In this document: positions 1 to 64,000 of the stretch, one piece after another
Layout: each line of letters begins with the position of its first letter
Position numbering within the stretch: position 1 is the first letter of the stretch
Origin: Methanoregula sp.
GTDB lineage: Archaea > Halobacteriota > Methanomicrobia > Methanomicrobiales > Methanospirillaceae
DNA length: 64,000 bases
Assembly (NCBI RefSeq): GCF_028712425.1
Contig: NZ_JAQTQD010000014.1
Span: forward strand, 1-64,000
Reading direction: 5' to 3'
Notes under the pieces: model-generated
What the model saw: only the letters and a program-made list of their open reading frames with translations
Told to the model about the DNA's origin: nothing
The model's database searches: none
Made by a program: the position numbers and the translations under genes

Positions 1-1056
1 CTCGCGGAGGATCCTATTCTTACTAGCTTTAAGAAAGATTTTGCAGATATCATTCGGAAACACGCGGGATTAAGAGAGATTCAGAATCGGAGACAACAGA
101 AATTATTAAAAGAGAAAATTAGTGAGGAAGTATTCTCTCTGCCGACCATGCAAAAACTTGTCAGTATGTCCCCAGCATTAGCACAAATACTCATTGAAGG
201 CGGTAGAATATCAAGCCCGTTTAAGCTGGGGGATGTTGGTGAAGGTAAAAAGTTCAATGGGGAGAGATTCCCAACATATTTCAAATTAATTAAAGAGTAT
301 CCGCAAACGAATCCAAAACATTGTCCGATAAACCAGGAGAAATTCCTCATTCAATTTGAAACAGACGTCGTTAACGATTATTTTGATAGGTCTCTTTATC
401 CAGGATCATTTGAATTATCTTTGAACAATAAGGACTACCCAAAACGAAGCATTTCGCTGTACAATGGTATTGCTACATTAGCAATTGAAGTTCCAAAAGG
501 TGTCCAAATCGGGGATATTAACGAATTAACATTTTCTGTGACTGATGAGCACAGATACGATGATCCATTCACTTCAAAATTTTATGTGTTAATCGATAAA
601 GAAAAGAAAGAAAATAAACAACCAGGGAAGCCAACTCCCAGACCTAATCCGCCGGGTAATGATAACGGTGACAGAAAGGAACCGGAAAAATTTAGTATAC
701 CGGAACCGAGGCCGATATACAAGGATCAATGGCCGAGGTGGGAATTTGATGAAAATACAGCCATGCACGTATTGCAGCGTGAGGATAAAATTGACTACTT
801 AATCAATATGGATAATAAAGTCTTATTGACGGAATTGAAAGCAAATAAAAAATTTGATGAAATGCTTTTGAAACAGATCTATGTCGATGGGATGATGATT
901 TTCACATTATTGCTTGTAAAGGAAATTAACAAGAAGGAGAATAAAAATGGAATTTCTATCAGCAATATCAAGGATATCACAAAAATGATTGCTCCCGGAT
1001 TGATTCCGATTGTTCTTGGGTTCAGCAAAGAATTATCAGAATTATATAATCTCTGA
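1..1056 (+). CDS. C-terminal part of an unrecognised protein (5' end outside window)
   Basis: The frame is open from the first base, and the first ATG (148) lies inside an already continuous charged helical stretch, so the gene almost certainly begins before the window. The visible part has a helical, Lys/Glu/Gln-rich start, a beta-rich middle, a Pro/Asn/Gly/Lys-rich linker near residues 200-230, and a helical C-terminus. I do not recognise the family. It is AT-rich and sits 75 bp before a DNA methyltransferase on the same strand, so a role in a restriction or defence locus is inference from position only. Confidence 0.75.
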   Translation, partial: LAEDPILTSFKKDFADIIRKHAGLREIQNRRQQKLLKEKISEEVFSLPTMQKLVSMSPALAQILIEGGRISSPFKLGDVGEGKKFNGERFPTYFKLIKEYPQTNPKHCPINQEKFLIQFETDVVNDYFDRSLYPGSFELSLNNKDYPKRSISLYNGIATLAIEVPKGVQIGDINELTFSVTDEHRYDDPFTSKFYVLIDKEKKENKQPGKPTPRPNPPGNDNGDRKEPEKFSIPEPRPIYKDQWPRWEFDENTAMHVLQREDKIDYLINMDNKVLLTELKANKKFDEMLLKQIYVDGMMIFTLLLVKEINKKENKNGISISNIKDITKMIAPGLIPIVLGFSKELSELYNL

Positions 1057-1131
1057 ACCCACTTTTTCAATAAAGTACCAGCAACTTTAACCAGGAACAT
1101 ATTTCCAGGATGAGTGTAAATACACTTATTC

Positions 1132-2667
1132 ATGGCAAGAATGGTTTCAAAGCTTATTTTGAAATCTAAAATTTCAGATATTCAAAAAGAAAAATTGCAA
1201 ACGCTTTTTCCTGAAGCGTTCACAGAGGGTAAAATTGATTGGAATCAGCTTCGGTATTCTTTAGGAGATAGTCTGGAGGATGAGGATGAACATTTTAAGC
1301 TCCTCTGGAAAGGAAAAGATAAGTGTTTTCACTCCATCCATAGTCCAGTAAATGGCGTTTTAAAACCCGAAAAAAAGGAGTCTGTTGAGTGGCGGAAAAC
1401 CGAGAATTACTTTTTTGAGGGCGATAATCTTGACATATTAAAAATAATGCAAGAGGAATATGCTGAAAAAATCAAGATGATCTACATTGATCCCCCATAC
1501 AATACGGGAAAAAAGTTTGTATATAACGATTATTTTTCAGATTATCCCCAAAAAAATCCCTGGAAAACTAATAGGCTTGACAAGGAAACGAATTATTTTC
1601 CCTCTTCGAATGAATCGGCAAGTCGATATCATTCGAACTGGCTTAACATGATGTATCCGAGATTATTTTTAGCCCGAAATTTGTTACGGGATGATGGAGT
1701 AATTTTTATCTCCATTGATGATCACGAAGTGCACAATCTCCGAGTGATAATGGATGAAATTTTTGACGGAAGGAACTTTGTTGAACAGATTATTTGGAAG
1801 AAACGAAGTAGTCCGCCAAATGATAAGGTGATTGGTGCCGCCCACGAATACATTTTAGTCTATGCAAAGAATATTCGAAATCTGAAACTCTATCCCAAGG
1901 AAAGAACTTCAGAACAGTTGAAACGATATAAAAATCCAGATAATCACCCAAAAGGCCCCTGGACAGCGGGAGATTTAATGGCGAATGTGAAAGGTGGGCG
2001 ATATGTTAAATCGCTTTATTTCCCGATCACAAATCCCAACACTGGAGAATTACATTATCCATCATCTAACGGAAATTGGAGATATAATCAAGAGCACATA
2101 CAGAAATTGATTGAAAATAATGAGATTTATTTTGGTAAGAACGGCGAAGGGAGACCGAAACTTAAACGATTTTTGTCAGATGTAAAGGAAGGTACATCAC
2201 ATACAACAATTTGGGATAATGTTCCATTGAGTCATTGTGGATCAAAAGAGATGCAAAAAATATTGGGGAATTTAACAATATTTGATAATCCCAAGCCTTG
2301 CAGATTAATTATTGAGCTTTTAAAGTTAGGTTCATCCAAAAACGACATTATTCTAGACTTTTTTGCTGGGTCTTGCACAACTGCGCACGCGGTAATAACT
2401 CTGAATGAAGAAGAGGGAGGTAATCGGAAATTCATCATGGTTCAAATACCAGAGTTGACCAGTGAAGATTCTGAAGCCTTTAAATGTGGATATAAAACCG
2501 TCGCAGAAATTGGAAAAGAACGACTCAGACGAGTTATAAAACAGATTACTGATGAAAGGGCAGAAAAAAATCAAAAAGAAAATAATTTTATTGATAGTCC
2601 AGAGCCTTTCCCTAATGGCTATAATGGATTTAAAGTGTACAAATTTTTAAATACTGAAAATTGTTGA
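1132..2667 (+). CDS. DNA adenine methyltransferase, Mod-like (C-terminally shortened)
   Basis: This is a site-specific DNA methyltransferase of the N6-adenine/N4-cytosine family (PF01555 type). The catalytic DPPY tetrapeptide is at residues 120-123, inside IYIDPPYNTG, and the AdoMet-binding DFFAGS motif follows near residue 408. This order (IV before I) is the beta class, as in type III Mod subunits. The protein ends at residue 511, just after the GFKVYKF segment. Relatives usually carry roughly 100 or more residues beyond it, so the C-terminus seems lost. No restriction or helicase subunit follows; the sequence after 2700 changes character to unrelated repeats. It probably belongs to a damaged R-M or defence locus with the upstream gene. 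Confidence 0.85.
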   Translation: MARMVSKLILKSKISDIQKEKLQTLFPEAFTEGKIDWNQLRYSLGDSLEDEDEHFKLLWKGKDKCFHSIHSPVNGVLKPEKKESVEWRKTENYFFEGDNLDILKIMQEEYAEKIKMIYIDPPYNTGKKFVYNDYFSDYPQKNPWKTNRLDKETNYFPSSNESASRYHSNWLNMMYPRLFLARNLLRDDGVIFISIDDHEVHNLRVIMDEIFDGRNFVEQIIWKKRSSPPNDKVIGAAHEYILVYAKNIRNLKLYPKERTSEQLKRYKNPDNHPKGPWTAGDLMANVKGGRYVKSLYFPITNPNTGELHYPSSNGNWRYNQEHIQKLIENNEIYFGKNGEGRPKLKRFLSDVKEGTSHTTIWDNVPLSHCGSKEMQKILGNLTIFDNPKPCRLIIELLKLGSSKNDIILDFFAGSCTTAHAVITLNEEEGGNRKFIMVQIPELTSEDSEAFKCGYKTVAEIGKERLRRVIKQITDERAEKNQKENNFIDSPEPFPNGYNGFKVYKFLNTENC

Positions 2668-2877
2668 TAGTGAATTGCTGAAGGACTAATGTATTTTTTA
2701 CAGAGCGCGCCGCACTTGCGGAGCCTTCGCTGTTGGGTGAAACAGTTTTACAAGAGTGGCATTTTTTCGAGAGAACTATTACCCATACTAACAATGCGAT
2801 GATTCAAATTCGAACCTCTCATTGTCGACTCTTGTCTGCGATAATCACAAGCCTCTTCTTTCGAAACATCTCCACCA

Positions 2878-3027
2878 GTGACATCCGTAAAAGAAGAGAT
2901 CTTTGGCAAAATCCTCGAAGAAGAACGAAAAGCAAAAAACATATCTCAGGAAAAACTCGCCAAACTCACCGGCCTCGACCGGACCGCCATCAGCCTCATC
3001 GAGAACGGGAAGCGGAGCCCGACCTTC
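2878..3027 (+). pseudogene. Truncated XRE-family HTH regulator
   Basis: Fifty codons from a GTG start encode a helix-turn-helix N-terminus (EEIFGKILEEERKAKNISQ, then a recognition region containing LIENGKRSPTF). It nearly matches the intact XRE protein at 5076-5330. Homology stops at SPTF, after which the frame runs into unrelated Gly/Ala/Arg-rich sequence. The upstream DNA (from about 2822) also matches the region upstream of the intact copy, so this is a broken duplicate in inverted orientation. A truncated peptide could still be made; I call it a pseudogene because the dimerising C-terminal half is missing. Confidence 0.7.
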
Positions 3028-3082
3028 ACGGGGCTAGCCCACGCGGCGAGGGGCGCCAGCCCCGATGAGCGTCAAACCCCCC

Positions 3083-3271
3083 TCACACTTTTGTCTTATA
3101 GACCCGCTCGTATTGTAAAACCAGATTTCCCTTTTCTTCCTTCACGATCAGTCGGAAAATATCCCCTGGATTAATCCCCTTGGAAGTAACGACATCAGAA
3201 GGAATCGTGAGGTCGAGAGAATTGGATCCATAATGGTACCGGGACTTGACCGTATTTTCCTTCTCTGCCAT
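3083..3271 (-). CDS. AbrB/SpoVT-type DNA-binding protein (antitoxin-like)
   Basis: A 62-aa protein starting MAEKENTVKSRYHYG. The stretch SLDLTIPSDVVTSKGINPGD followed by alternating hydrophobic strands (FRLIVKEE, LVLQYERV) is the swapped-hairpin AbrB fold used by many antitoxins and transition-state regulators. A longer frame starts at 3295, but the second ATG (3271) gives the usual family length. No toxin gene is visible next to it, so it is an orphan or its partner was lost. The ~475-bp repeat copy A begins about 100 bp upstream. Confidence 0.75.
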   Translation of the reverse strand: MAEKENTVKSRYHYGSNSLDLTIPSDVVTSKGINPGDIFRLIVKEEKGNLVLQYERVYKTKV

Positions 3272-3372
3272 ACAATCCAATGGGATTATGCACATTTAGG
3301 TATTAATGCATAATTAGTAAAAAATTTACAAAATGTGCATAGATTTATTGTCATAACCATCTTACACCTCCA

Positions 3373-3845
3373 CCGGTGCACTGGTGACCAAATGTTCGTC
3401 ACATCCCGGATCAAAAACTTCCACTCGGACGCCCCCGGCACCAATAGCCAGGTCTGAATACGGATGTTCCGGGAAAATCACCATGCACCAACACTTATCA
3501 AAAAAATATCCGCCGGAAAAAGCCCCGGTAAAAAAAATCTCCAACAAAAAAATTACGGGGAGACCCCCGGATATTGAATCCCTCCCCGTGCACCTCCCGG
3601 CTGGGGATCGCCACTTCGTCGGGATATTTCTGTTCAAAACCTTTAGTTCGTCTGGTTCAATGGTCTCAATGGTTGGGGTCCATGAAGGTAACTGATTGAT
3701 GTGAACAACGATCCCGCTGATGATTCCGGTTCACTAGCTCAGGGCAGGATCGCAATTGTCCACACTATCGATAGGAAATTGCTCTGTAAACGATTTCTAA
3801 CGCAAGCGTCTGCCGGTCGGAAAAAACAATGGGATTTACAGGATG
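3373..3845. repeat. Long direct repeat, copy A (about 475 bp)
   Basis: This stretch is collinear with 5421-5897, starting at CCGGTGCACTGGTGACC and ending near TTACAGGAT, with scattered substitutions and small indels but long identical blocks. It has no convincing reading frame. It includes A-rich tracts flanked by complementary C/G blocks (CCCCGGTAAAA ... TTACGGGG) that could form hairpins. A GATGTGAACAACGATCC block and the CGATTTCTAACGCAA block are shared. A shorter tail of the unit recurs at 7726-7811. Confidence 0.8.
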
Positions 3846-4303
3846 ATTTTAATAAACTCCGGGGCAAGCCCACGCAGCTGGGCCAGCCGAAGGCTGGGGA
3901 GAATCTTGAATGTCGTCAGACATGAGAGATGAGAGGAACGGAGTTCTTTGAAGATCTTCATCGGAAAATCTTCGACTGCGTCAGCCCCATTGAGCGTCAT
4001 ACTCCCCACATAAGAGATCAATAGCGATGATCTCCCCTTTTCCCGCTACACCCTGAAAGCCGTCCCACCCTCTTTTCCGCCATCCAAAGAGACATAAAGA
4101 GACACGTATCCGGGCCCGAAACGCAGGGAAATACACCAGTCCGGATCTGAATCTGCCGATTGCGGAAAAAAGAGACACGCATTTTCACGAATGAGACACG
4201 TAAAAACTCCCGCAACGACCAATCGGAGCCCTGTGAGGGGCCGGATGGGCATATGTCCAAAACTCCAATACAGGTTCCAAAAACCTGGGAGAGAAAAACT
4301 GGC
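3846..4303. other. Gene-free spacer with small shared sequence blocks
   Basis: I see no gene here. The segment GCCAGCCCC-ATGAGCGTCA near 3980-4003 resembles 3053-3072, and GAATCTTGAATGTCGTCAGACATGA near 3901 resembles 8393-8411. These fragments suggest repeated local duplication rather than coding sequence. Confidence 0.5.
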
Positions 4304-4438
4304 TCACTCTTTCTTTGCATGTTCCCGGTAAAAATCGATCAACCGATTGAGGATCGTATCGTAGCTCTCTGATTTCTTCCCAAGATCTGCTATCTTGTCG
4401 CGTGTCTCTGTCTGGATCTTGATCGTTGTGAGAGCCAT
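4304..4438 (-). CDS. Small antitoxin-like protein (DUF7557/VapB-like), 44 aa
   Basis: A short frame on the minus strand reads MALTTIKIQTETRDKIADLG, then KKSESYDTILNRLIDFYREH and AKKE. A strand (TIKI) followed by two helices with the pattern ETRDKI-LGKKSESYDTIL-RLI is typical of small archaeal ribbon-helix-helix-like proteins annotated as DUF7557 or VapB-type antitoxins, usually paired with a PIN toxin. No PIN gene is recognisable downstream, so it is an orphan. Family assignment is from recall of the pattern. Confidence 0.7.
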   Translation of the reverse strand: MALTTIKIQTETRDKIADLGKKSESYDTILNRLIDFYREHAKKE

Positions 4439-4549
4439 CGCATTCTTTTATGCCCGAATATGCCAAGTATGTAATTATCATACCTTTGGATAAATTTATC
4501 CAATGTGAGAACTAATATAATACGAGAATGTGACCCCCGAGATGCCCCC

Positions 4550-4921
4550 ATGCCGCCCCACTCAGTACAACCCGGCTCACCGCCCGACCCCACGATCGAC
4601 ACCCCCCTCTTCCGCTCGCCGTGGTATTCCCCGTACGCGGCCGGCAGGATAACCTGCGGTACCGACATCTACGCAAAGATCACACCAGGCCAACCCCCCC
4701 AATTTTATCTCCTGCACTGGTCGGAGCAAAAACCGGATGCGTATGCACCCGTCAGCGAGGAGTGCACTCTCCAGCTCCTCCGCGGCCTCGTCCTCATGCC
4801 CTATACGGCCAGAGGAATACACTCTGTAAATATCCGGAATTGTCTGCCGGAATTTTTTTTAGGGAACTGGCACTCATGCGATGCAGGGTACGCTTTAAAT
4901 AATGGCCCGTACCGTAAATAG
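4550..4921 (+). pseudogene. Degenerate copy of the 132-aa orphan family
   Basis: This frame is a divergent paralogue of the protein at 7955-8353. Both share a DTPLF/DIPLF start, RITCGTDIY versus TVRSGTDIF, and FYLLHWSEQKPD versus FFLLHWTDIKND, then a helix ending in RGIHSVNIRNCLPEFF versus RGVQYANLAKYVPAFY. After that point the match is lost and the frame ends in unrelated residues, so the C-terminal ~35 residues are replaced. The DNA after the stop (GATGCTGAATCTTG) again matches the DNA after the intact copy. Function unknown. Confidence 0.55.
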
Positions 4922-5075
4922 TATAAGATGCTGAATCTTGTAAAAGATGAAACATCAGAATGCAGAAGATTATCAAACCCGACGCAGGAAAAGAACCCCT
5001 CAGGATTCTTCGAAAGTTGAGAATGAGAAGATTCCCAAAAAGGAATCATCGAATGCGCCAGCGAGCGTACAATCT

Positions 5076-5330
5076 CTATTGCTTCCCGCCTTTCCTTATC
5101 CGGTAATCCGGATCCTTCTTCTCGTAAATCGAGAACAGTTCCGATGGAGCAATATCAAGAGATGAACAGATCTTCAGAATAGTCGAAAATGTCGGGCTCC
5201 GTTTTCCATTCTCGATGAGACTGATAAACGTCCGGTCAAGGCCGGCGAGTTTTGCAAGCTTCTCCTGGGAAATATTTTTGGCTTTCCGCTCTTCCTGCAG
5301 CATTCTGCCAAAAATTTCTTCCTCGCGCAT
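5076..5330 (-). CDS. XRE-family transcriptional regulator, 84 aa
   Basis: A compact Cro/CI-type helix-turn-helix protein. Helices 1-4 span roughly residues 3-55 (EERKAKNISQEKLAKLAGLD and FISLIENGKRSPTFSTI), followed by LKICSSLDIAPSELFSIYEK. Start chosen at MREEEIFG, because upstream codons of the longer frame lie in DNA shared with the truncated copy. It is divergent from repeat copy B, whose end lies about 90 bp upstream. Proteins of this size often repress their own promoter in toxin-antitoxin or mobile-element loci; the target here is unknown. Confidence 0.8.
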   Translation of the reverse strand: MREEEIFGRMLQEERKAKNISQEKLAKLAGLDRTFISLIENGKRSPTFSTILKICSSLDIAPSELFSIYEKKDPDYRIRKGGKQ

Positions 5331-5420
5331 GTTCACTGAGTGAGATTCGGATGAAAAGAGGGTAATTTCTATCGCAGACAATAGTCGACATATTTTTCTC
5401 CCTGCCCGCAAATATCAATA

Positions 5421-5897
5421 CCGGTGCACTGGTGACCAAATGTTCGTTTCGTTTCGTTCCGGATCAAAATCACTTCCGCTTGGACGCCCCCGGCACCAAT
5501 AGCCATGTCCGAATACGGATATCCCGGGAAATGTCACCAGTCACCAACACTTATTTAAAAAAACATCCGCCGGAAAAAGTCCCGGTAAAAAAATCCCTAA
5601 CAAAAATTACGGGGAAAACCCCGGATATTGAATCGCTCCCCGTGCACCAACCGGCCGGGAGTCGTCACTTCGTCGGGTTATTCTGTTCATACCCTTTCGT
5701 TCGTCTGGTTAATGGTCTCAATGGTTGGGGTCAATGAGGATAACTGATTGATGTGAACAACGATCCCCCCCGGTGATTCCGATTCACTGGCTCGGAGCAG
5801 GATCGCAATTGTTCATACTATCGATTGAAAATTGCAGTATAAACGATTTCTAACGCAACTGTCTACCGGTCGGAAAACCTGCGGGAATTACAGGATA
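5421..5897. repeat. Long direct repeat, copy B (about 475 bp)
   Basis: Direct repeat of 3373-3845 in the same orientation. It carries a small local expansion (TTCGTTTCGTTCC in place of TTCGTCACATCCC). Same order of blocks: CCGGTGCACTGGTGACC, CGGCACCAATAGCCA, CCAACACTTAT, CGGATATTGAATC, TTCGTCGGG, TCAATGGTTGGGGTC, CGATTTCTAACGCAA. No gene is apparent within it. Confidence 0.8.
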
Positions 5898-6047
5898 AAT
5901 GGTAAATACTCTAAGATCAGCCCCTAACGATTTCTTAGGGATATCTCCGGAGTCTTCCCGTCAATTATGGTTTGCCAACGATGGATAAAAATCGGAACAA
6001 TACAGAAAAATTGCCTGTGCTTCGTTTCGCAACGCGCTCTAATCTTG

Positions 6048-6389
6048 TTATATTCGTAGTACGATTAACGATTGATCTTCATTCCCATACTTATCCTTTG
6101 CATACATGTATGGCGAATCAGATTTTATTCCTCTTGAAGTCAGGTGGAACTCATCGTAGTCTTTCATCTGGTCCTTCGGAGGAAAATCAACTTTATCCTT
6201 AGAACATTGGATAAGATTATCTCCCTGATAGGTTACCAGGCATCCAAGAACTGATTCCGGAGGAATTTGACCGGCGCTAGTCTGTAATTTTTTTCTCGTC
6301 AGGTGATTTGCAGTACCGTGGTTTGTTTCATTGTGAATCAACTGGAATACCTGATTCAGAATTTTTACGTCTAACCCTGGAGGAGGCAT
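6048..6389 (-). CDS. Hypothetical protein, 113 aa
   Basis: No family recognised. The product is hydrophilic and mixed in composition (for example NHLTRKKLQTSAGQIPPES and CLVTYQGDNLIQCSKDK), without membrane segments. An AT-rich tract with TTTTTATAATG-like sequence lies upstream on the minus strand and could be its promoter. The overlapping frame on the other strand (5972-6202) looks less protein-like. Low-to-moderate support. Confidence 0.45.
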   Translation of the reverse strand: MPPPGLDVKILNQVFQLIHNETNHGTANHLTRKKLQTSAGQIPPESVLGCLVTYQGDNLIQCSKDKVDFPPKDQMKDYDEFHLTSRGIKSDSPYMYAKDKYGNEDQSLIVLRI

Positions 6390-6616
6390 ACAAAGTTCTA
6401 CTACGCGCTCATTATAAAAATGTTTTTAATGTTTTTTTAAATCTCGTAGTTTTTTAAATAATTTTATCTGTTTCCTCCATTGGACGGATCATAAGAACAA
6501 CGGAATACCAGTACCGGAAGTATCTGTTCTGGAAAAGATAATTCGTGAATTTTTATTCTAACCCGATATGCGCTTCAAATGCATAATGTAAAAATGGTAG
6601 GAAAATTTTTTAGAGA

Positions 6617-7513
6617 TTAAATAAAGCGAATTGAGTTTGTAACCTGGTTAAAAATTTCACTCGTGACCATATAATCCTCGGTATCATCGACCGAGGCAAA
6701 TTCATACAAACCCTGGAGTCGCTTATTGTAAATGAGAAGGCGTGTATTGCTCAGGGTAATTGTTTTATTTAAATCAGGAAAATTTGCTTCATCTTCTCCT
6801 TGGGCAACGAGTTCTTTTGCAATAATTGAGAACGTACTGTTGACTCTTAAACTGGGTATATCATCAATCCGTATACATTCATTATTACTGCTGATTAAAG
6901 TGAAACTCGGAAAATTTTTTTTCATTTTTTCGTTAAGAGACTCCAACACGCGTACTGATAATTTACTATAAAGATCCTTATAGGGGAGGTTCTGAAAATC
7001 GATTGTTTTATCGATGTTATAGGTTTCAACGAGGGTATTCAAATCCATGTAGTATATATGAAAACTGCCACGGGTCTTTCTGTTCTTTCTCTCATTTTCC
7101 GGAACATTCTCGGTGAAATAGTATAATACTCCTTGCTGAGGTTTCCACGTACTTGGATGCGCAAACAAAAATTTGCGCTTTTCATCCATTTCGATCTCAA
7201 AACCTTCAGGACAGGGAGCGCCTTTAATCAACTTTAACCGTAATTTGTCAATTATTTCCCGATATTCGGCAAGTTTATTCTGAGACGCTTTGTCATAGAT
7301 TTGGGAATATACAGAAAAAAGAACAAGGAATGTCCCGATAAACCCGGCAATCGCACCGGAAAATGACATATCTTTGATAGTAACATTAGCCGATGACTGG
7401 AAACTACCAAATGTAATTACTGCAACAATCACACTCAGCATTACGATAACAATCAAGGGGATCAGGGGTTTGAGTTCCAGTGATACTGCGGGCTGATTTT
7501 CAGAGCTTGCCAT
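6617..7513 (-). CDS. Membrane-anchored protein with soluble C-terminal domain
   Basis: A 298-aa protein with two N-terminal membrane segments (about residues 15-37, LIPLIVIVMLSVIVAVITF, and 48-68, IAGFIGTFLVLFSVYSQI), a helical stretch, and a ~200-residue soluble domain containing PEGFEIEMDEKRKFLFAHPS. It is followed by ordered beta-strand and helix segments. The soluble domain resembles secreted or lipid-anchored stress-response domains in layout, but I cannot name it. The gene is AT-rich compared with core genes, stands alone in the accessory zone, and has AT-rich flanks. Localisation is inferred; function unknown. Confidence 0.75.
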   Translation of the reverse strand: MASSENQPAVSLELKPLIPLIVIVMLSVIVAVITFGSFQSSANVTIKDMSFSGAIAGFIGTFLVLFSVYSQIYDKASQNKLAEYREIIDKLRLKLIKGAPCPEGFEIEMDEKRKFLFAHPSTWKPQQGVLYYFTENVPENERKNRKTRGSFHIYYMDLNTLVETYNIDKTIDFQNLPYKDLYSKLSVRVLESLNEKMKKNFPSFTLISSNNECIRIDDIPSLRVNSTFSIIAKELVAQGEDEANFPDLNKTITLSNTRLLIYNKRLQGLYEFASVDDTEDYMVTSEIFNQVTNSIRFI

Positions 7514-7954
7514 AACTGCATCGCTTTTAACTTACCTGTTTACAATATAAAATTTTCTAATATTTTATCAAAATTACAATTGTTATTATCAATTGAAAGC
7601 AATAATTTTTGATTAGTTCAATCGAACTAAAGGAACAATATCAAGATTTGTTGGACAACCATCAGGTACTGGAATCTTAAAGATTTATTCGAGTCCTAGT
7701 AACCAGATCGGCGGCACACTCGTTGCCGGAGCAGGATCTCATTGTCCACACTATCGATGGGAAATTGCAGTATAAACGATTTCTAACGCAACTGTCTACC
7801 GGTTGAAAAACCGGTACGATCCACCAGAAGTACAGAATCGTTTGTGAAAATCCACGGGACCCGGTAAAAACCGGATTTTATATACGATAATCAATAGTTA
7901 TATCGTCCGCCTGCCAACAGAATTACCGGATGTGATGCACGAGATGATCCAAAG
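7514..7954. other. Gene-free spacer containing a repeat fragment
   Basis: AT-rich near the start, with no gene seen. It carries repeat fragment C (7726-7811) and the promoter region of the 132-aa protein that follows. Confidence 0.5.
7726..7811. repeat. Partial copy C of the long repeat (tail only)
   Basis: About 85 bp matching the last fifth of copies A and B: GGAGCAGGATC, ATTGTCCACACTATCGATGG, AAATTGCAGTATAAACGA, TTTCTAACGCAACTGTCTA. It ends in a TTGAAAAACCGG variant. Same orientation as the other copies. It precedes the intact 132-aa gene. Confidence 0.75.
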
Positions 7955-8353
7955 ATGCCCAAAAACACAACAACTCCCGTAATCAATCCCGCGACCGACA
8001 TCCCCCTCTTCGTTGTTCCCCGGTTCTCGTATTACACCGGCAACACCGTAAGAAGCGGCACCGACATCTTCGTTTCGGCCATCAAAGACCGGCCGGCAGC
8101 CTTTTTTCTCCTCCACTGGACGGATATAAAGAACGACTGCATCCCACTACCGGAAGCGTGCGCCATCCGTCTCATAAAAATCCTGGCCGCGAAACTGGAC
8201 ACAGAGCGGGGCGTGCAGTATGCGAACCTGGCGAAGTACGTGCCGGCGTTTTACGAACGATCGGAAGAGCTAAAAGACACGATGTTTATGAGCGAGAACG
8301 ACGTGTGCAGGGAGTACGTGAGCTATTTCCGGCAGGAGCCGGAGATTACGTGA
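7955..8353 (+). CDS. Orphan family protein, 132 aa
   Basis: A soluble protein starting MPKNTTTPVINPATDIPLF. Its core, SGTDIF ... AAFFLLHWTDIKNDCIPLPE, is shared with the degenerate copy at 4550-4921, so it belongs to a locally duplicated family. The C-terminal third is helical and acidic. No known domain recognised. The sequence GATGCTGAATCTTG right after the gene is repeated after the other copy, so gene and 3' flank duplicated as one unit. Possibly a mobile or defence accessory gene, by context only. Confidence 0.65.
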   Translation: MPKNTTTPVINPATDIPLFVVPRFSYYTGNTVRSGTDIFVSAIKDRPAAFFLLHWTDIKNDCIPLPEACAIRLIKILAAKLDTERGVQYANLAKYVPAFYERSEELKDTMFMSENDVCREYVSYFRQEPEIT

Positions 8354-8573
8354 ATCAACGGGTGAGGGAAATCGTGTGAGATGCTGAATCTTGCCAGACA
8401 TGAAGCATGAGAAAAGCCGAAGGCTCTTCGAACATTTCCGGCAGGAACCGGAGATTTCGGAACAGGCTCCTGCAGGAGAATCAAAAAAGGTCCGGCCGCC
8501 ATGTCTTCTGCCCATACAGAAAACAATACCTTCAGGCATTCCATGATGAGTAGCAGAAACCGGAGATGAGATC

Positions 8574-8708
8574 ATGGCAGAAGAAAAGATATCGAAAATT
8601 AAATCCGGAAAAGAGAACGCCGGCGGATTGACGCCGGCGGAACGGGTAATCCTGGAGAAGTCCATGGTCCGCCACGACAAAGCCTTGAAAATCCTGAGTA
8701 AACTCTAA
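8574..8708 (+). CDS. Small helical protein, 44 aa
   Basis: A short frame with a good ribosome-binding sequence (GGAGATGAGATC before ATG). The product starts MAEEKISKIKSGKENAGG and continues LTPAERVILEKSMVRHDKAL to KILSKL. It is basic and helical with an LTPAERVILEKS segment. No family recognised. It may be a regulator or antitoxin-like peptide; this is inferred only from size and the antitoxin-rich surroundings. Confidence 0.5.
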   Translation: MAEEKISKIKSGKENAGGLTPAERVILEKSMVRHDKALKILSKL

Positions 8709-8757
8709 AAAAAAGACCGGTTCATTCCATTTATTCTGCGTTATTCAGGCATCCGGT

Positions 8758-9856
8758 TCACAACCCAGCATCTCCCTCTGCTAATCGCTCCCGTGCAATC
8801 GCCACCGCACGTTTTAATTTCTGTTCCAGCAGTTTACGGGGGGGCAGCTCAGTAAAATATTCCGCAACCCGGATGCCACTTGATTCGAGCTGGAGGAGTT
8901 CAATATGCCCGGCCGATGAACCAGCACAGAGGATCAGGCCGAGGGGCTGCTCTTCGCCCGGCTGCCGGTCATACCGGTCCAGCCACCGCAGGTAAAGTTC
9001 CATCTGTCCCTTGTCGGCCGCCCGGAACTTCCCGAGCTTTAAGTCGATGACAACAAGCCGTCGTAGCTTCCGGTGATAAAAGAGCAGGTCGATATAGTAA
9101 TCCTCATGATCGACAGTGATCCGTTTCTGTCGGGCAACAAATGAGAAGTCGGTACCAAGTTCAAGAATAAACCGCTCCAGCTCACGAAGGATTGAATTCT
9201 CCAGATCTTTCTCAGAATATGTATCAGACAATCCCAAAAAATCAAGGAAATACGGGTTCCTGAAAACAAGATCCGGCGTCATTATGTCATCGTCACGCAA
9301 CGCTTCAAGCTCTTTTTGGGCGAGTTCTTCCGGCTTCCTTGAGAGAGCAGTCCGAACAAAAGAGCATTCCCCGTATCTTTTCCTGGAGCACCCGGACACT
9401 CCACCGTTCAAGCCGGCACATCTCGGTATAGAATTCACGGGCAAGGGAATCTTCGATATAGATAAGATTACGGAGATGGGTCCAGCTCAATTGTCCACTC
9501 AGTGAGTGGACTATTGAACGGTCCGGAAAAACCTCTGCAAAACGGATCATGTTGAAGAGATTGGTTCTCGCAAACCCGCGGCCATAGTGAGCCGATAACT
9601 GGTCCGATAACAGATCAACCACCTGTTTACCGTACGCAGCCCGCTCATCGCCAAGAATCTCTTTTCGGATCCGCTCACCGATATCCCAGTAGAGCAGCAC
9701 CATCTCAGCATTTACTCCGGCGGCGACACGGAAACGTGTTGACTCTACAAGGGACCGGATATCGCCAAGAAGAGCCGCTGCTGATTCAGGATTATCATGG
9801 ACCGGAAACATTATTTTTCCAGCCGTTTTCCTTGGAGGTTTCTTTGAATGTTCCAT
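8758..9856 (-). pseudogene. DUF1016 (YhcG-like) PD-(D/E)XK nuclease, frameshifted
   Basis: Two overlapping minus-strand frames together make one DUF1016 protein. The first (from MEHSKK at 9856) contains AEMVLLYWDIGERI, YGKQVVDLLSDQL and WSVRVLQEKIRGMLF. The second continues VRTALSRKPEELAQ, LVFRNPYFLDFLGL, the nuclease core DYYIDLLFYHRKLRRLVVID-LKLG and ELYLRWLDRY. The break is at a run of four A on the plus strand (9358-9361), where one extra base shifts the frame; reading three would restore MLFVRTALS. Intact relatives are YhcG/RmuC-like nucleases near restriction systems. It is either a pseudogene or a homopolymer sequencing error; both domains are otherwise well preserved. Confidence 0.85.
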
Positions 9857-10331
9857 AATGATTCCCACGAGATCTCTAAAAATAATTTATTTTTCTCCCA
9901 CGATAAAAGCTGAAGTGCGGAGGGTGAAAGTTCTCATGAACAGTTTTCACAGATGATACTCGCGGCATCAAAAGAAGTCTCACGTGAAGGCCTTGCCAAT
10001 GCCCGGTGATCATCCTTCCAATCCCACCAGAGTATGCCATTCCAGCAATCCATGCTGCAATCGATGATACATGGAAAACGATCTGGAGCACAGGACCGGG
10101 TTTTTGCGCTGTACGACAGGAGTTCTCCGGGACAAAATCACCTGAAGAGGTATGTTCTGTTGTCCGCAGCATATGCGGTGTATCCGGGGTATAGGGAAGG
10201 GGCAGAAAGCATCGTCATTTTCACACCCCGCTCCTTTTCTTTTATTATTATATCTGCAGGGACACCGGTGCCAAAACCTTATTCTGGTAAAACAGACTTA
10301 AACACCCTGAGCACACTGTAACTCTGGCTGG
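9857..10331. other. Gene-free spacer, possible fic fragment
   Basis: No convincing gene. Around 9951-10007 a short frame reads ILAASKEVSREGLANAR, which resembles the RGIIEVSKEALANAK segment of the Fic protein downstream. This could be a remnant of a second fic gene. Several short frames on both strands lack family resemblance. Confidence 0.35.
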
Positions 10332-10367
10332 CCAGAATTACACGCGGGATCGTAACGATAATTCTGG
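10332..10367. promoter_or_regulatory. Inverted repeat upstream of fic (putative operator)
   Basis: A perfect 9-nt inverted repeat, CCAGAATTA (10332-10340) and TAATTCTGG (10359-10367), separated by 18 nt and ending 12 nt before the fic start codon. A further half-site, TATTCTGG, occurs at 10280-10287. Its position suggests autoregulation, possibly by the winged-helix domain at the C-terminus of Fic. Inference. Confidence 0.5.
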
Positions 10368-10379
10368 TGAGGAAGACAT

Positions 10380-11531
10380 ATGCAGGAAAGCAGGATGGGA
10401 ATCACGGTTCGCCAGAACGGAGGATACCAAGCATATATCCCAAAACCGCTGCCCCCGGATCCCCCGGTGCATTTCGATGACGAACTTCATCACCTCCTTT
10501 CAGAAGCGGACCGGGCCCTCGCACGCCTGGATGGTATGACCGCAATCCTCCCCAATGCCGATCTCTTCGTTGCAATGTACGTGAAAAAAGAGGCGCTGCT
10601 CAGCTCCCAGATCGAAGGAACCCAGGCATCGCTCCAGGGCGTACTTGAGTTCGAAGCAGACATGGTCCCAAGCGATGACATTAACGAGGTCAAAGAAGTT
10701 ATCAATTACATCCGGGCAATGGATGAGGGCCTCAGGCGAACAAGCCATGAACTTTTTTCCATCGCGATCCTGCAGGAAATCCACCGGACTCTCCTTGAGG
10801 AAACACGGGGCGGCAAGAAAGAACCGGGAAAGATCCGCACAGTCCAGAACTGGATTGGCCCGCCGGGATCGGGCGTGCACTCAGCAACATTCGTGCCCCC
10901 ACCCCCAAAAAAAGTGCCGGAACTGTTAAAGGATCTCGAATCGTTCATCGTCACCGATGACCGGATTCCCCCGCTCATCAAGATTGGCCTGGTACATGCC
11001 CAGTTCGAGACGATCCACCCATTTATTGACGGGAATGGCCGTATGGGGCGGTTGTTCATCACCTTTTATCTTTGCCAGAAAGGCATTCTTGCCCGCCCCC
11101 TCCTCTGCCTGAGCATCTACTTAAAACAGCACCGGGAGGAATACTACAACAATCTCCAGAAAATCAGGATCGAAGGTGACTGGGAATCGTGGCTGAAATT
11201 TTTCCTTCGCGGCATCATCGAAGTATCAAAAGAAGCGCTTGCCAATGCAAAGGAGATCATTGCACTCAAAGAACGGCTCATCGATACCCTTGTTAAAAAT
11301 AATGTCGGAGGCTTAAGCGCAGTCCGGCTCATCGACCTCCTGTTTACAAAACCTGTCGTCACGGTTACCGATATCAGTTCAGCGCTTGGCATCAGTCACC
11401 AGCCTGCCTATGACCTGGTGAACCAGTTCGAGAGACTGGAGATTCTCCGGGAGATCACCGGGAAAAAACGGTACAAAAAATACCTCTTTACTGATTACCT
11501 CAGGATCATTGAGCGGGGAACCGGGCAGTAA
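10380..11531 (+). CDS. Fic family protein with C-terminal winged helix
   Basis: Fic proteins transfer AMP or a related group to target proteins. This 383-aa protein carries the catalytic loop HPFIDGNGRMGRLF near residue 215 (His, Asp/Asn/Arg intact) and the N-terminal inhibitory helix motif SSQIEG near residue 78, as in self-inhibited class II Fic enzymes. A C-terminal DNA-binding-like region follows (VTVTDISSALGISHQPAYD, then LVNQFERLEILREITG). The ATG at 10380 follows GGTGAGGAAG. A perfect inverted repeat lies upstream. It appears intact, unlike its decayed neighbours. Target unknown; likely a toxin-like or regulatory role. Confidence 0.92.
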   Translation: MQESRMGITVRQNGGYQAYIPKPLPPDPPVHFDDELHHLLSEADRALARLDGMTAILPNADLFVAMYVKKEALLSSQIEGTQASLQGVLEFEADMVPSDDINEVKEVINYIRAMDEGLRRTSHELFSIAILQEIHRTLLEETRGGKKEPGKIRTVQNWIGPPGSGVHSATFVPPPPKKVPELLKDLESFIVTDDRIPPLIKIGLVHAQFETIHPFIDGNGRMGRLFITFYLCQKGILARPLLCLSIYLKQHREEYYNNLQKIRIEGDWESWLKFFLRGIIEVSKEALANAKEIIALKERLIDTLVKNNVGGLSAVRLIDLLFTKPVVTVTDISSALGISHQPAYDLVNQFERLEILREITGKKRYKKYLFTDYLRIIERGTGQ

Positions 11532-11744
11532 TTATTGTATGGAATCCCGGGCCCAATCCCCGCAAGCCGGAACCGGGATATTTTTCAAATCCGAAATGCT
11601 CATCCAAAGATCGTGAAGCAGATCTGCAGGGACACCGGCATCAGTCCTGAAGAACCGGGACAAGAGGGAGAGAGCCGGAACCGGTCGCCCGGTCAATGCA
11701 TTAATAATCATGACGGCACACCTGTCTGGTAACAGGAACCGGCT

Positions 11745-12030
11745 ATGGACCACTACAGGATTATCACAACAAAACGAGATGATATCCTCGTACTTGCAGG
11801 CCGGTTCGGCATTAAAAACATCCGTATTTTCGGATCGGTCGCCCGCCATGAAGCACGGGAGGGAAGCGATATCGATTTTCTTGTCGGGTTTCCTTTCGGC
11901 ACATCGTGAGCATGCGGCATTGCAGCGGGAGCTTTCAGAACTTCTTGGATGCAGCGTGGATGTGGCATCGGTCAATGGTCTCAAGGAACAGATCCGCAAT
12001 TCCGTGATGCAGGAAGCGGTTCCACTATGA
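11745..12030 (+). pseudogene. MntA-type nucleotidyltransferase antitoxin, frameshifted
   Basis: The start (ATG 11745) reads into IRIFGSVARHEAREGSDIDF-LVGF, the minimal nucleotidyltransferase signature GS...DxD. This fold adenylylates and neutralises HEPN toxins. The frame then stops at TGA after PFGTS. Sense resumes in the +1 frame as REHAALQRELSELLGCSVDV, then KEQIRNSVMQEAVPL, which is the normal MntA C-terminus. A one-base shift near 11900-11910 therefore splits the gene. Its end overlaps the ATG of the next gene by 4 nt, the standard MntA-HepT arrangement. Confidence 0.8.
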
Positions 12031-12411
12031 AATCGAACCTCGCAGAGGTGAGATTGGAGAAGATTTGAAAAATCTTGGACTGAAGTGACCGGGACCGGCT
12101 TCTCGATATACGGGAAGCAATCAAACGCATTTATGAAAAACTCCCGCAAGCAAACGAGGAATTTTTCCAGTCAGATCTTCTCCAGGTCTGGGTTCTCTAC
12201 CATATCCAGATCATCGGAGAAGCCGCAAACGGGATCTCGCCGGAATTCCAGGCTCAACACCAGAAAATCCCGTGGAAGGATATCATTTCCACGCGGCACC
12301 TTCTCGTCCACCAGTACTTTGGTATTGATCTTGACGAAGTCTGGAATACCGCGAAAAAAGGATCTTCCTCTCCTGAAAGAGGAGATTGACCAGGTACTCT
12401 CACCCGGATAG
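12027..12411 (+). pseudogene. HepT-type HEPN toxin, decayed
   Basis: From the ATGA overlap the frame reads MKSNLAEVRLEKI and then meets two in-frame TGA codons (12066-12086 region). It continues as DRDRLLDIREAIKRIYEK, LLQVWVLYHIQIIGEAAN and IPWKDIISTRHLLVHQYFGI. The RNase motif Rx4HxY (RHLLVHQY) is intact. A run of six A (12354-12359) then shifts the frame; with five A it would continue KKDLPLLKEEIDQVL, the usual end. With a frameshifted partner as well, the pair looks inactive, unless the assembly has homopolymer errors. Confidence 0.8.
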
Positions 12412-12599
12412 TCAATCCCACCTCAGTCCGTTCCTCACACTCAGATATTGAGAGCAAATTCACAAAAATATTGATATTACGTATTCTCTCCGCTATTCTG
12501 TTCCGGAAAATCTCATCCGGAGTGCAGGCAGCACAAAGATCTGTTGAAGAGTACAGCCCCGTCATAATTCCCGGCATCGGCAAGTGGATCCGGTCCCGG

Positions 12600-13913
12600 C
12601 TACCCCTCCCCCTTCTCCCCCGGCCCGTCCCCCGCAAGTTCGCGGCACCGGCGCTCGCTCTCCCGGAGGGCGTCCATTACCTTCCGCCGTTCCGTGATGT
12701 CCCGGCCCGTTCCCCGGAACCCGATAGTTTTCCCGTCGGGACCGGTAACCCGTGCCACGCGGATCTCAAAAAAAATCGGGTGCCCGTCACGGTGAACGCC
12801 CGGGAACTCAATGGGCGCGATGGGCCCGGTGGATGCAGTAAACTCCTGCATTAACCGGGCAAAACGGGGGCATGCCTGTTCCGGGATGAAATCCCCGACA
12901 GATTTCCCGATAAGGAGTTCCGGCGCATACCCCATGATGTCTTTCACCTTCGGGCTGGCGTACAATACCGTACCTTCCAGGTCAACCTCCCAGATCATAT
13001 CCGGGGAGGTCTCCACAAGCGACCGGAACTTCTCCTCGCTCTTCCTGAGCCGGTCCTCGGCTTTGCGCCGCTCCGTGATGTCGTGGGCGGTCCCCCGGAA
13101 CCCGATCAGCTGGTGCTTTGCATCGTACTGGGGAATGGACCGGATCTCAAACAGCTTCACACGCCCGTCCCGGCACAGGAACGGCAGCTCGAGCTCCCGG
13201 GTCACCTTCGTGCTCCGGTCAAGGGTCGCAAACTCATGGAAGAACGCCTGCCGGACGGGTTCCGCGACAAGGGAGAAGACCGTCTTTCCCCGGACCTCCT
13301 CCGGCGAATACCCGAGGACTTCAAGACAGGCCAGGCTCATGTACGTGAAGGTCCCATTCATGTCCATCTCCCAGATCGGGTCAAGCGAGGTCTCGACAAG
13401 GTCCCGGAACTTCTCCTCGCTCTTGATGAGAGCTTCCTGCTTTTCGATAATGAGGTCGAGCTGGCTGCGGAGTTGTTCTTCGGACGCCGAGAGCTGCTCG
13501 TAGGCTGCCTGGAGCTCTCCCTGTGTCCGGTAGCGGGAGACGGCCTGCCGGATCTTGTGGGAGAGCTCGGCAAAGAGCGCCATGGTGTCTCCCCCCTTCT
13601 GGAGATAGAAGTCGACACCGTTGTTGATGGCCTCGATCACCACCTCCTCGCGGCCGCGCCCGGTAAAGAGGATGAACGGGATCGTCCTGCCGCTCCCCCG
13701 CACCCGTTTCAAAAACTCGATGCCATTGACCTCGGGCATCTGGTAATCCGAGACGATCGCATCGCAGGGCGTAGTATTCAGGCGGGCAAGCGCAAGGGTT
13801 GCCGATTCTGCCGTATCGACAACGATATCCCCATCCTTTTCAAGGAAGCTCTTCCCCAACTCCAAAAGACCGGGCTCATCGTCAACATAGAGAACCCGTA
13901 TCTGTTCCGGCAT
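12600..13913 (-). CDS. Response regulator with two PAS domains, no kinase domain
   Basis: A cytoplasmic signalling protein of 437 aa. A receiver domain (about 5-120) has the acidic pair DDE and the phospho-acceptor Asp in SDYQMPEVNG, plus Lys in LQKGG. A short coiled coil follows (about 130-165), then two PAS domains, each with SEEKFR(D/S)LVETS and ending in PAC motifs GFRGTAHDITERR and GFRGTGRDITERR. It ends at RESERRCRELAG, where relatives usually begin another PAS or a histidine kinase. Output therefore passes through a partner, or the 3' end has been lost. Such receiver-PAS proteins are abundant in Methanomicrobiales. Monocistronic. Confidence 0.88.
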   Translation of the reverse strand: MPEQIRVLYVDDEPGLLELGKSFLEKDGDIVVDTAESATLALARLNTTPCDAIVSDYQMPEVNGIEFLKRVRGSGRTIPFILFTGRGREEVVIEAINNGVDFYLQKGGDTMALFAELSHKIRQAVSRYRTQGELQAAYEQLSASEEQLRSQLDLIIEKQEALIKSEEKFRDLVETSLDPIWEMDMNGTFTYMSLACLEVLGYSPEEVRGKTVFSLVAEPVRQAFFHEFATLDRSTKVTRELELPFLCRDGRVKLFEIRSIPQYDAKHQLIGFRGTAHDITERRKAEDRLRKSEEKFRSLVETSPDMIWEVDLEGTVLYASPKVKDIMGYAPELLIGKSVGDFIPEQACPRFARLMQEFTASTGPIAPIEFPGVHRDGHPIFFEIRVARVTGPDGKTIGFRGTGRDITERRKVMDALRESERRCRELAGDGPGEKGEG

Positions 13914-14102
13914 ACTGGCTCACGATCTTTTATCTTTTGTTATTGTTTTAATGTTACTACTGAGGTAACTCCCCGTCTGCAGGACAGCAGGAGGACCAAA
14001 GACTCTCGAGAATCGCCAGGGCACGAGAACCGGTCCTTCCGGCCCCGCCCCTCTGAAAGGGTTCATCTGATCGCACGTCTACGAAATAACCAGAGAACAG
14101 CT

Positions 14103-15038
14103 ATGGATTTTTTGGAAGAGAACTGGCTTGACCTTGACTGGTCCCCGTGGGTGCCCTTCAATGCCCCGCGCGAATTCTGGTATATCCAGAAAGCGCCGGG
14201 GGTCTATCGCATCCGCCCGGATGACAAAGACCTCCTGATGTACATCGGCGAGACCGGCCAGTCGCTCCACAAGAAGCTGGCCGGGCTCCGGCAGACCCTC
14301 CGGAGAGGAGACATCATGCCGTGGAGCGACCCGTATTCCGAAGCACCGGCACTCTGGTGCTGGTGGGTCGAGTGGATAGCTGACCGCGAGAACGATTCTT
14401 GCAAGGATCCATCTTCCCCCAGTGCCGGAGAACCCGGTGATCTCGAACCGGTCATGCTCGAAGTCTCCTCCGCCCCGCTCGATGCCTCGGTGAGCGGGCG
14501 GAAAGGAATGGAGAACTTCCTGCTCTCTGCCTACCGGCAGGAGACCGGCGAATCCCCGCTCTGCAACTTCGGCCGGTTCCACCCGCGGTACCGGAAGTCC
14601 ACGACCCGGGCAGAGAGCCGGCGGGGCGGGAAGCTTACCAATACCCAGAAGGATAACCCGGCCGGGTTCCCGAGCATCAGCCCGCTGGAACCCGCGGGAG
14701 AACCGGGCGACAGCGACTGGATGGGGCTTGAATGGACAGTGAAGGCACCGCTGTGCCTGGAACACGCCCGTACTGTTGGCGAAGGGGCCGGTCTCTACCT
14801 GCTCGCGGATGCCGGGTCACGGGAGATCCTGCTTATCGGCCAGTCAGCGGATATCGCAGGACGCCTGCTCGGCCTGTGCGGGAAAGACTATGGCGGGCGC
14901 GAGGTGCTGTTCTCATACCAGATCATCGGGCAGAACGTCCTTCCGCATAACCTGAAGGAACTGGAGGCCGATCTTGTGGGCAATTATTACGGGAAGTTCC
15001 GGAGAGTGCCAGAGTTCCAGTTCAGGGGAATCAGATAA
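14103..15038 (+). CDS. GIY-YIG-like protein with two related domains
   Basis: A 311-aa protein from ATG 14103; the frame is open far upstream but only as the shadow of the PAS gene. The N-terminal domain shows GVYRIRPDD ... LMYIGETGQSLHKKLAGLRQ, a GIY-YIG nuclease core. A second, weaker copy near residue 245 reads GAGLYLLADAGSREILLIGQS with R in AGRLLGL. Between them is a Trp-rich then Ser/Pro/Glu-rich linker. The family cuts DNA or RNA at junctions or hairpins, but Arg and Glu positions here are not all certain, so activity is open. Stand-alone gene. Confidence 0.7.
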   Translation: MDFLEENWLDLDWSPWVPFNAPREFWYIQKAPGVYRIRPDDKDLLMYIGETGQSLHKKLAGLRQTLRRGDIMPWSDPYSEAPALWCWWVEWIADRENDSCKDPSSPSAGEPGDLEPVMLEVSSAPLDASVSGRKGMENFLLSAYRQETGESPLCNFGRFHPRYRKSTTRAESRRGGKLTNTQKDNPAGFPSISPLEPAGEPGDSDWMGLEWTVKAPLCLEHARTVGEGAGLYLLADAGSREILLIGQSADIAGRLLGLCGKDYGGREVLFSYQIIGQNVLPHNLKELEADLVGNYYGKFRRVPEFQFRGIR

Positions 15039-15116
15039 GGAAGCACAATTTTTTACCGGTGTGACAGTCCCGGAATGTAAAACCAGCGAAAAAAGGAAAA
15101 TTTTCGTTGGGCCAGG

Positions 15117-15350
15117 TCACCGTGCTGTCGCAACCGGCGCCGTACCTGCGGCAAACACCCCGGTGCCTGCCACCTGTTCCTCTTCAAACGGTACTTCCGC
15201 CTCTTCAAAAGCGGCCATCACTTCGATCCACGCTTCATGGATTTCTGCAAATTCACCAGCATTCATCTTCTCCACACTCCTCCAGTCTCTTACTGGATAT
15301 ACCAGCATACCAGAAGTGAGATAATAGTAATTTGCCAAAGCATTCTGCAT
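15117..15350 (-). CDS. Small acidic hypothetical protein, 77 aa
   Basis: From MQNALANYYYLTSG to the stop the frame looks protein-like (RDWRSVEKMNAGEFAEIHEA, helical and acidic) and ends with an Ala/Gly/Thr-rich tail. The longer upstream frame runs through a poly-G stretch and a hairpin repeat and is unlikely to be coding, so I place the start at 15350. No family recognised. Confidence 0.35.
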   Translation of the reverse strand: MQNALANYYYLTSGMLVYPVRDWRSVEKMNAGEFAEIHEAWIEVMAAFEEAEVPFEEEQVAGTGVFAAGTAPVATAR

Positions 15351-15802
15351 GGCAGAACCGTCAGGCAGGACTGCATGCACCTGCCGGAGATCGACGGAGG
15401 GGGGGGCGAACGGGGGGGGGAAAGCTGGGGGATCGACGCGGTTTTCGCGGACCAGTCGAAGCTCGAAGAATCCTTCGGATTCTTCTCGTCCTCCTGGTTC
15501 TTCGAACCAGTCGGAAAAAAAAAGACTTACCGGGTCCGTATGGCCGGGCCCGGCCGGGTTTCTCCTTGTATGCTCAAAGGTGAGTTTTGTTTGAAGGCAA
15601 GTGAACACTGTTCCTGCAGACGAGGGATGTAGGTACAGAGTATCGGCGGGGGACAATATTCACAGAAACAATATCATATCTTTTATAATAAAATCTTTCT
15701 TGTTTGCATCTCCGCCTGTTCCCAAAAGGCATACATACTCCCAAACGGATATGCCTAGATTGCCGTACATGTGGTGCGGACACAGGTCATGGTTGCGAAA
15801 TT
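15351..15802. other. Gene-free spacer with poly-G tracts and a hairpin repeat
   Basis: No gene seen. Contains G-rich runs near 15398-15430 and the interspersed hairpin element at 15479-15508. The region just before 15803 probably holds the promoter of the UPF0316 gene. Confidence 0.5.
15479..15508 (-). repeat. Interspersed hairpin element, copy 1
   Basis: On the minus strand this reads GGTTCGAAGAACC (a 5-3-5 palindrome) followed by AGGAGGACGAGAAGAA. The same 29-nt unit, with one base changed, is at 25799-25828 on the plus strand. Both sit between genes, so it may be a small dispersed repeat or a transcription-end structure. Confidence 0.6.
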
Positions 15803-16354
15803 ATGGATCTTGCCTTACCGCTTATCATCCTCCTTGCACGAATCATCGAGACTGCAATGGAGACAATCCGGCTTGTCTACGTGACAAAGGGCCACAAGTA
15901 TCTCGCTTCCGGCATCGGGACGCTGAAGATTGGAATCTGGGTGCTCTCCACCGGTCTCGTGCTGACGAACCTCGACAACATCCCCGGCATCATCGCCTAC
16001 ATGCTGGGGTACGGGATCGGGACACTCATCGGCATGACCATCGAATCCTGGATTGGCCTTGGCACCGTCATCGTCAGGATCTTCTGTACAAAAGACCCCG
16101 AACCGCTCATCCGGCGCCTCGGGGAACTCGGGTACGGGACCACGCGGATCAACGGCTCGGGCCAGTTCGTGCCCGCGGTTGCCATCCTCATCAGCATGGT
16201 GCCAAGAAAAGAGGCGCGCCACCTGCTTGAGGTGCTGAAGACCGACTATCCCGACGTGCATTTCACCATCGAGGACGTCTCCACCATGAGCGAGCGGGAG
16301 ATCTACTTCGGGAACCGGAAGCGGGGGATTGCCGGGTTCATCGGGTACAGTTGA
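15803..16354 (+). CDS. UPF0316/DUF2179 membrane protein
   Basis: A 183-aa protein with an N-terminal membrane region of about three helices (ALPLIILLARIIETAMETIR, LASGIGTLKIGIWVLSTGLV, IPGIIAYMLGYGIGTLIGMTIE) and a cytoplasmic DUF2179 domain (SGQFVPAVAILISMVPRKEA, then VHFTIEDVSTMSE). The layout matches the UPF0316 family of small bacterial and archaeal membrane proteins of unknown function. Start at MDLALP (15803), since upstream codons have no hydrophobic lead. Monocistronic. Confidence 0.88.
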   Translation: MDLALPLIILLARIIETAMETIRLVYVTKGHKYLASGIGTLKIGIWVLSTGLVLTNLDNIPGIIAYMLGYGIGTLIGMTIESWIGLGTVIVRIFCTKDPEPLIRRLGELGYGTTRINGSGQFVPAVAILISMVPRKEARHLLEVLKTDYPDVHFTIEDVSTMSEREIYFGNRKRGIAGFIGYS

Positions 16355-16497
16355 CGTGCAGGAGGGTGGCGGGCACCGGAAGAGAGGCCCGTCATCCCTC
16401 ACGTGCCGGCCCGCGACCGTGAAAACAGCAGCCGCTCCCCTGGAAAGGAAACACTTTTTGTAACAATTGAAAAAAACGGGGAAGAGAAAAGAAAATA

Positions 16498-17226
16498 TTA
16501 CTTCTTGCCGCCCTTTGCCGGGGCTGCACCCTTCTTGTCGTCGGCCTTGACCGGGGCACCGCCCTTGGCATCCTTGGCCGGTGCGGCTTCCTTGCCGCCC
16601 TTTGCAGGTGCTGCACCCTTCGCGTCCTTTGCCGGCTCGGCTGCCGCCTCTTCGGTGACAACCGGTGCTGCAACAACCTTCTCGCCAACGATCTTCGGTG
16701 CTGCAACGATCCTGCCGCTGACCTTGATCTCTTTGACCTTCAGGTGTGCCGGGCTCGGGAGCTTGTGGGCGCCGTGGCGCATCGCGTCCTTGATCTTCTC
16801 GAGGTACTGGGGAGTGGAGAAGACCGTCAGGATTGCCTGGCCGGGAGTGACGCGGGCTGCGGTTCCGACTGCCTTGCCAAAAGCGAGGCGCATCCCTTCC
16901 GAGACACGGTCGGCACCGGCGCCGGTTGCCTGCTTGTTCTCGCGCAGGACATGGTGGGGGAAGACGCGGACCTTGAAGTGGAAGTTGGAACGGCCGACGT
17001 CCTTCATGAGCCGGCGGTTGATGGTGATACGGGCAGCCTCTAAGGAACTGTGCCGGATCTGGCAGGCCTCTTCAACAATCAGGTCAACTTCGGTCGGGAA
17101 TTCCTGCGAGAGGTTGCCCATCTCGAACTGCACGATCTTGTTCCCGGGGACACCGCCCATGTATTCGCGTCGTGTGTAGGCCTTCTTGGCAACGTCCCTG
17201 TACATCTTTGCCGGTTTTCTAACCAT
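16498..17226 (-). CDS. rpl10e: 50S ribosomal protein L10e with long C-terminal tail
   Basis: Archaeal/eukaryotic-type L10e (the L16 counterpart) of the large ribosomal subunit. Start [20 protein letters not shown]; conserved core includes [46 protein letters not shown], and [18 protein letters not shown]. The core ends near residue 170, the normal archaeal length. About 70 further residues follow, nearly all Ala, Lys, Gly, Pro, Glu and Asp, built of repeats such as AAPAKGGKE and AKDAKGGAP. The tail should be disordered and could contact rRNA or be a lineage-specific extension. The alternative ATG at 17241 adds five unconserved residues. Confidence 0.95.
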
Positions 17227-17351
17227 CGCGTCCAACTCCAAATGAGTACTTTTGAAAAAGCGGTCCGGAATATCAGGTTATTGAGACAGATATCGGTACC
17301 GGTACGCTCCTCAAACTGCTTGTATAAAATGGATATGTGTCGTATTAAACC

Positions 17352-18113
17352 TTACTGGATACTACAGTGCTGGTTTATAAGGTCAAGGACTTCGCGCCGG
17401 ATCTCCGCAAACGCCGGGCTCGTGCGGTCGCGGGGACGCGGGAGCTGGATCTCGGTAACCTGGCAGATCCGGCCCGGCCGGGGCGTCAGCACAACGATCC
17501 GGTCCGAGAGGAAGACGGCCTCGTCCACGCTGTGCGTAATGAAGATGACCGTCTTTTTTGTCTTCTCCCAAATCTCCAGGAGTTCGATCTGGAGCTTGTT
17601 CCGTGTCTGGGCGTCGAGCGCCCCGAAGGGCTCGTCCATCAAAAGCACGACCGGGTCGAGGGCGAGCGCCCGGGCAACGGCCACCCGCTGCCGCATCCCG
17701 CCCGAGAGCTCCGAGGGGAAACTGTCCCGGAACTGGCTGAGGTTGACCAGCTCCAGGTACTCTTCTGCAACCCGGTACCGCTCCTCTTTTGGTATTCCCC
17801 GCATCTCGAGGCCGAACGCGATGTTGTCGATGACCGTCCGCCACGGGAAGAGGGAATATTCCTGGAAGACCATGCCGACCTTCGGATTCGGGCCCGTGAT
17901 CGCCTCCCCGTCGAGCACGATCGAGCCGGACTCCGCGTGGTCGAGGCCTGCGATCATTCGCAAAAGCGTTGTCTTGCCGCAGCCGGAGGCGCCGAGGATG
18001 CAGACAAACTCCTTGTCCTTCACCGTGAGGCTCAGGTTGTCCAGCACAACCAGCCGCGACCCGTCGTCCCGGGGGAATGACTGGTGAAGGTCGGTAATCA
18101 CGAGATCGCCCAT
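17352..18113 (-). CDS. ABC transporter ATPase, nitrate/sulfonate/taurine type
   Basis: ATP-hydrolysing subunit of an import system (SsuB/TauB/NrtD group). Walker A GASGCGKTTL near residue 42, Q-loop VFQEYSLFPW, signature LSGGMRQR, Walker B VVLLMDEPFGALD, and the H-loop FITHSVDEAV are all intact at 253 aa. It is the last gene of a three-gene minus-strand operon, 1 nt after the permease stop. Substrate cannot be told from this subunit. Confidence 0.95.
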   Translation of the reverse strand: MGDLVITDLHQSFPRDDGSRLVVLDNLSLTVKDKEFVCILGASGCGKTTLLRMIAGLDHAESGSIVLDGEAITGPNPKVGMVFQEYSLFPWRTVIDNIAFGLEMRGIPKEERYRVAEEYLELVNLSQFRDSFPSELSGGMRQRVAVARALALDPVVLLMDEPFGALDAQTRNKLQIELLEIWEKTKKTVIFITHSVDEAVFLSDRIVVLTPRPGRICQVTEIQLPRPRDRTSPAFAEIRREVLDLINQHCSIQ

Positions 18114-18114
18114 C

Positions 18115-18900
18115 TCACGCCACCTCCCCGGTCCGCCACTTCAGGAACTTCTTGTCTACATAGTACCGGAAGATCATGTCGAACGCAAGGCCGATAAGGC
18201 CAAGCAGGATCATGTACACGACAACGCTGTCCATCTGGTGGAGGGAGTAGTAGAACCAGAGTTTCTGGCCAAGGCCGAAGTTCGAGACACCGAAGAGTTC
18301 GGCGGCGACAAGACACATCCATCCAACACCGGTCGCGATCCGGATCCCGGCTGCCACGGACGGCAGGGCCGCCGGGAAGGCGATATACCGGACAAGGTCG
18401 CGGTCCTTTGTGCACCCGAGCATCTTGCCGGCCTCCACGAAGACCCGGGGCACGCCCCGGAAGCCGCTGTAGGTGTTGATGATGATGGGGAAGACCGCCC
18501 CGATGAAGATGATGAAGCCCGCGGAGAACGAGGTCAGCCCGAACCAGATGATGGCAAACGGGATCCAGGCAAGCGGGGGGATGGGGCGGAGGAGCTCGAT
18601 CACGGGGTCGGCAAGCGCCTCGATCCGGCGGTTCCAGCCTATGATGATCCCGAGCGGGATCCCCACGATGAGCGCAAGGCCAAGGCCGATGGCGAAGTGG
18701 ACGAGACTGGTCCCGAGGTCGATGAAGATGTCGCCTTTCTGGATAAGGGAGATGAACGCCGAGAAGACATCGGTCGGCGCGGGAAGGATGAACGGGTACC
18801 GGATGATGACGGTTGCAATGAACTGCCAGATAATCAGCGTACAAACGATGGCGAGCGCGCCAAGCCGCCAGTCCCTGCCATTCGTCGAATACTTTCCCAT
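18115..18900 (-). CDS. ABC transporter permease, SsuC/TauC type
   Basis: A 261-aa integral membrane protein with about six helices and the cytoplasmic EAA loop (FVEAGKMLGCTKDRDLVRYI, then AFPAALPSVAAGIRIATG) that docks on the ATPase. This is the BPD_transp_1 fold of aliphatic sulfonate, nitrate, taurine or thiamine-precursor importers. Start at MGKYSTNGRDW. Middle gene of the operon, 69 nt after the binding-protein gene. Confidence 0.94.
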   Translation of the reverse strand: MGKYSTNGRDWRLGALAIVCTLIIWQFIATVIIRYPFILPAPTDVFSAFISLIQKGDIFIDLGTSLVHFAIGLGLALIVGIPLGIIIGWNRRIEALADPVIELLRPIPPLAWIPFAIIWFGLTSFSAGFIIFIGAVFPIIINTYSGFRGVPRVFVEAGKMLGCTKDRDLVRYIAFPAALPSVAAGIRIATGVGWMCLVAAELFGVSNFGLGQKLWFYYSLHQMDSVVVYMILLGLIGLAFDMIFRYYVDKKFLKWRTGEVA

Positions 18901-18969
18901 GGGGCCCTCAGTAACCGCGGATAATCCTGTATAGTAAAGGAGTTCAAGGGAAAAAAAGGGTTGGTCTCT

Positions 18970-19998
18970 TCAGCTCTTCTGGTAGAACGAAAGGTCGAAG
19001 ACATCGTCCTTTGTCAGCGGTTTCTTGATGTACCTGAGCTCGTACTGGATCTTCGCGTAATCGAGGACCGGTTCCACGATGATGTTCGGGTCGGACGCCC
19101 AGTTGCCGTCCCACTCGGCAAGGGATGCCTTGACATCGTCGAGCCTGGCACTCGTCTTGTTGGCATAGATCACCGCGGCTTCATCCTTGTTTGCGAGGTT
19201 CCAGGCAACCGCCTTGTCGTTTGTTGCAATGATCTGCTTCACGATCTCCGGGTGCTCGCGGATCAGCTTGCCGCTAACCACGAGGACACAGCAGGTGTGG
19301 TTGGGGTACATCTCACCGGAGTGGACAACGATCTTGCCCTTGCCCTGGTTGACGATGGTGCTCGGGGACGGGGTCGGGAGGAAGACGGCATCGACCTTGC
19401 CGGCCAGGATGGCTGTTACCGCATCGCCCGGGGACATGGGGGCGATCATCAGGTCCTTGTCGGGGTCGACGTTGTTCTTCTTGAGCCAGTCGCGGAGGAT
19501 GGTGTCCTGGATGCTGCCGATGGCAAACGTCCCGATGGTCTTTCCTTTCAGGCTCTCAGGTCCCGTGTATTCGATACCCTCGCGGACAACCAGGTCGGAG
19601 CCCTGCGTGTTGACACCGGCAACGATCTTGGCGTCAAGGCCGGTGCTGACCGCGGTCAGGAACGGGGCAGCGCCCACATACGCGACATCGAGATCGCCGG
19701 CCTGCATTGCCTGCATCTCGGAGGGTCCGCTCGGGAAGATCTTGTCAGAGACTTTCTTTACGCCGACCGGGGCGAGGTCCTGCTGCCACCAGCCTTTCTC
19801 CATGGCGGTGATGAAGGCCATCTGGTGAGTGCTGGGCTGGTAGCCGATGACGAGTGAGTCGACGGGTGCTTTGCTGGTCTTGGTGTCGGTGGTGCCCGAC
19901 GGCTGGGTACAGCCGGCCGTGACCAGGAGGAGGACAACCGCAATGATGGCGATTGCCATGAGTGCAGAAGATTTCATACGGGAGTGTTGTTTGGGCAT
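18970..19998 (-). CDS. ABC transporter substrate-binding lipoprotein, SsuA/NMT1 type
   Basis: Extracellular binding protein of the same importer. N-terminal signal with a lipobox-like end (LLLVTAGC, then TQPSGTT) followed by a Ser/Thr/Lys linker. The mature domain has VIGYQPSTHQMAFITAMEKG, PSEMQAMQAGDLDVAYVGAA and GKTIGTFAIGS, typical of the SsuA/TauA/ThiY fold. The ligand pocket cannot be assigned; sulfonate, nitrate and thiamine precursors are all possible. The gene starts at 19998 (or the in-frame ATG at 19977); there is no clear Shine-Dalgarno, so leaderless translation is plausible. A divergent HTH gene lies 176 bp away. Confidence 0.93.
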   Translation of the reverse strand: MPKQHSRMKSSALMAIAIIAVVLLLVTAGCTQPSGTTDTKTSKAPVDSLVIGYQPSTHQMAFITAMEKGWWQQDLAPVGVKKVSDKIFPSGPSEMQAMQAGDLDVAYVGAAPFLTAVSTGLDAKIVAGVNTQGSDLVVREGIEYTGPESLKGKTIGTFAIGSIQDTILRDWLKKNNVDPDKDLMIAPMSPGDAVTAILAGKVDAVFLPTPSPSTIVNQGKGKIVVHSGEMYPNHTCCVLVVSGKLIREHPEIVKQIIATNDKAVAWNLANKDEAAVIYANKTSARLDDVKASLAEWDGNWASDPNIIVEPVLDYAKIQYELRYIKKPLTKDDVFDLSFYQKS

Positions 19999-20174
19999 TA
20001 TTAAAAACTACCCGATTCGGCCATTATTTCTCTCTTTTTGTAAAATAATGAGAAGAAAAATCTACAATCAGATGATATAATTGGCAGTTTGTCCAAAACG
20101 GTCCGGTTTTCCAGGGAAAAAAGTAGGACAAAAAGAAAATATTTTTCTTGGGTTGGCCCATTTGTATCTGTTAT

Positions 20175-20708
20175 ATGGCACAGGTGGACCCGATTGACCG
20201 GATCATGCGCGCTGCGCTTGTCTCGGACGAGGAGTTCGTTGCAGTATTGAACGACCTCCTCCGGCACGACCTGCGGATCAGCGTTCGCGAGCTCTCGGAG
20301 AAGAGCGGGATCGCCCAGAGCTCGCTCTACAAGATCCTGCACGGGAAGAGATCGCCCAACCTCTCGACCCTCCGGGCGATCATCCGCGCTTTGCGGCAGC
20401 TGTACCACGTGGGGGATGAGGACTTCATCGGCCTCATTGCCGCCCGCCCGGTGCTGGAGAGTGTGGAGGAGCGGATGGCGGAGATCGACGGGCACCGCAT
20501 GCGGGTGCGGGAGTATCCCGTCCACACGATGGAGGACGCGATCGTTGCTGCGGTACGCGCCGAGCGGGAAGGGGCGATCGCGATCGTCTGCGCCCCGATC
20601 GTATCAAGCATCATCGAGCAGCTCGTGCACGTCCCGGTCGCGACCATCATTCCCCGGGAGTCGGTGCAGCAGGCCATCGAGCTTGCGGCACGCAAGGCGT
20701 GGCTTTAA
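20175..20708 (+). CDS. HTH transcriptional regulator with C-terminal sensor domain
   Basis: A 177-aa predicted DNA-binding protein. A Cro/CI-like helix-turn-helix occupies about residues 25-75 (ISVRELSEKSGIAQSSLYKI, then LHGKRSPNLSTLRAIIRALR). An alpha/beta domain follows (RVREYPVHTMEDAIVAAVRA ... IAIVCAPIVSSIIEQ) of a kind seen in archaeal regulators of unknown ligand. Start at MAQVDPIDR. It faces the ABC operon across 176 bp and is a candidate regulator of it, which is inference from position. The next gene, argH, follows after 43 nt. Confidence 0.82.
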   Translation: MAQVDPIDRIMRAALVSDEEFVAVLNDLLRHDLRISVRELSEKSGIAQSSLYKILHGKRSPNLSTLRAIIRALRQLYHVGDEDFIGLIAARPVLESVEERMAEIDGHRMRVREYPVHTMEDAIVAAVRAEREGAIAIVCAPIVSSIIEQLVHVPVATIIPRESVQQAIELAARKAWL

Positions 20709-20751
20709 TCAGTATATGACCAATAATACCGGTACGAAAACGGGTGAACGG

Positions 20752-22233
20752 ATGCGAACCGATGTTGTGCGGCGGGGGCGCCTTTCAGGAGAGCGGGACT
20801 TCGACATGCAGGAATTCCTCTCCTCGATGGACGCGGACCGGTATATCGCGGAGGCCGATCTGCTCGTGGACATTGCCCACGTGCTGATGCTCGACCGGCA
20901 GAAGATCAATGAGCGGAAGACGACACGGAAGATCCTTAAAGTCCTGCTGGATCTCAGCAACGAGGGTCTGCCGGAGGATGTCTTCGACAATTCCTTCGAG
21001 GACGTGCACGCGGGGATCGAGGCGCTGGTCATCGAGGCGGCGGGAGCAGAGGCCGGGGGGCGGATGCACATGGCCCGGTCACGGAATGACGAGGTCGCAA
21101 CCTGCATCCGGATCGCCCTGCGGGAAAAACTGCTCTTCCAGATGATCCTCATTACGGGCCTGCGGGAGATCCTCCTTGAGCTTGCAGGGAAGCACACGGA
21201 GAGCATCATGCCGGGGTTCACCCATCTCCAGCATGCCCAGCCAACCACCCTTGCCCACCACCTCCTCGCCTACGAGCAGGCGTTTGGCCGTGACTTCGAC
21301 CGGCTGAAGGATGCATACGCCCGCGTCAACCTGTGCCCCCTCGGCGCTGCCGCGTTCGCGTCCACCGGCTACCCCATTGACCGGGAATACACGGCATCCC
21401 TCCTCGGGTTTGACGGGCTTGTCGGGAACAGCATGGACGCCGTCGCCACCCGGGACTTTGCGCTCGAAACGCTGGCCGATCTCTCCATCCTTATGGCGAA
21501 CACGAGCCGGCTCTGCGAGGAGCTCGTTATCTGGAGCACCTCGTTCATGAAATTCGTGGAGATGGACGACACCTACTGCTCCACCTCGTCCATCATGCCC
21601 CAGAAGAAGAACCCGGACACCGCGGAGATCATGCGGGCAAAGGCCGGCACGGTCTTTGGGTCCCTTGCCGCCGCGTTCACCATCACCAAGGGTTTGCCGA
21701 TGAGCTACAACCGCGACCTCCAGGAGCTGACGCCGAACCTCTGGCGCGGGGTGCACAGCACGGGGATCAGCACGTGGATCCTCCTTGGCATGCTCGAGAC
21801 CGCGAAGTTCGACACAAAGCGGATGCGGGAGGAGGCAGCAAAGGGCTTCTCCACCGCAACGGAACTCGCCGACACGCTCGTCCGCTCGTACGACATCCCG
21901 TTCCGGACAGCGCACTCGATTGTCGGGCGTGCGGTGCAGAAAGGCAGCCTGACACTCGCCACTCTCGAAAAAGCAGCCTCAGAGGTTGCAAAGGGGACAT
22001 CGCTGAAGAAGATGGGGCTCACCCAGAAAGAGATTAACGAAGTGCTGGAAGCAGGCTACTCGGTAGCCATCCGCGATGTCACGGGAGGTCCGGCGCCGAA
22101 AGCAACGAAGAAGGCAATTACTGCACGCAAAAAGCAGGCAGCAAAGGACAGTGAACTCATACGGCAGAAATTCACGAACCTCAGGTCGACAACAGCAAAA
22201 CTCACAGAAACGGCACGGAGGCTGGTAGCATAA
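20752..22233 (+). CDS. argH: Argininosuccinate lyase
   Basis: Last enzyme of arginine synthesis; splits argininosuccinate into arginine and fumarate in the cytoplasm. Fumarase/aspartase fold with MHMARSRNDEVAT, GFTHLQHAQPTTLAHH, and the signature loop SSIMPQKKNPD with the catalytic Ser. At 493 aa it has a slightly Lys/Ala-rich C-terminal end. Start chosen at MRTDVVRRG because GGGTGAACGG precedes it; the ATG at 20716 would add 12 unconserved residues. Its stop codon TAA overlaps the expected start of gatD. Confidence 0.96.
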   Translation: MRTDVVRRGRLSGERDFDMQEFLSSMDADRYIAEADLLVDIAHVLMLDRQKINERKTTRKILKVLLDLSNEGLPEDVFDNSFEDVHAGIEALVIEAAGAEAGGRMHMARSRNDEVATCIRIALREKLLFQMILITGLREILLELAGKHTESIMPGFTHLQHAQPTTLAHHLLAYEQAFGRDFDRLKDAYARVNLCPLGAAAFASTGYPIDREYTASLLGFDGLVGNSMDAVATRDFALETLADLSILMANTSRLCEELVIWSTSFMKFVEMDDTYCSTSSIMPQKKNPDTAEIMRAKAGTVFGSLAAAFTITKGLPMSYNRDLQELTPNLWRGVHSTGISTWILLGMLETAKFDTKRMREEAAKGFSTATELADTLVRSYDIPFRTAHSIVGRAVQKGSLTLATLEKAASEVAKGTSLKKMGLTQKEINEVLEAGYSVAIRDVTGGPAPKATKKAITARKKQAAKDSELIRQKFTNLRSTTAKLTETARRLVA

Positions 22234-23468
22234 CAACAGAGTTTGTATCCGGAGATATCGTACAGTGCGCATGGGCGGGCAAGCAGCTGAAGGGGATTTA
22301 CATCACTGAACGCGACGGGATGGCCGTCATCAAGCTCGGCTCGGGCTACAATATCGGCGTCCCGCCGCAGGCCTGCACCTTCATGGAGCGGCCGGCGCAG
22401 GCGCTGGCAAAAGTCCATGAAGTGTCCCAGGACAAAAACCTCCCCACGCTCTCCATCGTCTCCACGGGCGGCACGATCGCAAGCAGGAACGATTACCGGA
22501 CCGGGTCCGTCACGAGCCAGTTCAATGCAGGCGACATCCTTGTCGCGATCCCTGAACTTGCTGCGATCGCCAATTACCGGGCCATTCCGCTGGCCACCAT
22601 CCTGTCGGAGAACATGACGCCCGCCATCTGGCAGCAGCTGGCCCGGGCTGTCCATGCCGAGATCAGGAACGGGGCAAAGGGCATCATCGTCACGCACGGC
22701 ACCGACACCATGGCCTACAGCGCTGCGGCGCTCAGCTTCATGCTCGACACGCCTGTCCCCATCGTCTTCGTGGGATCGCAGCGCTCGGCCGACCGGCCCT
22801 CGAGCGACACTGCGATGAACGCGATCTGCGCAGCCGCGGCGGCGACAAGCGATCTCGGTGAGGTTACAGTCGTGATGCACGCGACAACGAATGACGACAC
22901 CTGCGCCATCCACCGGGGCACCCGGGTCCGGAAGATGCACACCTCCCGGCGTGACGCGTTCCAGAGCATCGGCGCTGAACCGGTCGGGAGTGTCGACTAT
23001 ATCTCGCGGAAGGTGACGCTCACAAACGATGCCGTAAAGCGCGGGACGCACACCCTGGCGCTCCATGACCAGCTCGACCCGCACTGTGCCCTGATCCAGT
23101 TCTTCCCGGGGATGTTCCCGGACATCCTGAAGGCGTACGAGGGATACCACGGGCTCGTCATCGCCGGCACCGGCCTCGGGCATACCAGCACGGCACTGAT
23201 TCCCGGACTGAAACGTCTCGTGGAGAACGGGACGCTCATTGTCATGACCTCGCAGTGCATGGATGGCAGGGTCTGCGACCGGGTGTACGACACGGGCCGC
23301 GACCTGATGGCCGCAGGCGTTATTGAGGGCGGCGACATGCTGCCCGAGGTGGCGCTCGTCAAGCTGATGTGGGTGCTTGGCAACGAGAAGGACAAAGCGA
23401 AGGCAGCCGCCCTGATGCAGGAGAATCTCAAGGGTGAGTGCACGCGGAGGAGCAGCCATGGATTATAA
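22230..23468 (+). CDS. gatD: Glu-tRNA(Gln) amidotransferase subunit D, apparent ATA start
   Basis: GatD is the asparaginase-like subunit that frees ammonia from glutamine so GatE can convert Glu-tRNA(Gln) to Gln-tRNA(Gln) in archaea. The asparaginase motifs are present: IVSTGGTIASRNDY, VTHGTDTMAYSA, VFVGSQRSADRPSSD. The N-terminal GatD barrel (FVSGDIVQCAWAGKQLKGIY, then ERDGMAVIKLGSGYNIGV) extends upstream of the first ATG (22320). That frame has no ATG, GTG or TTG back to the argH end, but ATA at 22230 lies 8 nt after GGAGG. An ancestral ATGA overlap with argH seems changed to ATAA. Starting at 22320 would remove about 30 domain residues. Confidence 0.9.
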   Translation: MTTEFVSGDIVQCAWAGKQLKGIYITERDGMAVIKLGSGYNIGVPPQACTFMERPAQALAKVHEVSQDKNLPTLSIVSTGGTIASRNDYRTGSVTSQFNAGDILVAIPELAAIANYRAIPLATILSENMTPAIWQQLARAVHAEIRNGAKGIIVTHGTDTMAYSAAALSFMLDTPVPIVFVGSQRSADRPSSDTAMNAICAAAAATSDLGEVTVVMHATTNDDTCAIHRGTRVRKMHTSRRDAFQSIGAEPVGSVDYISRKVTLTNDAVKRGTHTLALHDQLDPHCALIQFFPGMFPDILKAYEGYHGLVIAGTGLGHTSTALIPGLKRLVENGTLIVMTSQCMDGRVCDRVYDTGRDLMAAGVIEGGDMLPEVALVKLMWVLGNEKDKAKAAALMQENLKGECTRRSSHGL

Positions 23469-25308
23469 GAAGATCGGGCTCGTTGCCGGGATCGAGATCC
23501 ACCAGCAGCTCGACACCGCGGAGAGACTCTTCTGCCACTGCCCAACAACGCTCCGCGAGATCGCGGAACACAATGGCGAGTTCTCCCGTTACCTCAGGGC
23601 AACCGTCTCCGAGATGGGCGAGATCGACCGGGCGGCAAAGGAGGAGATGAAGAGCAACCGGAAGTTCCTCTATTACGCGTACGACACCACCTGTCTCGTG
23701 GAGAACGACGAGGAGCCACCTACGCCGATGAATGACGAGGCGCTCTCGGTCTGTCTCACCATTGCAAAGATGTTTGGAATGACACCCATCCCGCAGGTGC
23801 ACACGATGCGAAAGCTCGTCATCGACGGCTCCAATACCAGCGGCTTCCAGCGGACGGCCCTTGTTGCCCTGAACGGGAAGCTCCCGAACGGCGGGGAGAT
23901 CGAGACAATCTGCCTTGAAGAGGAAGCCTGCCAGCGGGTGAAAGACGAGGTCTTCTCCCTGGACCGGCTCGGCATCCCGCTCGTTGAGATCACGACCTCC
24001 CCCTGCATGCACACCCCGGAAGAGGTGCAGAAGATGGCGGAGTTTATCGGCATGGTGCTCCGTTCAACGGGCAAGGTCAAGCGGGGGATCGGCACGATCC
24101 GGCAGGACGTCAACATCTCGATCGCCGCCGGTGCCCGCGTGGAGATCAAGGGTGTGCAGGAGCTTGACCTGATCGCCGAAGTGGTCCGGCGCGAGGTGCA
24201 GCGGCAGATAAACCTGATCGCGATCCGCGACGAACTCAAAGGCCGCGGTGCGCATATCGGCGCAACAACCGGCACGGACGTAACCGTACAGTTCAAAGAG
24301 ACAAAATCTGCTGTGCTCAAGAAAGCAAAGAAGATCCACGCCATAGTTCTGCCGGGTTTCGCCGGATTCGTGGGCCGCGAGGTCCAGCCGGAGCGCCGGC
24401 TGGGGAGCGAGTTTTCTGACTACGCCAAGAAGTGCGGCGTAGGCGGGATCTTCCACACCGACGAACTCCCGGCCTATGGTGTGACCGCAGAAGAAGTTGC
24501 AATGATCCGTTCGCACCTGAAGGCAGGAGAAAAGGACTGCGTCATCATCGCCTCCGGGGCAAGCGAGAAGCAGGCAGCGTGCGCCATTGCACAGGTCGTG
24601 ACAAGGGCACAGATCGCCCTCTCCGACAAACCCGTTCCCGAAGAGACACGAAAGCTGCTCGAGTCCGGGAGCACCGCGTACATGCGACCGCTGCCGGGCG
24701 CTGCGAGGATGTATCCGGAAACGGATGTTTTCCCGGTCACCATCGACGAGGCGAGGTGGAACGCTGTCACGGTCCCCGAGCTCCTCACGGTCCGGGCAGA
24801 GCGGTATGCAAAAGAGTACGGGATCGAGCTCCCGTACGCCCTCCAGCTGGCGGGCTCGGACAAGCTCCCGCTTTTCGAGCAGGCAGTGCGGGAAGGGATC
24901 AAGGCCAAGCTCGCCGCGTTCACGATCCTTTCCACGGCAACCGAGCTCCGTAGGGACGGGGTGGACATCGCAAAGGTCCCCGACCAGGCATATCTCGACT
25001 GCTGGCATGCGGTTGAGGACGGAAGGGCAGCCCGTGAGGCAATCCCCGAGATCTTCCGGAGCATTGCAGCCGGCAGCACGTTTGGGGAATCTTTACAGAA
25101 ACTGGCGCCTGCGGTCTCGCGCGAAGAGCTCGAAGCGATTGTCCGGAAGATTATTACCGAACGCTCGGACTTTGTTGCGCAGAAAGGCAAAGGTGCGCTC
25201 GGGCCCCTGATGGGTGTTGTGATGGCAGAGGTGCGGGGCTCCGTTGACGGGAAACTGGTCAGCGAAGTGCTGAGAAAGGAGATCGACCGGGCAACAGGGA
25301 ACCGGTAA
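23458..25308 (+). CDS. gatE: Glu-tRNA(Gln) amidotransferase subunit E
   Basis: GatE activates Glu-tRNA(Gln) with ATP and accepts ammonia from GatD. Start MDYKKIGLVAGIEIHQQLDT follows GGAGGAGCAGCC and overlaps the gatD end by 11 nt, so the two are coupled. GatB/E catalytic cradle residues are seen in IEIHQQLDT, RLFCHCPTTL, FLYYAYDTTC and DGSNTSGFQRT; an AspRS-like insert and the helical YqeY-like tail follow. At 616 aa the length is normal for GatE. It matches the presence of a tRNA-Gln gene in this window. Confidence 0.97.
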   Translation: MDYKKIGLVAGIEIHQQLDTAERLFCHCPTTLREIAEHNGEFSRYLRATVSEMGEIDRAAKEEMKSNRKFLYYAYDTTCLVENDEEPPTPMNDEALSVCLTIAKMFGMTPIPQVHTMRKLVIDGSNTSGFQRTALVALNGKLPNGGEIETICLEEEACQRVKDEVFSLDRLGIPLVEITTSPCMHTPEEVQKMAEFIGMVLRSTGKVKRGIGTIRQDVNISIAAGARVEIKGVQELDLIAEVVRREVQRQINLIAIRDELKGRGAHIGATTGTDVTVQFKETKSAVLKKAKKIHAIVLPGFAGFVGREVQPERRLGSEFSDYAKKCGVGGIFHTDELPAYGVTAEEVAMIRSHLKAGEKDCVIIASGASEKQAACAIAQVVTRAQIALSDKPVPEETRKLLESGSTAYMRPLPGAARMYPETDVFPVTIDEARWNAVTVPELLTVRAERYAKEYGIELPYALQLAGSDKLPLFEQAVREGIKAKLAAFTILSTATELRRDGVDIAKVPDQAYLDCWHAVEDGRAAREAIPEIFRSIAAGSTFGESLQKLAPAVSREELEAIVRKIITERSDFVAQKGKGALGPLMGVVMAEVRGSVDGKLVSEVLRKEIDRATGNR

Positions 25309-25356
25309 TGGTAAACATTTATCACGGGCACGGACGAATAAAGTAAGGAGTTTATT

Positions 25357-25680
25357 ATGGGCAAGACAGGCACAACCCTCTGGGCTCAGGTAAAAGGCGT
25401 CAAGGGCCAGATCCGGCTCGTCCCCAAGAAGGAAGGCGAGGCAAAATCCCCGGGTCCGAACCAGCGCTTCAAGGCAGGAGCCAAAGTACAGCAGCTTGAC
25501 ATGATCGCAGAGGCACAGGGTGGCCGCGGCGGTTCACGTGGCGGACGCGGCAGGCGCGGCCGCGGCGACCGCTCGGGCGGATCGGGCATGAACGAGTCCA
25601 CCGCAAACCCCATGATCCGCCGGCGCATGAAGCGGTCAAAGACCTCTGCGCTTGGTTCCAAGGCAAAGTCTTCCCGGTAA
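25357..25680 (+). CDS. RGG-rich basic protein (probably DUF5350)
   Basis: A 107-aa basic protein. The conserved-looking start GKTGTTLWAQVKGVKGQIRL is followed by a Gly/Arg tract (residues 52-75, GGRGGSRGGRGRRGRGD) and a basic end (IRRRMKRSKTSALGSKAK). RGG tracts usually bind RNA, so it may be a small RNA-binding or ribosome-associated protein. I recall a Methanomicrobia family of this shape listed as DUF5350, but cannot confirm. It lies 48 nt after gatE on the same strand, with its own AT-rich leader and GTAAGGAG ribosome site. Confidence 0.75.
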   Translation: MGKTGTTLWAQVKGVKGQIRLVPKKEGEAKSPGPNQRFKAGAKVQQLDMIAEAQGGRGGSRGGRGRRGRGDRSGGSGMNESTANPMIRRRMKRSKTSALGSKAKSSR

Positions 25681-25765
25681 TCCTTTTCAATAACAGCCCA
25701 TCATGGGTTGAGGTCCCCAAAACCTCATTTTCATTTTTTCGAGGGTCATCAGACCCGAGAAACGA

Positions 25766-25828
25766 GAAGAACGCATCTGCGTTCTTCGAATTGCTGAAGG
25801 TTCGAAGAACCAGGAGGACAAGAAGAAC
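25766..25828 (+). repeat. Hairpin pair including interspersed element copy 2
   Basis: Two adjacent structures follow the RGG gene. The first is a 10-nt perfect inverted repeat GAAGAACGCA/TGCGTTCTTC with a 2-nt loop (25766-25787). The second is GGTTCGAAGAACC (25799-25811) followed by AGGAGGACAAGAAGAA. The second matches the element at 15479-15508. They could terminate the argH-gatDE transcript or be a small dispersed repeat. Confidence 0.6.
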
Positions 25829-25909
25829 GCGTCAGTGTTCTTCGAACAAACCCCCCCAACGCAAGGGCCCCCCGCTTCATTCCGTCAAGGATAACTATCT
25901 TTTATCCCA

Positions 25910-26281
25910 ATGACTATGGTGACTATGGATCTTCCAACTGCTGTTAAGAATTACCAGTTCGGCGAACGGGCAAAGTCCGAGCTGATCGTGGTGTCACAGC
26001 TCTCTGTGGCACTCACCGGGTTCAAGGACCCGGAGAAGGCCGGCGCCCGCCGCATGCTCATCATGATGATGGAGGCTGTCAGGGCCGAACTCCAGTTCGC
26101 GGTCCACAGCACCGGCCATTCGTCGTTCCAGAAGGCAATCAATTCTTTAAGCGAGGCGATCTCCCTTGTCGAGAGCGACCAGCCGGACCAGGCATCGCTG
26201 AAGATCGGCATGGCTGTCAGCGCTGCAACAACGCCAGCGCAGGAAGCATGGCAGGTACTCTCGGAACATGGACTCCTCTGA
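25910..26281 (+). CDS. Hypothetical helical protein, 123 aa
   Basis: A soluble four-helix-like protein (YQFGERAKSELIVVSQLSVA, KAGARRMLIMMMEAVRAELQ, AINSLSEAISLVESDQPDQA). I do not recognise the family. Three in-frame ATG codons (25910, 25916, 25925) compete; an AT-rich box about 25 nt upstream suits a leaderless start at the first. The end overlaps the start of the nitroreductase gene by 14 nt, so it heads a six-gene operon and is translated with it. Confidence 0.75.
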   Translation: MTMVTMDLPTAVKNYQFGERAKSELIVVSQLSVALTGFKDPEKAGARRMLIMMMEAVRAELQFAVHSTGHSSFQKAINSLSEAISLVESDQPDQASLKIGMAVSAATTPAQEAWQVLSEHGLL

Positions 26282-26795
26282 TTTCCACGTGTTCCTTGCC
26301 GGCCGGTCATCGGTCCGGGACTTCACGGGCGAGCCCGTGGCAGAAGAGGACCTCGATTACATCCTGAAATGTGCAAGCACCGCCCCGAGCGCCGGGAACC
26401 TGGAGGCGTGGGACGTGGTCGTGGTGACAGACGAGGAGACAAGAGAGGCACTTTCTGAGGTGGCGTTCAACCAGGAGCATATCCGGCAGGCGCCGCTCAT
26501 CCTTTGTGTCTGTTCCAACTATGTCCGGGCCATGTCACGGTACGGGGAGCGGGGGATCCTCTATGCACTGGAGGACGCAACGATCGCCTGCACGTACATG
26601 ATGCTTGCCGCACAGGCGAGGGGTTTCTCCAGCTGCTGGACGGGGGCGTTCGATGACGAGGGCGTGCGCGAGGTTTTGGACCTGCCGCAGCACCTCCGGC
26701 CCGTTGCCCTTTTGGCCGTAGGGAAAGGAAAAGAGCCTGCACAGTCGCCGCCACGGATGGCTGTCGGAGAACATGTGCACCGCGAGAGCTGGTGA
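26268..26795 (+). CDS. Nitroreductase family protein
   Basis: FMN-dependent NAD(P)H or F420-linked oxidoreductase fold, 175 aa. FMN-binding Arg/Ser cluster in GRSSVRDFTGEPV, then CASTAPSAGNLEAWDVVVVT, AFNQEHIRQAPLILCVC and ARGFSSCWTGAFDDEGVRE. Small family members of this kind act on quinones, nitro compounds or unknown flavin substrates; the substrate here is not predictable. Second gene of the operon and overlapping its upstream neighbour. Confidence 0.9.
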   Translation: MDSSDFHVFLAGRSSVRDFTGEPVAEEDLDYILKCASTAPSAGNLEAWDVVVVTDEETREALSEVAFNQEHIRQAPLILCVCSNYVRAMSRYGERGILYALEDATIACTYMMLAAQARGFSSCWTGAFDDEGVREVLDLPQHLRPVALLAVGKGKEPAQSPPRMAVGEHVHRESW

Positions 26796-26804
26796 AGGAT
26801 TATT

Positions 26805-27143
26805 ATGGCAGATTTTTTGGTTACCATGGAAGCGGCATGGCTCGTCCGCGATGTCGAGACACTGGACGACGCTATCGGGATCGCGATCAGCGAGGCAGGC
26901 AAGCGCCTGAACCCGGCCGCAAAGTTCGTTGAGGTCGAGGAAGGGTTCCTGACCTGCCCGTACTGTGAGGAAACACTCTCGAGCGCGATCGTTGTCGCGG
27001 ATACGGCGCTCGTCGGGCTCGTTTTGGAGATGAAGGTCTTCCGGGCCGAGAGTAAGGAGCATGCCGAGCGGATTGCCAAGTCGACAATCGGAAAAGCACT
27101 GCGCGACGTACCCTTAAAACTCGCGGATGTAGAGGAACTATGA
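26805..27143 (+). CDS. UPF0212/DUF555 family protein
   Basis: A 112-aa archaeal protein conserved in euryarchaea. Start [20 protein letters not shown]; a CxxC pair in [20 protein letters not shown] suggests metal or redox binding. End [14 protein letters not shown]. Function is not established. The stop overlaps the start of the next kinase gene by 4 nt (ATGA). Confidence 0.93.
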
Positions 27144-28030
27144 TCCATATCGTCGGCCACACGGCCATTGACCATATCTCGAAGGTGGCCCACCTGCCGG
27201 AGAAGAACTGTTCGACCCATATCACCGACCGGCAGGTTTACTATGGCGGCGGGGCGGCAAACATCGCGGCCGGCATTGCTGTACTCGGCGAGAAGGTGAC
27301 ACTCCACTCCTGCGTGGGAAGCGACTTTGCCGGCAGCGACTATGACCGGTGGATGGCCCGGATCGGGGTCGGGCAGCAGTTCTTCGTTATCCCGGACGCC
27401 CACACGCCGACAGCATTCATGTTTACCGATGAGGCCGGCGACCAGATGACCTTCTTTGAGTGGGGGGCTTCCCGGGCTTTCCGTACAGCGGAAGCGCCGG
27501 CCCTCCCACTCGTCCACATGGCAACCGCAGACCCGGAGTTCAACTGCCGGGTTGCCGACAGGAGCGAGTTCGTCTCGTTCGACCCGGGGCAGGACGTTTT
27601 CTGGTACAATAAGGAACAGCTGGACTCTATCATCTCGAACGCAGACATCCTCTTTGCCAACCAGCACGAGGTAAGGCAGATGTGCGAGACGCTCGGGATC
27701 ACGAGGGATGCGCTCATTGCCCGGGTCGGGATGGCCATCTTTACGATGAGCGGTGACGGGAGCACGCTCTATACGAAAGGCAGCGAGCATTTCATTCCGG
27801 TCGTGCCAGTATCCCTTGAGGACCCCACGGGCGCAGGGGACTCGTACCGCGCCGGGTTCCTCTCCGCGTTTGTGCGGGGCTACGACCCGCTCACCTGCTG
27901 TAAGATCGGGACCGTAACCGCATCGCATGTCGTCGAGCACGTGGGCTGCCAGACCCACCTTCCCACGTGGGAGGCCATGCAGGAACGCTACCGCAGAAAC
28001 TTCGGGGACCTTGCGGCCCCGGAACATTAG
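27140..28030 (+). CDS. PfkB-family carbohydrate or nucleoside kinase
   Basis: Ribokinase-fold kinase of 296 aa. N-terminal substrate region with [20 protein letters not shown], and the C-terminal PfkB signature [21 protein letters not shown] with the catalytic Asp and the anion hole GAGD. Methanogen members include nucleoside kinases, ADP-dependent sugar kinases and others; I cannot assign the substrate. It is translationally coupled to DUF555 and followed 10 nt later by dph6. Confidence 0.93.
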
Positions 28031-28040
28031 GAGAAGAGAC

Positions 28041-28697
28041 ATGAGCTGGGCAGCGCTGACATCCGGGGGAAAAGACTCGATCCTCTCGTGCCAGAAAGCT
28101 ATTGACAGCGGGAAAGATGTCCGGTACCTTCTCACAGCCCGGCCGAAGAACCGCAACTCCTACATGTTCCACTCGGCAAATCTCGATGTGGTGCCGGTCA
28201 TCGCAAGGGTCGCGGGCATTGAGTACGTGGAGGTTGCAACCGAGGGGAACAAGGAGGAGGAGCTGCAAGACCTGGAGGCGGGCCTTTCCGCACTGGACAT
28301 CGAGGGCGTTGTAGCCGGGCCGGTGGCTTCGGAGTACCAGGCTTCCCGGGTAAAGACAATCACGGACAAACTGGGCCTTTCCCTCTTTACCCCGCTCTGG
28401 CACATGGACCTGGACCTCCTCCTTCGCGAGGTGGCAGAGCGGCTGGATGCACGGATCATCGTCACGGCAGCCGAAGGCCTCGACGCAAGCTTCCTCGGAG
28501 CACGGTTCGATGAAACCCTCATCAGCCGGCTCAGGCGCGTTGCCGAGACGCGGCGGATCAATATCGCGGGAGAGGGGGGGGAGTACGAGAGCATAACACT
28601 GGATGCCCCGTTCTTTTCCCGCCCGGTCACCTACGCGACAGCACAGGTCCGGTCATCAAACGATCGCCACGAACTGGTCCTCGGGGGATTTTCTTAA
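28041..28697 (+). CDS. dph6: Diphthine-ammonia ligase (Dph6), PP-loop ATPase
   Basis: ATP-dependent amidation of diphthine to diphthamide on elongation factor 2. The PP-loop SGGKDS lies at residues 8-13 in MSWAALTSGGKDSILSCQ; the family region GVVAGPVASEYQASRVKTIT and the C-terminal GEGGEYESITLDAPFF are typical. 218 aa, which is normal for the archaeal single-domain form. Start at ATG 28041 after GGAGAAGAGAC. Sits between the kinase and DUF2070 genes on one strand. Confidence 0.92.
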   Translation: MSWAALTSGGKDSILSCQKAIDSGKDVRYLLTARPKNRNSYMFHSANLDVVPVIARVAGIEYVEVATEGNKEEELQDLEAGLSALDIEGVVAGPVASEYQASRVKTITDKLGLSLFTPLWHMDLDLLLREVAERLDARIIVTAAEGLDASFLGARFDETLISRLRRVAETRRINIAGEGGEYESITLDAPFFSRPVTYATAQVRSSNDRHELVLGGFS

Positions 28698-28698
28698 A

Positions 28699-30507
28699 AT
28701 GGCGGAGGGTCACGATGTCCGGCTCGGGCAGCTCACGAAGTATATCTTCACCGCACCCACATGGCAGCGGTCGCTCATCTTAATCATCCTTCTCGGGCTG
28801 GTTATTGACGGGGCGAACGCCCGGGCATGGCTGAGCCTGCCCTCATCGGGGGTCATCGCGTTTCCCGTGCCATCAGTGCTCTCCGATCTCCTCTCCCTGC
28901 CGGAGACGTTCCTCTTCTCGGGCACCATCGCGTTCACGATCCCCGCCATCGCGGCACTCATCCTGACAAAACCGATCATCGAGTTCAGCGGCAAGACCAT
29001 GACCTGGAACCGCTCCGGCCTGCTCGCGCTCGCCTGCACGGTCTTTGGCGTCATCATCACGCTTGCTTCGATGGCCGTCTCCATCACGCTCCTCCCGCTC
29101 TTTTATGCCATCTCGCTCGGGTTCGTTTTCGGCCTCCGGCTCTTCGTGCTGGTCGCGATCGCGGACTATCGCGTGCCGCGGATGATCATTCCGGCCATCA
29201 CGCAGAGCGGAGTTGGGATCCTCGCCGGGATGTTCCTCTTCTCGCCCTCGTTTGCTATCTTTGCGCTTGTCCTCCACATCGTCTTCGGGCTGGGCTTTGC
29301 CATCCTCATCTGGATGATCGAGCGCCCGCTCAAAAAAGCATTTCAGATCCGGGGGCTGGCATTCATCAACGCGTTCATCGCCCATATGACGGACGGTTCA
29401 AGGGGCATGGAGGACTTCTTCCGCGAGATCGGCGAGGAGATCTTTGTCCCGCAGGTGAGTTTCTTCTTCCGACGCGAAAAGAGGAAGCCGGTCCTGTTCA
29501 CGGTCCCGAACCTCCACCCGGGCCCGATGGGCGAGATCGGCGGGGGGAACCTCCCCAAGATCCTGCACGAGGGCATGGAGGAAGAGACGCTGGTGGCACA
29601 CGGGTGCGCCACGCACGACTTCAACCTTGTCTCCGAGTCCGAGAGCAACAAGGTGATCGCGGCCCTGAAACAGTCGCGGACAGCCCTTGCATATTCGGCC
29701 GTAGCGGGTAAATCTTCCCTTGTTACTGTCGGGACGGTCAGTATCCTCTGCCAGAAGTTCGGGGACTCGGTGCTTCTTGTCACCACCCGCTCGCCGCACC
29801 GGACCGAGGACGTGGACTTCTCGATTGGGTCCACCATCATGGCAGAGGGGCACCGCTGGTTCCCGCACGTCGCGGTCGTGGATGCTCACAACTGCATGAC
29901 CGACCTCTCGTCCCCGGTCCTCCTTGCCACGCTGACAGCGCAGGAGTACCAGAAGGCAGCCATGGACGCGATGGAATCCTGCCGCGCTGCTCCTTCCCAC
30001 CCGTTCCGTCTCGGTGTCTCCCATGTCACCGTCCCGTATACCCGCGAACAGGGCTTCGGGGACCTCGGCATCCAGGTGATGCTTGTTGAGGTGGACAGCC
30101 AGAAGACCGCGTACATCCTGATCGACGGGAACAATATGGCAGCCGGTGTCCGCGAGGTTATCCAAAAGGAAGTCCGTACCCTGGCCGACAACGCAGAGGT
30201 GATGACCACGGACTCGCATGTGGTAAACACTATCACCGGCAAGAACCCGGTGGGCCTCAATGTTCCGGTGGAAGAGTTCCTGCCCTTAATCATGCAGGCG
30301 GTCCGGGCAGCGATCGATGATATGACCCCTGCCGAGAGCGCTGCTGCAACAGCGCACTGCGAGCATATCGTGGTCTTCGGTTCCAACCGGATCTCGCAGC
30401 TCGCAAGTACGGTCAACGCGATGCTCGTCTTCGTTGCACCGCTCTCGCTTGCAATGCTGCTCCTTGCCTTCCTCCTCTCGCTTGTCGCGTACGCGGTGAT
30501 GGTCTGA
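28699..30507 (+). CDS. DUF2070 family membrane protein
   Basis: A 602-aa euryarchaeal protein. About six to seven membrane helices lie in the first 220 residues (SLILIILLGLVIDGA, LFSGTIAFTIPAIAALIL, LLALACTVFGVIITLASMAV and more). A large soluble domain follows (VPNLHPGPMGEIGGGNLPKI, HGCATHDFNLVSESESN, VVDAHNCM) and one C-terminal hydrophobic segment closes the protein. The conserved His/Asp-rich motifs suggest a metal-dependent domain, but no activity is established. It starts 1 nt after the dph6 stop and ends the operon. Confidence 0.93.
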   Translation: MAEGHDVRLGQLTKYIFTAPTWQRSLILIILLGLVIDGANARAWLSLPSSGVIAFPVPSVLSDLLSLPETFLFSGTIAFTIPAIAALILTKPIIEFSGKTMTWNRSGLLALACTVFGVIITLASMAVSITLLPLFYAISLGFVFGLRLFVLVAIADYRVPRMIIPAITQSGVGILAGMFLFSPSFAIFALVLHIVFGLGFAILIWMIERPLKKAFQIRGLAFINAFIAHMTDGSRGMEDFFREIGEEIFVPQVSFFFRREKRKPVLFTVPNLHPGPMGEIGGGNLPKILHEGMEEETLVAHGCATHDFNLVSESESNKVIAALKQSRTALAYSAVAGKSSLVTVGTVSILCQKFGDSVLLVTTRSPHRTEDVDFSIGSTIMAEGHRWFPHVAVVDAHNCMTDLSSPVLLATLTAQEYQKAAMDAMESCRAAPSHPFRLGVSHVTVPYTREQGFGDLGIQVMLVEVDSQKTAYILIDGNNMAAGVREVIQKEVRTLADNAEVMTTDSHVVNTITGKNPVGLNVPVEEFLPLIMQAVRAAIDDMTPAESAAATAHCEHIVVFGSNRISQLASTVNAMLVFVAPLSLAMLLLAFLLSLVAYAVMV

Positions 30508-30767
30508 GGTAAGGGGAACCCTGTTTTTTTTCGTTCTCTACGACCCGCGAACAGTGCAGAAAAAGATCGGGTTAATCTGCAGCCGTTGTGAAAATCCTGC
30601 ACGGATCATCACCCTTTTTTAAATCCGGGGCCCTGCACGACCACAACGTATATTCGTGTGCAGGAAGGTATTCTCCTGTAAGAGAGGAGGATGAGAAAGA
30701 CACAGGTGTGTTCCTGATTTTCATGTTGTTTTGTACTGCGGTTGAACTCCAGACATGGGTATAACAG

Positions 30768-31526
30768 GTGATCAGATTTCATTCGTCCACATCCCTGACA
30801 ACCCGCTGGATCGGCGTTGATCTCAACACCACCGGCCACGTGGCTGTTGCCGCCGACCCGAAGAGTGGGAAAGTGATGAAACTTGGAAAAAATATTCACT
30901 ATGTTCATTCACACCCCATAAAAAACTGCACAAAACTCTACAAAGAAGGAAAACTCTGGAAACTCAAGAAAGCCAAGACCCGCGAGCGGAAAAAATTCAA
31001 GTCGGCACTCCATGCCATCTGCCGGCAGATCGTTTCCTTTGCCGAAGCACTCGGCACCGGCATCAAGTTCGAGAGACTCTTTTCTCCACGGTATTCGCAT
31101 CGAAAGGACCGTTGTGGCCCGTTCGTCTTCTCCTTTGAGAACGACTCGTTCTTCTCCCTGCAGCGCCAGGTGGAGCGGCGGGCACTCGAGCGCGGGATAC
31201 CCGTCATTTACGTGAACCCTGAATACACGTCCAAGCGGTGCAGCCGCTGCGGGCATTTCGGGCGGCGGACGCGCAAACACTTCGAGTGCCCGCACTGCGG
31301 ATTTGTCGCACATGCCGATGTGAACGCTGCGTTCAACATCGCCAGGACCTCGCTGCGGCATGCCGCACCTGATGTACGGTCGGCGGTTGCTGCTGATGAG
31401 GCGCGGCGGTCCAAAAAGGAACTCCTGAAGACCGCACAGTGTAAAAACGGACCGATCCCGGGCTGCCCGTTACCGGTGCTTGCCGGGCAGACGGGCTGCG
31501 AGAACCTGCTTGCCGTTCTCCAGTAA
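30768..31526 (+). pseudogene. TnpB (IS605-type OrfB) missing its N-terminus
   Basis: RuvC-like RNA-guided nuclease of IS200/IS605 elements. The first catalytic Asp is in WIGVDLNTTGHVAVAADP, the zinc finger is CSRCGHFGRRTRKHFECPHC, and the last Asp lies in GFVAHADVNAAFNIARTS. Full TnpB is about 370-410 aa; here only 252 residues remain, and the N-terminal helix-turn-helix and wedge part is absent. No TnpA and no clear upstream remnant is visible. It is probably a decayed copy, although a domesticated RuvC fragment cannot be excluded. Confidence 0.85.
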
Positions 31527-31722
31527 CCTTTTTTCGGGCGGTTTCCCTCAGCGGATGAGCACCGATGCCATCTCGTCAAAGGGGTTCTGCCACATGGCAG
31601 GCGGGAAGAGGTACGGGTAGTTGTCCCGGCCGGGTAAGAACTGTCCGGTGCGGATAGGGGAACCTGATGTCTGCGTGAAAGGGTATAAATGCGGAGAGCA
31701 CCCCGTTCCATCCAGGGATAGT

Positions 31723-32247
31723 ATGATCGAATGGTTCACCATGGCTAGCTGGTCGCCATACCTTGCCGGTGCGGGGATCGGGGTCCTGATCTGGACGGTG
31801 TTTGTGCTCTCGGACCACCCGCTCGGGTGTTCGACGGGATTTTTGAAGACAGCCGGGATGGTCGAGGCAGGGCTCTCGGGCGGGAAGGCAAAGGAGATGT
31901 CGTATTACCGGAAGTTCGTTCCCGGTATCGACTGGTACTGGTTGCTTATCATCGGGATTGTGATTGGGGCGTTCCTCTCGTCGTACCTGTCCGGGATATT
32001 TGCGGTCGTGGCGGTCCCGTCGTTTTTTGCCGCGGTGGTGGGACCGGACGCAGTGTTCCGGTTCGCTGTCGCTCTCGTTGGGGGAATTCTTGTCGGCCTC
32101 GGCGCACGCTGGGCCGGGGGATGCACGTCAGGGCACGGTATCTCGGGCACGCTCCAGCTTTCCTTTGCAAGCTGGGTTGCTGCGGCCTGCTTCTTTATCA
32201 GCGGGATCCTGGTCGCGGGGCTGCTCTTTGGATTCCGGTTCCTGTGA
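31723..32247 (+). CDS. YeeE/YedE-type membrane transporter, half 1
   Basis: A 174-aa membrane protein with four to five helices. The conserved cysteine motifs HPLGCSTGF and RWAGGCTSGHGISG belong to the YeeE/YedE (DUF395) family, which includes thiosulfate importers; these Cys residues carry sulfur species in the studied member. It pairs with a second half-size gene 9 nt downstream, and the two together form the complete fold. The cargo here may be a sulfur compound. Start at ATG 31723. Confidence 0.88.
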   Translation: MIEWFTMASWSPYLAGAGIGVLIWTVFVLSDHPLGCSTGFLKTAGMVEAGLSGGKAKEMSYYRKFVPGIDWYWLLIIGIVIGAFLSSYLSGIFAVVAVPSFFAAVVGPDAVFRFAVALVGGILVGLGARWAGGCTSGHGISGTLQLSFASWVAAACFFISGILVAGLLFGFRFL

Positions 32248-32256
32248 GGTGGAGAC

Positions 32257-32814
32257 ATGACTCTTGAGACCATCAGGAAAAACGGGATTGTACAGGCGGC
32301 TCTCGGTCTCCTGACCGGCATCGCGTTCGGCTTCCTGCTCCAGAAGGCCGGGGTGACAGACTATGACGTGATCATCGGCCAGCTCCTCCTCACGGACTTC
32401 ACGGTAGTGAAGGTAATGCTCGCTGCCGTGCTGGTCGGGATGATCGGGGTCTTTGCCCTCAAGTCTGCGGGAATTGCCCGCCTCCACTGCCGGAGCGGAT
32501 CGATTGGTTCAACAGTAGTCGGGGGTCTTATCTTCGGGGCCGGCTTTGCCCTGCTCGGGTACTGTCCCGGAACGGCTGCAGGGGCAGTCGGAACAGGGGC
32601 GCTTGATGCGCTCGCGGGCGTTGTCGGGATCGCAATCGGCGCCGGGATCTTCGCCCGGCTCTACCCGGTCCTCAACAGCACCATCATGCACCGCGGCGCT
32701 TTCCCGGCTGATACGGTGCCGGAACTGCTGGGGGTCCGGCCGGTTTATGTGGCAACGTGCGTTGCTGTCATGATTCTCACACTGTTCTGGCTGTTCCAGG
32801 TATGGGGAATATAA
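32257..32814 (+). CDS. YeeE/YedE-type membrane transporter, half 2
   Basis: A 185-aa partner of the preceding gene. Five helices with the Cys motif LLGYCPGTAAGAVGTGALDA and the internal loop IARLHCRSGSIGSTVVGGLI. Family features as for half 1; a split two-gene arrangement is common in bacteria and archaea. GGAGACATGACTC provides ribosome binding. It ends about 80 nt before the putative attachment site. Confidence 0.88.
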   Translation: MTLETIRKNGIVQAALGLLTGIAFGFLLQKAGVTDYDVIIGQLLLTDFTVVKVMLAAVLVGMIGVFALKSAGIARLHCRSGSIGSTVVGGLIFGAGFALLGYCPGTAAGAVGTGALDALAGVVGIAIGAGIFARLYPVLNSTIMHRGAFPADTVPELLGVRPVYVATCVAVMILTLFWLFQVWGI

Positions 32815-32895
32815 CGGAGAGTTGAATTGGCCGGGAAGGGGTCCAAAAATCCTTTTTTATAAAACGCAATCCCGCATCGGGGAGGATGAAAAGAG

Positions 32896-32912
32896 TACCC
32901 CCGACCAGATTC
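32896..32912 (-). other. Attachment-site-like copy of the tRNA-Gln 3' end
   Basis: TACCCCCGACCAGATTC is identical, in the same orientation, to the 3'-terminal 17 nt of the tRNA-Gln gene (49637-49653). It covers the discriminator base, the acceptor 3' strand, and the 3' half of the T-arm. Such partial 3' copies are left on the far side of elements that integrate at tRNA genes. Its distance from the tRNA is 16.7 kb. The only other occurrence I saw in the window is the tRNA itself. Confidence 0.7.
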
Positions 32913-33001
32913 CTGACAAAAGGTTTGAATCTCTTTGCGTTCCGGGCATGTAGCGCGGATTTTTACCACTTGGATCTTTGGACCCCAGGGACCCTGCCGC
33001 A

Positions 33002-33637
33002 CTACGAAAAAACAGATTCGCGCATTAACCGGAACAGGTTTGTCCCGATGACCGGCAGTTCCAGTTTCTCAATGAACTTCACTGCCTTGACTGCATCGAG
33101 CACTGCCACATCCTGCGGCGTGGTGACGATGACGGCGCCCTGTACGTTCGGGGCGAGCTGGGCAATCGTGAGCGCTTCGTCACCGGTGCCGGGCGGGAGA
33201 TCGACGATCAGGTAATCAAGCGAACCCCAGTTCACTTCCTCCAGGAACTGCCGGATCACCGCCATCTTCATCGGCCCCCGCCAGATGACCGGCGAACTGG
33301 TATCCGGGAGCAGGAACGCCATCGACATGACCGCGAGGTTTCCGGTTACGCGGACCGGCTCCATAGATTTTTCGAGAACCGCAGGACGCTGGTCCTCGAT
33401 GCCCAGCATCTTGGGGATGTTGGGGCCGTGGATGTCGAGATCGAGCAGCCCAACATTCCTCCCATGGGCCGCGAGGGCCGAGGCAAGGTTTGTGGACACC
33501 GTTGATTTGCCCACACCTCCCTTGCCACTCAGGACAAGGATGACATGCCTGACGTTCATCGTTACTTTCGGGGGCAATCCCTTAGGAGCAGGACTTGTCC
33601 CTTTCATTTCAGGTTTTTCTTTTCCTTTCGCTTTCAT
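33002..33637 (-). CDS. Mrp/NBP35-family P-loop ATPase, C-terminally truncated
   Basis: Fe-S cluster carrier ATPase of the Mrp group. Deviant Walker [11 protein letters not shown] at about residue 43; then [52 protein letters not shown] and [16 protein letters not shown]. The family continues after LPVIG with VENMS and a CxxC Fe-S site, but this frame ends 15 residues later in unrelated sequence ([13 protein letters not shown]). About 70-80 residues are missing, including the Cys pair. The 3' end lies 90 bp from the attachment-like repeat, suggesting loss by recombination. Start at MKAKGKEK after GGAGTGAAGATC. Confidence 0.85.
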
Positions 33638-33745
33638 GATCTTCACTCCATTTTTGATTATACCTGCACAACCTGCGACGCTTTCTCCTGCCGCGGGAAT
33701 GATGGATCGATTCTTCAGGAGGATCTACCGGATATCTTTGGGAGG

Positions 33746-34099
33746 TTAATGCAAACAGACATGATCAGGTCCATGCGTGCAGCTGCTCTGCCCGGAGGTG
33801 ATCTTCCCTGCAAGAAAATCCCGGATCACCTGATCAATCGGTCCGGAAATACCCAGGAATACCTCGATATTGTTCGCACAGAACAGTTCCACGGCATGAG
33901 GTCCCATACCGCCCGCGAGCACATGGGATACCTTATGCTCTTTAAGAAAGACCGGCAGTCTTCCCGGTTCATGCCCCGGGCTGGGCAGAATTGCGTTGCC
34001 GGCAATCTTCCCGTTCTCAATCGTATAGACCGCATATTCGGTACAGTGCCCGAAATGTTCAGACACATTATTCCCTTCTTTTGCAATAGCGACTTTCAT
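33746..34099 (-). CDS. NifX/NifB-associated cofactor-binding protein 1
   Basis: A 117-aa protein of the dinitrogenase iron-molybdenum cofactor biosynthesis (NifX/NafY/VnfX) superfamily. MKVAIAKEGNNVSEHFGHCT has the typical HFGHC cofactor motif, followed by LPVFLKEHKVSHVLAGGMGP and a C-terminal His/Cys-rich tail (CTHGPDHVCLH). No nif structural genes are visible, so it likely handles another metal or Fe-S cofactor. An ATATGCGC palindrome lies about 40-60 nt upstream. Gene order suggests cotranscription with the truncated Mrp. Confidence 0.88.
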   Translation of the reverse strand: MKVAIAKEGNNVSEHFGHCTEYAVYTIENGKIAGNAILPSPGHEPGRLPVFLKEHKVSHVLAGGMGPHAVELFCANNIEVFLGISGPIDQVIRDFLAGKITSGQSSCTHGPDHVCLH

Positions 34100-34141
34100 G
34101 ATAGTTCTCCAAAGATCCGGAATCCTGCCGGACTATTATTT

Positions 34142-34159
34142 ACTCATATGCGCATAAAT
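34142..34159 (-). promoter_or_regulatory. Shared palindromic operator upstream of NifX-like 1
   Basis: ACTCATATGCGCATAAAT includes the perfect palindrome TATGCGCATA (34147-34156). The same block occurs upstream of the two other NifX-like genes. On the minus strand it follows a TTTTAACTA element that could be the TATA box, so the palindrome would sit near the transcription start. Confidence 0.6.
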
Positions 34160-34315
34160 AGTTAAAACCTTTTGATGTTACCCATTCACTGCAAAACGAA
34201 AAAGATGATGATGAAAAATGATTGCTGGTAGCGTGAGCAGATAGAGTCCTGTCGGAATATTATCCTGCAGCGCCCGGATTTTCTATCACCGGAGGGAATC
34301 ATTGCCGAAATGATT

Positions 34316-34446
34316 TATTCTGAATCTGCGGGAACCGTTGCCGGAACCCGACCGGGTACTTCAAGCCTGAAGGAGATCTGATTGTTCGCGCAGTACTCTA
34401 CGAGAGTTTCATGGCAAACCCTGTTGAAACAAATGTCGTACCCTGA
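34316..34446 (-). pseudogene. Protein-like fragment in frame after the CGGC gene stop
   Basis: Directly after the TAA of the CGGC gene, the same frame stays open for 43 codons: SGYDICFNRVCHETLVEYCA, then NNQISFRLEVPGRVPATVPA. It looks like a real protein end (two Cys, mixed helix and strand), but has no start codon of its own. It could be the leftover 3' end of another gene. No family recognised. Confidence 0.35.
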
Positions 34447-34893
34447 TTAATCATAGGCAAGCCGGGTCTTCTCATCGGTGAGCGTGGGGGCAATGAGTTC
34501 TTTCCATGCAGCCCCTTCCCACGAGCCCAGTTTCGTATGGGTCGTGGAATATTTCTGGGGGATGGGATGGGTGCCGACAACGACCTCCATACCGTACTTC
34601 TCCCTGATGAACCGGGAGAAGTACGGTATCCGGGGGCAGGGGGGATACCCAACCACGAGGCCGGTGGCGAGATGAATAATTTCCGCGCCGTTGTTCTTCA
34701 TCTCCTGCGGCACGTACTCGACATTCCCGCCGGGGCAACCGTTGCATGTGGCAAACCCGACAAGTTCCACATCTTTGCCTTTGTACCGTTCAAAGGCTCC
34801 CTCGCGGTTACGCAGTGCCCGCAGGCACTTGCCCCCGGCGCAGGTCCGGTACCGGTCGCAGATGATGATTCCGATTTTTATCGCGTCACTCAT
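34447..34893 (-). CDS. CGGC-domain protein
   Basis: A 148-aa soluble protein, probably metal or redox binding. N-terminal IIICDRYRTCAGGKCLRALR and the motif ATCNGCPGGNVEYVPQEM are the cysteine sites of the CGGC domain family; the central piece HLATGLVVGYPPCPRIPYFS is highly conserved in such proteins. Function unknown. It fits the surrounding island, rich in Fe-S and cofactor-handling proteins. Start MSDAIKIG. Confidence 0.85.
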   Translation of the reverse strand: MSDAIKIGIIICDRYRTCAGGKCLRALRNREGAFERYKGKDVELVGFATCNGCPGGNVEYVPQEMKNNGAEIIHLATGLVVGYPPCPRIPYFSRFIREKYGMEVVVGTHPIPQKYSTTHTKLGSWEGAAWKELIAPTLTDEKTRLAYD

Positions 34894-35030
34894 AGCAGAT
34901 ATTCCTCAGATATGACCGGATTAGCGTATGCCTATAACACAGAAAATACATTTTGATCTGCACAGGAAATCTTTGACGGCGGGTTCGACACCAACTCTGG
35001 TCTGCCCGATCCAATGCACATAAAAAGATG

Positions 35031-35044
35031 TGAATATATATTCA
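35031..35044. promoter_or_regulatory. Palindrome upstream of the DUF5320-DUF134 operon
   Basis: TGAATATATATTCA is a perfect 14-nt palindrome ending 18 nt before the DUF5320 start codon, preceded by an A-rich TATA-like ATAAAAAG. It differs from the operator of the NifX-like genes, so a second regulator may act here, possibly the DUF134 protein of the same operon on its own promoter. Confidence 0.5.
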
Positions 35045-35062
35045 TTTGACGAGGCACGAAAT

Positions 35063-35332
35063 ATGCCAGGATTAGATCAAACAGGCCCGGCCGGCGTTGG
35101 TGCCGGCACGGGGAGGGGCATGGGCCCCTGTGGAAGAGGTATGGCCTTCGGGAGAGGATACGGGCAGGGCGCCGGCAGGCGCTTTGGCCGGGGCCGGGGA
35201 TTCTGCCGGTCATTTTTCCCGGAACCGGAACCATTGAGCAAAGATGCACAGAAGCAGCTTCTCGAAGCCGAACTCAAACGCATCGAAGCAGAAAAGACTG
35301 AAATCGAAAAACGGCTTACTTCTCTTGAGTAA
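35063..35332 (+). CDS. DUF5320 family Gly/Arg-rich small protein
   Basis: An 89-aa protein. Start MPGLDQTGPAGVGAGTGRGM is the usual DUF5320 opening; next come Gly/Arg-rich repeats with two Cys (MGPCGRGMAFGRGYGQGAG, RGFCRSFFPE) and a C-terminal coiled coil (KRIEAEKTEIEKRLTSLE). Family members sit with NifX-like, MinD-like and DUF134 genes in anaerobes; the role is unknown. GAGG before the ATG supports this start. Its stop overlaps the next ATG (TAATG). Confidence 0.85.
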   Translation: MPGLDQTGPAGVGAGTGRGMGPCGRGMAFGRGYGQGAGRRFGRGRGFCRSFFPEPEPLSKDAQKQLLEAELKRIEAEKTEIEKRLTSLE

Positions 35333-35622
35333 TGCCGGGAAGACACCGCTGCAGGAGGGTTGGCTGCCAGCCTTCCTTCACATCATTCGGGCCTGCGACA
35401 GCAGGAAGTTCTGAGCCTGAAGAGACAATTCTCACGGTCGATGAGTTTGAAGCACTCCGGCTCAAGGATCTTGAAGGGCTCGGGCAGAACGAATGCGCTG
35501 CGATGATGGAAATTTCGCAGCCGACATTTCACCGTCTCGTGATCTCTGCCCGGAGGAAGGTTGCCGGTGCGCTGACACATGGCAGGACGATCAAGATCGA
35601 AGGCGGGCATTACCGGCTCTGA
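35332..35622 (+). CDS. DUF134/UPF0251 family DNA-binding protein
   Basis: A 96-aa helix-turn-helix protein. TVDEFEALRLKDLEGLGQNE followed by CAAMMEISQPTFHRLVISAR is the sigma-70 region-4-like HTH typical of DUF134; it ends in GRTIKIEGGHYRL. Such proteins accompany Fe-S, NifX-like and MinD gene clusters and are presumed regulators. Translationally coupled to DUF5320. Confidence 0.9.
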   Translation: MPGRHRCRRVGCQPSFTSFGPATAGSSEPEETILTVDEFEALRLKDLEGLGQNECAAMMEISQPTFHRLVISARRKVAGALTHGRTIKIEGGHYRL

Positions 35623-35632
35623 ACCGGCCTTT

Positions 35633-36580
35633 TCACAGGTCTCCCTGATTTATGGAATAAAAAACGCCCCGCTCCATCCGCCGCGAGGTGATCTCACCGG
35701 CACGTTCGAGCGCCCCGAGAATCTTCGCAACCTCGGCGCCGCTCATACCGGTGGTGCGGACAAGGTCTTCCACGATAGAGGGCCGCCGATGGAGTGTTGC
35801 TCGGACCAGGTCTGCTGATCGGGTTTTTGCCTGGAGTGCAGGGTTTACCGTAAGCCGCTGGCCAGCAATCTCAATGCCCGGCCTTCCGAGTGACCTGCGG
35901 ATCTGCTCCAGTTCTGCTTCGGATGCTGCCTCCACCCAACCCTCCGCAGGTGGACGGTCAAGCGTGTTGAGCTGGACGAGGTCCGGGTCAATTCTCCCGA
36001 TTGCGGATCTCAGCCCGGCCAGTTCCTCGTCTGTTGTGTTCAGCCCGGGAACAACAAACACTTCGAGCCAGAGGGCACCGCGGTACCGGGAACGGAATTC
36101 TTCCATACCCCTGATGATCGTATCGATCGTCAGGGACGGGTGGGGGTTGTGGATCCGTTCGAACGTTTTCTGGCAGGTCGTGGTCAGCGTCGGGATGACG
36201 CGATCGGCAGGAAGAAGTTCATTCCGGACACCGGGGTCTGTCAAGAGGCTGCCGTTGGTGAGAACACTCAGCGGATATTCCGGGAACTCGCGTTTTACAA
36301 TGGCAATAACCGGTCCAAGGGACCGGGCGAGCGTCGGTTCACCGGATCCGGCAAGCGTGATCGAATCAAGATGAGGGCGAGTGGCGAGCGCCGTACGGAG
36401 TTCTGCCATAACATCTTCTGCGGGAAAAAAGTCCTGCCGGGTAACGGTCTTTGAGGTAGTATGACCGCACTCGCAATATGCACAGTCATACGAGCAGGTC
36501 TTGAACGGGACAAGGTCGATACCAAGCGAGAGCCCGAGCCTGCGCGAGAGGACCGGCCCGAAGATGTGCTTTGGTGTCAT
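35633..36580 (-). CDS. Radical SAM protein with C-terminal winged helix
   Basis: A 315-aa radical SAM enzyme. The Fe-S cluster site is CSYDCAYCECG, with the pattern Cx3Cx2C, near residue 29; the GSGEPTL motif binds AdoMet. It resembles small archaeal radical SAM proteins with an N-terminal FGPVLSRRLGLSLGIDLVP signature. The last 70 residues (RPSIVEDLVRTTGMSGAEVA, then KILGALERAGEITSRRMERG) form a winged helix. Substrate unknown. It converges with the DUF134 gene and is tandem with the larger DUF134 gene upstream. Confidence 0.9.
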   Translation of the reverse strand: MTPKHIFGPVLSRRLGLSLGIDLVPFKTCSYDCAYCECGHTTSKTVTRQDFFPAEDVMAELRTALATRPHLDSITLAGSGEPTLARSLGPVIAIVKREFPEYPLSVLTNGSLLTDPGVRNELLPADRVIPTLTTTCQKTFERIHNPHPSLTIDTIIRGMEEFRSRYRGALWLEVFVVPGLNTTDEELAGLRSAIGRIDPDLVQLNTLDRPPAEGWVEAASEAELEQIRRSLGRPGIEIAGQRLTVNPALQAKTRSADLVRATLHRRPSIVEDLVRTTGMSGAEVAKILGALERAGEITSRRMERGVFYSINQGDL

Positions 36581-36607
36581 GGCAATCCTCGAAGTTGTGC
36601 TGCAACA

Positions 36608-37045
36608 TTATGCCTGTCCGGCAGGATCCCCTTCTTCCATTTCTGTCGTCTGAGGACAGCGGCCGCCCCCGCGTTTCGGGCAGTCGTGGGTCTCGTCCCG
36701 TTTCGGGCAATGTCCGTTGAGCCTCCGAGTACAAGCTTCCATCTGGATTGCTTTTCCATTGATGATGGCATCTGCAATCTTATGTCGTGCCCCATGGATA
36801 TCCCGCCAGATGGTCTTCCGGGAAACGCCGAGAACGTGAGCGGCTTCTTCCTGTTCCAGATCCTGAAAATCGATCAGGTCCAGTGCAGCGATCTCTTCCG
36901 GCAGGAGCCGGACGACCTCGTTCTTTTCATTCGAGTCGCATTGCGGTGCATAACATCGTCCGGATGAGCCACCTTCGAGCGACCGGTGCATCCGGGGCCG
37001 GCCCCTCCGCCGACAGCATTCTTTGTTCTCACCACTGGGTTCCAA
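36608..37045 (-). CDS. DUF134/UPF0251 family protein with Cys-rich ends
   Basis: A 145-aa protein. RRRGRPRMHRSLEGG then LLPEEIAALDLIDFQDLEQE, AAHVLGVSRKTIWRDIHGAR is the DUF134 helix-turn-helix. N-terminal CC and C-terminal CPKRDETHDCPKRGGGRCP pairs might bind metal or an Fe-S cluster, making it a possible redox-sensing regulator. It apparently starts with TTG at 37045 and overlaps the end of the MinD gene upstream by 17 nt. Confidence 0.83.
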   Translation of the reverse strand: MEPSGENKECCRRRGRPRMHRSLEGGSSGRCYAPQCDSNEKNEVVRLLPEEIAALDLIDFQDLEQEEAAHVLGVSRKTIWRDIHGARHKIADAIINGKAIQMEACTRRLNGHCPKRDETHDCPKRGGGRCPQTTEMEEGDPAGQA

Positions 37046-37910
37046 GGTCCGTCAACTCCTGTTCAAGATTTGATGCCAGTGTTTGAATGGCTTGCGCTGC
37101 CGGGGATGTACCGGTAAGGGTAACTGCCCTGCCATTCCTGACTGCCTCAATCACGGCCGGATCAAAGGGGATCAGGCCGATGACGGGAATATTTTCTTCA
37201 CGGCACCAGGTCCGTATCGTTTCAGTAAGGACCTGCTCCAGATCAAACCGATTGATGGCAACAAGGATCCGGGGCCGGAACTGCCGGCAGACCGCAACCA
37301 CCCGTTTCAGATCATGAAGTCCCGAAATGCTCGGTTCGCTGACCACCAGCACGGCATCCACGCCGCTGATGGTTGAGATGAGCGGGCAGCCGGTCCCGGG
37401 CGGGCCGTCGATGAGGAAGAGATCGCAGTCCCTGTCCTGTTCCATGGCCATTTTCTTTACAGCATGGACAAGCAGCCCGGAATTCCCTGCGCCCGGCACG
37501 AGCCGGGCATGCACGAGATGCCCCCGCTCGGTCTCCGAATAGAAGATCTCCCCGGTCTGTCTCGGCTGCATCGTGATGGCAACGGGACAGACATGGACGC
37601 ACACGGCACACCCCTCGCAGCGGAGCGGAATGACCCGGTAGGTATCCCCGTTGCGCTCAATCGCACCAAACCGGCAGTGTTCCACGCATTTATCACATTG
37701 AGTACAGAGTGCGGTATCAATGACTGCAGTTTTCATCCCCATGAATGGTTCTGTCCGAAGGAGTTTTTGGTTCAGGAGAAGCTCAAGGTTCGCGGCGTCC
37801 ACATCGCAGTCCGCAAGCACACGGTTTTCTTTGAGCAGGTGGGCAAGTGCTGCGGTGATCATCGTCTTTCCCGTGCCCCCCTTGCCGCTGATGACTGCGA
37901 TACGGATCAT
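37029..37910 (-). CDS. MinD-superfamily ATPase with two 4Fe-4S clusters (1)
   Basis: A 293-aa P-loop ATPase with ferredoxin insert. Deviant Walker A SGKGGTGKT near residue 8; then CTQCDKCVEHCRFGAI and CEGCAVCVHVCPVAI, each a 4Fe-4S motif; LFLIDGPPGTGCPLIST is the Walker B/A' region. Often found as tandem pairs with NifX-like proteins; presumed to load or move a metal cofactor. Start at MIRIAVISG, which overlaps the stop of the second copy by 4 nt. Confidence 0.92.
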   Translation of the reverse strand: MIRIAVISGKGGTGKTMITAALAHLLKENRVLADCDVDAANLELLLNQKLLRTEPFMGMKTAVIDTALCTQCDKCVEHCRFGAIERNGDTYRVIPLRCEGCAVCVHVCPVAITMQPRQTGEIFYSETERGHLVHARLVPGAGNSGLLVHAVKKMAMEQDRDCDLFLIDGPPGTGCPLISTISGVDAVLVVSEPSISGLHDLKRVVAVCRQFRPRILVAINRFDLEQVLTETIRTWCREENIPVIGLIPFDPAVIEAVRNGRAVTLTGTSPAAQAIQTLASNLEQELTDLGTQW

Positions 37911-38758
37911 CGCTCCACCCCGGCAAGCGCCCTGCATTTTAAGAAGAGCGAGTAGAAATCCTTCTGCCACTCGGGCCGCACGCGGCAGAGAAGATCGCCC
38001 CGGTTCTGGATTGCTGCGATATCGCGGCTGAAGGGGATGGTTATCAGGATGTCGAGGTCATTATCAGTACAGAACCGGAGGGTCTCATCGTCCTTCCCAT
38101 CACTCCGGTTAATGACCACGCCCGCAGGGACACCCAGCCGGGCGGCAACATCCACGGCAAGCTGCAGATCATGCAGCCCGAACGGGGTGGACTCCGTGAC
38201 AAGGACACAGGCATCACATCCGTCCAGTGCCTCGACAACCGGGCATGATGTGCCCGGCGCTGTATCGATGATAACGAGAGGATCCTTTTCAGCCTGTTTC
38301 TTAGCCTCCCGGATAACCGGGACCGCATGGGGACTGCCCGTGTCCAGCGTTCCTGATATCAGTTTCAGGCCGGGCTGCGGGTTCGATACGGAAAGCATGC
38401 CGATCCGCTTCGGCTCTTCATGGATAGCATCGTTCGGGCAGACCAGCATGCATCCTCCGCAGGAATGGCAGAGCTCGGAAAAGAAGAGGATACGGTCTGG
38501 CAGGACAGTCAGGGCACCATACTGGCAGAACTCCCCGCACTTCCCGCAGTGCTGGCACACAATTTCGTCGATAACCGGCACCGGCATGGTGATTTCCCGC
38601 GCTGAGGCGGGTGCCGGAAAGAAGAGGTGGAGGTTGGGCTCCTCAACATCGCAGTCAACAAGAGTGACCTGCCCGGTCCACGCAAGCGTATAGGCAAGGT
38701 TTGCCGCCACCATGCTCTTGCCGGTCCCGCCTTTCCCGCTCGCTATTGCAAGTTTCAT
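37907..38758 (-). CDS. MinD-superfamily ATPase with two 4Fe-4S clusters (2)
   Basis: A 283-aa paralogue of the preceding one. SGKGGTGKSMVAANLAYTLA, then CQHCGKCGEFCQYGAL and CHSCGGCMLVCPNDAI, and IIDTAPGTSCPVVEALDGCD. Tandem genes of this type probably form a heterodimer. It is the first of a run of four minus-strand genes (MinD, MinD, DUF134, radical SAM), the first three overlapping and radical SAM 27 bp downstream. Confidence 0.92.
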   Translation of the reverse strand: MKLAIASGKGGTGKSMVAANLAYTLAWTGQVTLVDCDVEEPNLHLFFPAPASAREITMPVPVIDEIVCQHCGKCGEFCQYGALTVLPDRILFFSELCHSCGGCMLVCPNDAIHEEPKRIGMLSVSNPQPGLKLISGTLDTGSPHAVPVIREAKKQAEKDPLVIIDTAPGTSCPVVEALDGCDACVLVTESTPFGLHDLQLAVDVAARLGVPAGVVINRSDGKDDETLRFCTDNDLDILITIPFSRDIAAIQNRGDLLCRVRPEWQKDFYSLFLKCRALAGVER

Positions 38759-38818
38759 GTTTTCCTCAAGGGAGCATCCCGGATAATTCCGTGAACGGTT
38801 CCCGTGCCGGTCCTCGCT

Positions 38819-39154
38819 TTATGCAGATTGTTCAAGGGTCTTTTTCGAAAACTGATCGAATGCATCCCTGACCGTTCCACCATCCCGATAAGTGTACATT
38901 ACGATCCCCGCGGCTGCAAGCACTTCCCGTGCATTCCCGCCAACCTGCCCGCTGACCAGTGCTCTGACATGGTTCGCGATGAGAACCTGGGCGGCCTTCG
39001 GGCCAACACCGCCCCCGCCATCCGCGAACGGGTTCTGGATTGCTTCAAAGGAGCCGGTCTCACTCTCGACAAGGATAAAATACGGTGCGCGCCCGAAACG
39101 CTCTTCTGTCTGGGCGTCCAGGGTGGTTCCTTTTGCAGTAAAACAGATCTTCAT
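38819..39154 (-). CDS. NifX/NifB-associated cofactor-binding protein 2
   Basis: A 111-aa protein of the dinitrogenase cofactor family: MKICFTAKGTTLDAQTEERF, GRAPYFILVESETGSFEAIQ, VRALVSGQVGGNAREVLAAA. The HFGHC loop is replaced by ERFGRAPY. Start at MKICF (39154); the upstream ATG at 39178 lies inside the conserved operator. The MinD pair follows 60 nt downstream on the same strand, suggesting one transcript. Confidence 0.88.
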   Translation of the reverse strand: MKICFTAKGTTLDAQTEERFGRAPYFILVESETGSFEAIQNPFADGGGGVGPKAAQVLIANHVRALVSGQVGGNAREVLAAAGIVMYTYRDGGTVRDAFDQFSKKTLEQSA

Positions 39155-39170
39155 GGTTGTTCCCTTATTT

Positions 39171-39190
39171 TTACTCATATGCGCATAAAT
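39171..39190 (-). promoter_or_regulatory. Shared palindromic operator upstream of NifX-like 2
   Basis: TTACTCATATGCGCATAAAT, identical over its first 19-20 bases to the block before NifX-like 1 (34140-34159). The palindrome TATGCGCATA is at 39178-39187. A TTTAAATC element lies just upstream on the minus strand. Confidence 0.65.
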
Positions 39191-39320
39191 GATTTAAACT
39201 ATCACATCCTACACAGAATTCTCAAACCGCGCAGGTCACATTTTCCTATCCCCACTGGTTTGAATAAAAAATGCATTGGAGTGAATACCCGCTATACCAG
39301 ATTCCGCAGCAACCCCAGAA

Positions 39321-39797
39321 TTGTTCACCTTTGTCCCGATTGGAACCGTTCATTCCCCGTTTTCCGATATCGCTGGTATGCCGATCCAGCCCAACGGGGC
39401 ACGCGGCATACAAGGGAGCATTGAAATCCGACAGGAGTTCGTTGCAGGCCTGAGGGACCTGGAAGAATTCACCCACGTTATTCTTATCTATGCACTCCAC
39501 CGGTGCACCGGGTATTCCCTGGAGGTAAAACCCTTCCTGGACCCGGAACCCCACGGGATATTTGCAACAAGGGCACCCCGGCGGCCGAATGCCATCGGCC
39601 TATCAGTAGTCCGGCTCGCCGGTATTCAGGGAAACCGGCTTGAGATTGAGGATGTGGACATCCTTGACGGGACGCCGCTCTTGGACATCAAGCCCTACGT
39701 ACCCGCGTTCGACTCGTACTGCGAAGCAAAGGCCGGCTGGTTCGATACGGTCTCCCATAACGCGACTACAATCAGGTCGGACGGGCGGTTCCGCTAG
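39321..39797 (+). CDS. trmO: tRNA (N6-threonylcarbamoyl-A37) methyltransferase, TrmO/TsaA
   Basis: AdoMet-dependent methylation of t6A37 in tRNA. A 158-aa beta-barrel protein with TVHSPFSDIAGMPIQP, DLEEFTHVILIYALHR and the conserved FATRAPRRPNAIGLSVVRLA. It apparently starts with TTG (39321). Convergent with NifX-like 3; their 3' ends overlap by 26 nt. Archaeal TrmO homologues may have other substrates; I keep the family call. Confidence 0.88.
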   Translation: MFTFVPIGTVHSPFSDIAGMPIQPNGARGIQGSIEIRQEFVAGLRDLEEFTHVILIYALHRCTGYSLEVKPFLDPEPHGIFATRAPRRPNAIGLSVVRLAGIQGNRLEIEDVDILDGTPLLDIKPYVPAFDSYCEAKAGWFDTVSHNATTIRSDGRFR

Positions 39798-40131
39798 CTC
39801 CTTTTTCTTCCTGACTCCCGAGATACTCGTCGATAGCCTGCCGGACCGTTCCCGGTCCGTTGTAAAGATACAGTGAGATGTCCGAACCGCTCAGGAGGGC
39901 ACGGGCATTTTCTCCGATCTCACCAGTGATGACCGCATCCAGCCCGTTGTTCTTCAGGAGCCGGACCGCGTTCTGGCCGATCCGTGTGTCGCTGATGACA
40001 AACCCGTTCCGGATCGCCTCCGACTTACCGGTCAGGGAATTATAGAATAGAAAATACGGTGCCCGTGCAAAGTGGCGTTCGAACGCACTCTCCAGCATCT
40101 TGCCCCGTGCCGTGATACAGATTTTCATCAT
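39772..40131 (-). CDS. NifX/NifB-associated cofactor-binding protein 3
   Basis: A 119-aa third family member: MKICITARGKMLESAFERHF, ARAPYFLFYNSLTGKSEAIR, NGLDAVITGEIGENARALLS. The start may be either of two adjacent ATG codons (40131 or 40128). It is closest in plan to copy 2. It has its own partial operator upstream, so all three copies seem co-regulated although spaced over 6 kb. Confidence 0.87.
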   Translation of the reverse strand: MMKICITARGKMLESAFERHFARAPYFLFYNSLTGKSEAIRNGFVISDTRIGQNAVRLLKNNGLDAVITGEIGENARALLSGSDISLYLYNGPGTVRQAIDEYLGSQEEKGASGTARPT

Positions 40132-40145
40132 CTGCCTCTCGTATT

Positions 40146-40160
40146 ATTACTCATATGCGC
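40146..40160 (-). promoter_or_regulatory. Shared operator upstream of NifX-like 3 (half degenerate)
   Basis: ATTACTCATATGCGC matches the other two sites, but the following ATAAAT is changed to GAAAT, so the palindrome keeps one half plus the centre. Position relative to the start (about 15-30 nt) is close to that of copy 2. Confidence 0.55.
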
Positions 40161-40223
40161 GAAATACCTTAAATCTTGGTATACGGGCATGGGGGTACGA
40201 CAAAACACGATGTCTGCCCGTCA

Positions 40224-40550
40224 TTAGCCGGGCTTGTTGCAGCCCCAGATGGGGTCGTCCCCGAACCGGCTCATCCAGAATTCCCGGGAATCATACGAAG
40301 TGCCGGTCCGGATCTCCCCTGGCCCAAAGGAGATTTCATAATTCATGCAATAATCCATGAGAATTTCATACGCTTGCCTGATGCGGATGAAGGTTTCATG
40401 AGCGATTTCCGGATCGTGATCAGCTACATCCGGGTGCCACTCTTTTGCCAGTTCCCGGAACCGGGCATGGATCCCGTTCAGGCTCGCTTTGCCAGGGATT
40501 CCAAGGACCTTTGCAGTTTCCGGAACGGTCAGGGTCTGCCGGTGTGCCAT
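40224..40550 (-). CDS. J-domain (DnaJ-like) protein
   Basis: A 108-aa protein with a J-domain: AKVLGIPGKASLNGIHARFR, ELAKEWHPDVADHD with the HPD tripeptide, and FIRIRQAYEILMDY. The rest is a short acidic tail. It would stimulate an Hsp70 ATPase, perhaps in metal-cluster assembly given the neighbours (inference). Gene start at MAHRQTLTV. Confidence 0.88.
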   Translation of the reverse strand: MAHRQTLTVPETAKVLGIPGKASLNGIHARFRELAKEWHPDVADHDPEIAHETFIRIRQAYEILMDYCMNYEISFGPGEIRTGTSYDSREFWMSRFGDDPIWGCNKPG

Positions 40551-40642
40551 GAGGAGACCGTTGGCAGAAACCTGAACTAATACCTCACGGTGTCATGGGC
40601 TAGGGCGAAAGAACTATTCCCCGGACAACCCGATCGTTCTGC

Positions 40643-41494
40643 ATGACATCCCGGCTCGCCCTCACAATCCTTGTCGATAATACCACCCTCACAGATCGCG
40701 ATTTCGCAGGAGAGCCCGGGCTCTCGTTCTTCATCGAGACTGCCAGAAAAAGGATCCTGTTCGATACCGGCCTCTCCGATCTCTTCCTTGCAAACACCAC
40801 AAAGATGGGCATCTGTCTCGAGGATCTGGATTTCCTTGTCTTGTCGCATGGCCATATCGATCACACCGGGGGTCTCGCTCCGCTGATCCGTCACCTTGAT
40901 GATGCAACAATAGACGGGAGGCAGCCCCGGGTGCCGGAACTTGTTGCCCATCCCCACTGCTTCTGGCCAAAGGAGAAAAACCAGAAGAGCAACGGTTCCG
41001 TGGTGAGCGAGGAGGAGGCCCGGCTGAATTTCCCGCTCCATCTCTCCGATGTGCCGGTGTGGCTAACGGAAGATCTGGTATTCCTCGGAGAGATTCCCCG
41101 GAACCTTGCATTTGAACAAGGCGAGGCAGAAGCACGTATGGTCCACTGTCCGGACAAAACGATCGTGCCGGATACCCTTCCTGACGACACGGCCTTTGCA
41201 TTCCGTTCAGCCAAAGGACTCGTCATCATCACGGGCTGTTCGCATGCCGGGATCTGCAACATCACGGAGCAGGCCCGGGAAGTCTGCGGTGACAACCGGG
41301 TTGCAGCCATTATCGGGGGGCTGCATCTCCTCAACCCACGGCCGCAGCGATTGAAGATGACCGGGGAGTATCTCCGCAAGATCCAGCCGGACACCCTGTA
41401 TGCCTGCCACTGCACATCACTTGCCGCAAAGATCGCCCTTGTAAAATACTGCACGGTGCAGGAAGCCGGCGTGGGGACGCGGCTGGAGTGGTGA
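40643..41494 (+). CDS. MBL-fold metallo-hydrolase
   Basis: A 283-aa metallo-beta-lactamase-fold protein with the metal site LVLSHGHIDHTGGLAPL, a later ITGCSHAGICNITEQA and GGLHLLNPR. The HxHxDH motif and this layout match the subgroup named after the methanopterin-pathway enzyme (7,8-dihydropterin-6-methyl-4-(beta-D-ribofuranosyl)-aminobenzene-5'-phosphate synthase). That specific activity is not proven for most members. It converges with the CooC gene. Confidence 0.9.
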   Translation: MTSRLALTILVDNTTLTDRDFAGEPGLSFFIETARKRILFDTGLSDLFLANTTKMGICLEDLDFLVLSHGHIDHTGGLAPLIRHLDDATIDGRQPRVPELVAHPHCFWPKEKNQKSNGSVVSEEEARLNFPLHLSDVPVWLTEDLVFLGEIPRNLAFEQGEAEARMVHCPDKTIVPDTLPDDTAFAFRSAKGLVIITGCSHAGICNITEQAREVCGDNRVAAIIGGLHLLNPRPQRLKMTGEYLRKIQPDTLYACHCTSLAAKIALVKYCTVQEAGVGTRLEW

Positions 41495-41528
41495 GGGGAA
41501 ATCCCCCGGGACCCCCGCTCTTGACAAA

Positions 41529-42419
41529 TCACCGTGTCCCGTACTTCTCCAGAGTATCACGGATACGGGCGAGTTCCTCAAGAATCGGCGGGGGCGGGGT
41601 GCAGGAGAGGAGCGGCAGGACGCCGGGATCGCATTCATTCATGCCCTCTTCGTAGGGCAGCCAGAACTGTTCTGAGAAGAGGCCGATATCATCGCACAGG
41701 ATTTTCAGCACCTTCTCCCTGTCCCTGCCGGACCGCACCCGGTTGACAACCAGGTGGAGGTGGGGGATCCCCAGTTCCCGGGCGAGCACGGCCGCGTGTT
41801 TCACAACGGTCACCGCGTTGAAACTCGGGTCCGTCACGAGCAGGGCCTGGCCGAACCCCTTTGCCAGGGAGCGGCCGAAGTGCTCTACGCCGGCCTGGGT
41901 GTCCATGAGGATGACCTCGCCCTTCCGGAGGTTGATGTACCGTATGACCGCTTCGAGCAGGGTGTTCTCCGGGCAGAGGCAGCCGGTGGCGGCCTGCACC
42001 ACCGTCCCCATGACGAGGATCTTCACGCCGCCCGGTCCGGTCACCCCGAAGCGGTCCACCACGTCCGAGACATCCGGGTTCAGCGTCAGCATGAGCCCCC
42101 AGCCGGCCCCAGGGCGGGCGCCGGTCTTCTCCTCGATGTAGTCGAGGTTTTTTGTCAGCGGCACGATCCCGCCGCCTCCATCCTGCGGCATGCCGAGTGC
42201 AAAGGGGAGGTTCATCTGCGGGTCCTCGTCGACAGCAAGCGCAGTGTACCCGCTCCGTGCGAAGAGATGGGTGAGGAGGGCGGTAACCGTGGTCTTCCCG
42301 ACCCCTCCTTTTCCCGTGACAACGACCCGGAACCCCTGATCGTTTCCCGGGCGGGCGTTCCGGTTGAGCGCATGCGCAGCGGCGAGGACCTTCTCCCGCT
42401 GCCTGCCGGCATCAGGCAT
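41529..42419 (-). CDS. cooC: CO dehydrogenase maturation ATPase CooC
   Basis: Nickel-inserting P-loop ATPase for the CODH active site. TGKGGVGKTTVTALLTHLFA is the deviant Walker A, LAVDEDPQMNLPFALGM a conserved Asp region, TGCLCPENTLLEAVIRYINL holds the CxC metal site of CooC dimers, and VILMDTQAGVEHFGRSLAKG is the A' region. 296 aa from MPDAGRQRE, which overlaps the upstream gene by 8 nt. It is the last gene of the CO operon. Confidence 0.92.
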   Translation of the reverse strand: MPDAGRQREKVLAAAHALNRNARPGNDQGFRVVVTGKGGVGKTTVTALLTHLFARSGYTALAVDEDPQMNLPFALGMPQDGGGGIVPLTKNLDYIEEKTGARPGAGWGLMLTLNPDVSDVVDRFGVTGPGGVKILVMGTVVQAATGCLCPENTLLEAVIRYINLRKGEVILMDTQAGVEHFGRSLAKGFGQALLVTDPSFNAVTVVKHAAVLARELGIPHLHLVVNRVRSGRDREKVLKILCDDIGLFSEQFWLPYEEGMNECDPGVLPLLSCTPPPPILEELARIRDTLEKYGTR

Positions 42420-43254
42420 GGTTGCCGGCACCGCCCTGTCGTGCAAGGATCTCCCGTTCTGCGATCTGTTTTCCCCGGCATGACGGGCAGAGGCCGGCCA
42501 GTTCACGTTCCAGCTGCGGGTCGAGGGCGGAAAGGGTCCGGGCCGCCAGTTCCTTCGGCGCATAATACCTCCCGCAGCAGTCACACTGCGCCAGCGGGAC
42601 GCGGGTGCCGCTCCATGACTTCATGACACGTTCGCTGCCGCTGTCCTCCATGACGATGGCGTGCGTCGGGCAGACCTTCACGCAGGCGCCGCAACCATAA
42701 CAGTCGGCCGAGGGTTCGAGGAACGGCGTGTTGACTTCCGTGTAGGGCCCGCGGTTGATGAACCCGATCGCACCTGCGCCCATGATCTCCGTGCAGGCCC
42801 GGACGCAGAGGCCGCAGAGCACGCATTTCCCGCCAAGCGGGTCGTCCGTCTCCATCTTTTTGAGGAAACGAGTCTTCATTACTCCGTACCGGGCTGCCAT
42901 CTCTTTAATGACCTCCGATTTCGGGGCTTCTGCAAGGTAGAGCTCTAAAAGGATGGCACGGTGCTTTGTGACCGTGGGCGTGTCCGTTGTGACCTCGAGC
43001 CCTTCGGCCACCCGCAGCGTGCAGGCCGTGACCATCTCTCTCTTCCCGTGCTTTCCCGCCTCAACAAAGCAGAGCCGGCACGCCCCGTACGGGTCGAGCG
43101 ACTCCTCATGGCAGAGATGGGGAATGGGAATGCCTTCCCGAATTGCAACGGAGAGTACGGTCTCGCCCTCTTCCGCACGGTACTGCCTGCCGTTGATGGT
43201 CACCCTTACCGGTTTTCCCGGAACGTGATCTTTTCCGGCACTCCCGTATATCAT
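42412..43254 (-). CDS. 2Fe-2S/4Fe-4S electron-transfer subunit (HndD/NuoG N-terminus-like)
   Basis: A 280-aa protein that looks like the N-terminal cluster domains of HndD or NuoG without the catalytic half. A 2Fe-2S fold with HLCHEESLDPYGACRLCFVE ... VTACTLRV; two 4Fe-4S motifs CVLCGLCVRACTEI and CYGCGACVKVCPTHAI; and a C-terminal pair CDCCGRYYAP and LCPSCRGKQ. It would relay electrons between the CO dehydrogenase side and the flavin subunit. It overlaps its upstream neighbour by ATGA and cooC by 8 nt. Confidence 0.9.
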   Translation of the reverse strand: MIYGSAGKDHVPGKPVRVTINGRQYRAEEGETVLSVAIREGIPIPHLCHEESLDPYGACRLCFVEAGKHGKREMVTACTLRVAEGLEVTTDTPTVTKHRAILLELYLAEAPKSEVIKEMAARYGVMKTRFLKKMETDDPLGGKCVLCGLCVRACTEIMGAGAIGFINRGPYTEVNTPFLEPSADCYGCGACVKVCPTHAIVMEDSGSERVMKSWSGTRVPLAQCDCCGRYYAPKELAARTLSALDPQLERELAGLCPSCRGKQIAEREILARQGGAGNHA

Positions 43255-44945
43255 GGTCTCACCTTTGCCTCATACTCCTCCCTGAAGTACGCAAGCGTTG
43301 TCAGCACGGGATTGGGGGCAGTCTGCCCCAGGCCGCAGAGCGATGTGGCCGCGATGGTCTCGCAAACTTCCTGGAGGGTAGCGAGATCTTTTTTGGACGC
43401 CTTTCCTGCCTGGATCCGGTTGATGAGGAGGAGCGTGTGCTTGAGCCCCTCGCGGCAGGGCACGCACTTGCCGCAGGATTCCCCGGTGGCAAAGCCGGTG
43501 AAGTACCTGGCGATATCCACCATGTCCGTGTCTTCATCCATGACCACGATGCCACCGGAGCCCATGATACTCCCTGCCTTGTTGAGGGACTCGTAGTCCA
43601 CCGGCATGTCAAAGAGCCGCAGCGGGATGCAGCCTCCCGACGGCCCTCCGGTCTGTACGGCCTTCACCTTCTTTCCGTTCGCCCCGCCATTGCCGGCATC
43701 GAACACAATCGTCCTGATGGGCGTGCCGAGCGAGACTTCCACGAGTCCTACCCGGTCCACCTTGCCCACGAGCGAAAAGACCTTGGTGCCGGTATTTCCC
43801 TTTGCGCCGATCCCGGCGTACCAGCCGCTGCCATTGGCTACGATGGCCGGAACATTGCACCAGGTCTCGACATTATTGAGATCCGTGGGCTTGCCGAAGA
43901 GCCCGCCTTCCGGGTCGGTCAGCCGCGGGGGCCGGGGGTGTGGCCGGCCGGTTCTGCCCTCGATAGAAGCAACGAGCGCCGTCGATTCCCCGCAGACAAA
44001 CGCTCCCGCTCCCCGTGCGATCCGTATGTCGAACGAGAGACCGGTTCCCATGATATTCTCTCCGAGAATCCCGTACTCCCGGGCCTGCCCGATGGCCCTG
44101 CCGAGCCGTTCGATGGCGAGCGGGTACTCCGACCGGATGTAGATGAGACCGTGTCGTAAGCCCATGGCAAACGCCCCGATGATCATGCCCTCAATGAGCA
44201 TGTGGGGGTCGCTCTCCATCTCATTCCGGTTCATGTACGCGCCGGGGTCTCCCTCATCGGCATTGCAGACCAGGTACTTCTCTGCCCCGCCGGGTGCGTC
44301 CCGCGTTATCCGCCACTTCAGCCCCGTGGGGAACCCCGCTCCGCCTCTTCCGCGGAGCCCGGACTTCTCCACTTCTGCAATGATTGCCTCCGGTTCCATT
44401 CCGTGGAGGGCCTTCCACGCCGCGGCATATCCCCCGACCGCGAAATACTCGCCGATATCCTCCGGGTCGATGAAGCCGGCGTTGCGCAGGATCACCTTCC
44501 GCTGGGGGGCAAAGAAGGGAACGTCCTGGTAGAGCGGGATGGCATCGAATCCCTTCCCGTACTCCATGACAAAGCCAGTTACATGGTCCCATGCGGGGAC
44601 CCGGCAGAGTGCCTTATCTTCAGGCACCTTCCCGTTCAGGACTGCACGGACTATTGCGTCCGCATCCGCTTCTGTTACCTTGCGAAGGATTACCAAGGAT
44701 TTACCGGGCAGCGTTATGTTGACGAGCGGTTCCTCCCTGCAGTACCCGATGCAGCCGGTCTGGACGAGGTCGATCTCCGCCCCCTCCCGTGCAATGGCTT
44801 CCCTGAGGCGGTCATACACTTTCCGGCCACCAACGGCCGCCCCGCAGGTGGCAAGGCCCACGGCGATCCGGGGCTTGTCCGGTTTCAGCTTCTTTAGGCC
44901 GGTCGCCTGCAGCGCCTTCAGGTCTGCCTCCGCCTCAACTCTCAT
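43251..44945 (-). CDS. NuoF/HndC-like NAD(P)- and FMN-binding subunit
   Basis: A 564-aa flavin subunit. N-terminal thioredoxin-like 2Fe-2S domain with ATCGAAVGG and TGCIGYCREEPL, then the NADH- and FMN-binding core (SGLRGRGGAGFPTGLKW, CNADEGDPGAYMNR, GAGAFVCGESTALVASIEG). A SLBB region follows, and a 4Fe-4S site SCGKCVPCREGLKH closes the core. This is the layout of HndC and NuoF-type diaphorase subunits. It implies transfer of electrons to or from a soluble nucleotide. Start at 44945, overlapping the NuoE-like gene by 11 nt. Confidence 0.93.
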   Translation of the reverse strand: MRVEAEADLKALQATGLKKLKPDKPRIAVGLATCGAAVGGRKVYDRLREAIAREGAEIDLVQTGCIGYCREEPLVNITLPGKSLVILRKVTEADADAIVRAVLNGKVPEDKALCRVPAWDHVTGFVMEYGKGFDAIPLYQDVPFFAPQRKVILRNAGFIDPEDIGEYFAVGGYAAAWKALHGMEPEAIIAEVEKSGLRGRGGAGFPTGLKWRITRDAPGGAEKYLVCNADEGDPGAYMNRNEMESDPHMLIEGMIIGAFAMGLRHGLIYIRSEYPLAIERLGRAIGQAREYGILGENIMGTGLSFDIRIARGAGAFVCGESTALVASIEGRTGRPHPRPPRLTDPEGGLFGKPTDLNNVETWCNVPAIVANGSGWYAGIGAKGNTGTKVFSLVGKVDRVGLVEVSLGTPIRTIVFDAGNGGANGKKVKAVQTGGPSGGCIPLRLFDMPVDYESLNKAGSIMGSGGIVVMDEDTDMVDIARYFTGFATGESCGKCVPCREGLKHTLLLINRIQAGKASKKDLATLQEVCETIAATSLCGLGQTAPNPVLTTLAYFREEYEAKVRP

Positions 44946-45429
44946 GCTCCCTCCACCCGAATTCGGCAAGGATGGCCGGCAGATTCTCCGGAGTTGCGTA
45001 CCCGTAGAGATTCCCGTCCACCGAGAGGACTGGTGCCATGCTACAGGCGCCGAAGCAGCGGGCGATCGTGACCGTGAATTTGTTGTCCTCCGTGGTGACG
45101 GCAAACTTCCCGTCCTGCGCCATGCCCGTTTCGATCCCCAGGTGTTTCCCGAGAGCCGACAGCACCATTTCTGCGCCTTTGACGTGACAAGCCGTACCCA
45201 TGCAGACTGTGATCATATGCTCTCCGACCGGCTGGAGGGAGAAGAACGAGTAGAATGTCACGAGGCTGTAGAGCCGCGAGAGCCGGACGCCCAGCTTCTC
45301 TGACAGCATCACAAGGACATCGTGCGGGATGTACCCTTCCTGCTCCTGGACCTCTGAGAGGATTCCCAGTAGTCTCCCATCCGGCACATCGTAGCGTGCG
45401 ATAATTGCGTCTAATGCGTGTGAGTCCAT
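44935..45429 (-). CDS. NuoE/HndA-like 2Fe-2S subunit
   Basis: A 164-aa thioredoxin-like ferredoxin. Helical start (LDAIIARYDVPDGRLLGILS, EVQEQEGYIPHDVLVMLSEK), then the 2Fe-2S site CMGTACHVKGAEMVL and ARCFGACSMAPVLSVDG. Two ATGs compete (45432, 45429); GGAGG ends 5 nt before the second and only 2 nt before the first, so the second is chosen. It begins 31 nt after the cooS stop and forms a diaphorase with the NuoF-like product. Confidence 0.92.
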   Translation of the reverse strand: MDSHALDAIIARYDVPDGRLLGILSEVQEQEGYIPHDVLVMLSEKLGVRLSRLYSLVTFYSFFSLQPVGEHMITVCMGTACHVKGAEMVLSALGKHLGIETGMAQDGKFAVTTEDNKFTVTIARCFGACSMAPVLSVDGNLYGYATPENLPAILAEFGWREHES

Positions 45430-45460
45430 CATGTCCTCCGAAAAATGACAGATGGGGAGA

Positions 45461-47350
45461 TTAGATCTTGAGTGCCGCACGCTTCCGGTTGATCTCGGCT
45501 TCCAACAGGTCGGCGGCTTTCAGCGGGTCCGGCTCCACGGCGAAACAGGCGTTCGTGATGCCCTGGAGCTGGGCGGCCAGCAGGGTCGTCACGTTCGCGC
45601 TGCCGAAGATCTTGGGCGGGATCCCGAGCACCACGTAGACTCCGGATGAGACGAAGTACGTGCCGATAGAGATGGCCTTCTGGGAGTACCATTCGGGAGC
45701 GGCCCCGCAGACCGGCAGGTCGCCGATGCCCACGCCAAGCTCGTTTGCCACATGGGCGGCAAGGACCAGAATGCGGGAGTTGTCCACGCAGGATCCCATG
45801 TGGAGGACCGGCGGGATCCCGAGCGCCTTGCAGACCGCCTTCAGCCCGTCTCCGGCCAGGTCCGCCGCCTCCGGCACGAGGAGGCCGTTCTTGCCGCTCG
45901 CGATGGCGGCGCAGCCGGTCTCGACCACGAGGATATTGCGTTTGATGAGGGCCCGGGCAAGCGTGATGTGCCCGTAGTCCTGCTTGATCTTCGGGTTGTT
46001 GCAGCCAACGATGCCGACAACCCCCCTGATCTTACCGGCAACGATGGCGTCGATGAGCGGTTTGTACGTGCCTCCGAGGGCTTTTCTGATAGTCTCCTCG
46101 GAGAAACCGGCCATCATGTCGATGGGTTTTGCCGGGATCCGGACCCGGGCCGGGTTCCGGTTCGGGAAGTTGTCGATGGCGAGGGTGACGATCTCCTTTG
46201 CGGTGTCGTAGGCATTCTCCGGCCGGAACTCCTTGAAGACCGCGCCGGGGATCTTAGTCTTGACGCTCGTTGTCACGACTTTCGTGTGGTAACAGGAGGC
46301 CGTCTGCGGGAGCGAGGGGAAGATGCACTGGTAATCGACCACCATCGCTTCGAGGGCTCCCGTTGCGATCGCGAGCTCCTGGTCAAGGAACGTTCCGGCG
46401 ACCGGAACCCCGCGGCGCATCAGCAGCTCGTTGCCCGTGCAGCACATCCCGACCAGGTTGATGCCCTTTGCCCCTTTCTCTGTTGCCCGCTTCACGAGCG
46501 CAGGGTCGGCGGCCGCCTTGACGATCATCTCCGAGAGGATCGGGTTATGCCCGTGCATAGCGATGTTGACTTTGTCTTTACTCAGGACGCCGAGGTTGGC
46601 CCGGGTCTTAATCGGCTTTGGGGTGCCAAAGAGGATGTCGGAGCACTCGGTCGCGATCATCGAGCCGCCCCAGCCGTCGGCAAGCGAGACCCGCATCGCA
46701 TGCAGGAGGATGTTGGTGTACTCAGCGTCCACACCCATGTGGACGCGGTGCATGCCTTCCACGATTTCGCGATCCACGCCCCGCGGGACGATGCCGAGTT
46801 TCTTCCAGACCTCCTGCGTCTTTGCCGGGGCCCTTCCAGCCATCTGGAGTTTTCCTTTTGCAGTGCCGAACTCCTCCAGGAACGCGTGGGCGAGCTCCTT
46901 TGCGATCTCCTCCTTCTTGCGCTTGCCGGTCTTGATGCCATACTCGGCAGCTACGGCTGCAAGCTTGGCTTCGTCAGTGATCTGGTAGCCCTGCGACCGT
47001 CCCTCCGCGGTCTCGAGCATCACCTCCACGACCTCGCGGCCATGGTCCGAGTGGGCCGCTGCGCCCGTGGCAAGGTCGTCGAGCAGGTTCCGCGCCACGA
47101 TGGTGTCGGCATCGGCCCCGCAGACACCCCGTGTCGGTTTCTTGCCAAACGGCTCGATCCGGCACGGCCCCATGGCGCAACGGTTGCAACAGACCCCAAG
47201 CGCCCCAAAGCCGCACTGCGGCTGCTGGTCCGCGAGCCGGTCCCACGCGGTGGTGAGCCCGTCGTCAATTGCCTTTTCGATGATCTCCTGGTCGGTCGCG
47301 TCGAGCGCTCGTGCTGCTGCAATTTTTTTCCTTTCAGATGAATCGTACAT
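45461..47350 (-). CDS. cooS: Nickel CO dehydrogenase catalytic subunit, CooS
   Basis: Monofunctional [Ni-4Fe-4S] CO dehydrogenase, 629 aa, converting CO and water to CO2, two electrons and two protons. Cluster B/D cysteines occur in QCGFGALGVCCNRCAMGPCR; conserved segments include GHNPILSEMIVKAAADPALV, LVGMCCTGNELLMRRGVPV, GVVGIVGCNNPKIKQDYGHI and VLHMGSCVDNSRI. This is the bacterial-type CooS, not the larger CdhA of the acetyl-CoA decarbonylase complex native to methanogens. It follows the ferredoxin gene in an operon of six. Confidence 0.96.
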   Translation of the reverse strand: MYDSSERKKIAAARALDATDQEIIEKAIDDGLTTAWDRLADQQPQCGFGALGVCCNRCAMGPCRIEPFGKKPTRGVCGADADTIVARNLLDDLATGAAAHSDHGREVVEVMLETAEGRSQGYQITDEAKLAAVAAEYGIKTGKRKKEEIAKELAHAFLEEFGTAKGKLQMAGRAPAKTQEVWKKLGIVPRGVDREIVEGMHRVHMGVDAEYTNILLHAMRVSLADGWGGSMIATECSDILFGTPKPIKTRANLGVLSKDKVNIAMHGHNPILSEMIVKAAADPALVKRATEKGAKGINLVGMCCTGNELLMRRGVPVAGTFLDQELAIATGALEAMVVDYQCIFPSLPQTASCYHTKVVTTSVKTKIPGAVFKEFRPENAYDTAKEIVTLAIDNFPNRNPARVRIPAKPIDMMAGFSEETIRKALGGTYKPLIDAIVAGKIRGVVGIVGCNNPKIKQDYGHITLARALIKRNILVVETGCAAIASGKNGLLVPEAADLAGDGLKAVCKALGIPPVLHMGSCVDNSRILVLAAHVANELGVGIGDLPVCGAAPEWYSQKAISIGTYFVSSGVYVVLGIPPKIFGSANVTTLLAAQLQGITNACFAVEPDPLKAADLLEAEINRKRAALKI

Positions 47351-47374
47351 GGTTTTTCCCTCCTTTCCCTCGTT

Positions 47375-47977
47375 TTACAGTCCTGCCAGTTCTTCCATGA
47401 TCGCCCGGAACGCCCGGATATTCGGCGGCAGAGCGGTGACCTCGGCGCCTTTTCCCTCGGCAAGCACGAGCCGGGTCGTGAAGTCCTTCCGGCTCGTGCG
47501 GACGAGGTCGTTTGCATCCCCGAACTCCAGCGCCCCGGTCTTGCAGGCCCAGGCACAGGCAGGAATCAGCCCCTCCTTCTGCCGCTCAAGGCAATTGTCG
47601 CACTTGGCGTTCACCTCGCGGTCCGTGTCCAGCTGGCGCACGGGACCAAAGCGGATGATCCCGAAGGGGCATGCCATGGCGCAGACGGCGCACCCGATGC
47701 ACCGTGCGTACGCCATCCCGACTGAACCCGAGGCGTTGTCCCGCACCAGCGCTCCTGTAGGGCAAACCTGCATGCAGGGCGCCGGGTCACAGTGCCGGCA
47801 CCGGTTGGGGAAGGTCTTATAGCCCGGCCCAGTCTCAACGAAGATGCGGGGCTGCGACTTCTTCTTCTCGGTGACAGCGCCAAGGATGTTCTTGTTCTCC
47901 GCGTGCTCGACCGCACACGCAACCTCACAGTGCCTGCACCCTATGCAGAGTTCAGGCCGCACAAATACCGTTTTCAT
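47375..47977 (-). CDS. cooF: CooF-like polyferredoxin
   Basis: A 200-aa electron-transfer protein carrying four 4Fe-4S motifs, starting LCIGCRHCEVACAVEH, then CRHCDPAPCMQVCPTGAL, CIGCAVCAMACPFGII and CDNCLERQKEGLIPACAWAC. This is the DMSO-reductase-B/CooF layout that accepts electrons from CooS. First gene of the CO operon; on the minus strand CATATATATT some 90 nt upstream could be the TATA box, and GGAGG lies 8 nt before ATG. Confidence 0.92.
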   Translation of the reverse strand: MKTVFVRPELCIGCRHCEVACAVEHAENKNILGAVTEKKKSQPRIFVETGPGYKTFPNRCRHCDPAPCMQVCPTGALVRDNASGSVGMAYARCIGCAVCAMACPFGIIRFGPVRQLDTDREVNAKCDNCLERQKEGLIPACAWACKTGALEFGDANDLVRTSRKDFTTRLVLAEGKGAEVTALPPNIRAFRAIMEELAGL

Positions 47978-48358
47978 CCACCATGCCTCCAGTCATTGCT
48001 CGTAACAAAAGGGGCAGGTCCCCTGCCCGTAGTGTGATCAAACGACCATTTACGGACTGGGAATATATATGTCTTATTATGTGGGCTCCCGGTCGAAAAA
48101 GGGCCGGACCTGGGCAAGATGACATCCCGAAAAAACAACTGAAGATAACCAGATACCGAGAGAATAGTTCTATTGGTTTCTCCATCGATAACCAGCGCGT
48201 GCTCTCAGCGGGCCGCTGGAACAGATTACTGCCCGCAAACCTCCGGCAAGATACATTAGAGTGCCCGTCCCTAGAAAGATAAGGGAGATAAACAAATCAG
48301 GGTCTTCAATGGCAACATAGACGCTGAGTACGATTCCATGAACGAACTGAAGGCTCTG
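47978..48358. other. Gene-free spacer with CO-operon promoter
   Basis: No gene seen. Near 48063-48076 the minus strand holds a CATATATATT box that is a candidate promoter of the CO operon. The rest has no recognisable structure. Confidence 0.5.
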
Positions 48359-48868
48359 TCATACCTTGCACGATTTTACCAGGCTGCCGATCTTGTTCCC
48401 AACCTTTTTTGCTTTCTCCAGCGCTTCCTTATCGGAAAGCACATCCCCGGCATGATACCCGTTCCCCTTGACGGACCCTAGCGATGAAAATTCGTGCGTA
48501 CTCAGGATCCCTTCAAGCGTCTGGATCGTCCGTGTCGCACCCTTCTGTGCCTGTACAGCGACTGTAACACCCTGCCTCCCCGCCAGTTTCCGGTCATGGT
48601 AGAGGGAGTATGTTCGGTCAATGAAATTCTTGATCTGGCCGCAGACATCGTAATAGTAGGTCGGCGATCCGATGACGAGCACATCGCAGGCCAGCACTTT
48701 ATTGATGATCTTCTCCCAGTCATCGTTTTTGATTACGCACCACTTCATCTCCTTACATTTCTCACAGCCGAGACAGGGATGGATCTTCTTTCCTGCAAGC
48801 GAGATGAACTCTGTCTTGATCGCGTCGCCTTTGCATTGTTCGAGAAAGCCGGGTGGCTTCCGGTCGTA
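48359..48868 (-). pseudogene. Flavodoxin/NADPH-dependent FMN reductase-like, 5' end missing
   Basis: An open frame from an in-frame TGA (48869-48871) encodes LEQCKGDAIKTEFISLAGKK, IHPCLGCEKCKEMKWCVIKN, VLVIGSPTYYYDVCGQIKNF and ending LVKSCKV, the central and C-terminal part of an iron-sulfur flavoprotein or NADPH-dependent FMN reductase. The N-terminal FMN-binding GSPR strand is absent, and no start codon suits the Cys-rich part. A start at MKWCV would give a 129-aa piece lacking the Cys pair. It looks like a 5'-deleted gene. Confidence 0.7.
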
Positions 48869-49150
48869 TCATTCGACTGCCTGATCGATGCGAATATCGA
48901 TCCGGTTGAGGTGACGATAAACAAGTGATTTTTTTAAATCTGCGGCAGGATTGATCCTGTTCTTGATTATTACCATAAATTCAATGTCTTGTATTCGGAT
49001 AATCATAGGTATGGACGTACATTTTTGTGCACATTACCGGGAAATGCAATGCCCCCCACGAACCGGTTCTGCCGGGAATGTGACAAAGCAGGGATCGCGT
49101 GTGATGCACTGTAGGCGCGAGTCGTGGCATTATCAGAATCCCGACAGGGA

Positions 49151-49450
49151 ATGGCAGTCCCGTTACTTGGAACACGGGCCGTGCTTTACCCCAACCCGAA
49201 AAACCCTGATATCGTTCATCTGAAGATCAACGCACGATGGGGGCTCCCCAAGGAAGATTTCCTCCATTTCATAGCAACGGATTCAGCACAGATGGGCCGG
49301 AAAGATGAGCGACTGAAAAGAAGTGCTTCGCCCAGTATGACACGACAGGAACCGTATGTGCAGGCAATTGTTGCAGCTATTGAGTGTGAGATCATTCCTG
49401 AGATCGCGGCCGTGCGGCGGGTTCAGCAGGATACTTCGGAATACTTATAA
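49151..49450 (+). CDS. Hypothetical protein, 99 aa
   Basis: From MAVPLLGTRAVLYPNPKNPD the frame has mixed composition, including RQEPYVQAIVAAIECEIIPE in the second half. No family recognised. Its position near the tRNA and in a gene-poor strip makes it uncertain; a second start upstream (49124, TTG) is possible. Confidence 0.35.
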   Translation: MAVPLLGTRAVLYPNPKNPDIVHLKINARWGLPKEDFLHFIATDSAQMGRKDERLKRSASPSMTRQEPYVQAIVAAIECEIIPEIAAVRRVQQDTSEYL

Positions 49451-49636
49451 TGATCCGGCCCGGGCCCTGGGAAAAACCGACCTTCAAATTCGCATTCAGG
49501 CTGCCTTTTCTGGGCCCATATGGAGTAAAACAGGTGGCTAAAGTTGTTTTGGAAAAAGTCAATAGAAATCCTAAAATCGACTAATTTGGAGCTATTTTGG
49601 AGAAAATAGCACAATTTGGCCGTTTTACGCTCGGCA

Positions 49637-49709
49637 TACCCCCGACCAGATTCGAACTGGTGTCGCCGGATCCAAAGTCCTGCATGATTGACCGCTACAC
49701 TACGGGGGT
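49637..49709 (-). tRNA. tRNA-Gln (anticodon TTG)
   Basis: On the minus strand a cloverleaf starts ACCCCCG and ends CGGGGGT plus discriminator A, with a perfect 5-bp T-arm ACCAG-TTCGAAT-CTGGT. The anticodon loop CTTTGGA gives anticodon TTG. The anticodon stem CAGGA/TCCGG has an A-G mismatch at its second pair. CCA is not encoded. The acceptor is right for a GatDE substrate. Its 3' 17 nt are copied at 32896-32912. Confidence 0.9.
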
Positions 49710-49807
49710 GGGTGTCAGGCAAATTTCCCGTCAGGAAAATTTGTGCTAATGATGTTGGCGCCGGAGATATTAAAGTCAGCACGGCATGCGGAAAAAGAAG
49801 GGGCCGG

Positions 49808-50272
49808 TCAGGACCCGATCATGATATCGGCACGAGGTTTTTCATGGGGCTTCTTTGCAGGCTCCTTGTGTTCTGCTGCAGGAGCTGCCTCGGCCGGCTT
49901 GTGCGGGGAGTGAGCGGGTTCTTCGGCTTTGGTCTGCTTAGGCAGCCGGGCCAGGATCTCCCTGCTCACCTTGATCTGCTCTTTCATGAGGGAACTGAGC
50001 TCGGCAAGAATGGTGTTCTGTGCCTGGAGTGCTGCGGCAAGCTCATGACCTGAGGGGCTGTCGGTCACCGGCTCCGGGTTGAGAGCCTGTTGTTTCTTGA
50101 TGAACTCCCCGCGCCGTTTCCAGATCTTGCTGATGCTGTCAATGCCTTTCTTCCGGGTGGGGAAGGCCTCACGGTAGCGCTCGTAAAATTCGTGGCTGTC
50201 ACTGCACTGGATGACAAGATCGATCTCGGCATCATCGATCTTCTCGTATTTTCGCTTCTGGACACGGGGCAT
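49808..50272 (-). CDS. Hypothetical coiled-coil protein, 154 aa
   Basis: N-terminal half MPRVQKRKYEKIDDAEIDLV then HEFYERYREAFPTRKKGIDS and SISKIWKRRGEFIKKQQ looks like a small helical DNA-binding or adaptor domain. The middle is a coiled coil (HELAAALQAQNTILAELSSL) and the end an Ala/Pro/Glu/Lys-rich disordered tail. No family recognised. ATG at 50272 is preferred over the TTG at 50329. Confidence 0.7.
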   Translation of the reverse strand: MPRVQKRKYEKIDDAEIDLVIQCSDSHEFYERYREAFPTRKKGIDSISKIWKRRGEFIKKQQALNPEPVTDSPSGHELAAALQAQNTILAELSSLMKEQIKVSREILARLPKQTKAEEPAHSPHKPAEAAPAAEHKEPAKKPHEKPRADIMIGS

Positions 50273-51360
50273 GGTACTCTCGTAGTATGTCGTCAGGCAT
50301 GCTAAAAAAGAATTGTGGTTGAAATCCAATTCATTTCAGTACCCTGACAGATTAAATACCAGAATTAGAGTTGAATAAAAAAACAAAGGCTGAAAATTGT
50401 GTTTTCAGACAATTCTGATACAATATCTAATCATAAAAGATGAAATAATGGAAAGTTTTTCGAAGATAATTGAATTTCCGATTTTTCTAATTTATTGTTA
50501 TAATGAGAGAATATGGAAATATTCGATTTATTCAGAAATTTTCTGTTTCATCCAGAAAGGAAAGAGATCTGGAAAATTTCAGAAATCCGCCTCGATTGCA
50601 GATTCGATACCATGAATATCATTAATGGATTAGTGAAACCGCCAAAAATATCCAATATTTCCATTTTATGAGATGAAATTATATGATTGGAAAAGAATAG
50701 TTTTCTATTTTTCGATGGGAAAGAAGAGGATTAGCCAACAATCATTTCGAAATGCAGCGCGGTGAATGAGGAGGACGTACTGCCGCAACAAGCAGGATCC
50801 ATGAATTATCCAATGGATTGGAATATTTTAAAAAGTCGATTTTTTAAAGACACAGATTATTATTCGAATTAATTTCTGATTTCAAATTTTCATCGAAAAT
50901 ACAGATAATTGGAAAAAAAATGGAAATTCAAACTTGTCACGACTGTAATTGGATATCTGAAAAAATCGACAATTACTCTGATGACAAAATCAGGAACAGC
51001 ATAAAAACTTGATTTGGGCTGCTGTAATTTTCTCCAATTTTTCCAAAAAGAGGTTGGCAGGGACACCATAACCCGGGCTGGTATGCTGCACAGTGGCCAG
51101 GCAAAAGAGATACCCAATGGGTACAGTACTGCACTCCAATAAGGCTGGATGGATTCGTACTATTCCCCATGTGCCAGCATCCCCATGAGGGAGCTTACCA
51201 ATGAATCCCCTCAGCGGTAACCTGAAATCCCGTATATGCTGCCCGATATTCCCCACAGGGTCATTTTTGCCGCAGAATGGTATACCAACAGACCCGTTTT
51301 ATGTATAGCAATATATGGTTTATAAGAAGAATGAAATCAAAAAAGGAGCCCGAATCAGGC
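50273..51360. other. AT-rich gene-poor strip (about 1.1 kb)
   Basis: No convincing gene. The sequence is AT-rich with several poly-A/T blocks and recurring GGAAAAT/ATTTTCC-like words. Two short frames (50397-50615 and 50890-51117) have skewed composition and are not supported. It lies downstream of the XerA-like gene. Confidence 0.5.
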
Positions 51361-52275
51361 TTATTCGTTGGAGCCGGAGAGAGGGAAGTATTGCTGGTAG
51401 ACCTGCCGGCGCTCGTCGATATCGGTGTGCAGGTAGATCTCCGTTGTCTTGATGGACGTGTGACCGAGGTTCTCCTGGACCACCCGGAGGTTCTTGGAGC
51501 GTTTATATAGCTCGCTGGCATAACTGTGACGGATCTTGTGCGGCGTAATCCCTGATGGGGCATAATGCTTGAAGATGTGCTGGATAGCACGGGAGGAGAT
51601 ATGCTTGCCCTGCTGCCCGATAAAAAGGGGGCCGCTGGTGCGGGTGCCGATAAATACCAGGATCTCGGCAAGCGTATCCTCGTCAACGAAGACAAGACGC
51701 ATTTTGTCTCCTTTTCCCCTTATCCGGATCGTATGCTCGTCGAAATCAATATCCTCGATGTTCATATTGCAGAGCTCAGAGACACGGACACCGGTGGCGT
51801 AGATGGTCCGGACAATGAGCTTGTCTCGGAGATCATCAATGGAGTCGATGAGACGGAGGACCTGGTTGTGTTTCAGATATTTTATCTCCTGCTGCTTGAT
51901 CCGGGGACGATCGATTCCAGTCAGCGGGTTGGTACTGACCACGCCCTGTGTTGAGAGATACCGGTAAAATGAGCTCAGGGTCGAGATGATCCGGTGAAAA
52001 GTCTTGGGCTTGTAGGTCTGCATCGATGAGACAAAAGCAAGAAAATCATTGACCATAACAGGTGTGACATCAACGGATGTATCCAGGCGGGCATTCTCGA
52101 AGTCTTTCCAGTGGAAGACGAGCTTTGTCACATCCATATTCCTCCGGAGCCAGACATAGTAGCCAAAATGCCGGATTACCTGTTCGTAACTTTCAAGAGT
52201 CCGCGGGGAGTAGTTCCGCATCCGCAGGTAATTCCGGTAGCTCCTGAGCCATTCCGAAAAATACCCGTTTTCCAT
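51361..52275 (-). CDS. xerA: Tyrosine recombinase, XerA-like
   Basis: Archaeal XerC/D-type site-specific recombinase, 304 aa. The N-terminal SAM-like core-binding domain has NYSPRTLESYEQVIRHFGYY. Catalytic residues: Arg in TGVRVSELCN, His-x-x-Arg in ITPHKIRHSYASEL, His in ENLGHTSIKTTEIYLHTD and the nucleophilic Tyr close after it. It probably resolves chromosome dimers, but could also be the integrase of a local element. It lies 1.6 kb from the tRNA-Gln and 3 kb from the second AT-rich strip. Confidence 0.92.
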   Translation of the reverse strand: MENGYFSEWLRSYRNYLRMRNYSPRTLESYEQVIRHFGYYVWLRRNMDVTKLVFHWKDFENARLDTSVDVTPVMVNDFLAFVSSMQTYKPKTFHRIISTLSSFYRYLSTQGVVSTNPLTGIDRPRIKQQEIKYLKHNQVLRLIDSIDDLRDKLIVRTIYATGVRVSELCNMNIEDIDFDEHTIRIRGKGDKMRLVFVDEDTLAEILVFIGTRTSGPLFIGQQGKHISSRAIQHIFKHYAPSGITPHKIRHSYASELYKRSKNLRVVQENLGHTSIKTTEIYLHTDIDERRQVYQQYFPLSGSNE

Positions 52276-54619
52276 GCTCTATTCTATTTTTTCTCAAATA
52301 AATAAAGGTTTGCGCAGAATAACTGTTCTCCGAAACTCGGAAATCGCGATATCTCCGCAGTTTTTCGAGCGATTGCTTTGGGTCAGGGTAATGTAACTGT
52401 CAGACACCGGGCACACAATTGGATGATTTCTACGGTAATACCTGGCATTGATTTTTATAAATTCTGAAAAACAATTGCGTATAACACGGTTTTTTTCATT
52501 TTTACCCTTCCCGGATACCTATGGGAGTGGAGAAACGCCCACAGAATCGCGATATGACGTTTTCAGGGATGGCGGGAGGAGGAGGGACGCTACAGGAATA
52601 GCAAAAAGATAAAGGATCCTGACCGTAATCAAGAGAAACGTGGCAGATCAAGCGCAATGGATAACTGAATACTGATTATGGAGGATTATTCAGAAATAAA
52701 GAATGGAATGAGAAAGCGCGGATATTTTCGGAGCTTATGCAAATCCCCCGGGATTTTCATTAACTATCTCTGCAACAAGGGCTCATTACGCTCTCTGTAG
52801 AAACGTGGTGAGCCACAGTGAAGACCTTCGCGATAATAATCAACCAAGGATGCGATTCGTGTTAGATGCCGTGTTAATTGGATCTGGTAAATACTTGGGA
52901 GAAAACATTCTCACAATGTACTCAATTGCAATAGAAGAGTTACGTTCTCTCCCCTGAAGAGAGAGTCCGCCCATAGGTGTAAGCCCCCCTGACCTCTCTT
53001 TTCAATTTGAGGGCCCTGATACGGCCAGGTTTCATGATCCAATTGGTAAACTGACCATGAGGAGGAGAGGAATTCAGCTTTTTCGCGGGGCGAGAGTCAG
53101 TGGGCCTGAGCACCCGTTGCTCCAGATATTTCGCAAGGTTTTTCGTGGATTTTCCATCGTAGAAGATCACCACGGGTAGCGGGGCAGTGGGAAGTAATTA
53201 CGCTGATTCTCGTATGTGAACAGCCGGAATGGGCCATTTTTTCAGGAGGCCGTAATAATTTCACCAGGCTCCTGTCATGTAAAGGTCACTGGCAGGAAGA
53301 AACCAGGCAATTCAAATGAAGATTAGCTGGATTGCTAATTCAGAATGTCGCCGGCAAACGGGTACAGTTACACCAGCATCCAATCCATTCTAATTTGTAC
53401 GCTCCCTCACATAAACAGAATAAAAAATCTGTTCTGCAGGAAATCGCGAATGTTTTTCATACCATTTTAGGAGAGAATTTGTGAGATTGGAAAAATTTCC
53501 AAAAAAATCGTTTTTAATTAATAATTAAAGAGAAAAGAGGCCCAAATTGTTTCTATTATTCAATTTTCCCCGATGAGTATAAACAGGAAAATTCGCATAA
53601 CAAACGAATGAAATAATAAAAAATAATTCCCATTCTTCACTATTGTAGAGAGAGAATGTCACTCTTTGGAAAGTTATTATTTCATTATTGCATTTGTAAA
53701 AAATGCGATTCTGTCGTCATAAAATGCGTTACTTTGGAAAAAATTTGATTGGAAATTTGACGAATCCGTCGACCATACAAAAGAAATCTTCATCCAAGGG
53801 GCCCCATCTCCGCAAAAAAGAGGATGCGTTAACATTGAGACAAAACAGCGAAGGTGTGAAAGTCCGAACATTCAAAAAATTTTGTTTTTTTCAGGATTAT
53901 CATCAGTAATTGAAATGTAAAATAATTGGTGATTTCATTTTACGAAGTAATATTTACAAATTAGAAATATCATGAAAAATTTGTTTTTATGCCGTAAATT
54001 GGATTTCCACATATTGCTATTTTTGATCGTAATGGGATAACCAGGGATCCATCCTAGCCTGATACTCCCCCAAGCATTCTTTCATTAGACTCGAATGCTT
54101 CTGCCGTGAAAGCCCGCCTGTCCAACATCCCAATGATAGGAAACTGCCACGGGAAACTACAGCATTATGGCACCCAATCCACTCTGAAAATACGGATCAT
54201 GATGGCCTGTTCGGACCGATTTCAAGAGCGATCCTAATTGGTTTGCCCAAAACTATCAAGGATCAGGGCAACAATAAAAATCGCTAATTCAGACCCCAAT
54301 TCCTAAAAGGGAGACAGATTTTCAATATCACCATTCTGTTGGGAAAAAGTTACATCCTTATTATAAACCAAATGATGCTATACATAAGAGCTGATATTTG
54401 AGGAGAAATGACAGGTTGATCCGTGGAAAACAGTGCATACGAGAAACAATAGTCAGGGCATCGAACCTGAAGACATCCCGACACAGAGGAGGATGAAACA
54501 CCTGTTGATGAGCACGTGATCCCATCACATCCTCATCAATCAGATTCGGGTAAGGCAATCGCTGCAGGATTTGCGTATGAACAATTATATCCATTGGGAA
54601 CCATTGGTAATGTTTGAGT
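52276..54619. other. AT-rich gene-poor region (about 2.3 kb)
   Basis: No supported gene. A minus-strand frame at 52940-53173 (MVIFYDGKSTKNLAKYLEQR ...) and another near 54361-54594 are protein-like in part and might be remnants of transposases or other genes, but neither can be named. From about 53500 to 54000 the DNA is strongly AT-rich. I see no CRISPR array and no tRNA. Confidence 0.5.
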
Positions 54620-54976
54620 ATGAAAGAAGAAACCCAGATGCTGAATCCCCGCCAGGTTGCAGAGGTTCTTGGCGTCCACCAGAAAACCGTTCATCTCTGG
54701 CTCCGATCCGGAAAGCTCCAGGGAATCAAGATTTCCTACCGTGCTTGGAGAATACCACAATCGGCACTCGACTCCTTTCTTGCAACTCACAGCAATATCC
54801 GGGCACGGCAGCAGAAAGGCTCCATAGGAAACACCCCTCATGTGCAAGAAGCAGTTCCGGCCGGGAAACAAAGTAATCTCATCACCGATCACCAGGAAAA
54901 TACCGATACCTCGCCGCGATCCCGGATGAAACACTATATCCGGGATATCATGGGTGAGCAGGCACCAGAAGAATAA
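54620..54976 (+). CDS. Excisionase-like (MerR-type HTH) protein
   Basis: A 118-aa protein. The N-terminal domain MLNPRQVAEVLGVHQKTVHL then WLRSGKLQGIKISYRAWRIP is a MerR/Xis-like winged helix-turn-helix; RIPQSALDSFLATH ends it. The rest is a hydrophilic tail with a short final helix. Such domains control excision of integrated elements or act as small regulators. It lies 2.3 kb from the XerA-like gene. Start at the ATG in TTGAGTATGAAAG (54620). Confidence 0.8.
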   Translation: MKEETQMLNPRQVAEVLGVHQKTVHLWLRSGKLQGIKISYRAWRIPQSALDSFLATHSNIRARQQKGSIGNTPHVQEAVPAGKQSNLITDHQENTDTSPRSRMKHYIRDIMGEQAPEE

Positions 54977-55225
54977 TCACGTAAATACCGGATTCACCTA
55001 AAGAACACTGCTCTGGTACATGTATCTCGTGCCCCGCCACCATCTTTTTTCAGATGGTAACGGTTTTCCCTTTTTTCGTTTTTTATATTTTTTTACGTCG
55101 AAGAAATCAGGTATTCGCCCCCATAATATTTTTTAGAATAAACCACATACTGCTATACAGAAAAACAAGAATTGCTTCACTTCTTACAGGTTTAAATTTT
55201 CAACCACAGGAACAGGTGTTTGATC

Positions 55226-55942
55226 GTGGACGATAATGGCGAACAACAGGAGATCAACAAGTATAAAAAATTCAAAAAGGTTGATGGTGCAACCTACCGG
55301 AAAGTAAACCAGTTCCTGCGGAAGAGGACCTATATCACTGCAAGAGAGTGGGCGCTAGCGAGGTTGTGCACGGACTTCCGTACTTCCGGTGGTGCCGAGA
55401 TGACATTCATAGGAAGACACCTCCCCGAGCTTGTCCCTTTCATGGAGGACACCTATACGCCGCAGGCGGTGAACCAGGCACGGAACTCGTTCAAGCGCAA
55501 GGTGCGAAAAGCAAGCGCCACATTCTTTTACGGGGCAATGTGCGGCTTTTTCACCACCGATGAACTCGATGACCTCCTCTTTGAGGCAAGTGAGGTGTCC
55601 CGTTTCCTCCTTGAGGTTGAAGGAACAACCCTTGATATTGACGAAGAGATCGATATCGAAGACCGTATCACGAAAGTGATGCGGAGTGTTGGAGAAGCGG
55701 CAAAGACGGTCCTGAAAGCCCGCAGCGATGAGAAAACTGCCGAACAGACTCCTGCAGCGGCCACGGAGCTCCCACCCAGTGAAAATGAACAAAACACCGC
55801 GTCAACACCATCCCCTCAACAGGAGCCTGTCCCGGATAATTCTCTCACCCGGCAGGAGCCCGGAGAAGTGGTGCCGTTTGTTCCAATGCCCGTAGTTTCC
55901 CCGGCTAAGAACGACGAGAATTCGGAACGTGATAGTCTATGA
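55226..55942 (+). CDS. DUF5806-like archaeal protein
   Basis: A 238-aa protein with a conserved ~170-residue helical core: KYKKFKKVDGATYRKVNQFL, RTYITAREWALARLCTDFRT, TFIGRHLPELVPFMEDTYTP and ATFFYGAMCGFFTTDELDDL. I associate it with the DUF5806 family of haloarchaea and methanogens, from recall. The last 70 residues are Glu/Pro/Thr/Ser-rich and disordered. GTG at 55226 is chosen as start because AGGTG lies 7 nt before it. The stop overlaps the mobB start by 4 nt. Confidence 0.8.
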   Translation: MDDNGEQQEINKYKKFKKVDGATYRKVNQFLRKRTYITAREWALARLCTDFRTSGGAEMTFIGRHLPELVPFMEDTYTPQAVNQARNSFKRKVRKASATFFYGAMCGFFTTDELDDLLFEASEVSRFLLEVEGTTLDIDEEIDIEDRITKVMRSVGEAAKTVLKARSDEKTAEQTPAAATELPPSENEQNTASTPSPQQEPVPDNSLTRQEPGEVVPFVPMPVVSPAKNDENSERDSL

Positions 55943-56352
55943 AGATCATTCAGGTGGCTGGAAGGTCCAATTCCGGGAAAACGACCTTTATTGAAAAACT
56001 CATCCCGGAACTGAAGAAGATAGGCCCGGTGGGGGCAATTAAACATCTCGGGGATCACGAGTACCGCATCGAAGACGGCAAAGATACAACGCAATTTTTC
56101 CAGGCCGGCGCAGATATCACAACGGGTATAGATTCAGATAAGTCCGTCTGCACGATGCACCATACAGACCTGGATACTATCCTGAAAATGTATGCCGATC
56201 ACGGGATCCGTTTCGTCGTGATTGAGGGATACAAACAGCGGTCCTATGCAAAGATTGTGATCGGCTCCCTAGAGATCGATCACTGTGTCCTGAAAGATCC
56301 CACACCGGAAGACGTAATCGGGGCACTCCACCTTTTTGACGATTATAAATAG
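55939..56352 (+). CDS. mobB: Molybdopterin-guanine dinucleotide biosynthesis protein MobB
   Basis: GTP-binding accessory protein for the molybdenum or tungsten cofactor. 137 aa. Walker A at the start: MKIIQVAGRSNSGKTTFIEK; then GPVGAIKHLGDHEYRIEDGK (MobB signature region) and FVVIEGYKQRSYAKIVIG. It is coupled to the DUF5806-like gene, and 26 nt separate it from glmM. Methanogens use this cofactor in formylmethanofuran and formate dehydrogenases. Confidence 0.92.
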   Translation: MKIIQVAGRSNSGKTTFIEKLIPELKKIGPVGAIKHLGDHEYRIEDGKDTTQFFQAGADITTGIDSDKSVCTMHHTDLDTILKMYADHGIRFVVIEGYKQRSYAKIVIGSLEIDHCVLKDPTPEDVIGALHLFDDYK

Positions 56353-56378
56353 GGATACGACACCATGTGGTATGGAAT

Positions 56379-57755
56379 ATGCCAGTAAAGAAGATGCAGA
56401 AGCGGTTATTCGGGACCAATGGCGTAAGAGGAGTCGTGGGAAAAGATCTCACTCCCGAACTGGTCATGGTGATCGGACAGTCACTCGGGTCCATGAGAAA
56501 AGGCCGGATCGCAGTAGGACGTGACACAAGGACTTCCGGGGAGATGTTTATCAGGGCGCTCAAAGCAGGACTCCTCTCCGTTGGGTGTGATGTTGTCGAT
56601 TGCGGGGTCCTCCCAACACCGGCACTGCAGTATATCATAAAAGAGGAGTTTGCAGCAGGCGCCATGATAACAGCTTCCCATAATCCACCGGAGTACAATG
56701 GCGTGAAGATCATCGAGCCCGACGGCACGGAGATGGGCGACGAGGAGACCGTAAAGCTCGAAGAGAAGATTTTCAGCCGGGCATTTACCGTTGAGCCCTG
56801 GGACCGGACCGGGAAAGAGACACAGGGGTATGAACTTCTTACAACCTATATCACGGCGACAACAAGAGCGTTTCCCGAAAAACTTGGAAATGGGATGACT
56901 GTTGTTGTGGATCCTGGCTCGGGTCCGGCATGCCTTACCACCCCGAGGATCCTGACTGATCTGGGGTGCAGGGTCCTGACCATCAATGCGATCATGGACG
57001 GGACATTTCCCGGGAGGTTGCCGGAACCTTCTGTGGAAGGCCTGAAGAATTGTGCTGCGCTGGTCACGGGGAGCGGTGCTGCATTTGGTGTAGCGCATGA
57101 CGGCGATGCAGACAGGGCCGTCTTCATTGATGAGAAAGGTCGGTTTGTCGAAGAGAACCTGCAGTTTGCCCTCATCGCACGGCACATCTGCCGCCAGAAG
57201 AAGGGGATCGTTGTCACTCCGGTCAGCACCGGGCAGGTTGCAGAGGACGTGATAAAAAAGGAGCAATCATCCGTCGAATACACGCCTGTCGGGAGCATCT
57301 ACGTTGCACGGACCATGCGCTCTCTCATAGACCAGGGTAAGCCCGTCATTTTCGGGGGCGAAGGGAATGGCGGATTGATCTTTCCGGAACACCAGTTCTG
57401 CCGCGATGGTGGGATGACTGCGGCGATGATGGTCTCCATTCTGGCATCCACCGGGAAAAAACTCTCCGAGCTTGTTGACGAACTTCCACCCCGCACCATT
57501 ATCAAGGAAAAGATAGTAACGCAAAAAGGCGCGGAGATTATCGCGAACCTGAAGAGTGCCTATTCCTCCCTGAAACCCGATGAAACCGATGGTGTGAAGA
57601 TCTTCCGTAATGAATCATGGGCGCTCATCCGCGCTTCCGGAACCGAACCGATTATACGGGTAATCATTGATTCCCCATCACCTGAAGACGGACAGGCGTT
57701 TCATACAGAGATCATGAACAAAATTCGCACGGTTGTTAATTATGGGGGGCCTTGA
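56379..57755 (+). CDS. glmM: Phosphoglucosamine mutase-like phosphohexomutase
   Basis: Converts glucosamine-6-phosphate to glucosamine-1-phosphate, or an equivalent hexose pair, in nucleotide-sugar synthesis. 458 aa. RLFGTNGVRGVVGKDLTPEL opening; the catalytic Ser loop AMITASHNPPEYNGVK; the metal loop HDGDADRAVFIDEKG; the sugar loop GGEGNGGLIFPEH; the C-terminal phosphate-binding RASGTEPIIRV. Start codon uncertain between 56379 and 56394; GTG at 56367 also possible. Archaeal homologues may prefer other hexoses. Confidence 0.93.
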   Translation: MPVKKMQKRLFGTNGVRGVVGKDLTPELVMVIGQSLGSMRKGRIAVGRDTRTSGEMFIRALKAGLLSVGCDVVDCGVLPTPALQYIIKEEFAAGAMITASHNPPEYNGVKIIEPDGTEMGDEETVKLEEKIFSRAFTVEPWDRTGKETQGYELLTTYITATTRAFPEKLGNGMTVVVDPGSGPACLTTPRILTDLGCRVLTINAIMDGTFPGRLPEPSVEGLKNCAALVTGSGAAFGVAHDGDADRAVFIDEKGRFVEENLQFALIARHICRQKKGIVVTPVSTGQVAEDVIKKEQSSVEYTPVGSIYVARTMRSLIDQGKPVIFGGEGNGGLIFPEHQFCRDGGMTAAMMVSILASTGKKLSELVDELPPRTIIKEKIVTQKGAEIIANLKSAYSSLKPDETDGVKIFRNESWALIRASGTEPIIRVIIDSPSPEDGQAFHTEIMNKIRTVVNYGGP

Positions 57756-57975
57756 GGCCTCCCTTCATCAAGAGTCATGACCGCGGTGGAAAACGGTCCC
57801 CAGTGCCAGAGTTTGCCAAATCAATGACAGTACATCTCGTTTTAAGCAAAATACTCAATTTTGAAGCCGATAATACAAAAATAATCAAAAATCAAGCGAA
57901 TACATTTTCGAAATTATTATAAAGGCGTTAGTCAAATTCAGATCACCGATCATCCGACGGTACGTGTGATGAGCC
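57756..57975. promoter_or_regulatory. Spacer with terminator-like hairpin and promoter
   Basis: A hairpin, GGGGGCC-TTGA-GGCCTCC, straddles the glmM stop (about 57745-57764). Further on, AATTATTATAAAGG near 57914-57924 resembles an archaeal TATA box about 50 nt before the next start codon. Confidence 0.4.
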
Positions 57976-60900
57976 ATGGTTCAGACCATCGATATACTGC
58001 ATAATATCAAAAACGGTCTTTCCGAAGAAGACTGGAAGGTGCTGGAACCGGTTATCGCAGTACTTGATGATCCACAGAACCGGCGGGCACGAAAAAACCT
58101 TGTAACAGATCTCAACAAGCTGATCCTTGATACCTCAATCCGGGAGAATAGACCCTCGCTTCCTGCGGCCCTGCAGGAAATCGAGCGAAATGACAATGAA
58201 GAACTCTTCTCACGGATAATCAGGCAGTATATTGTGACAAAAGATCGTCGCTGGCTGGAGATGGTTTTCCTCCTGTCCGACAAAATCAGCAAGAAAAGCA
58301 ATCAGTCCCGGCTGTTTGCTATGCTTGCCCGTGACCTGATCGACGCAGGGGTTTCCGATTCTGCTCCTGACCTGATCGACCAGGGACTCCTCCTTCTTGA
58401 CCGTATCAGTTTCCGGAAATACCGGTCAGATATTATGATCGACATTATCCCGCTCCTGATCGTCTGGGCGATAACAACACGCAGCCAGAACCTGCTTCGT
58501 AAGTCGCTCATTCTTATCGAAGAGATAGGGGATATCTCCAAAAGGGCAGTATTACATGCAGAACTCGCTAAAGCTCTGGCCACCGTTGCAATTCTCGAGA
58601 AGGACCGGTCCCTGTTCCTGGACAGCATCCGCAGTGCAACAGACATCCACCAGAAAATCCGAAGACAGAATTGTATTTCCGAGATTATTGGAAAAGGTGC
58701 AAAGACGATTTTTGGCAAGGATATGGCGGATGTCCCCCAGTTCCTCGAGCAATTCTCCGACGTCGCACAAGATGCATTCCTTGAGATTGTGAGCGCTTTA
58801 ACGGAACAGCTGCTTGAGCGCGTCAAGGACAAACAACAGATCATTGTAATTCTCCAGAAGTTATGCCACGATAAACCGGAAGTAACAGGAACTCTGGTTA
58901 TCGATTTACTGAAAAAGGCGGAGCGCTCCGGTGACCAGTGGTTCCTGTCTACGGCAATGGACCTTCATCAGCACATATCTGACAAAGAAGATTTCCCCAT
59001 CCGGGAGATGGTCCATGCGGGAGTCGCTGTAGCAAACAACTCAAATGACATGCAGGTGCTCACAGAACTCATTCCGATTCTTGAGCACCATTGCAATCCG
59101 ACCATCCTGTCGAGAATCTATCTCCAGTTCTCCCAGATTATGCTGGCATCGGGCAATTTCAGCTACGCACTGGGGATTTTCGGGAAGATTAACCATGAAA
59201 TAGAAAATGCAGTGCATTACACGGACTGTCTCACCAAGCTGTTGAGGGAGGGGGTGCTCAACGACAGCATCCCCCTGATCCATAACAACATTCTCACAAA
59301 GCTGCACCCTGATGTCGTCAATACTGCGGTATACCGGGCCACGATTGAGCTGAGCAAGGAATCCAGTTACCACGACATGATCCTCCATATACTTTCGATC
59401 CGGAACCTCATCCTGCTCCACCCAAAACAGGACCACCTGATTCTGGAAAGCATTACCCTTCTTGTTGACAGGGGATTTCTGGACTCCCATGACTCGGGGA
59501 TCCTCATCCGGTTTGCAGAATCGATCCGGGATCAGGCGCTCAAGGAACGCGCAATAGCAAACATCGTTATCAAGATTGCAAAGATCGGCGTGAAGATCAA
59601 GAACCGTGACTTTCTCCAGAGGGCTGTTGGGCTGACCTGCGAGATTGAGGGACAGAATACCCGCTCTGCAACCCTGAGCAGCATCATCGACGAGGCGTCT
59701 ATCCTCGCAGCCCAGCAGGGTGACCTTGACCTGCTGCTCAGGATGAAGGCATGGAGCAACTCCCTTCTTGAAAAAGACCTGGTGTCCTATGCAATGGCCA
59801 ATATCATCGACGGAGTGATAAAATACGCCATTGACAGACAATCCTGCGAAGCACTGGAAGAAGCGTATCTCATCGCAGGTGAGATAAACGATCCCTCATT
59901 AAAAGGTCAGTTATTCGAACGCATCGCAGAATGTTTTGTGAAGATAGGATGTGCCCTCTTAAACGATCCCGCGTTTGCCTCCTCATCAAAAGAGTTCGCG
60001 GTGAAATATTCAGCGTTTGTCCGTGCAAGGGAAATCATCAGGAACCATGTAAAACCGCAGCAGGCATCGCTAAAAATCGCCGGGATAATCGACATCATCA
60101 TTTCCTCATCTAAAACAAGCTCAAGCCTGGACTATATCATACCACTTGCCCTTTTCGCAACTGAGATAGAAAACACCTTTGAACGCGATGCCATGATGTC
60201 GCGGATTGTCTCAAACCTGAACGAAGAGATTGCCTATCCGAATTCTACAGACCCGTACGAGACGATGGCATTTCTCCTGAGGAGGAATGAGATCGCTGAT
60301 TCGAGCCCGGAAGTCATAGCACTGATTCACAAGATCCTCTTTCTGATATTTGATCCCTATGTCAGACTCACAGGATTATGCGATTTGGCCGATTTGTTCA
60401 CGCGGTTACACAAAACTGAAGATTCGCGCCATGTCCTTGAAGAGGTGGAGAAGGATCTGGAGATTCTCGATTCCGGGTATCATAAAGTCCTTGTCCTCTC
60501 ATACCTTGCGTCTTCCTACAGTCAAATTGATATGGAGATTGCGGAAAAGAACCTTGCACGCGCAATACAACATCTGGATGACACCGAATTTGACAAGGAC
60601 GCACATGCCCGAAGGCAAGTCATAAAAACGATCGTCCGGTTCAACACAATCCACCCGGAGGCCCGTTGGTCCACTACCGCGTTACAAATCGCAGAGAAGA
60701 TCAGGGACCCGGCCGAGTATGCAGACTCCCTGCTCTCAATATATCGTATGATCCGCTTGGACAAAGTAAAGCGCAGGGACCTGATACTGGCAATGGAAGC
60801 AGCGGCTGATAAAGTCATCACCCCGTACGAGAAGGCTTCGGTACTCCTCTCCATTGTCCGGCTGACCCTGCAAAACGCGGATGAGGAACTGACGCTCAAA

Positions 60901-61536
60901 CTCCTGAAAAAAGCAGAATTGCTCACAAAGAAGATCAACATCCCGTCAATAGCAGACACCCTCAAGAATACTATCGCTGATATCTATAGAGGGCTGCATG
61001 AACAGTCGCACGACAGGAAAATGTGTGATCTTGCCATCCAGGTGATAAAAACAATCGATGCTGATGAGATCCGGCTCCTTCGCCTTGAACAGATGGGATA
61101 TACGGAGATGTATGAGATCACGCCACAGTTTGTGAAGATCAAGTCGGTTTCAGAGAGAATGATAAAAGAAGGTGTTCACCCGAACTCAGTTACAACGCTG
61201 GAGAGACTGGTCAGGGCTGTGGCAGACCGGGGAAAGGAGGCGACATTTTTCTGTTACCTTTCCGTTTATTTCAAAAAGGAGGGGCAGGATAAATTGTCCC
61301 GGAAGATGCTCCAGAATTCCATCAAAGAGGCACGGATCATCCGCCCGTTATCACGGAGAGCTTTTGTCATGTGTGATATCGCGCTGAAGATCTTTGCTGC
61401 TGGCTGCGAACATTCCGCGCAGGAGATCCTTGACTATGCAATCGATGCGGCAACAAATATCCGGCAGTCGACGTTAAGAGATGAGGTCTTCGAAGAACTG
61501 GGCCTTGCTATTAAAATTATGCAGAGGATGCGATGA
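57976..61536 (+). CDS. Giant helical-repeat (solenoid) protein, 1186 aa
   Basis: A long soluble protein predicted, by eye, to be all alpha-helical with no membrane segments. Units of roughly 40-45 residues repeat, with the pattern A..I...I..-LA.+G then a second amphipathic helix: examples are RAVLHAELAKALATVAILEK, RQNCISEIIGKGAKTIFGKD, RAIANIVIKIAKIGVKIKNR, KGQLFERIAECFVKIGCALL and KVLVLSYLASSYSQIDMEIA. This suggests a TPR- or HEAT-like scaffold, not a named family. The stop overlaps the acylphosphatase gene (ATGA), so both are translated together. Function unknown. Confidence 0.85.
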   Translation: MVQTIDILHNIKNGLSEEDWKVLEPVIAVLDDPQNRRARKNLVTDLNKLILDTSIRENRPSLPAALQEIERNDNEELFSRIIRQYIVTKDRRWLEMVFLLSDKISKKSNQSRLFAMLARDLIDAGVSDSAPDLIDQGLLLLDRISFRKYRSDIMIDIIPLLIVWAITTRSQNLLRKSLILIEEIGDISKRAVLHAELAKALATVAILEKDRSLFLDSIRSATDIHQKIRRQNCISEIIGKGAKTIFGKDMADVPQFLEQFSDVAQDAFLEIVSALTEQLLERVKDKQQIIVILQKLCHDKPEVTGTLVIDLLKKAERSGDQWFLSTAMDLHQHISDKEDFPIREMVHAGVAVANNSNDMQVLTELIPILEHHCNPTILSRIYLQFSQIMLASGNFSYALGIFGKINHEIENAVHYTDCLTKLLREGVLNDSIPLIHNNILTKLHPDVVNTAVYRATIELSKESSYHDMILHILSIRNLILLHPKQDHLILESITLLVDRGFLDSHDSGILIRFAESIRDQALKERAIANIVIKIAKIGVKIKNRDFLQRAVGLTCEIEGQNTRSATLSSIIDEASILAAQQGDLDLLLRMKAWSNSLLEKDLVSYAMANIIDGVIKYAIDRQSCEALEEAYLIAGEINDPSLKGQLFERIAECFVKIGCALLNDPAFASSSKEFAVKYSAFVRAREIIRNHVKPQQASLKIAGIIDIIISSSKTSSSLDYIIPLALFATEIENTFERDAMMSRIVSNLNEEIAYPNSTDPYETMAFLLRRNEIADSSPEVIALIHKILFLIFDPYVRLTGLCDLADLFTRLHKTEDSRHVLEEVEKDLEILDSGYHKVLVLSYLASSYSQIDMEIAEKNLARAIQHLDDTEFDKDAHARRQVIKTIVRFNTIHPEARWSTTALQIAEKIRDPAEYADSLLSIYRMIRLDKVKRRDLILAMEAAADKVITPYEKASVLLSIVRLTLQNADEELTLKLLKKAELLTKKINIPSIADTLKNTIADIYRGLHEQSHDRKMCDLAIQVIKTIDADEIRLLRLEQMGYTEMYEITPQFVKIKSVSERMIKEGVHPNSVTTLERLVRAVADRGKEATFFCYLSVYFKKEGQDKLSRKMLQNSIKEARIIRPLSRRAFVMCDIALKIFAAGCEHSAQEILDYAIDAATNIRQSTLRDEVFEELGLAIKIMQRMR

Positions 61537-61829
61537 TGCAGACACTCCGGATAATCATCACCGGCAGGGTCCAGAAAGTCGGTTTTCGGGCATGCATCCG
61601 GAAAATTGCTTCAGACCTGAATATCGCGGGAACTGTCGTTAATCTCGAAGACGGGAAGGTGCAGGTATATGCAACGGGGGAGGCGATAATCCTTGAAAAA
61701 TTCACCTCCATGGTGTACAGCTGCCCGCGGGCGGTGATACGGGATCTCCAGGTCACGGAAATGCCACTTACAACATTCGATGGTTTCTCCGTTCTGAAAC
61801 TGGAAAACAGGATCAATACAGAATTTTAA
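61533..61829 (+). CDS. acyP: Acylphosphatase
   Basis: Small enzyme that hydrolyses carboxyl-phosphate bonds. 98 aa. The motif TGRVQKVGFRACIRKIASDL contains the catalytic Arg, and IAGTVVNLEDGKVQVYATGE the catalytic Asn. It overlaps the upstream 1186-aa gene by 4 nt and its 3' end overlaps the convergent cas1-like gene by 17 nt. The second ATG (61536) gives an equivalent start. Confidence 0.93.
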   Translation: MMQTLRIIITGRVQKVGFRACIRKIASDLNIAGTVVNLEDGKVQVYATGEAIILEKFTSMVYSCPRAVIRDLQVTEMPLTTFDGFSVLKLENRINTEF

Positions 61830-62931
61830 AATCAGCACCGGTCTTTACGGCCTGGGAAAATGAGTACACCTGTTCATTGACCCGGTCGGAAATATGTGTA
61901 GTGTAAAAAGATTTCATCATTGCGCTGATCAGGGTATCTGACAGCATACACCGGTCGTCAGTACGTTCGAAGTCGGAATCCGTCAGGGATTCGCCGGCTA
62001 TCTGAAGGACGATAGGATCAACTGTCCCCGCTTTTAAGGGTTCGATAAGGTCATAAATGAGACCCCCTCTTCCTTCATGGAGAAGACCCAGGTCCGGATT
62101 GAGACGGGCGCCGATAACGGCAACAGAACAATTGCCAAAGAGCAGGGCATACCCAAACGAGAGCATGGCATTTACGGGATCTGCCTGAGGTCGAAGGGTC
62201 CGCCTCCTGAATCCCAGCTCCGGAAGAAGACTCCGCGAGAGGATCTCGTAATACATGTCGGACGAGAGTTTGTACAAGCGTCGTATCTCGTCCAGTTTGA
62301 TGAGGTATTCCAGTTCACCCAGGGATTTGTGGAGCAGGTCCAGTTCGCCCTCATAAAACAGGCTGGATTTCCGCGATTCCTGGATTTGTTCGATTGAAAA
62401 GAGCCGGGACTTGATCGAGGCCCGTGCGATCCGGATCGCGTACCGCTGGCGGGGTAGCAGGCGCTGTTGTTCTGATATGTCCTCATCATCCCCGACAGAG
62501 AAAGGCTGGATCGTCCCAACAGGTGTGCCATCCGGCTCAAAAAAAGTGATATAGACCCCGTTCTTCGCCAGGTGGTTGATGGCTGCAGAATGGATCGTAT
62601 GACCGCCGACAACAAGAAGGTGGGAAATATCTTCGAGGGGGTATTGTTCCGTGTTGTTTTTCTTCTGGACAATGAGGTGTTTACGGGTTGCCTTGATGTG
62701 GGCTCCAAAGCCGCTCACAGAGACCCAGGGATAGTCCACCATAATCAGCACCGGGACATACATGTCCGACTGTGTAAATACTACCACAGGGACACGGATT
62801 AATTCATCGTTTTGGAAAACCACGTGCCGTGGACTCCCGGAAAGAGAGGACAAAAATCTGTTTGTTAACAGGGAGAAATCATTTTTCGGTGGATATAAAC
62901 CCCAGAAAACCGATGTACTTACACTCGTCAT
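61813..62931 (-). CDS. Solo Cas1 homologue with altered catalytic site
   Basis: A Cas1-fold protein of 372 aa. An N-terminal extension (about 1-74) precedes the beta-domain GAHIKATRKHLIVQKKNNTE, HLLVVGGHTIHSAAINHLAK, NGVYITFFEPDGTPVG; the helical domain has DPVNAMLSFGYALLFGNCSV and GLLHEGRGGLIYDLIEP. His285 and Asp294 match the metal ligands, but in the segment LDEIRRLYKLSSDMYYEIL, which aligns with LEELRGIEGRAARLYFEAL in typical Cas1, the catalytic Glu is Tyr220. No array, Cas2 or Cas4 is near. Fits a CRISPR-independent Cas1 of methanogens, by recall. Confidence 0.88.
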   Translation of the reverse strand: MTSVSTSVFWGLYPPKNDFSLLTNRFLSSLSGSPRHVVFQNDELIRVPVVVFTQSDMYVPVLIMVDYPWVSVSGFGAHIKATRKHLIVQKKNNTEQYPLEDISHLLVVGGHTIHSAAINHLAKNGVYITFFEPDGTPVGTIQPFSVGDDEDISEQQRLLPRQRYAIRIARASIKSRLFSIEQIQESRKSSLFYEGELDLLHKSLGELEYLIKLDEIRRLYKLSSDMYYEILSRSLLPELGFRRRTLRPQADPVNAMLSFGYALLFGNCSVAVIGARLNPDLGLLHEGRGGLIYDLIEPLKAGTVDPIVLQIAGESLTDSDFERTDDRCMLSDTLISAMMKSFYTTHISDRVNEQVYSFSQAVKTGADFKILY

Positions 62932-62945
62932 GTTATAGCATAACA
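62931..62945. promoter_or_regulatory. Palindrome in the 25-bp divergent gap cas1/paaK
   Basis: TGTTATAGCATAACA is a perfect 6-3-6 palindrome between the two divergent start codons; it starts at the last base of the cas1 initiation codon on the minus strand. It could bind a regulator that acts on both genes. AGGGTGCG follows as ribosome site of the ligase gene. Confidence 0.5.
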
Positions 62946-62956
62946 GGGTGCGAACA

Positions 62957-64000
62957 ATGTTCTGGGATAAACAAACCGAGACGCTGAAACCAACAGAGCT
63001 GAAGGAAATCCAGCTCAAACGCCTGAAAAAGACAGTGAACCAGGCAACGAAAGTAGGCTTTTATAAAAACCTCCTCTCCGGAGCAGGGATTAAACCAGCA
63101 TCGATAAAGACACTGGACGACATACGAAAGATCCCATTTACGAAGAAACAGGACCTGCGAAACGGCTATCCCTTCGGCTTCTTTGCGGTTCCCATGAAAC
63201 AGATCGTGCGGATCCATACCACGTCGGGAACCACCGGGAAGCCTACGGTGGTAGGATATACCCGCAACGATTTGGACGCATGGTCAGGCCTGATCGCCCG
63301 GAACATGACAATGGTCGGGATAACCGAAAACGATGTTTTCCAGAATATGGTCAATTACGGAATGTTCACCGGGGGCCTTGGTTTTCACTACGGTGCCGAG
63401 AAGATCGGGATGACCGTCATCCCGAGCGCTACCGGCAACACGAAACGCCAGATTGAGATGATTCAGGATTTTAGCGTAACGACAATCCACTGCACACCCA
63501 GTTATGCCATGCACCTTTCCGAAGTTGCAGAAGAGATGGGAGCGGGTCTTGACACCCTGAAGACAGGAATTTTCGGTGCGGAAGCCTGGTCGGAGAGCAC
63601 CAGAAATACCCTTGAGCAACGGCTGGGTGTTACCGCGTATGACTCCTATGGACTGAGCGAACTGTTCGGCCCGGGTGTTGCCTTTGAATGCCCGGAGCGT
63701 GATGGGCTCCATATCTGGCATGACAGTTATCTTGTGGAGATCATCGATCCCCTGACCGGTGAGCCGGTTGCTGATGGTGAGCGGGGAGAACTGGTGGTGA
63801 CACCCCTGGTCAAAGAAGCCATGCCGCTGCTCAGGTACCGGACCGGGGATGTCACCCTTCTCATGGAAGACGGATGCCTTTGCAGGAGAGGGAAAAAGAT
63901 CGCCCGCATCACCGGAAGAAGCGACGATATGCTTGTCATCCGTGGCATCAATGTGTTCCCGTCCCAGATCGAGCATGTGCTTCTTGGCATTCCTGAAGTA
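62957..64000 (+). CDS. Phenylacetate-CoA ligase-like AMP-forming enzyme (3' end outside)
   Basis: Adenylate-forming ligase of the PaaK group that activates an aryl or other acid with ATP and CoA. Visible 348 residues: IPFTKKQDLRNGYPFGFFAV, the phosphate loop HTTSGTTGKPTVVGYTRNDL, YDSYGLSELFGPGVAFECPE, and LVVTPLVKEAMPLLRYRTGD and ARITGRSDDMLVIRGINVFP. ATG at 62957 lies just beyond the palindrome and follows AGGGTGCG. Methanogen members often pair with indolepyruvate oxidoreductase genes; whether that holds here is outside the window. Confidence 0.93.
   Translation, partial: MFWDKQTETLKPTELKEIQLKRLKKTVNQATKVGFYKNLLSGAGIKPASIKTLDDIRKIPFTKKQDLRNGYPFGFFAVPMKQIVRIHTTSGTTGKPTVVGYTRNDLDAWSGLIARNMTMVGITENDVFQNMVNYGMFTGGLGFHYGAEKIGMTVIPSATGNTKRQIEMIQDFSVTTIHCTPSYAMHLSEVAEEMGAGLDTLKTGIFGAEAWSESTRNTLEQRLGVTAYDSYGLSELFGPGVAFECPERDGLHIWHDSYLVEIIDPLTGEPVADGERGELVVTPLVKEAMPLLRYRTGDVTLLMEDGCLCRRGKKIARITGRSDDMLVIRGINVFPSQIEHVLLGIPEV

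What the first reader, a model, noticed from the sequence alone, without database searches (positions are those of the whole stretch)
3373..7811. Non-coding ~475-bp repeat in two copies plus a fragment
Copies A (3373-3845) and B (5421-5897) are direct, near-full-length, and without a gene; fragment C (7726-7811) keeps only the tail. They border antitoxin-like genes and the orphan 132-aa family. Internal complementary blocks (CCCCGGTAAAA and TTACGGGG) may fold. This could be a mobile unit without transposase, a structured RNA, or a recombination site family.
Basis: seen in the sequence. Interest (0 to 1): 0.6.

Follow-up and report, generated by a model that had tools for sequence, protein, structure and literature searches.

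The report
Two archaeal RNA genes, one repressor-paired
The 475-bp "repeat" is two adjoining predicted non-coding RNA genes of a methane-making archaeon; one belongs to a new RNA family that almost always sits beside one of four unrelated antitoxin-like repressors, so it may be an RNA effector kept switched off by a protein.

Summary
The repeat is real (A 3373-3845, B 5421-5897, 85% identical; C is a tail), non-coding, and has relatives in other genomes of the same genus. It is not one unit. Its left ~120 nt ("head RNA", + strand) is a discrete hairpin RNA. Covariance models find 15 loci in 9 genomes, all in one genus; a model built without A and B still recovers both. In 14 of 15 loci the head lies divergent from a small DNA-binding gene of one of four unrelated families (AbrB-like 6, wHTH 4, XRE 3, DUF7557/RHH-like 1). 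A TATA box lies 27-30 nt before the closing stem in 14 of 15, with different operator-like repeats beside it. The same RHH-type promoter drives an orphan 138-aa protein in this window and a head RNA in another genome. The right ~300 bp is a separate minus-strand sRNA gene (promoter, 5' hairpin, terminator with U-run; 8 copies in 6 genomes) whose promoter and first hairpin resemble leaders of secreted-protein genes. Best reading: an RNA effector under exchangeable protein repressors, in TA-like, defence-rich loci. Transcription, repression and toxicity are untested.

The parts
3371..3491 (+). Head RNA, copy A: ~120-nt hairpin RNA closed by GGTGCAcTGGTGA / TCACCATGCACC; predicted transcription start near 3371
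   Evidence: R2 and R3 matches, fold z -3.1; TATA centre 28.5 nt before GGTG
5419..5547 (+). Head RNA, copy B
   Evidence: R2 and R3 matches, fold z -3.9; TATA-like box at the same distance, weaker
3287..3349 (.). Promoter/operator between AbrB-like gene and head A: half sites TATGCACAT (3287-3295) and ATGTGCATA (3333-3341), TATA TTTATT 3344-3349
   Evidence: Read from sequence; repeated at other AbrB-type heads
5370..5397 (.). Promoter/operator between XRE gene and head B: TATCGCAGACAATAGTCGACATATTTTT
   Evidence: Read from sequence; same in F2 and G011b
3083..3271 (-). AbrB/MazE-like gene divergent from head A (start chosen by homologues)
   Evidence: Pfam MazE_antitoxin E 0.0028, below the curated cut-off; homologues at five other heads
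5076..5330 (-). XRE (Cro/C1-type HTH) gene divergent from head B
   Evidence: Pfam HTH_3 E 1.6e-15
3542..3764 (-). sRNA, copy A: 5' hairpin UGUGGACAA/UUGUUCACA, second hairpin, terminator hairpin with U-run (3542-3591)
   Evidence: Alignments and R1
5598..5817 (-). sRNA, copy B; terminator 5598-5645
   Evidence: Alignments and R1
3775..3815 (-). sRNA promoter, copy A (TTGCGTTAGAAATCGTTTACA; TATA 23.5 nt before the 5' hairpin)
5828..5870 (-). sRNA promoter, copy B
7726..7812 (-). Fragment C: sRNA promoter plus the first nucleotides of the sRNA, now ~240 bp upstream of the 298-aa ORF 6617-7513 (-)
   Evidence: R1 match E 7e-6
4307..4438 (-). DUF7557/RHH-like 44-aa gene, divergent from the 138-aa orphan gene; its homologue in G006 faces a head RNA
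   Evidence: Pfam DUF7557 E 2.5e-9; promoter comparison
4505..4921 (+). Orphan 138-aa ORF (likely start 4550): alternative product of the RHH-type promoter; same loose family as the 132-aa ORF

Best explanation
The repeat is two adjoining non-coding RNA genes, duplicated together. (1) Head RNA, + strand: a ~120-130 nt RNA closed on itself by an 11-13 bp stem, transcribed from its own TATA box and divergent from a small DNA-binding gene. Inferred mechanism: the neighbouring repressor binds repeats beside or over the promoter and keeps the RNA off; loss or inactivation of the repressor releases it, and the RNA then acts as the effector of a TA-like module. Repressors of four unrelated folds have been recruited while the RNA is the constant part; related promoters can instead drive an orphan protein, so RNA and protein look like interchangeable effectors. 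(2) sRNA, - strand: ~220 nt, transcribed toward the head and ended by a hairpin with a U-run; it shares promoter motif and first hairpin with leaders of some secreted-protein genes and is probably co-regulated with them. Supported by sequence: both RNA families, promoter spacing, structure, repressor pairing. Inferred: transcription, repression, effector role, any toxicity.
For: Head family: R2 finds seven divergent members in 232 genomes of the order; R3, built without A/B/F1/F2/G094, recovers them at E 2e-10 to 3e-7. Covariation in the central stem, 7 cells with changes on both sides against 3.1 in shuffles, 2/500. Divergent DNA-binding gene at 14 of 15 loci, four families. TATA slot mean score 5.5 against at most 1.1 in any other slot. 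Same RHH-type and wHTH-type promoters drive either a head or an orphan protein. sRNA: eight aligned copies, TATA spacing 23.5 nt in 8 of 8, terminator with U-run; R1; core promoter motif 22 sites against 0 in the reversed control.
Against: No expression data. The head has no consistent U-run after its closing stem, so its 3' end is unexplained. Wobble pairs favour the + strand only weakly (18 against 12). One head (G015) has no divergent regulator; the one at G000:C18 faces a degenerate gene and scores E 0.03. sRNA covariation is modest, and four of its eight copies do not fold better than shuffles. All copies are in one genus, so sequences are not independent.
Confidence: 0.62

Rival explanations
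1. The head is the structured 5' leader of downstream + strand genes, a cis-regulatory element rather than a free RNA.
For: In G094 and G025 a conserved small membrane-protein ORF (TTG start) follows the head on the same strand; no terminator follows the head.
Against: In A, B, F1 and F2 the next element is the convergent sRNA; elsewhere the next gene is often convergent. Downstream DNA is unrelated between loci.
Confidence: 0.17
2. The head is a DNA element: a recombination site (attC-like), replication/repair hairpin, or extended operator.
For: Sharp boundaries at the closing stem; strong hairpin on both strands; arrays with small regulator genes.
Against: Constant TATA spacing; promoter swap with a protein gene; no attC-like RYYYAAC/GTTRRRY ends; no integrase noticed nearby, though a genome-wide integrase search was not made.
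Confidence: 0.12
3. The minus-strand part is not a free sRNA but an mRNA leader/attenuator, either of the following regulator genes or a remnant of a secreted-protein leader.
For: Shares promoter and first hairpin with secreted-protein leaders; regulator genes lie downstream on the same strand in A, B, F1 and F2.
Against: Terminator hairpin with U-run in all eight copies, and in G021 and G018 the next gene is on the other strand.
Confidence: 0.25
4. An old local duplication of non-functional intergenic DNA.
For: Only two full copies in this genome; the copies have diverged by 15%.
Against: Each half recurs in other genomes at unrelated loci with conserved structure and promoters.
Confidence: 0.03

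Closest known systems
Type VIII toxin-antitoxin CreTA (PMC8501985, PMC12737573)
   Same: A small RNA effector silenced at its promoter by a neighbouring gene; known from archaea; effector RNA not conserved as a protein
   Different: In CreTA the repressor is a CRISPR-like RNA guiding Cascade; here a protein gene of one of four families is adjacent. Toxicity not shown here
Type II toxin-antitoxin antitoxins (AbrB/MazE, XRE, RHH/VapB-like)
   Same: Small DNA-binding genes of these families with inverted repeats near the promoter
   Different: The partner is a structured RNA on the divergent side; no toxin protein gene is consistently adjacent
Archaeal intergenic sRNAs
   Same: sRNA gene with own promoter and U-rich terminator
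   Different: No sequence or Rfam match; shares promoter and first hairpin with secreted-protein leaders
Integron attC sites
   Same: Folded hairpin with bulges beside small TA-like genes
   Different: No attC end motifs, and a TATA box at fixed distance

Membership tests
Known RNA family (Rfam 15) | Match at or near the gathering score | tested here: not met
   No match in the window segment (two chance hits far below cut-off) or in ten divergent head loci
Type VIII TA (CreTA) | RNA toxin | not testable with these tools
   Toxicity needs an experiment
Type VIII TA (CreTA) | RNA antitoxin with CRISPR-like repeats next to the toxin promoter | tested here: inconclusive
   A protein gene occupies the divergent position in 14 of 15 loci; no dedicated CRISPR-repeat search was run
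Type II TA | Adjacent toxin protein gene with the antitoxin | tested here: not met
   Divergent partner is non-coding (frame-breaking indels); no constant neighbouring protein
Type I TA (small membrane toxin with antisense RNA) | Conserved small membrane ORF in the structured mRNA | tested here: not met
   Such an ORF follows the head only in G094 and G025
Integron attC | RYYYAAC ... GTTRRRY ends | tested here: not met
   Head ends read CCGG ... CACC(GG)
MITE / non-autonomous transposon | Terminal inverted repeats with target duplications, many copies | tested here: not met
   None seen; three heads in the own genome, none outside the genus
Archaeal intergenic sRNA (minus-strand part) | Own promoter, conserved structure, terminator | tested here: met
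   transcription itself is not testable here

The most novel reading that the evidence does not exclude
A new toxin-antitoxin type: a structured RNA toxin held off transcriptionally by an ordinary protein repressor, with repressors of at least four unrelated folds swapped onto one conserved RNA, and with an orphan protein family as an interchangeable alternative effector.
Probability: 0.22. Interest if true: 0.85.

Novelty: new variant of a known kind. Interest (0 to 1): 0.62.

Why it matters
In the classification given by a 2025 review (PMC12737573), RNA toxins occur only in type VIII, with RNA antitoxins. A conserved RNA paired with exchangeable protein repressors would be a different logic and a simple system to test. 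It also adds two RNA families, absent from Rfam, to methanogens for which I found little sRNA literature.

Tried and rejected
Treating the repeat as one + strand RNA: rejected once the right part showed a minus-strand promoter and a terminator with U-run. A transposon-end or dispersed-repeat reading of the tail core motif: several dispersed copies instead lie upstream of minus-strand genes for secreted proteins. Protein-coding reading: rejected by frame-breaking indels. Phage, plasmid and viral relatives: none; and viral hits were chance matches to a short core. sRNA-head base pairing: no informative duplex. Fold of the orphan 132-aa protein (pLDDT 81): no significant match in PDB or viral libraries. 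Weak model hits L264, L271-L275, L280-L283, L285 and L176:881 were judged false: coding regions, no TATA, or no regulator; L266, L267, L276 and L277 were not inspected.

Full report
Observation. The repeats exist as described. A and B match over 472 nt at 85%; C is an ~86-nt tail. In the own genome (2.67 Mb, 56 contigs) A, B and C are the only BLAST matches. G033 holds two full copies 0.87 kb apart at 85-86% to B. The genus (handle g1) is probably Methanoregula: the contig sizes of G011 (2,542,943) and G033 (2,820,858) match M. boonei and M. formicica as I remember them; no tool confirmed this.

The repeat is composite. In G094 the head lies alone, and in G021, G018 and G095 the tail part lies without a head at that place. 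So the 475-bp unit is two abutting elements that were duplicated together in the lineage of G000 and G033. F1 and F2 within G033 are more alike (90-98%) than most comparisons with A or B (73-95%), which suggests homogenisation.

Right part: a minus-strand sRNA. The conserved tail, read on the minus strand, looks like an archaeal promoter (GAAATCGTTTATA preceded by a conserved TTGCGYKA-type block). Eight copies in six genomes align from promoter to terminator. The TATA centre lies 23.5 nt before the 5' hairpin in 8 of 8. The body has a 9-bp 5' hairpin, a second hairpin, and a terminator hairpin followed by a U-rich run. Covariation is modest: 6 pairs with double changes, score 0.171 against 0.139 in shuffles (9/500) and at most 0.111 for slid structures. 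Fold energy is better than shuffles only in the four more distant copies. In 232 genomes of the order, model R1 finds the eight training copies, one partial copy in G018 (E 3e-9) and fragment C (E 7e-6), plus weak hits (E 0.01-0.7) that include leaders of secreted-protein genes in G033 and G095 with the same promoter spacing and first hairpin. The core promoter motif occurs at 22 sites in 7 of 39 genus genomes and never in the reversed control.

Left part: the head RNA. Five close copies fold into a hairpin closed by GGTGnnCTGGTGA/TCACCAGnCACC, with z -3.1 to -3.9 on the + strand. Model R2 from these finds seven more divergent members. Model R3, built only from those seven, recovers the five original copies at E 2e-10 to 3e-7, a cross-check that did not use them, and adds G095b, G094b and, at E 0.03, a third head in the own genome (G000:C18). 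Total: 15 loci in 9 genomes, all one genus; nothing convincing elsewhere in the order. G015 (E 0.08 with R2, then used to build R3) and G000:C18 rest partly on my reading of their sequence and context. In the seven-sequence alignment the central stem changes on both sides in three pairs, plus one pair in another helix. Most members share an unpaired CCCCCGGC and a TTCGTCA-like block.

Head and regulator. In 14 of 15 loci the head is divergent from a small DNA-binding gene: AbrB-like (A, F1, G094a, G011a, G012, G095a), XRE (B, F2, G011b), wHTH of the HVO_A0261_N type (G025, G095b, G094b, and a degenerate one at G000:C18), DUF7557/RHH-like (G006). Only some of these regulators were scanned with Pfam; the rest are assigned by sequence likeness. 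The AbrB assignment is weak in Pfam (E 0.0028, below cut-off). Sequences upstream of the TATA differ by regulator type and carry type-specific repeats, read by eye, next to the TATA. The TATA position is constant: 14 of 15 have one centred 27-30 nt before GGTG, and the mean score in that slot (5.5) exceeds every other slot (at most 1.1). The loci are related, so this is a pattern and not a probability.

Promoter swap. In this window a DUF7557 gene (4307-4438) is divergent from the 138-aa orphan gene. In G006 a close homologue faces a head. The two promoters are nearly identical through GGATAAATTTATCC and then unrelated, one leading to a protein and the other to the head. A wHTH pair (L200/L201 against L278) shows a similar design. 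This argues that the head is transcribed on the + strand as an effector equivalent to a protein gene.

Context. Heads lie near defence genes in several genomes: DndB and a DndC-like gene and HepT (G011), a TIR-STAND protein (G095), Vsr and GmrSD (G094), and a type III methyltransferase in this window. No test of enrichment was made.

Mechanism. Supported by sequence: two RNA families, their promoters, the structure, the repressor pairing and the promoter swap. Inferred: that the repressor silences the RNA, that the RNA is the effector, and that it is toxic. The logic is like CreTA, where a repressed RNA is the toxin (PMC8501985, PMC12737573), but with a protein repressor. It is not filed as a member of that type.

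Limits. No expression data; few and related sequences; the 3' end of the head is unexplained; strand preference from wobble pairs is weak (18 G.U against 12 A.C); the G015 head lacks a divergent regulator.

Noticed in passing
4505-4921 and 7955-8353; fragment 6473-6520; L200, L201: Orphan 132/138-aa protein family, divergent from DUF7557 or wHTH genes, without Pfam or PADLOC match; AlphaFold model pLDDT 81, no structural match. Candidate protein effector of the same promoter type as the head RNA.
   Followed up: partly
L249 (G033:C1:1505500-1525400): Four genes for secreted proteins with nearly identical 5' leaders (GTGTGGACAA...TTGTTTCACA hairpin and a second hairpin) spaced about 3.5-7 kb apart.
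   Followed up: partly
L208, L212, L214, L217, L222, L225: Promoter motif GGTAAAGCTTTGAGCGAGAAATCGTTTATA, often in divergent pairs, upstream of secreted or membrane protein genes: a candidate regulon of an unknown factor.
   Followed up: partly
2823-3085: XRE gene remnant (+ strand) with its operator, cut by a G+C-rich palindromic short repeat that recurs between units (also 3860-4010, and in L011 and L176).
   Followed up: no
L286 (G011:C1:350000-369900): AbrB-head and XRE-head in the same order as in this window but 8.6 kb apart, with secreted-protein and other genes between them and Dnd genes beside them.
   Followed up: partly
L176 about 7112-7315 (-) and L259 downstream of the head: Conserved small membrane-protein ORF (about 67 aa, TTG start) follows the head RNA in G094 and G025.
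   Followed up: no
5448-5460: Short TTTCG repeat inside the head whose copy number differs between copies A, B, F1 and F2.
   Followed up: no
1132-2667, 8758-9868, 10380-11531: Type III methyltransferase (PADLOC), a DUF1016/PDDEXK-like gene in two frames and a Fic-like gene (the last two by eye): a defence-type neighbourhood.
   Followed up: partly
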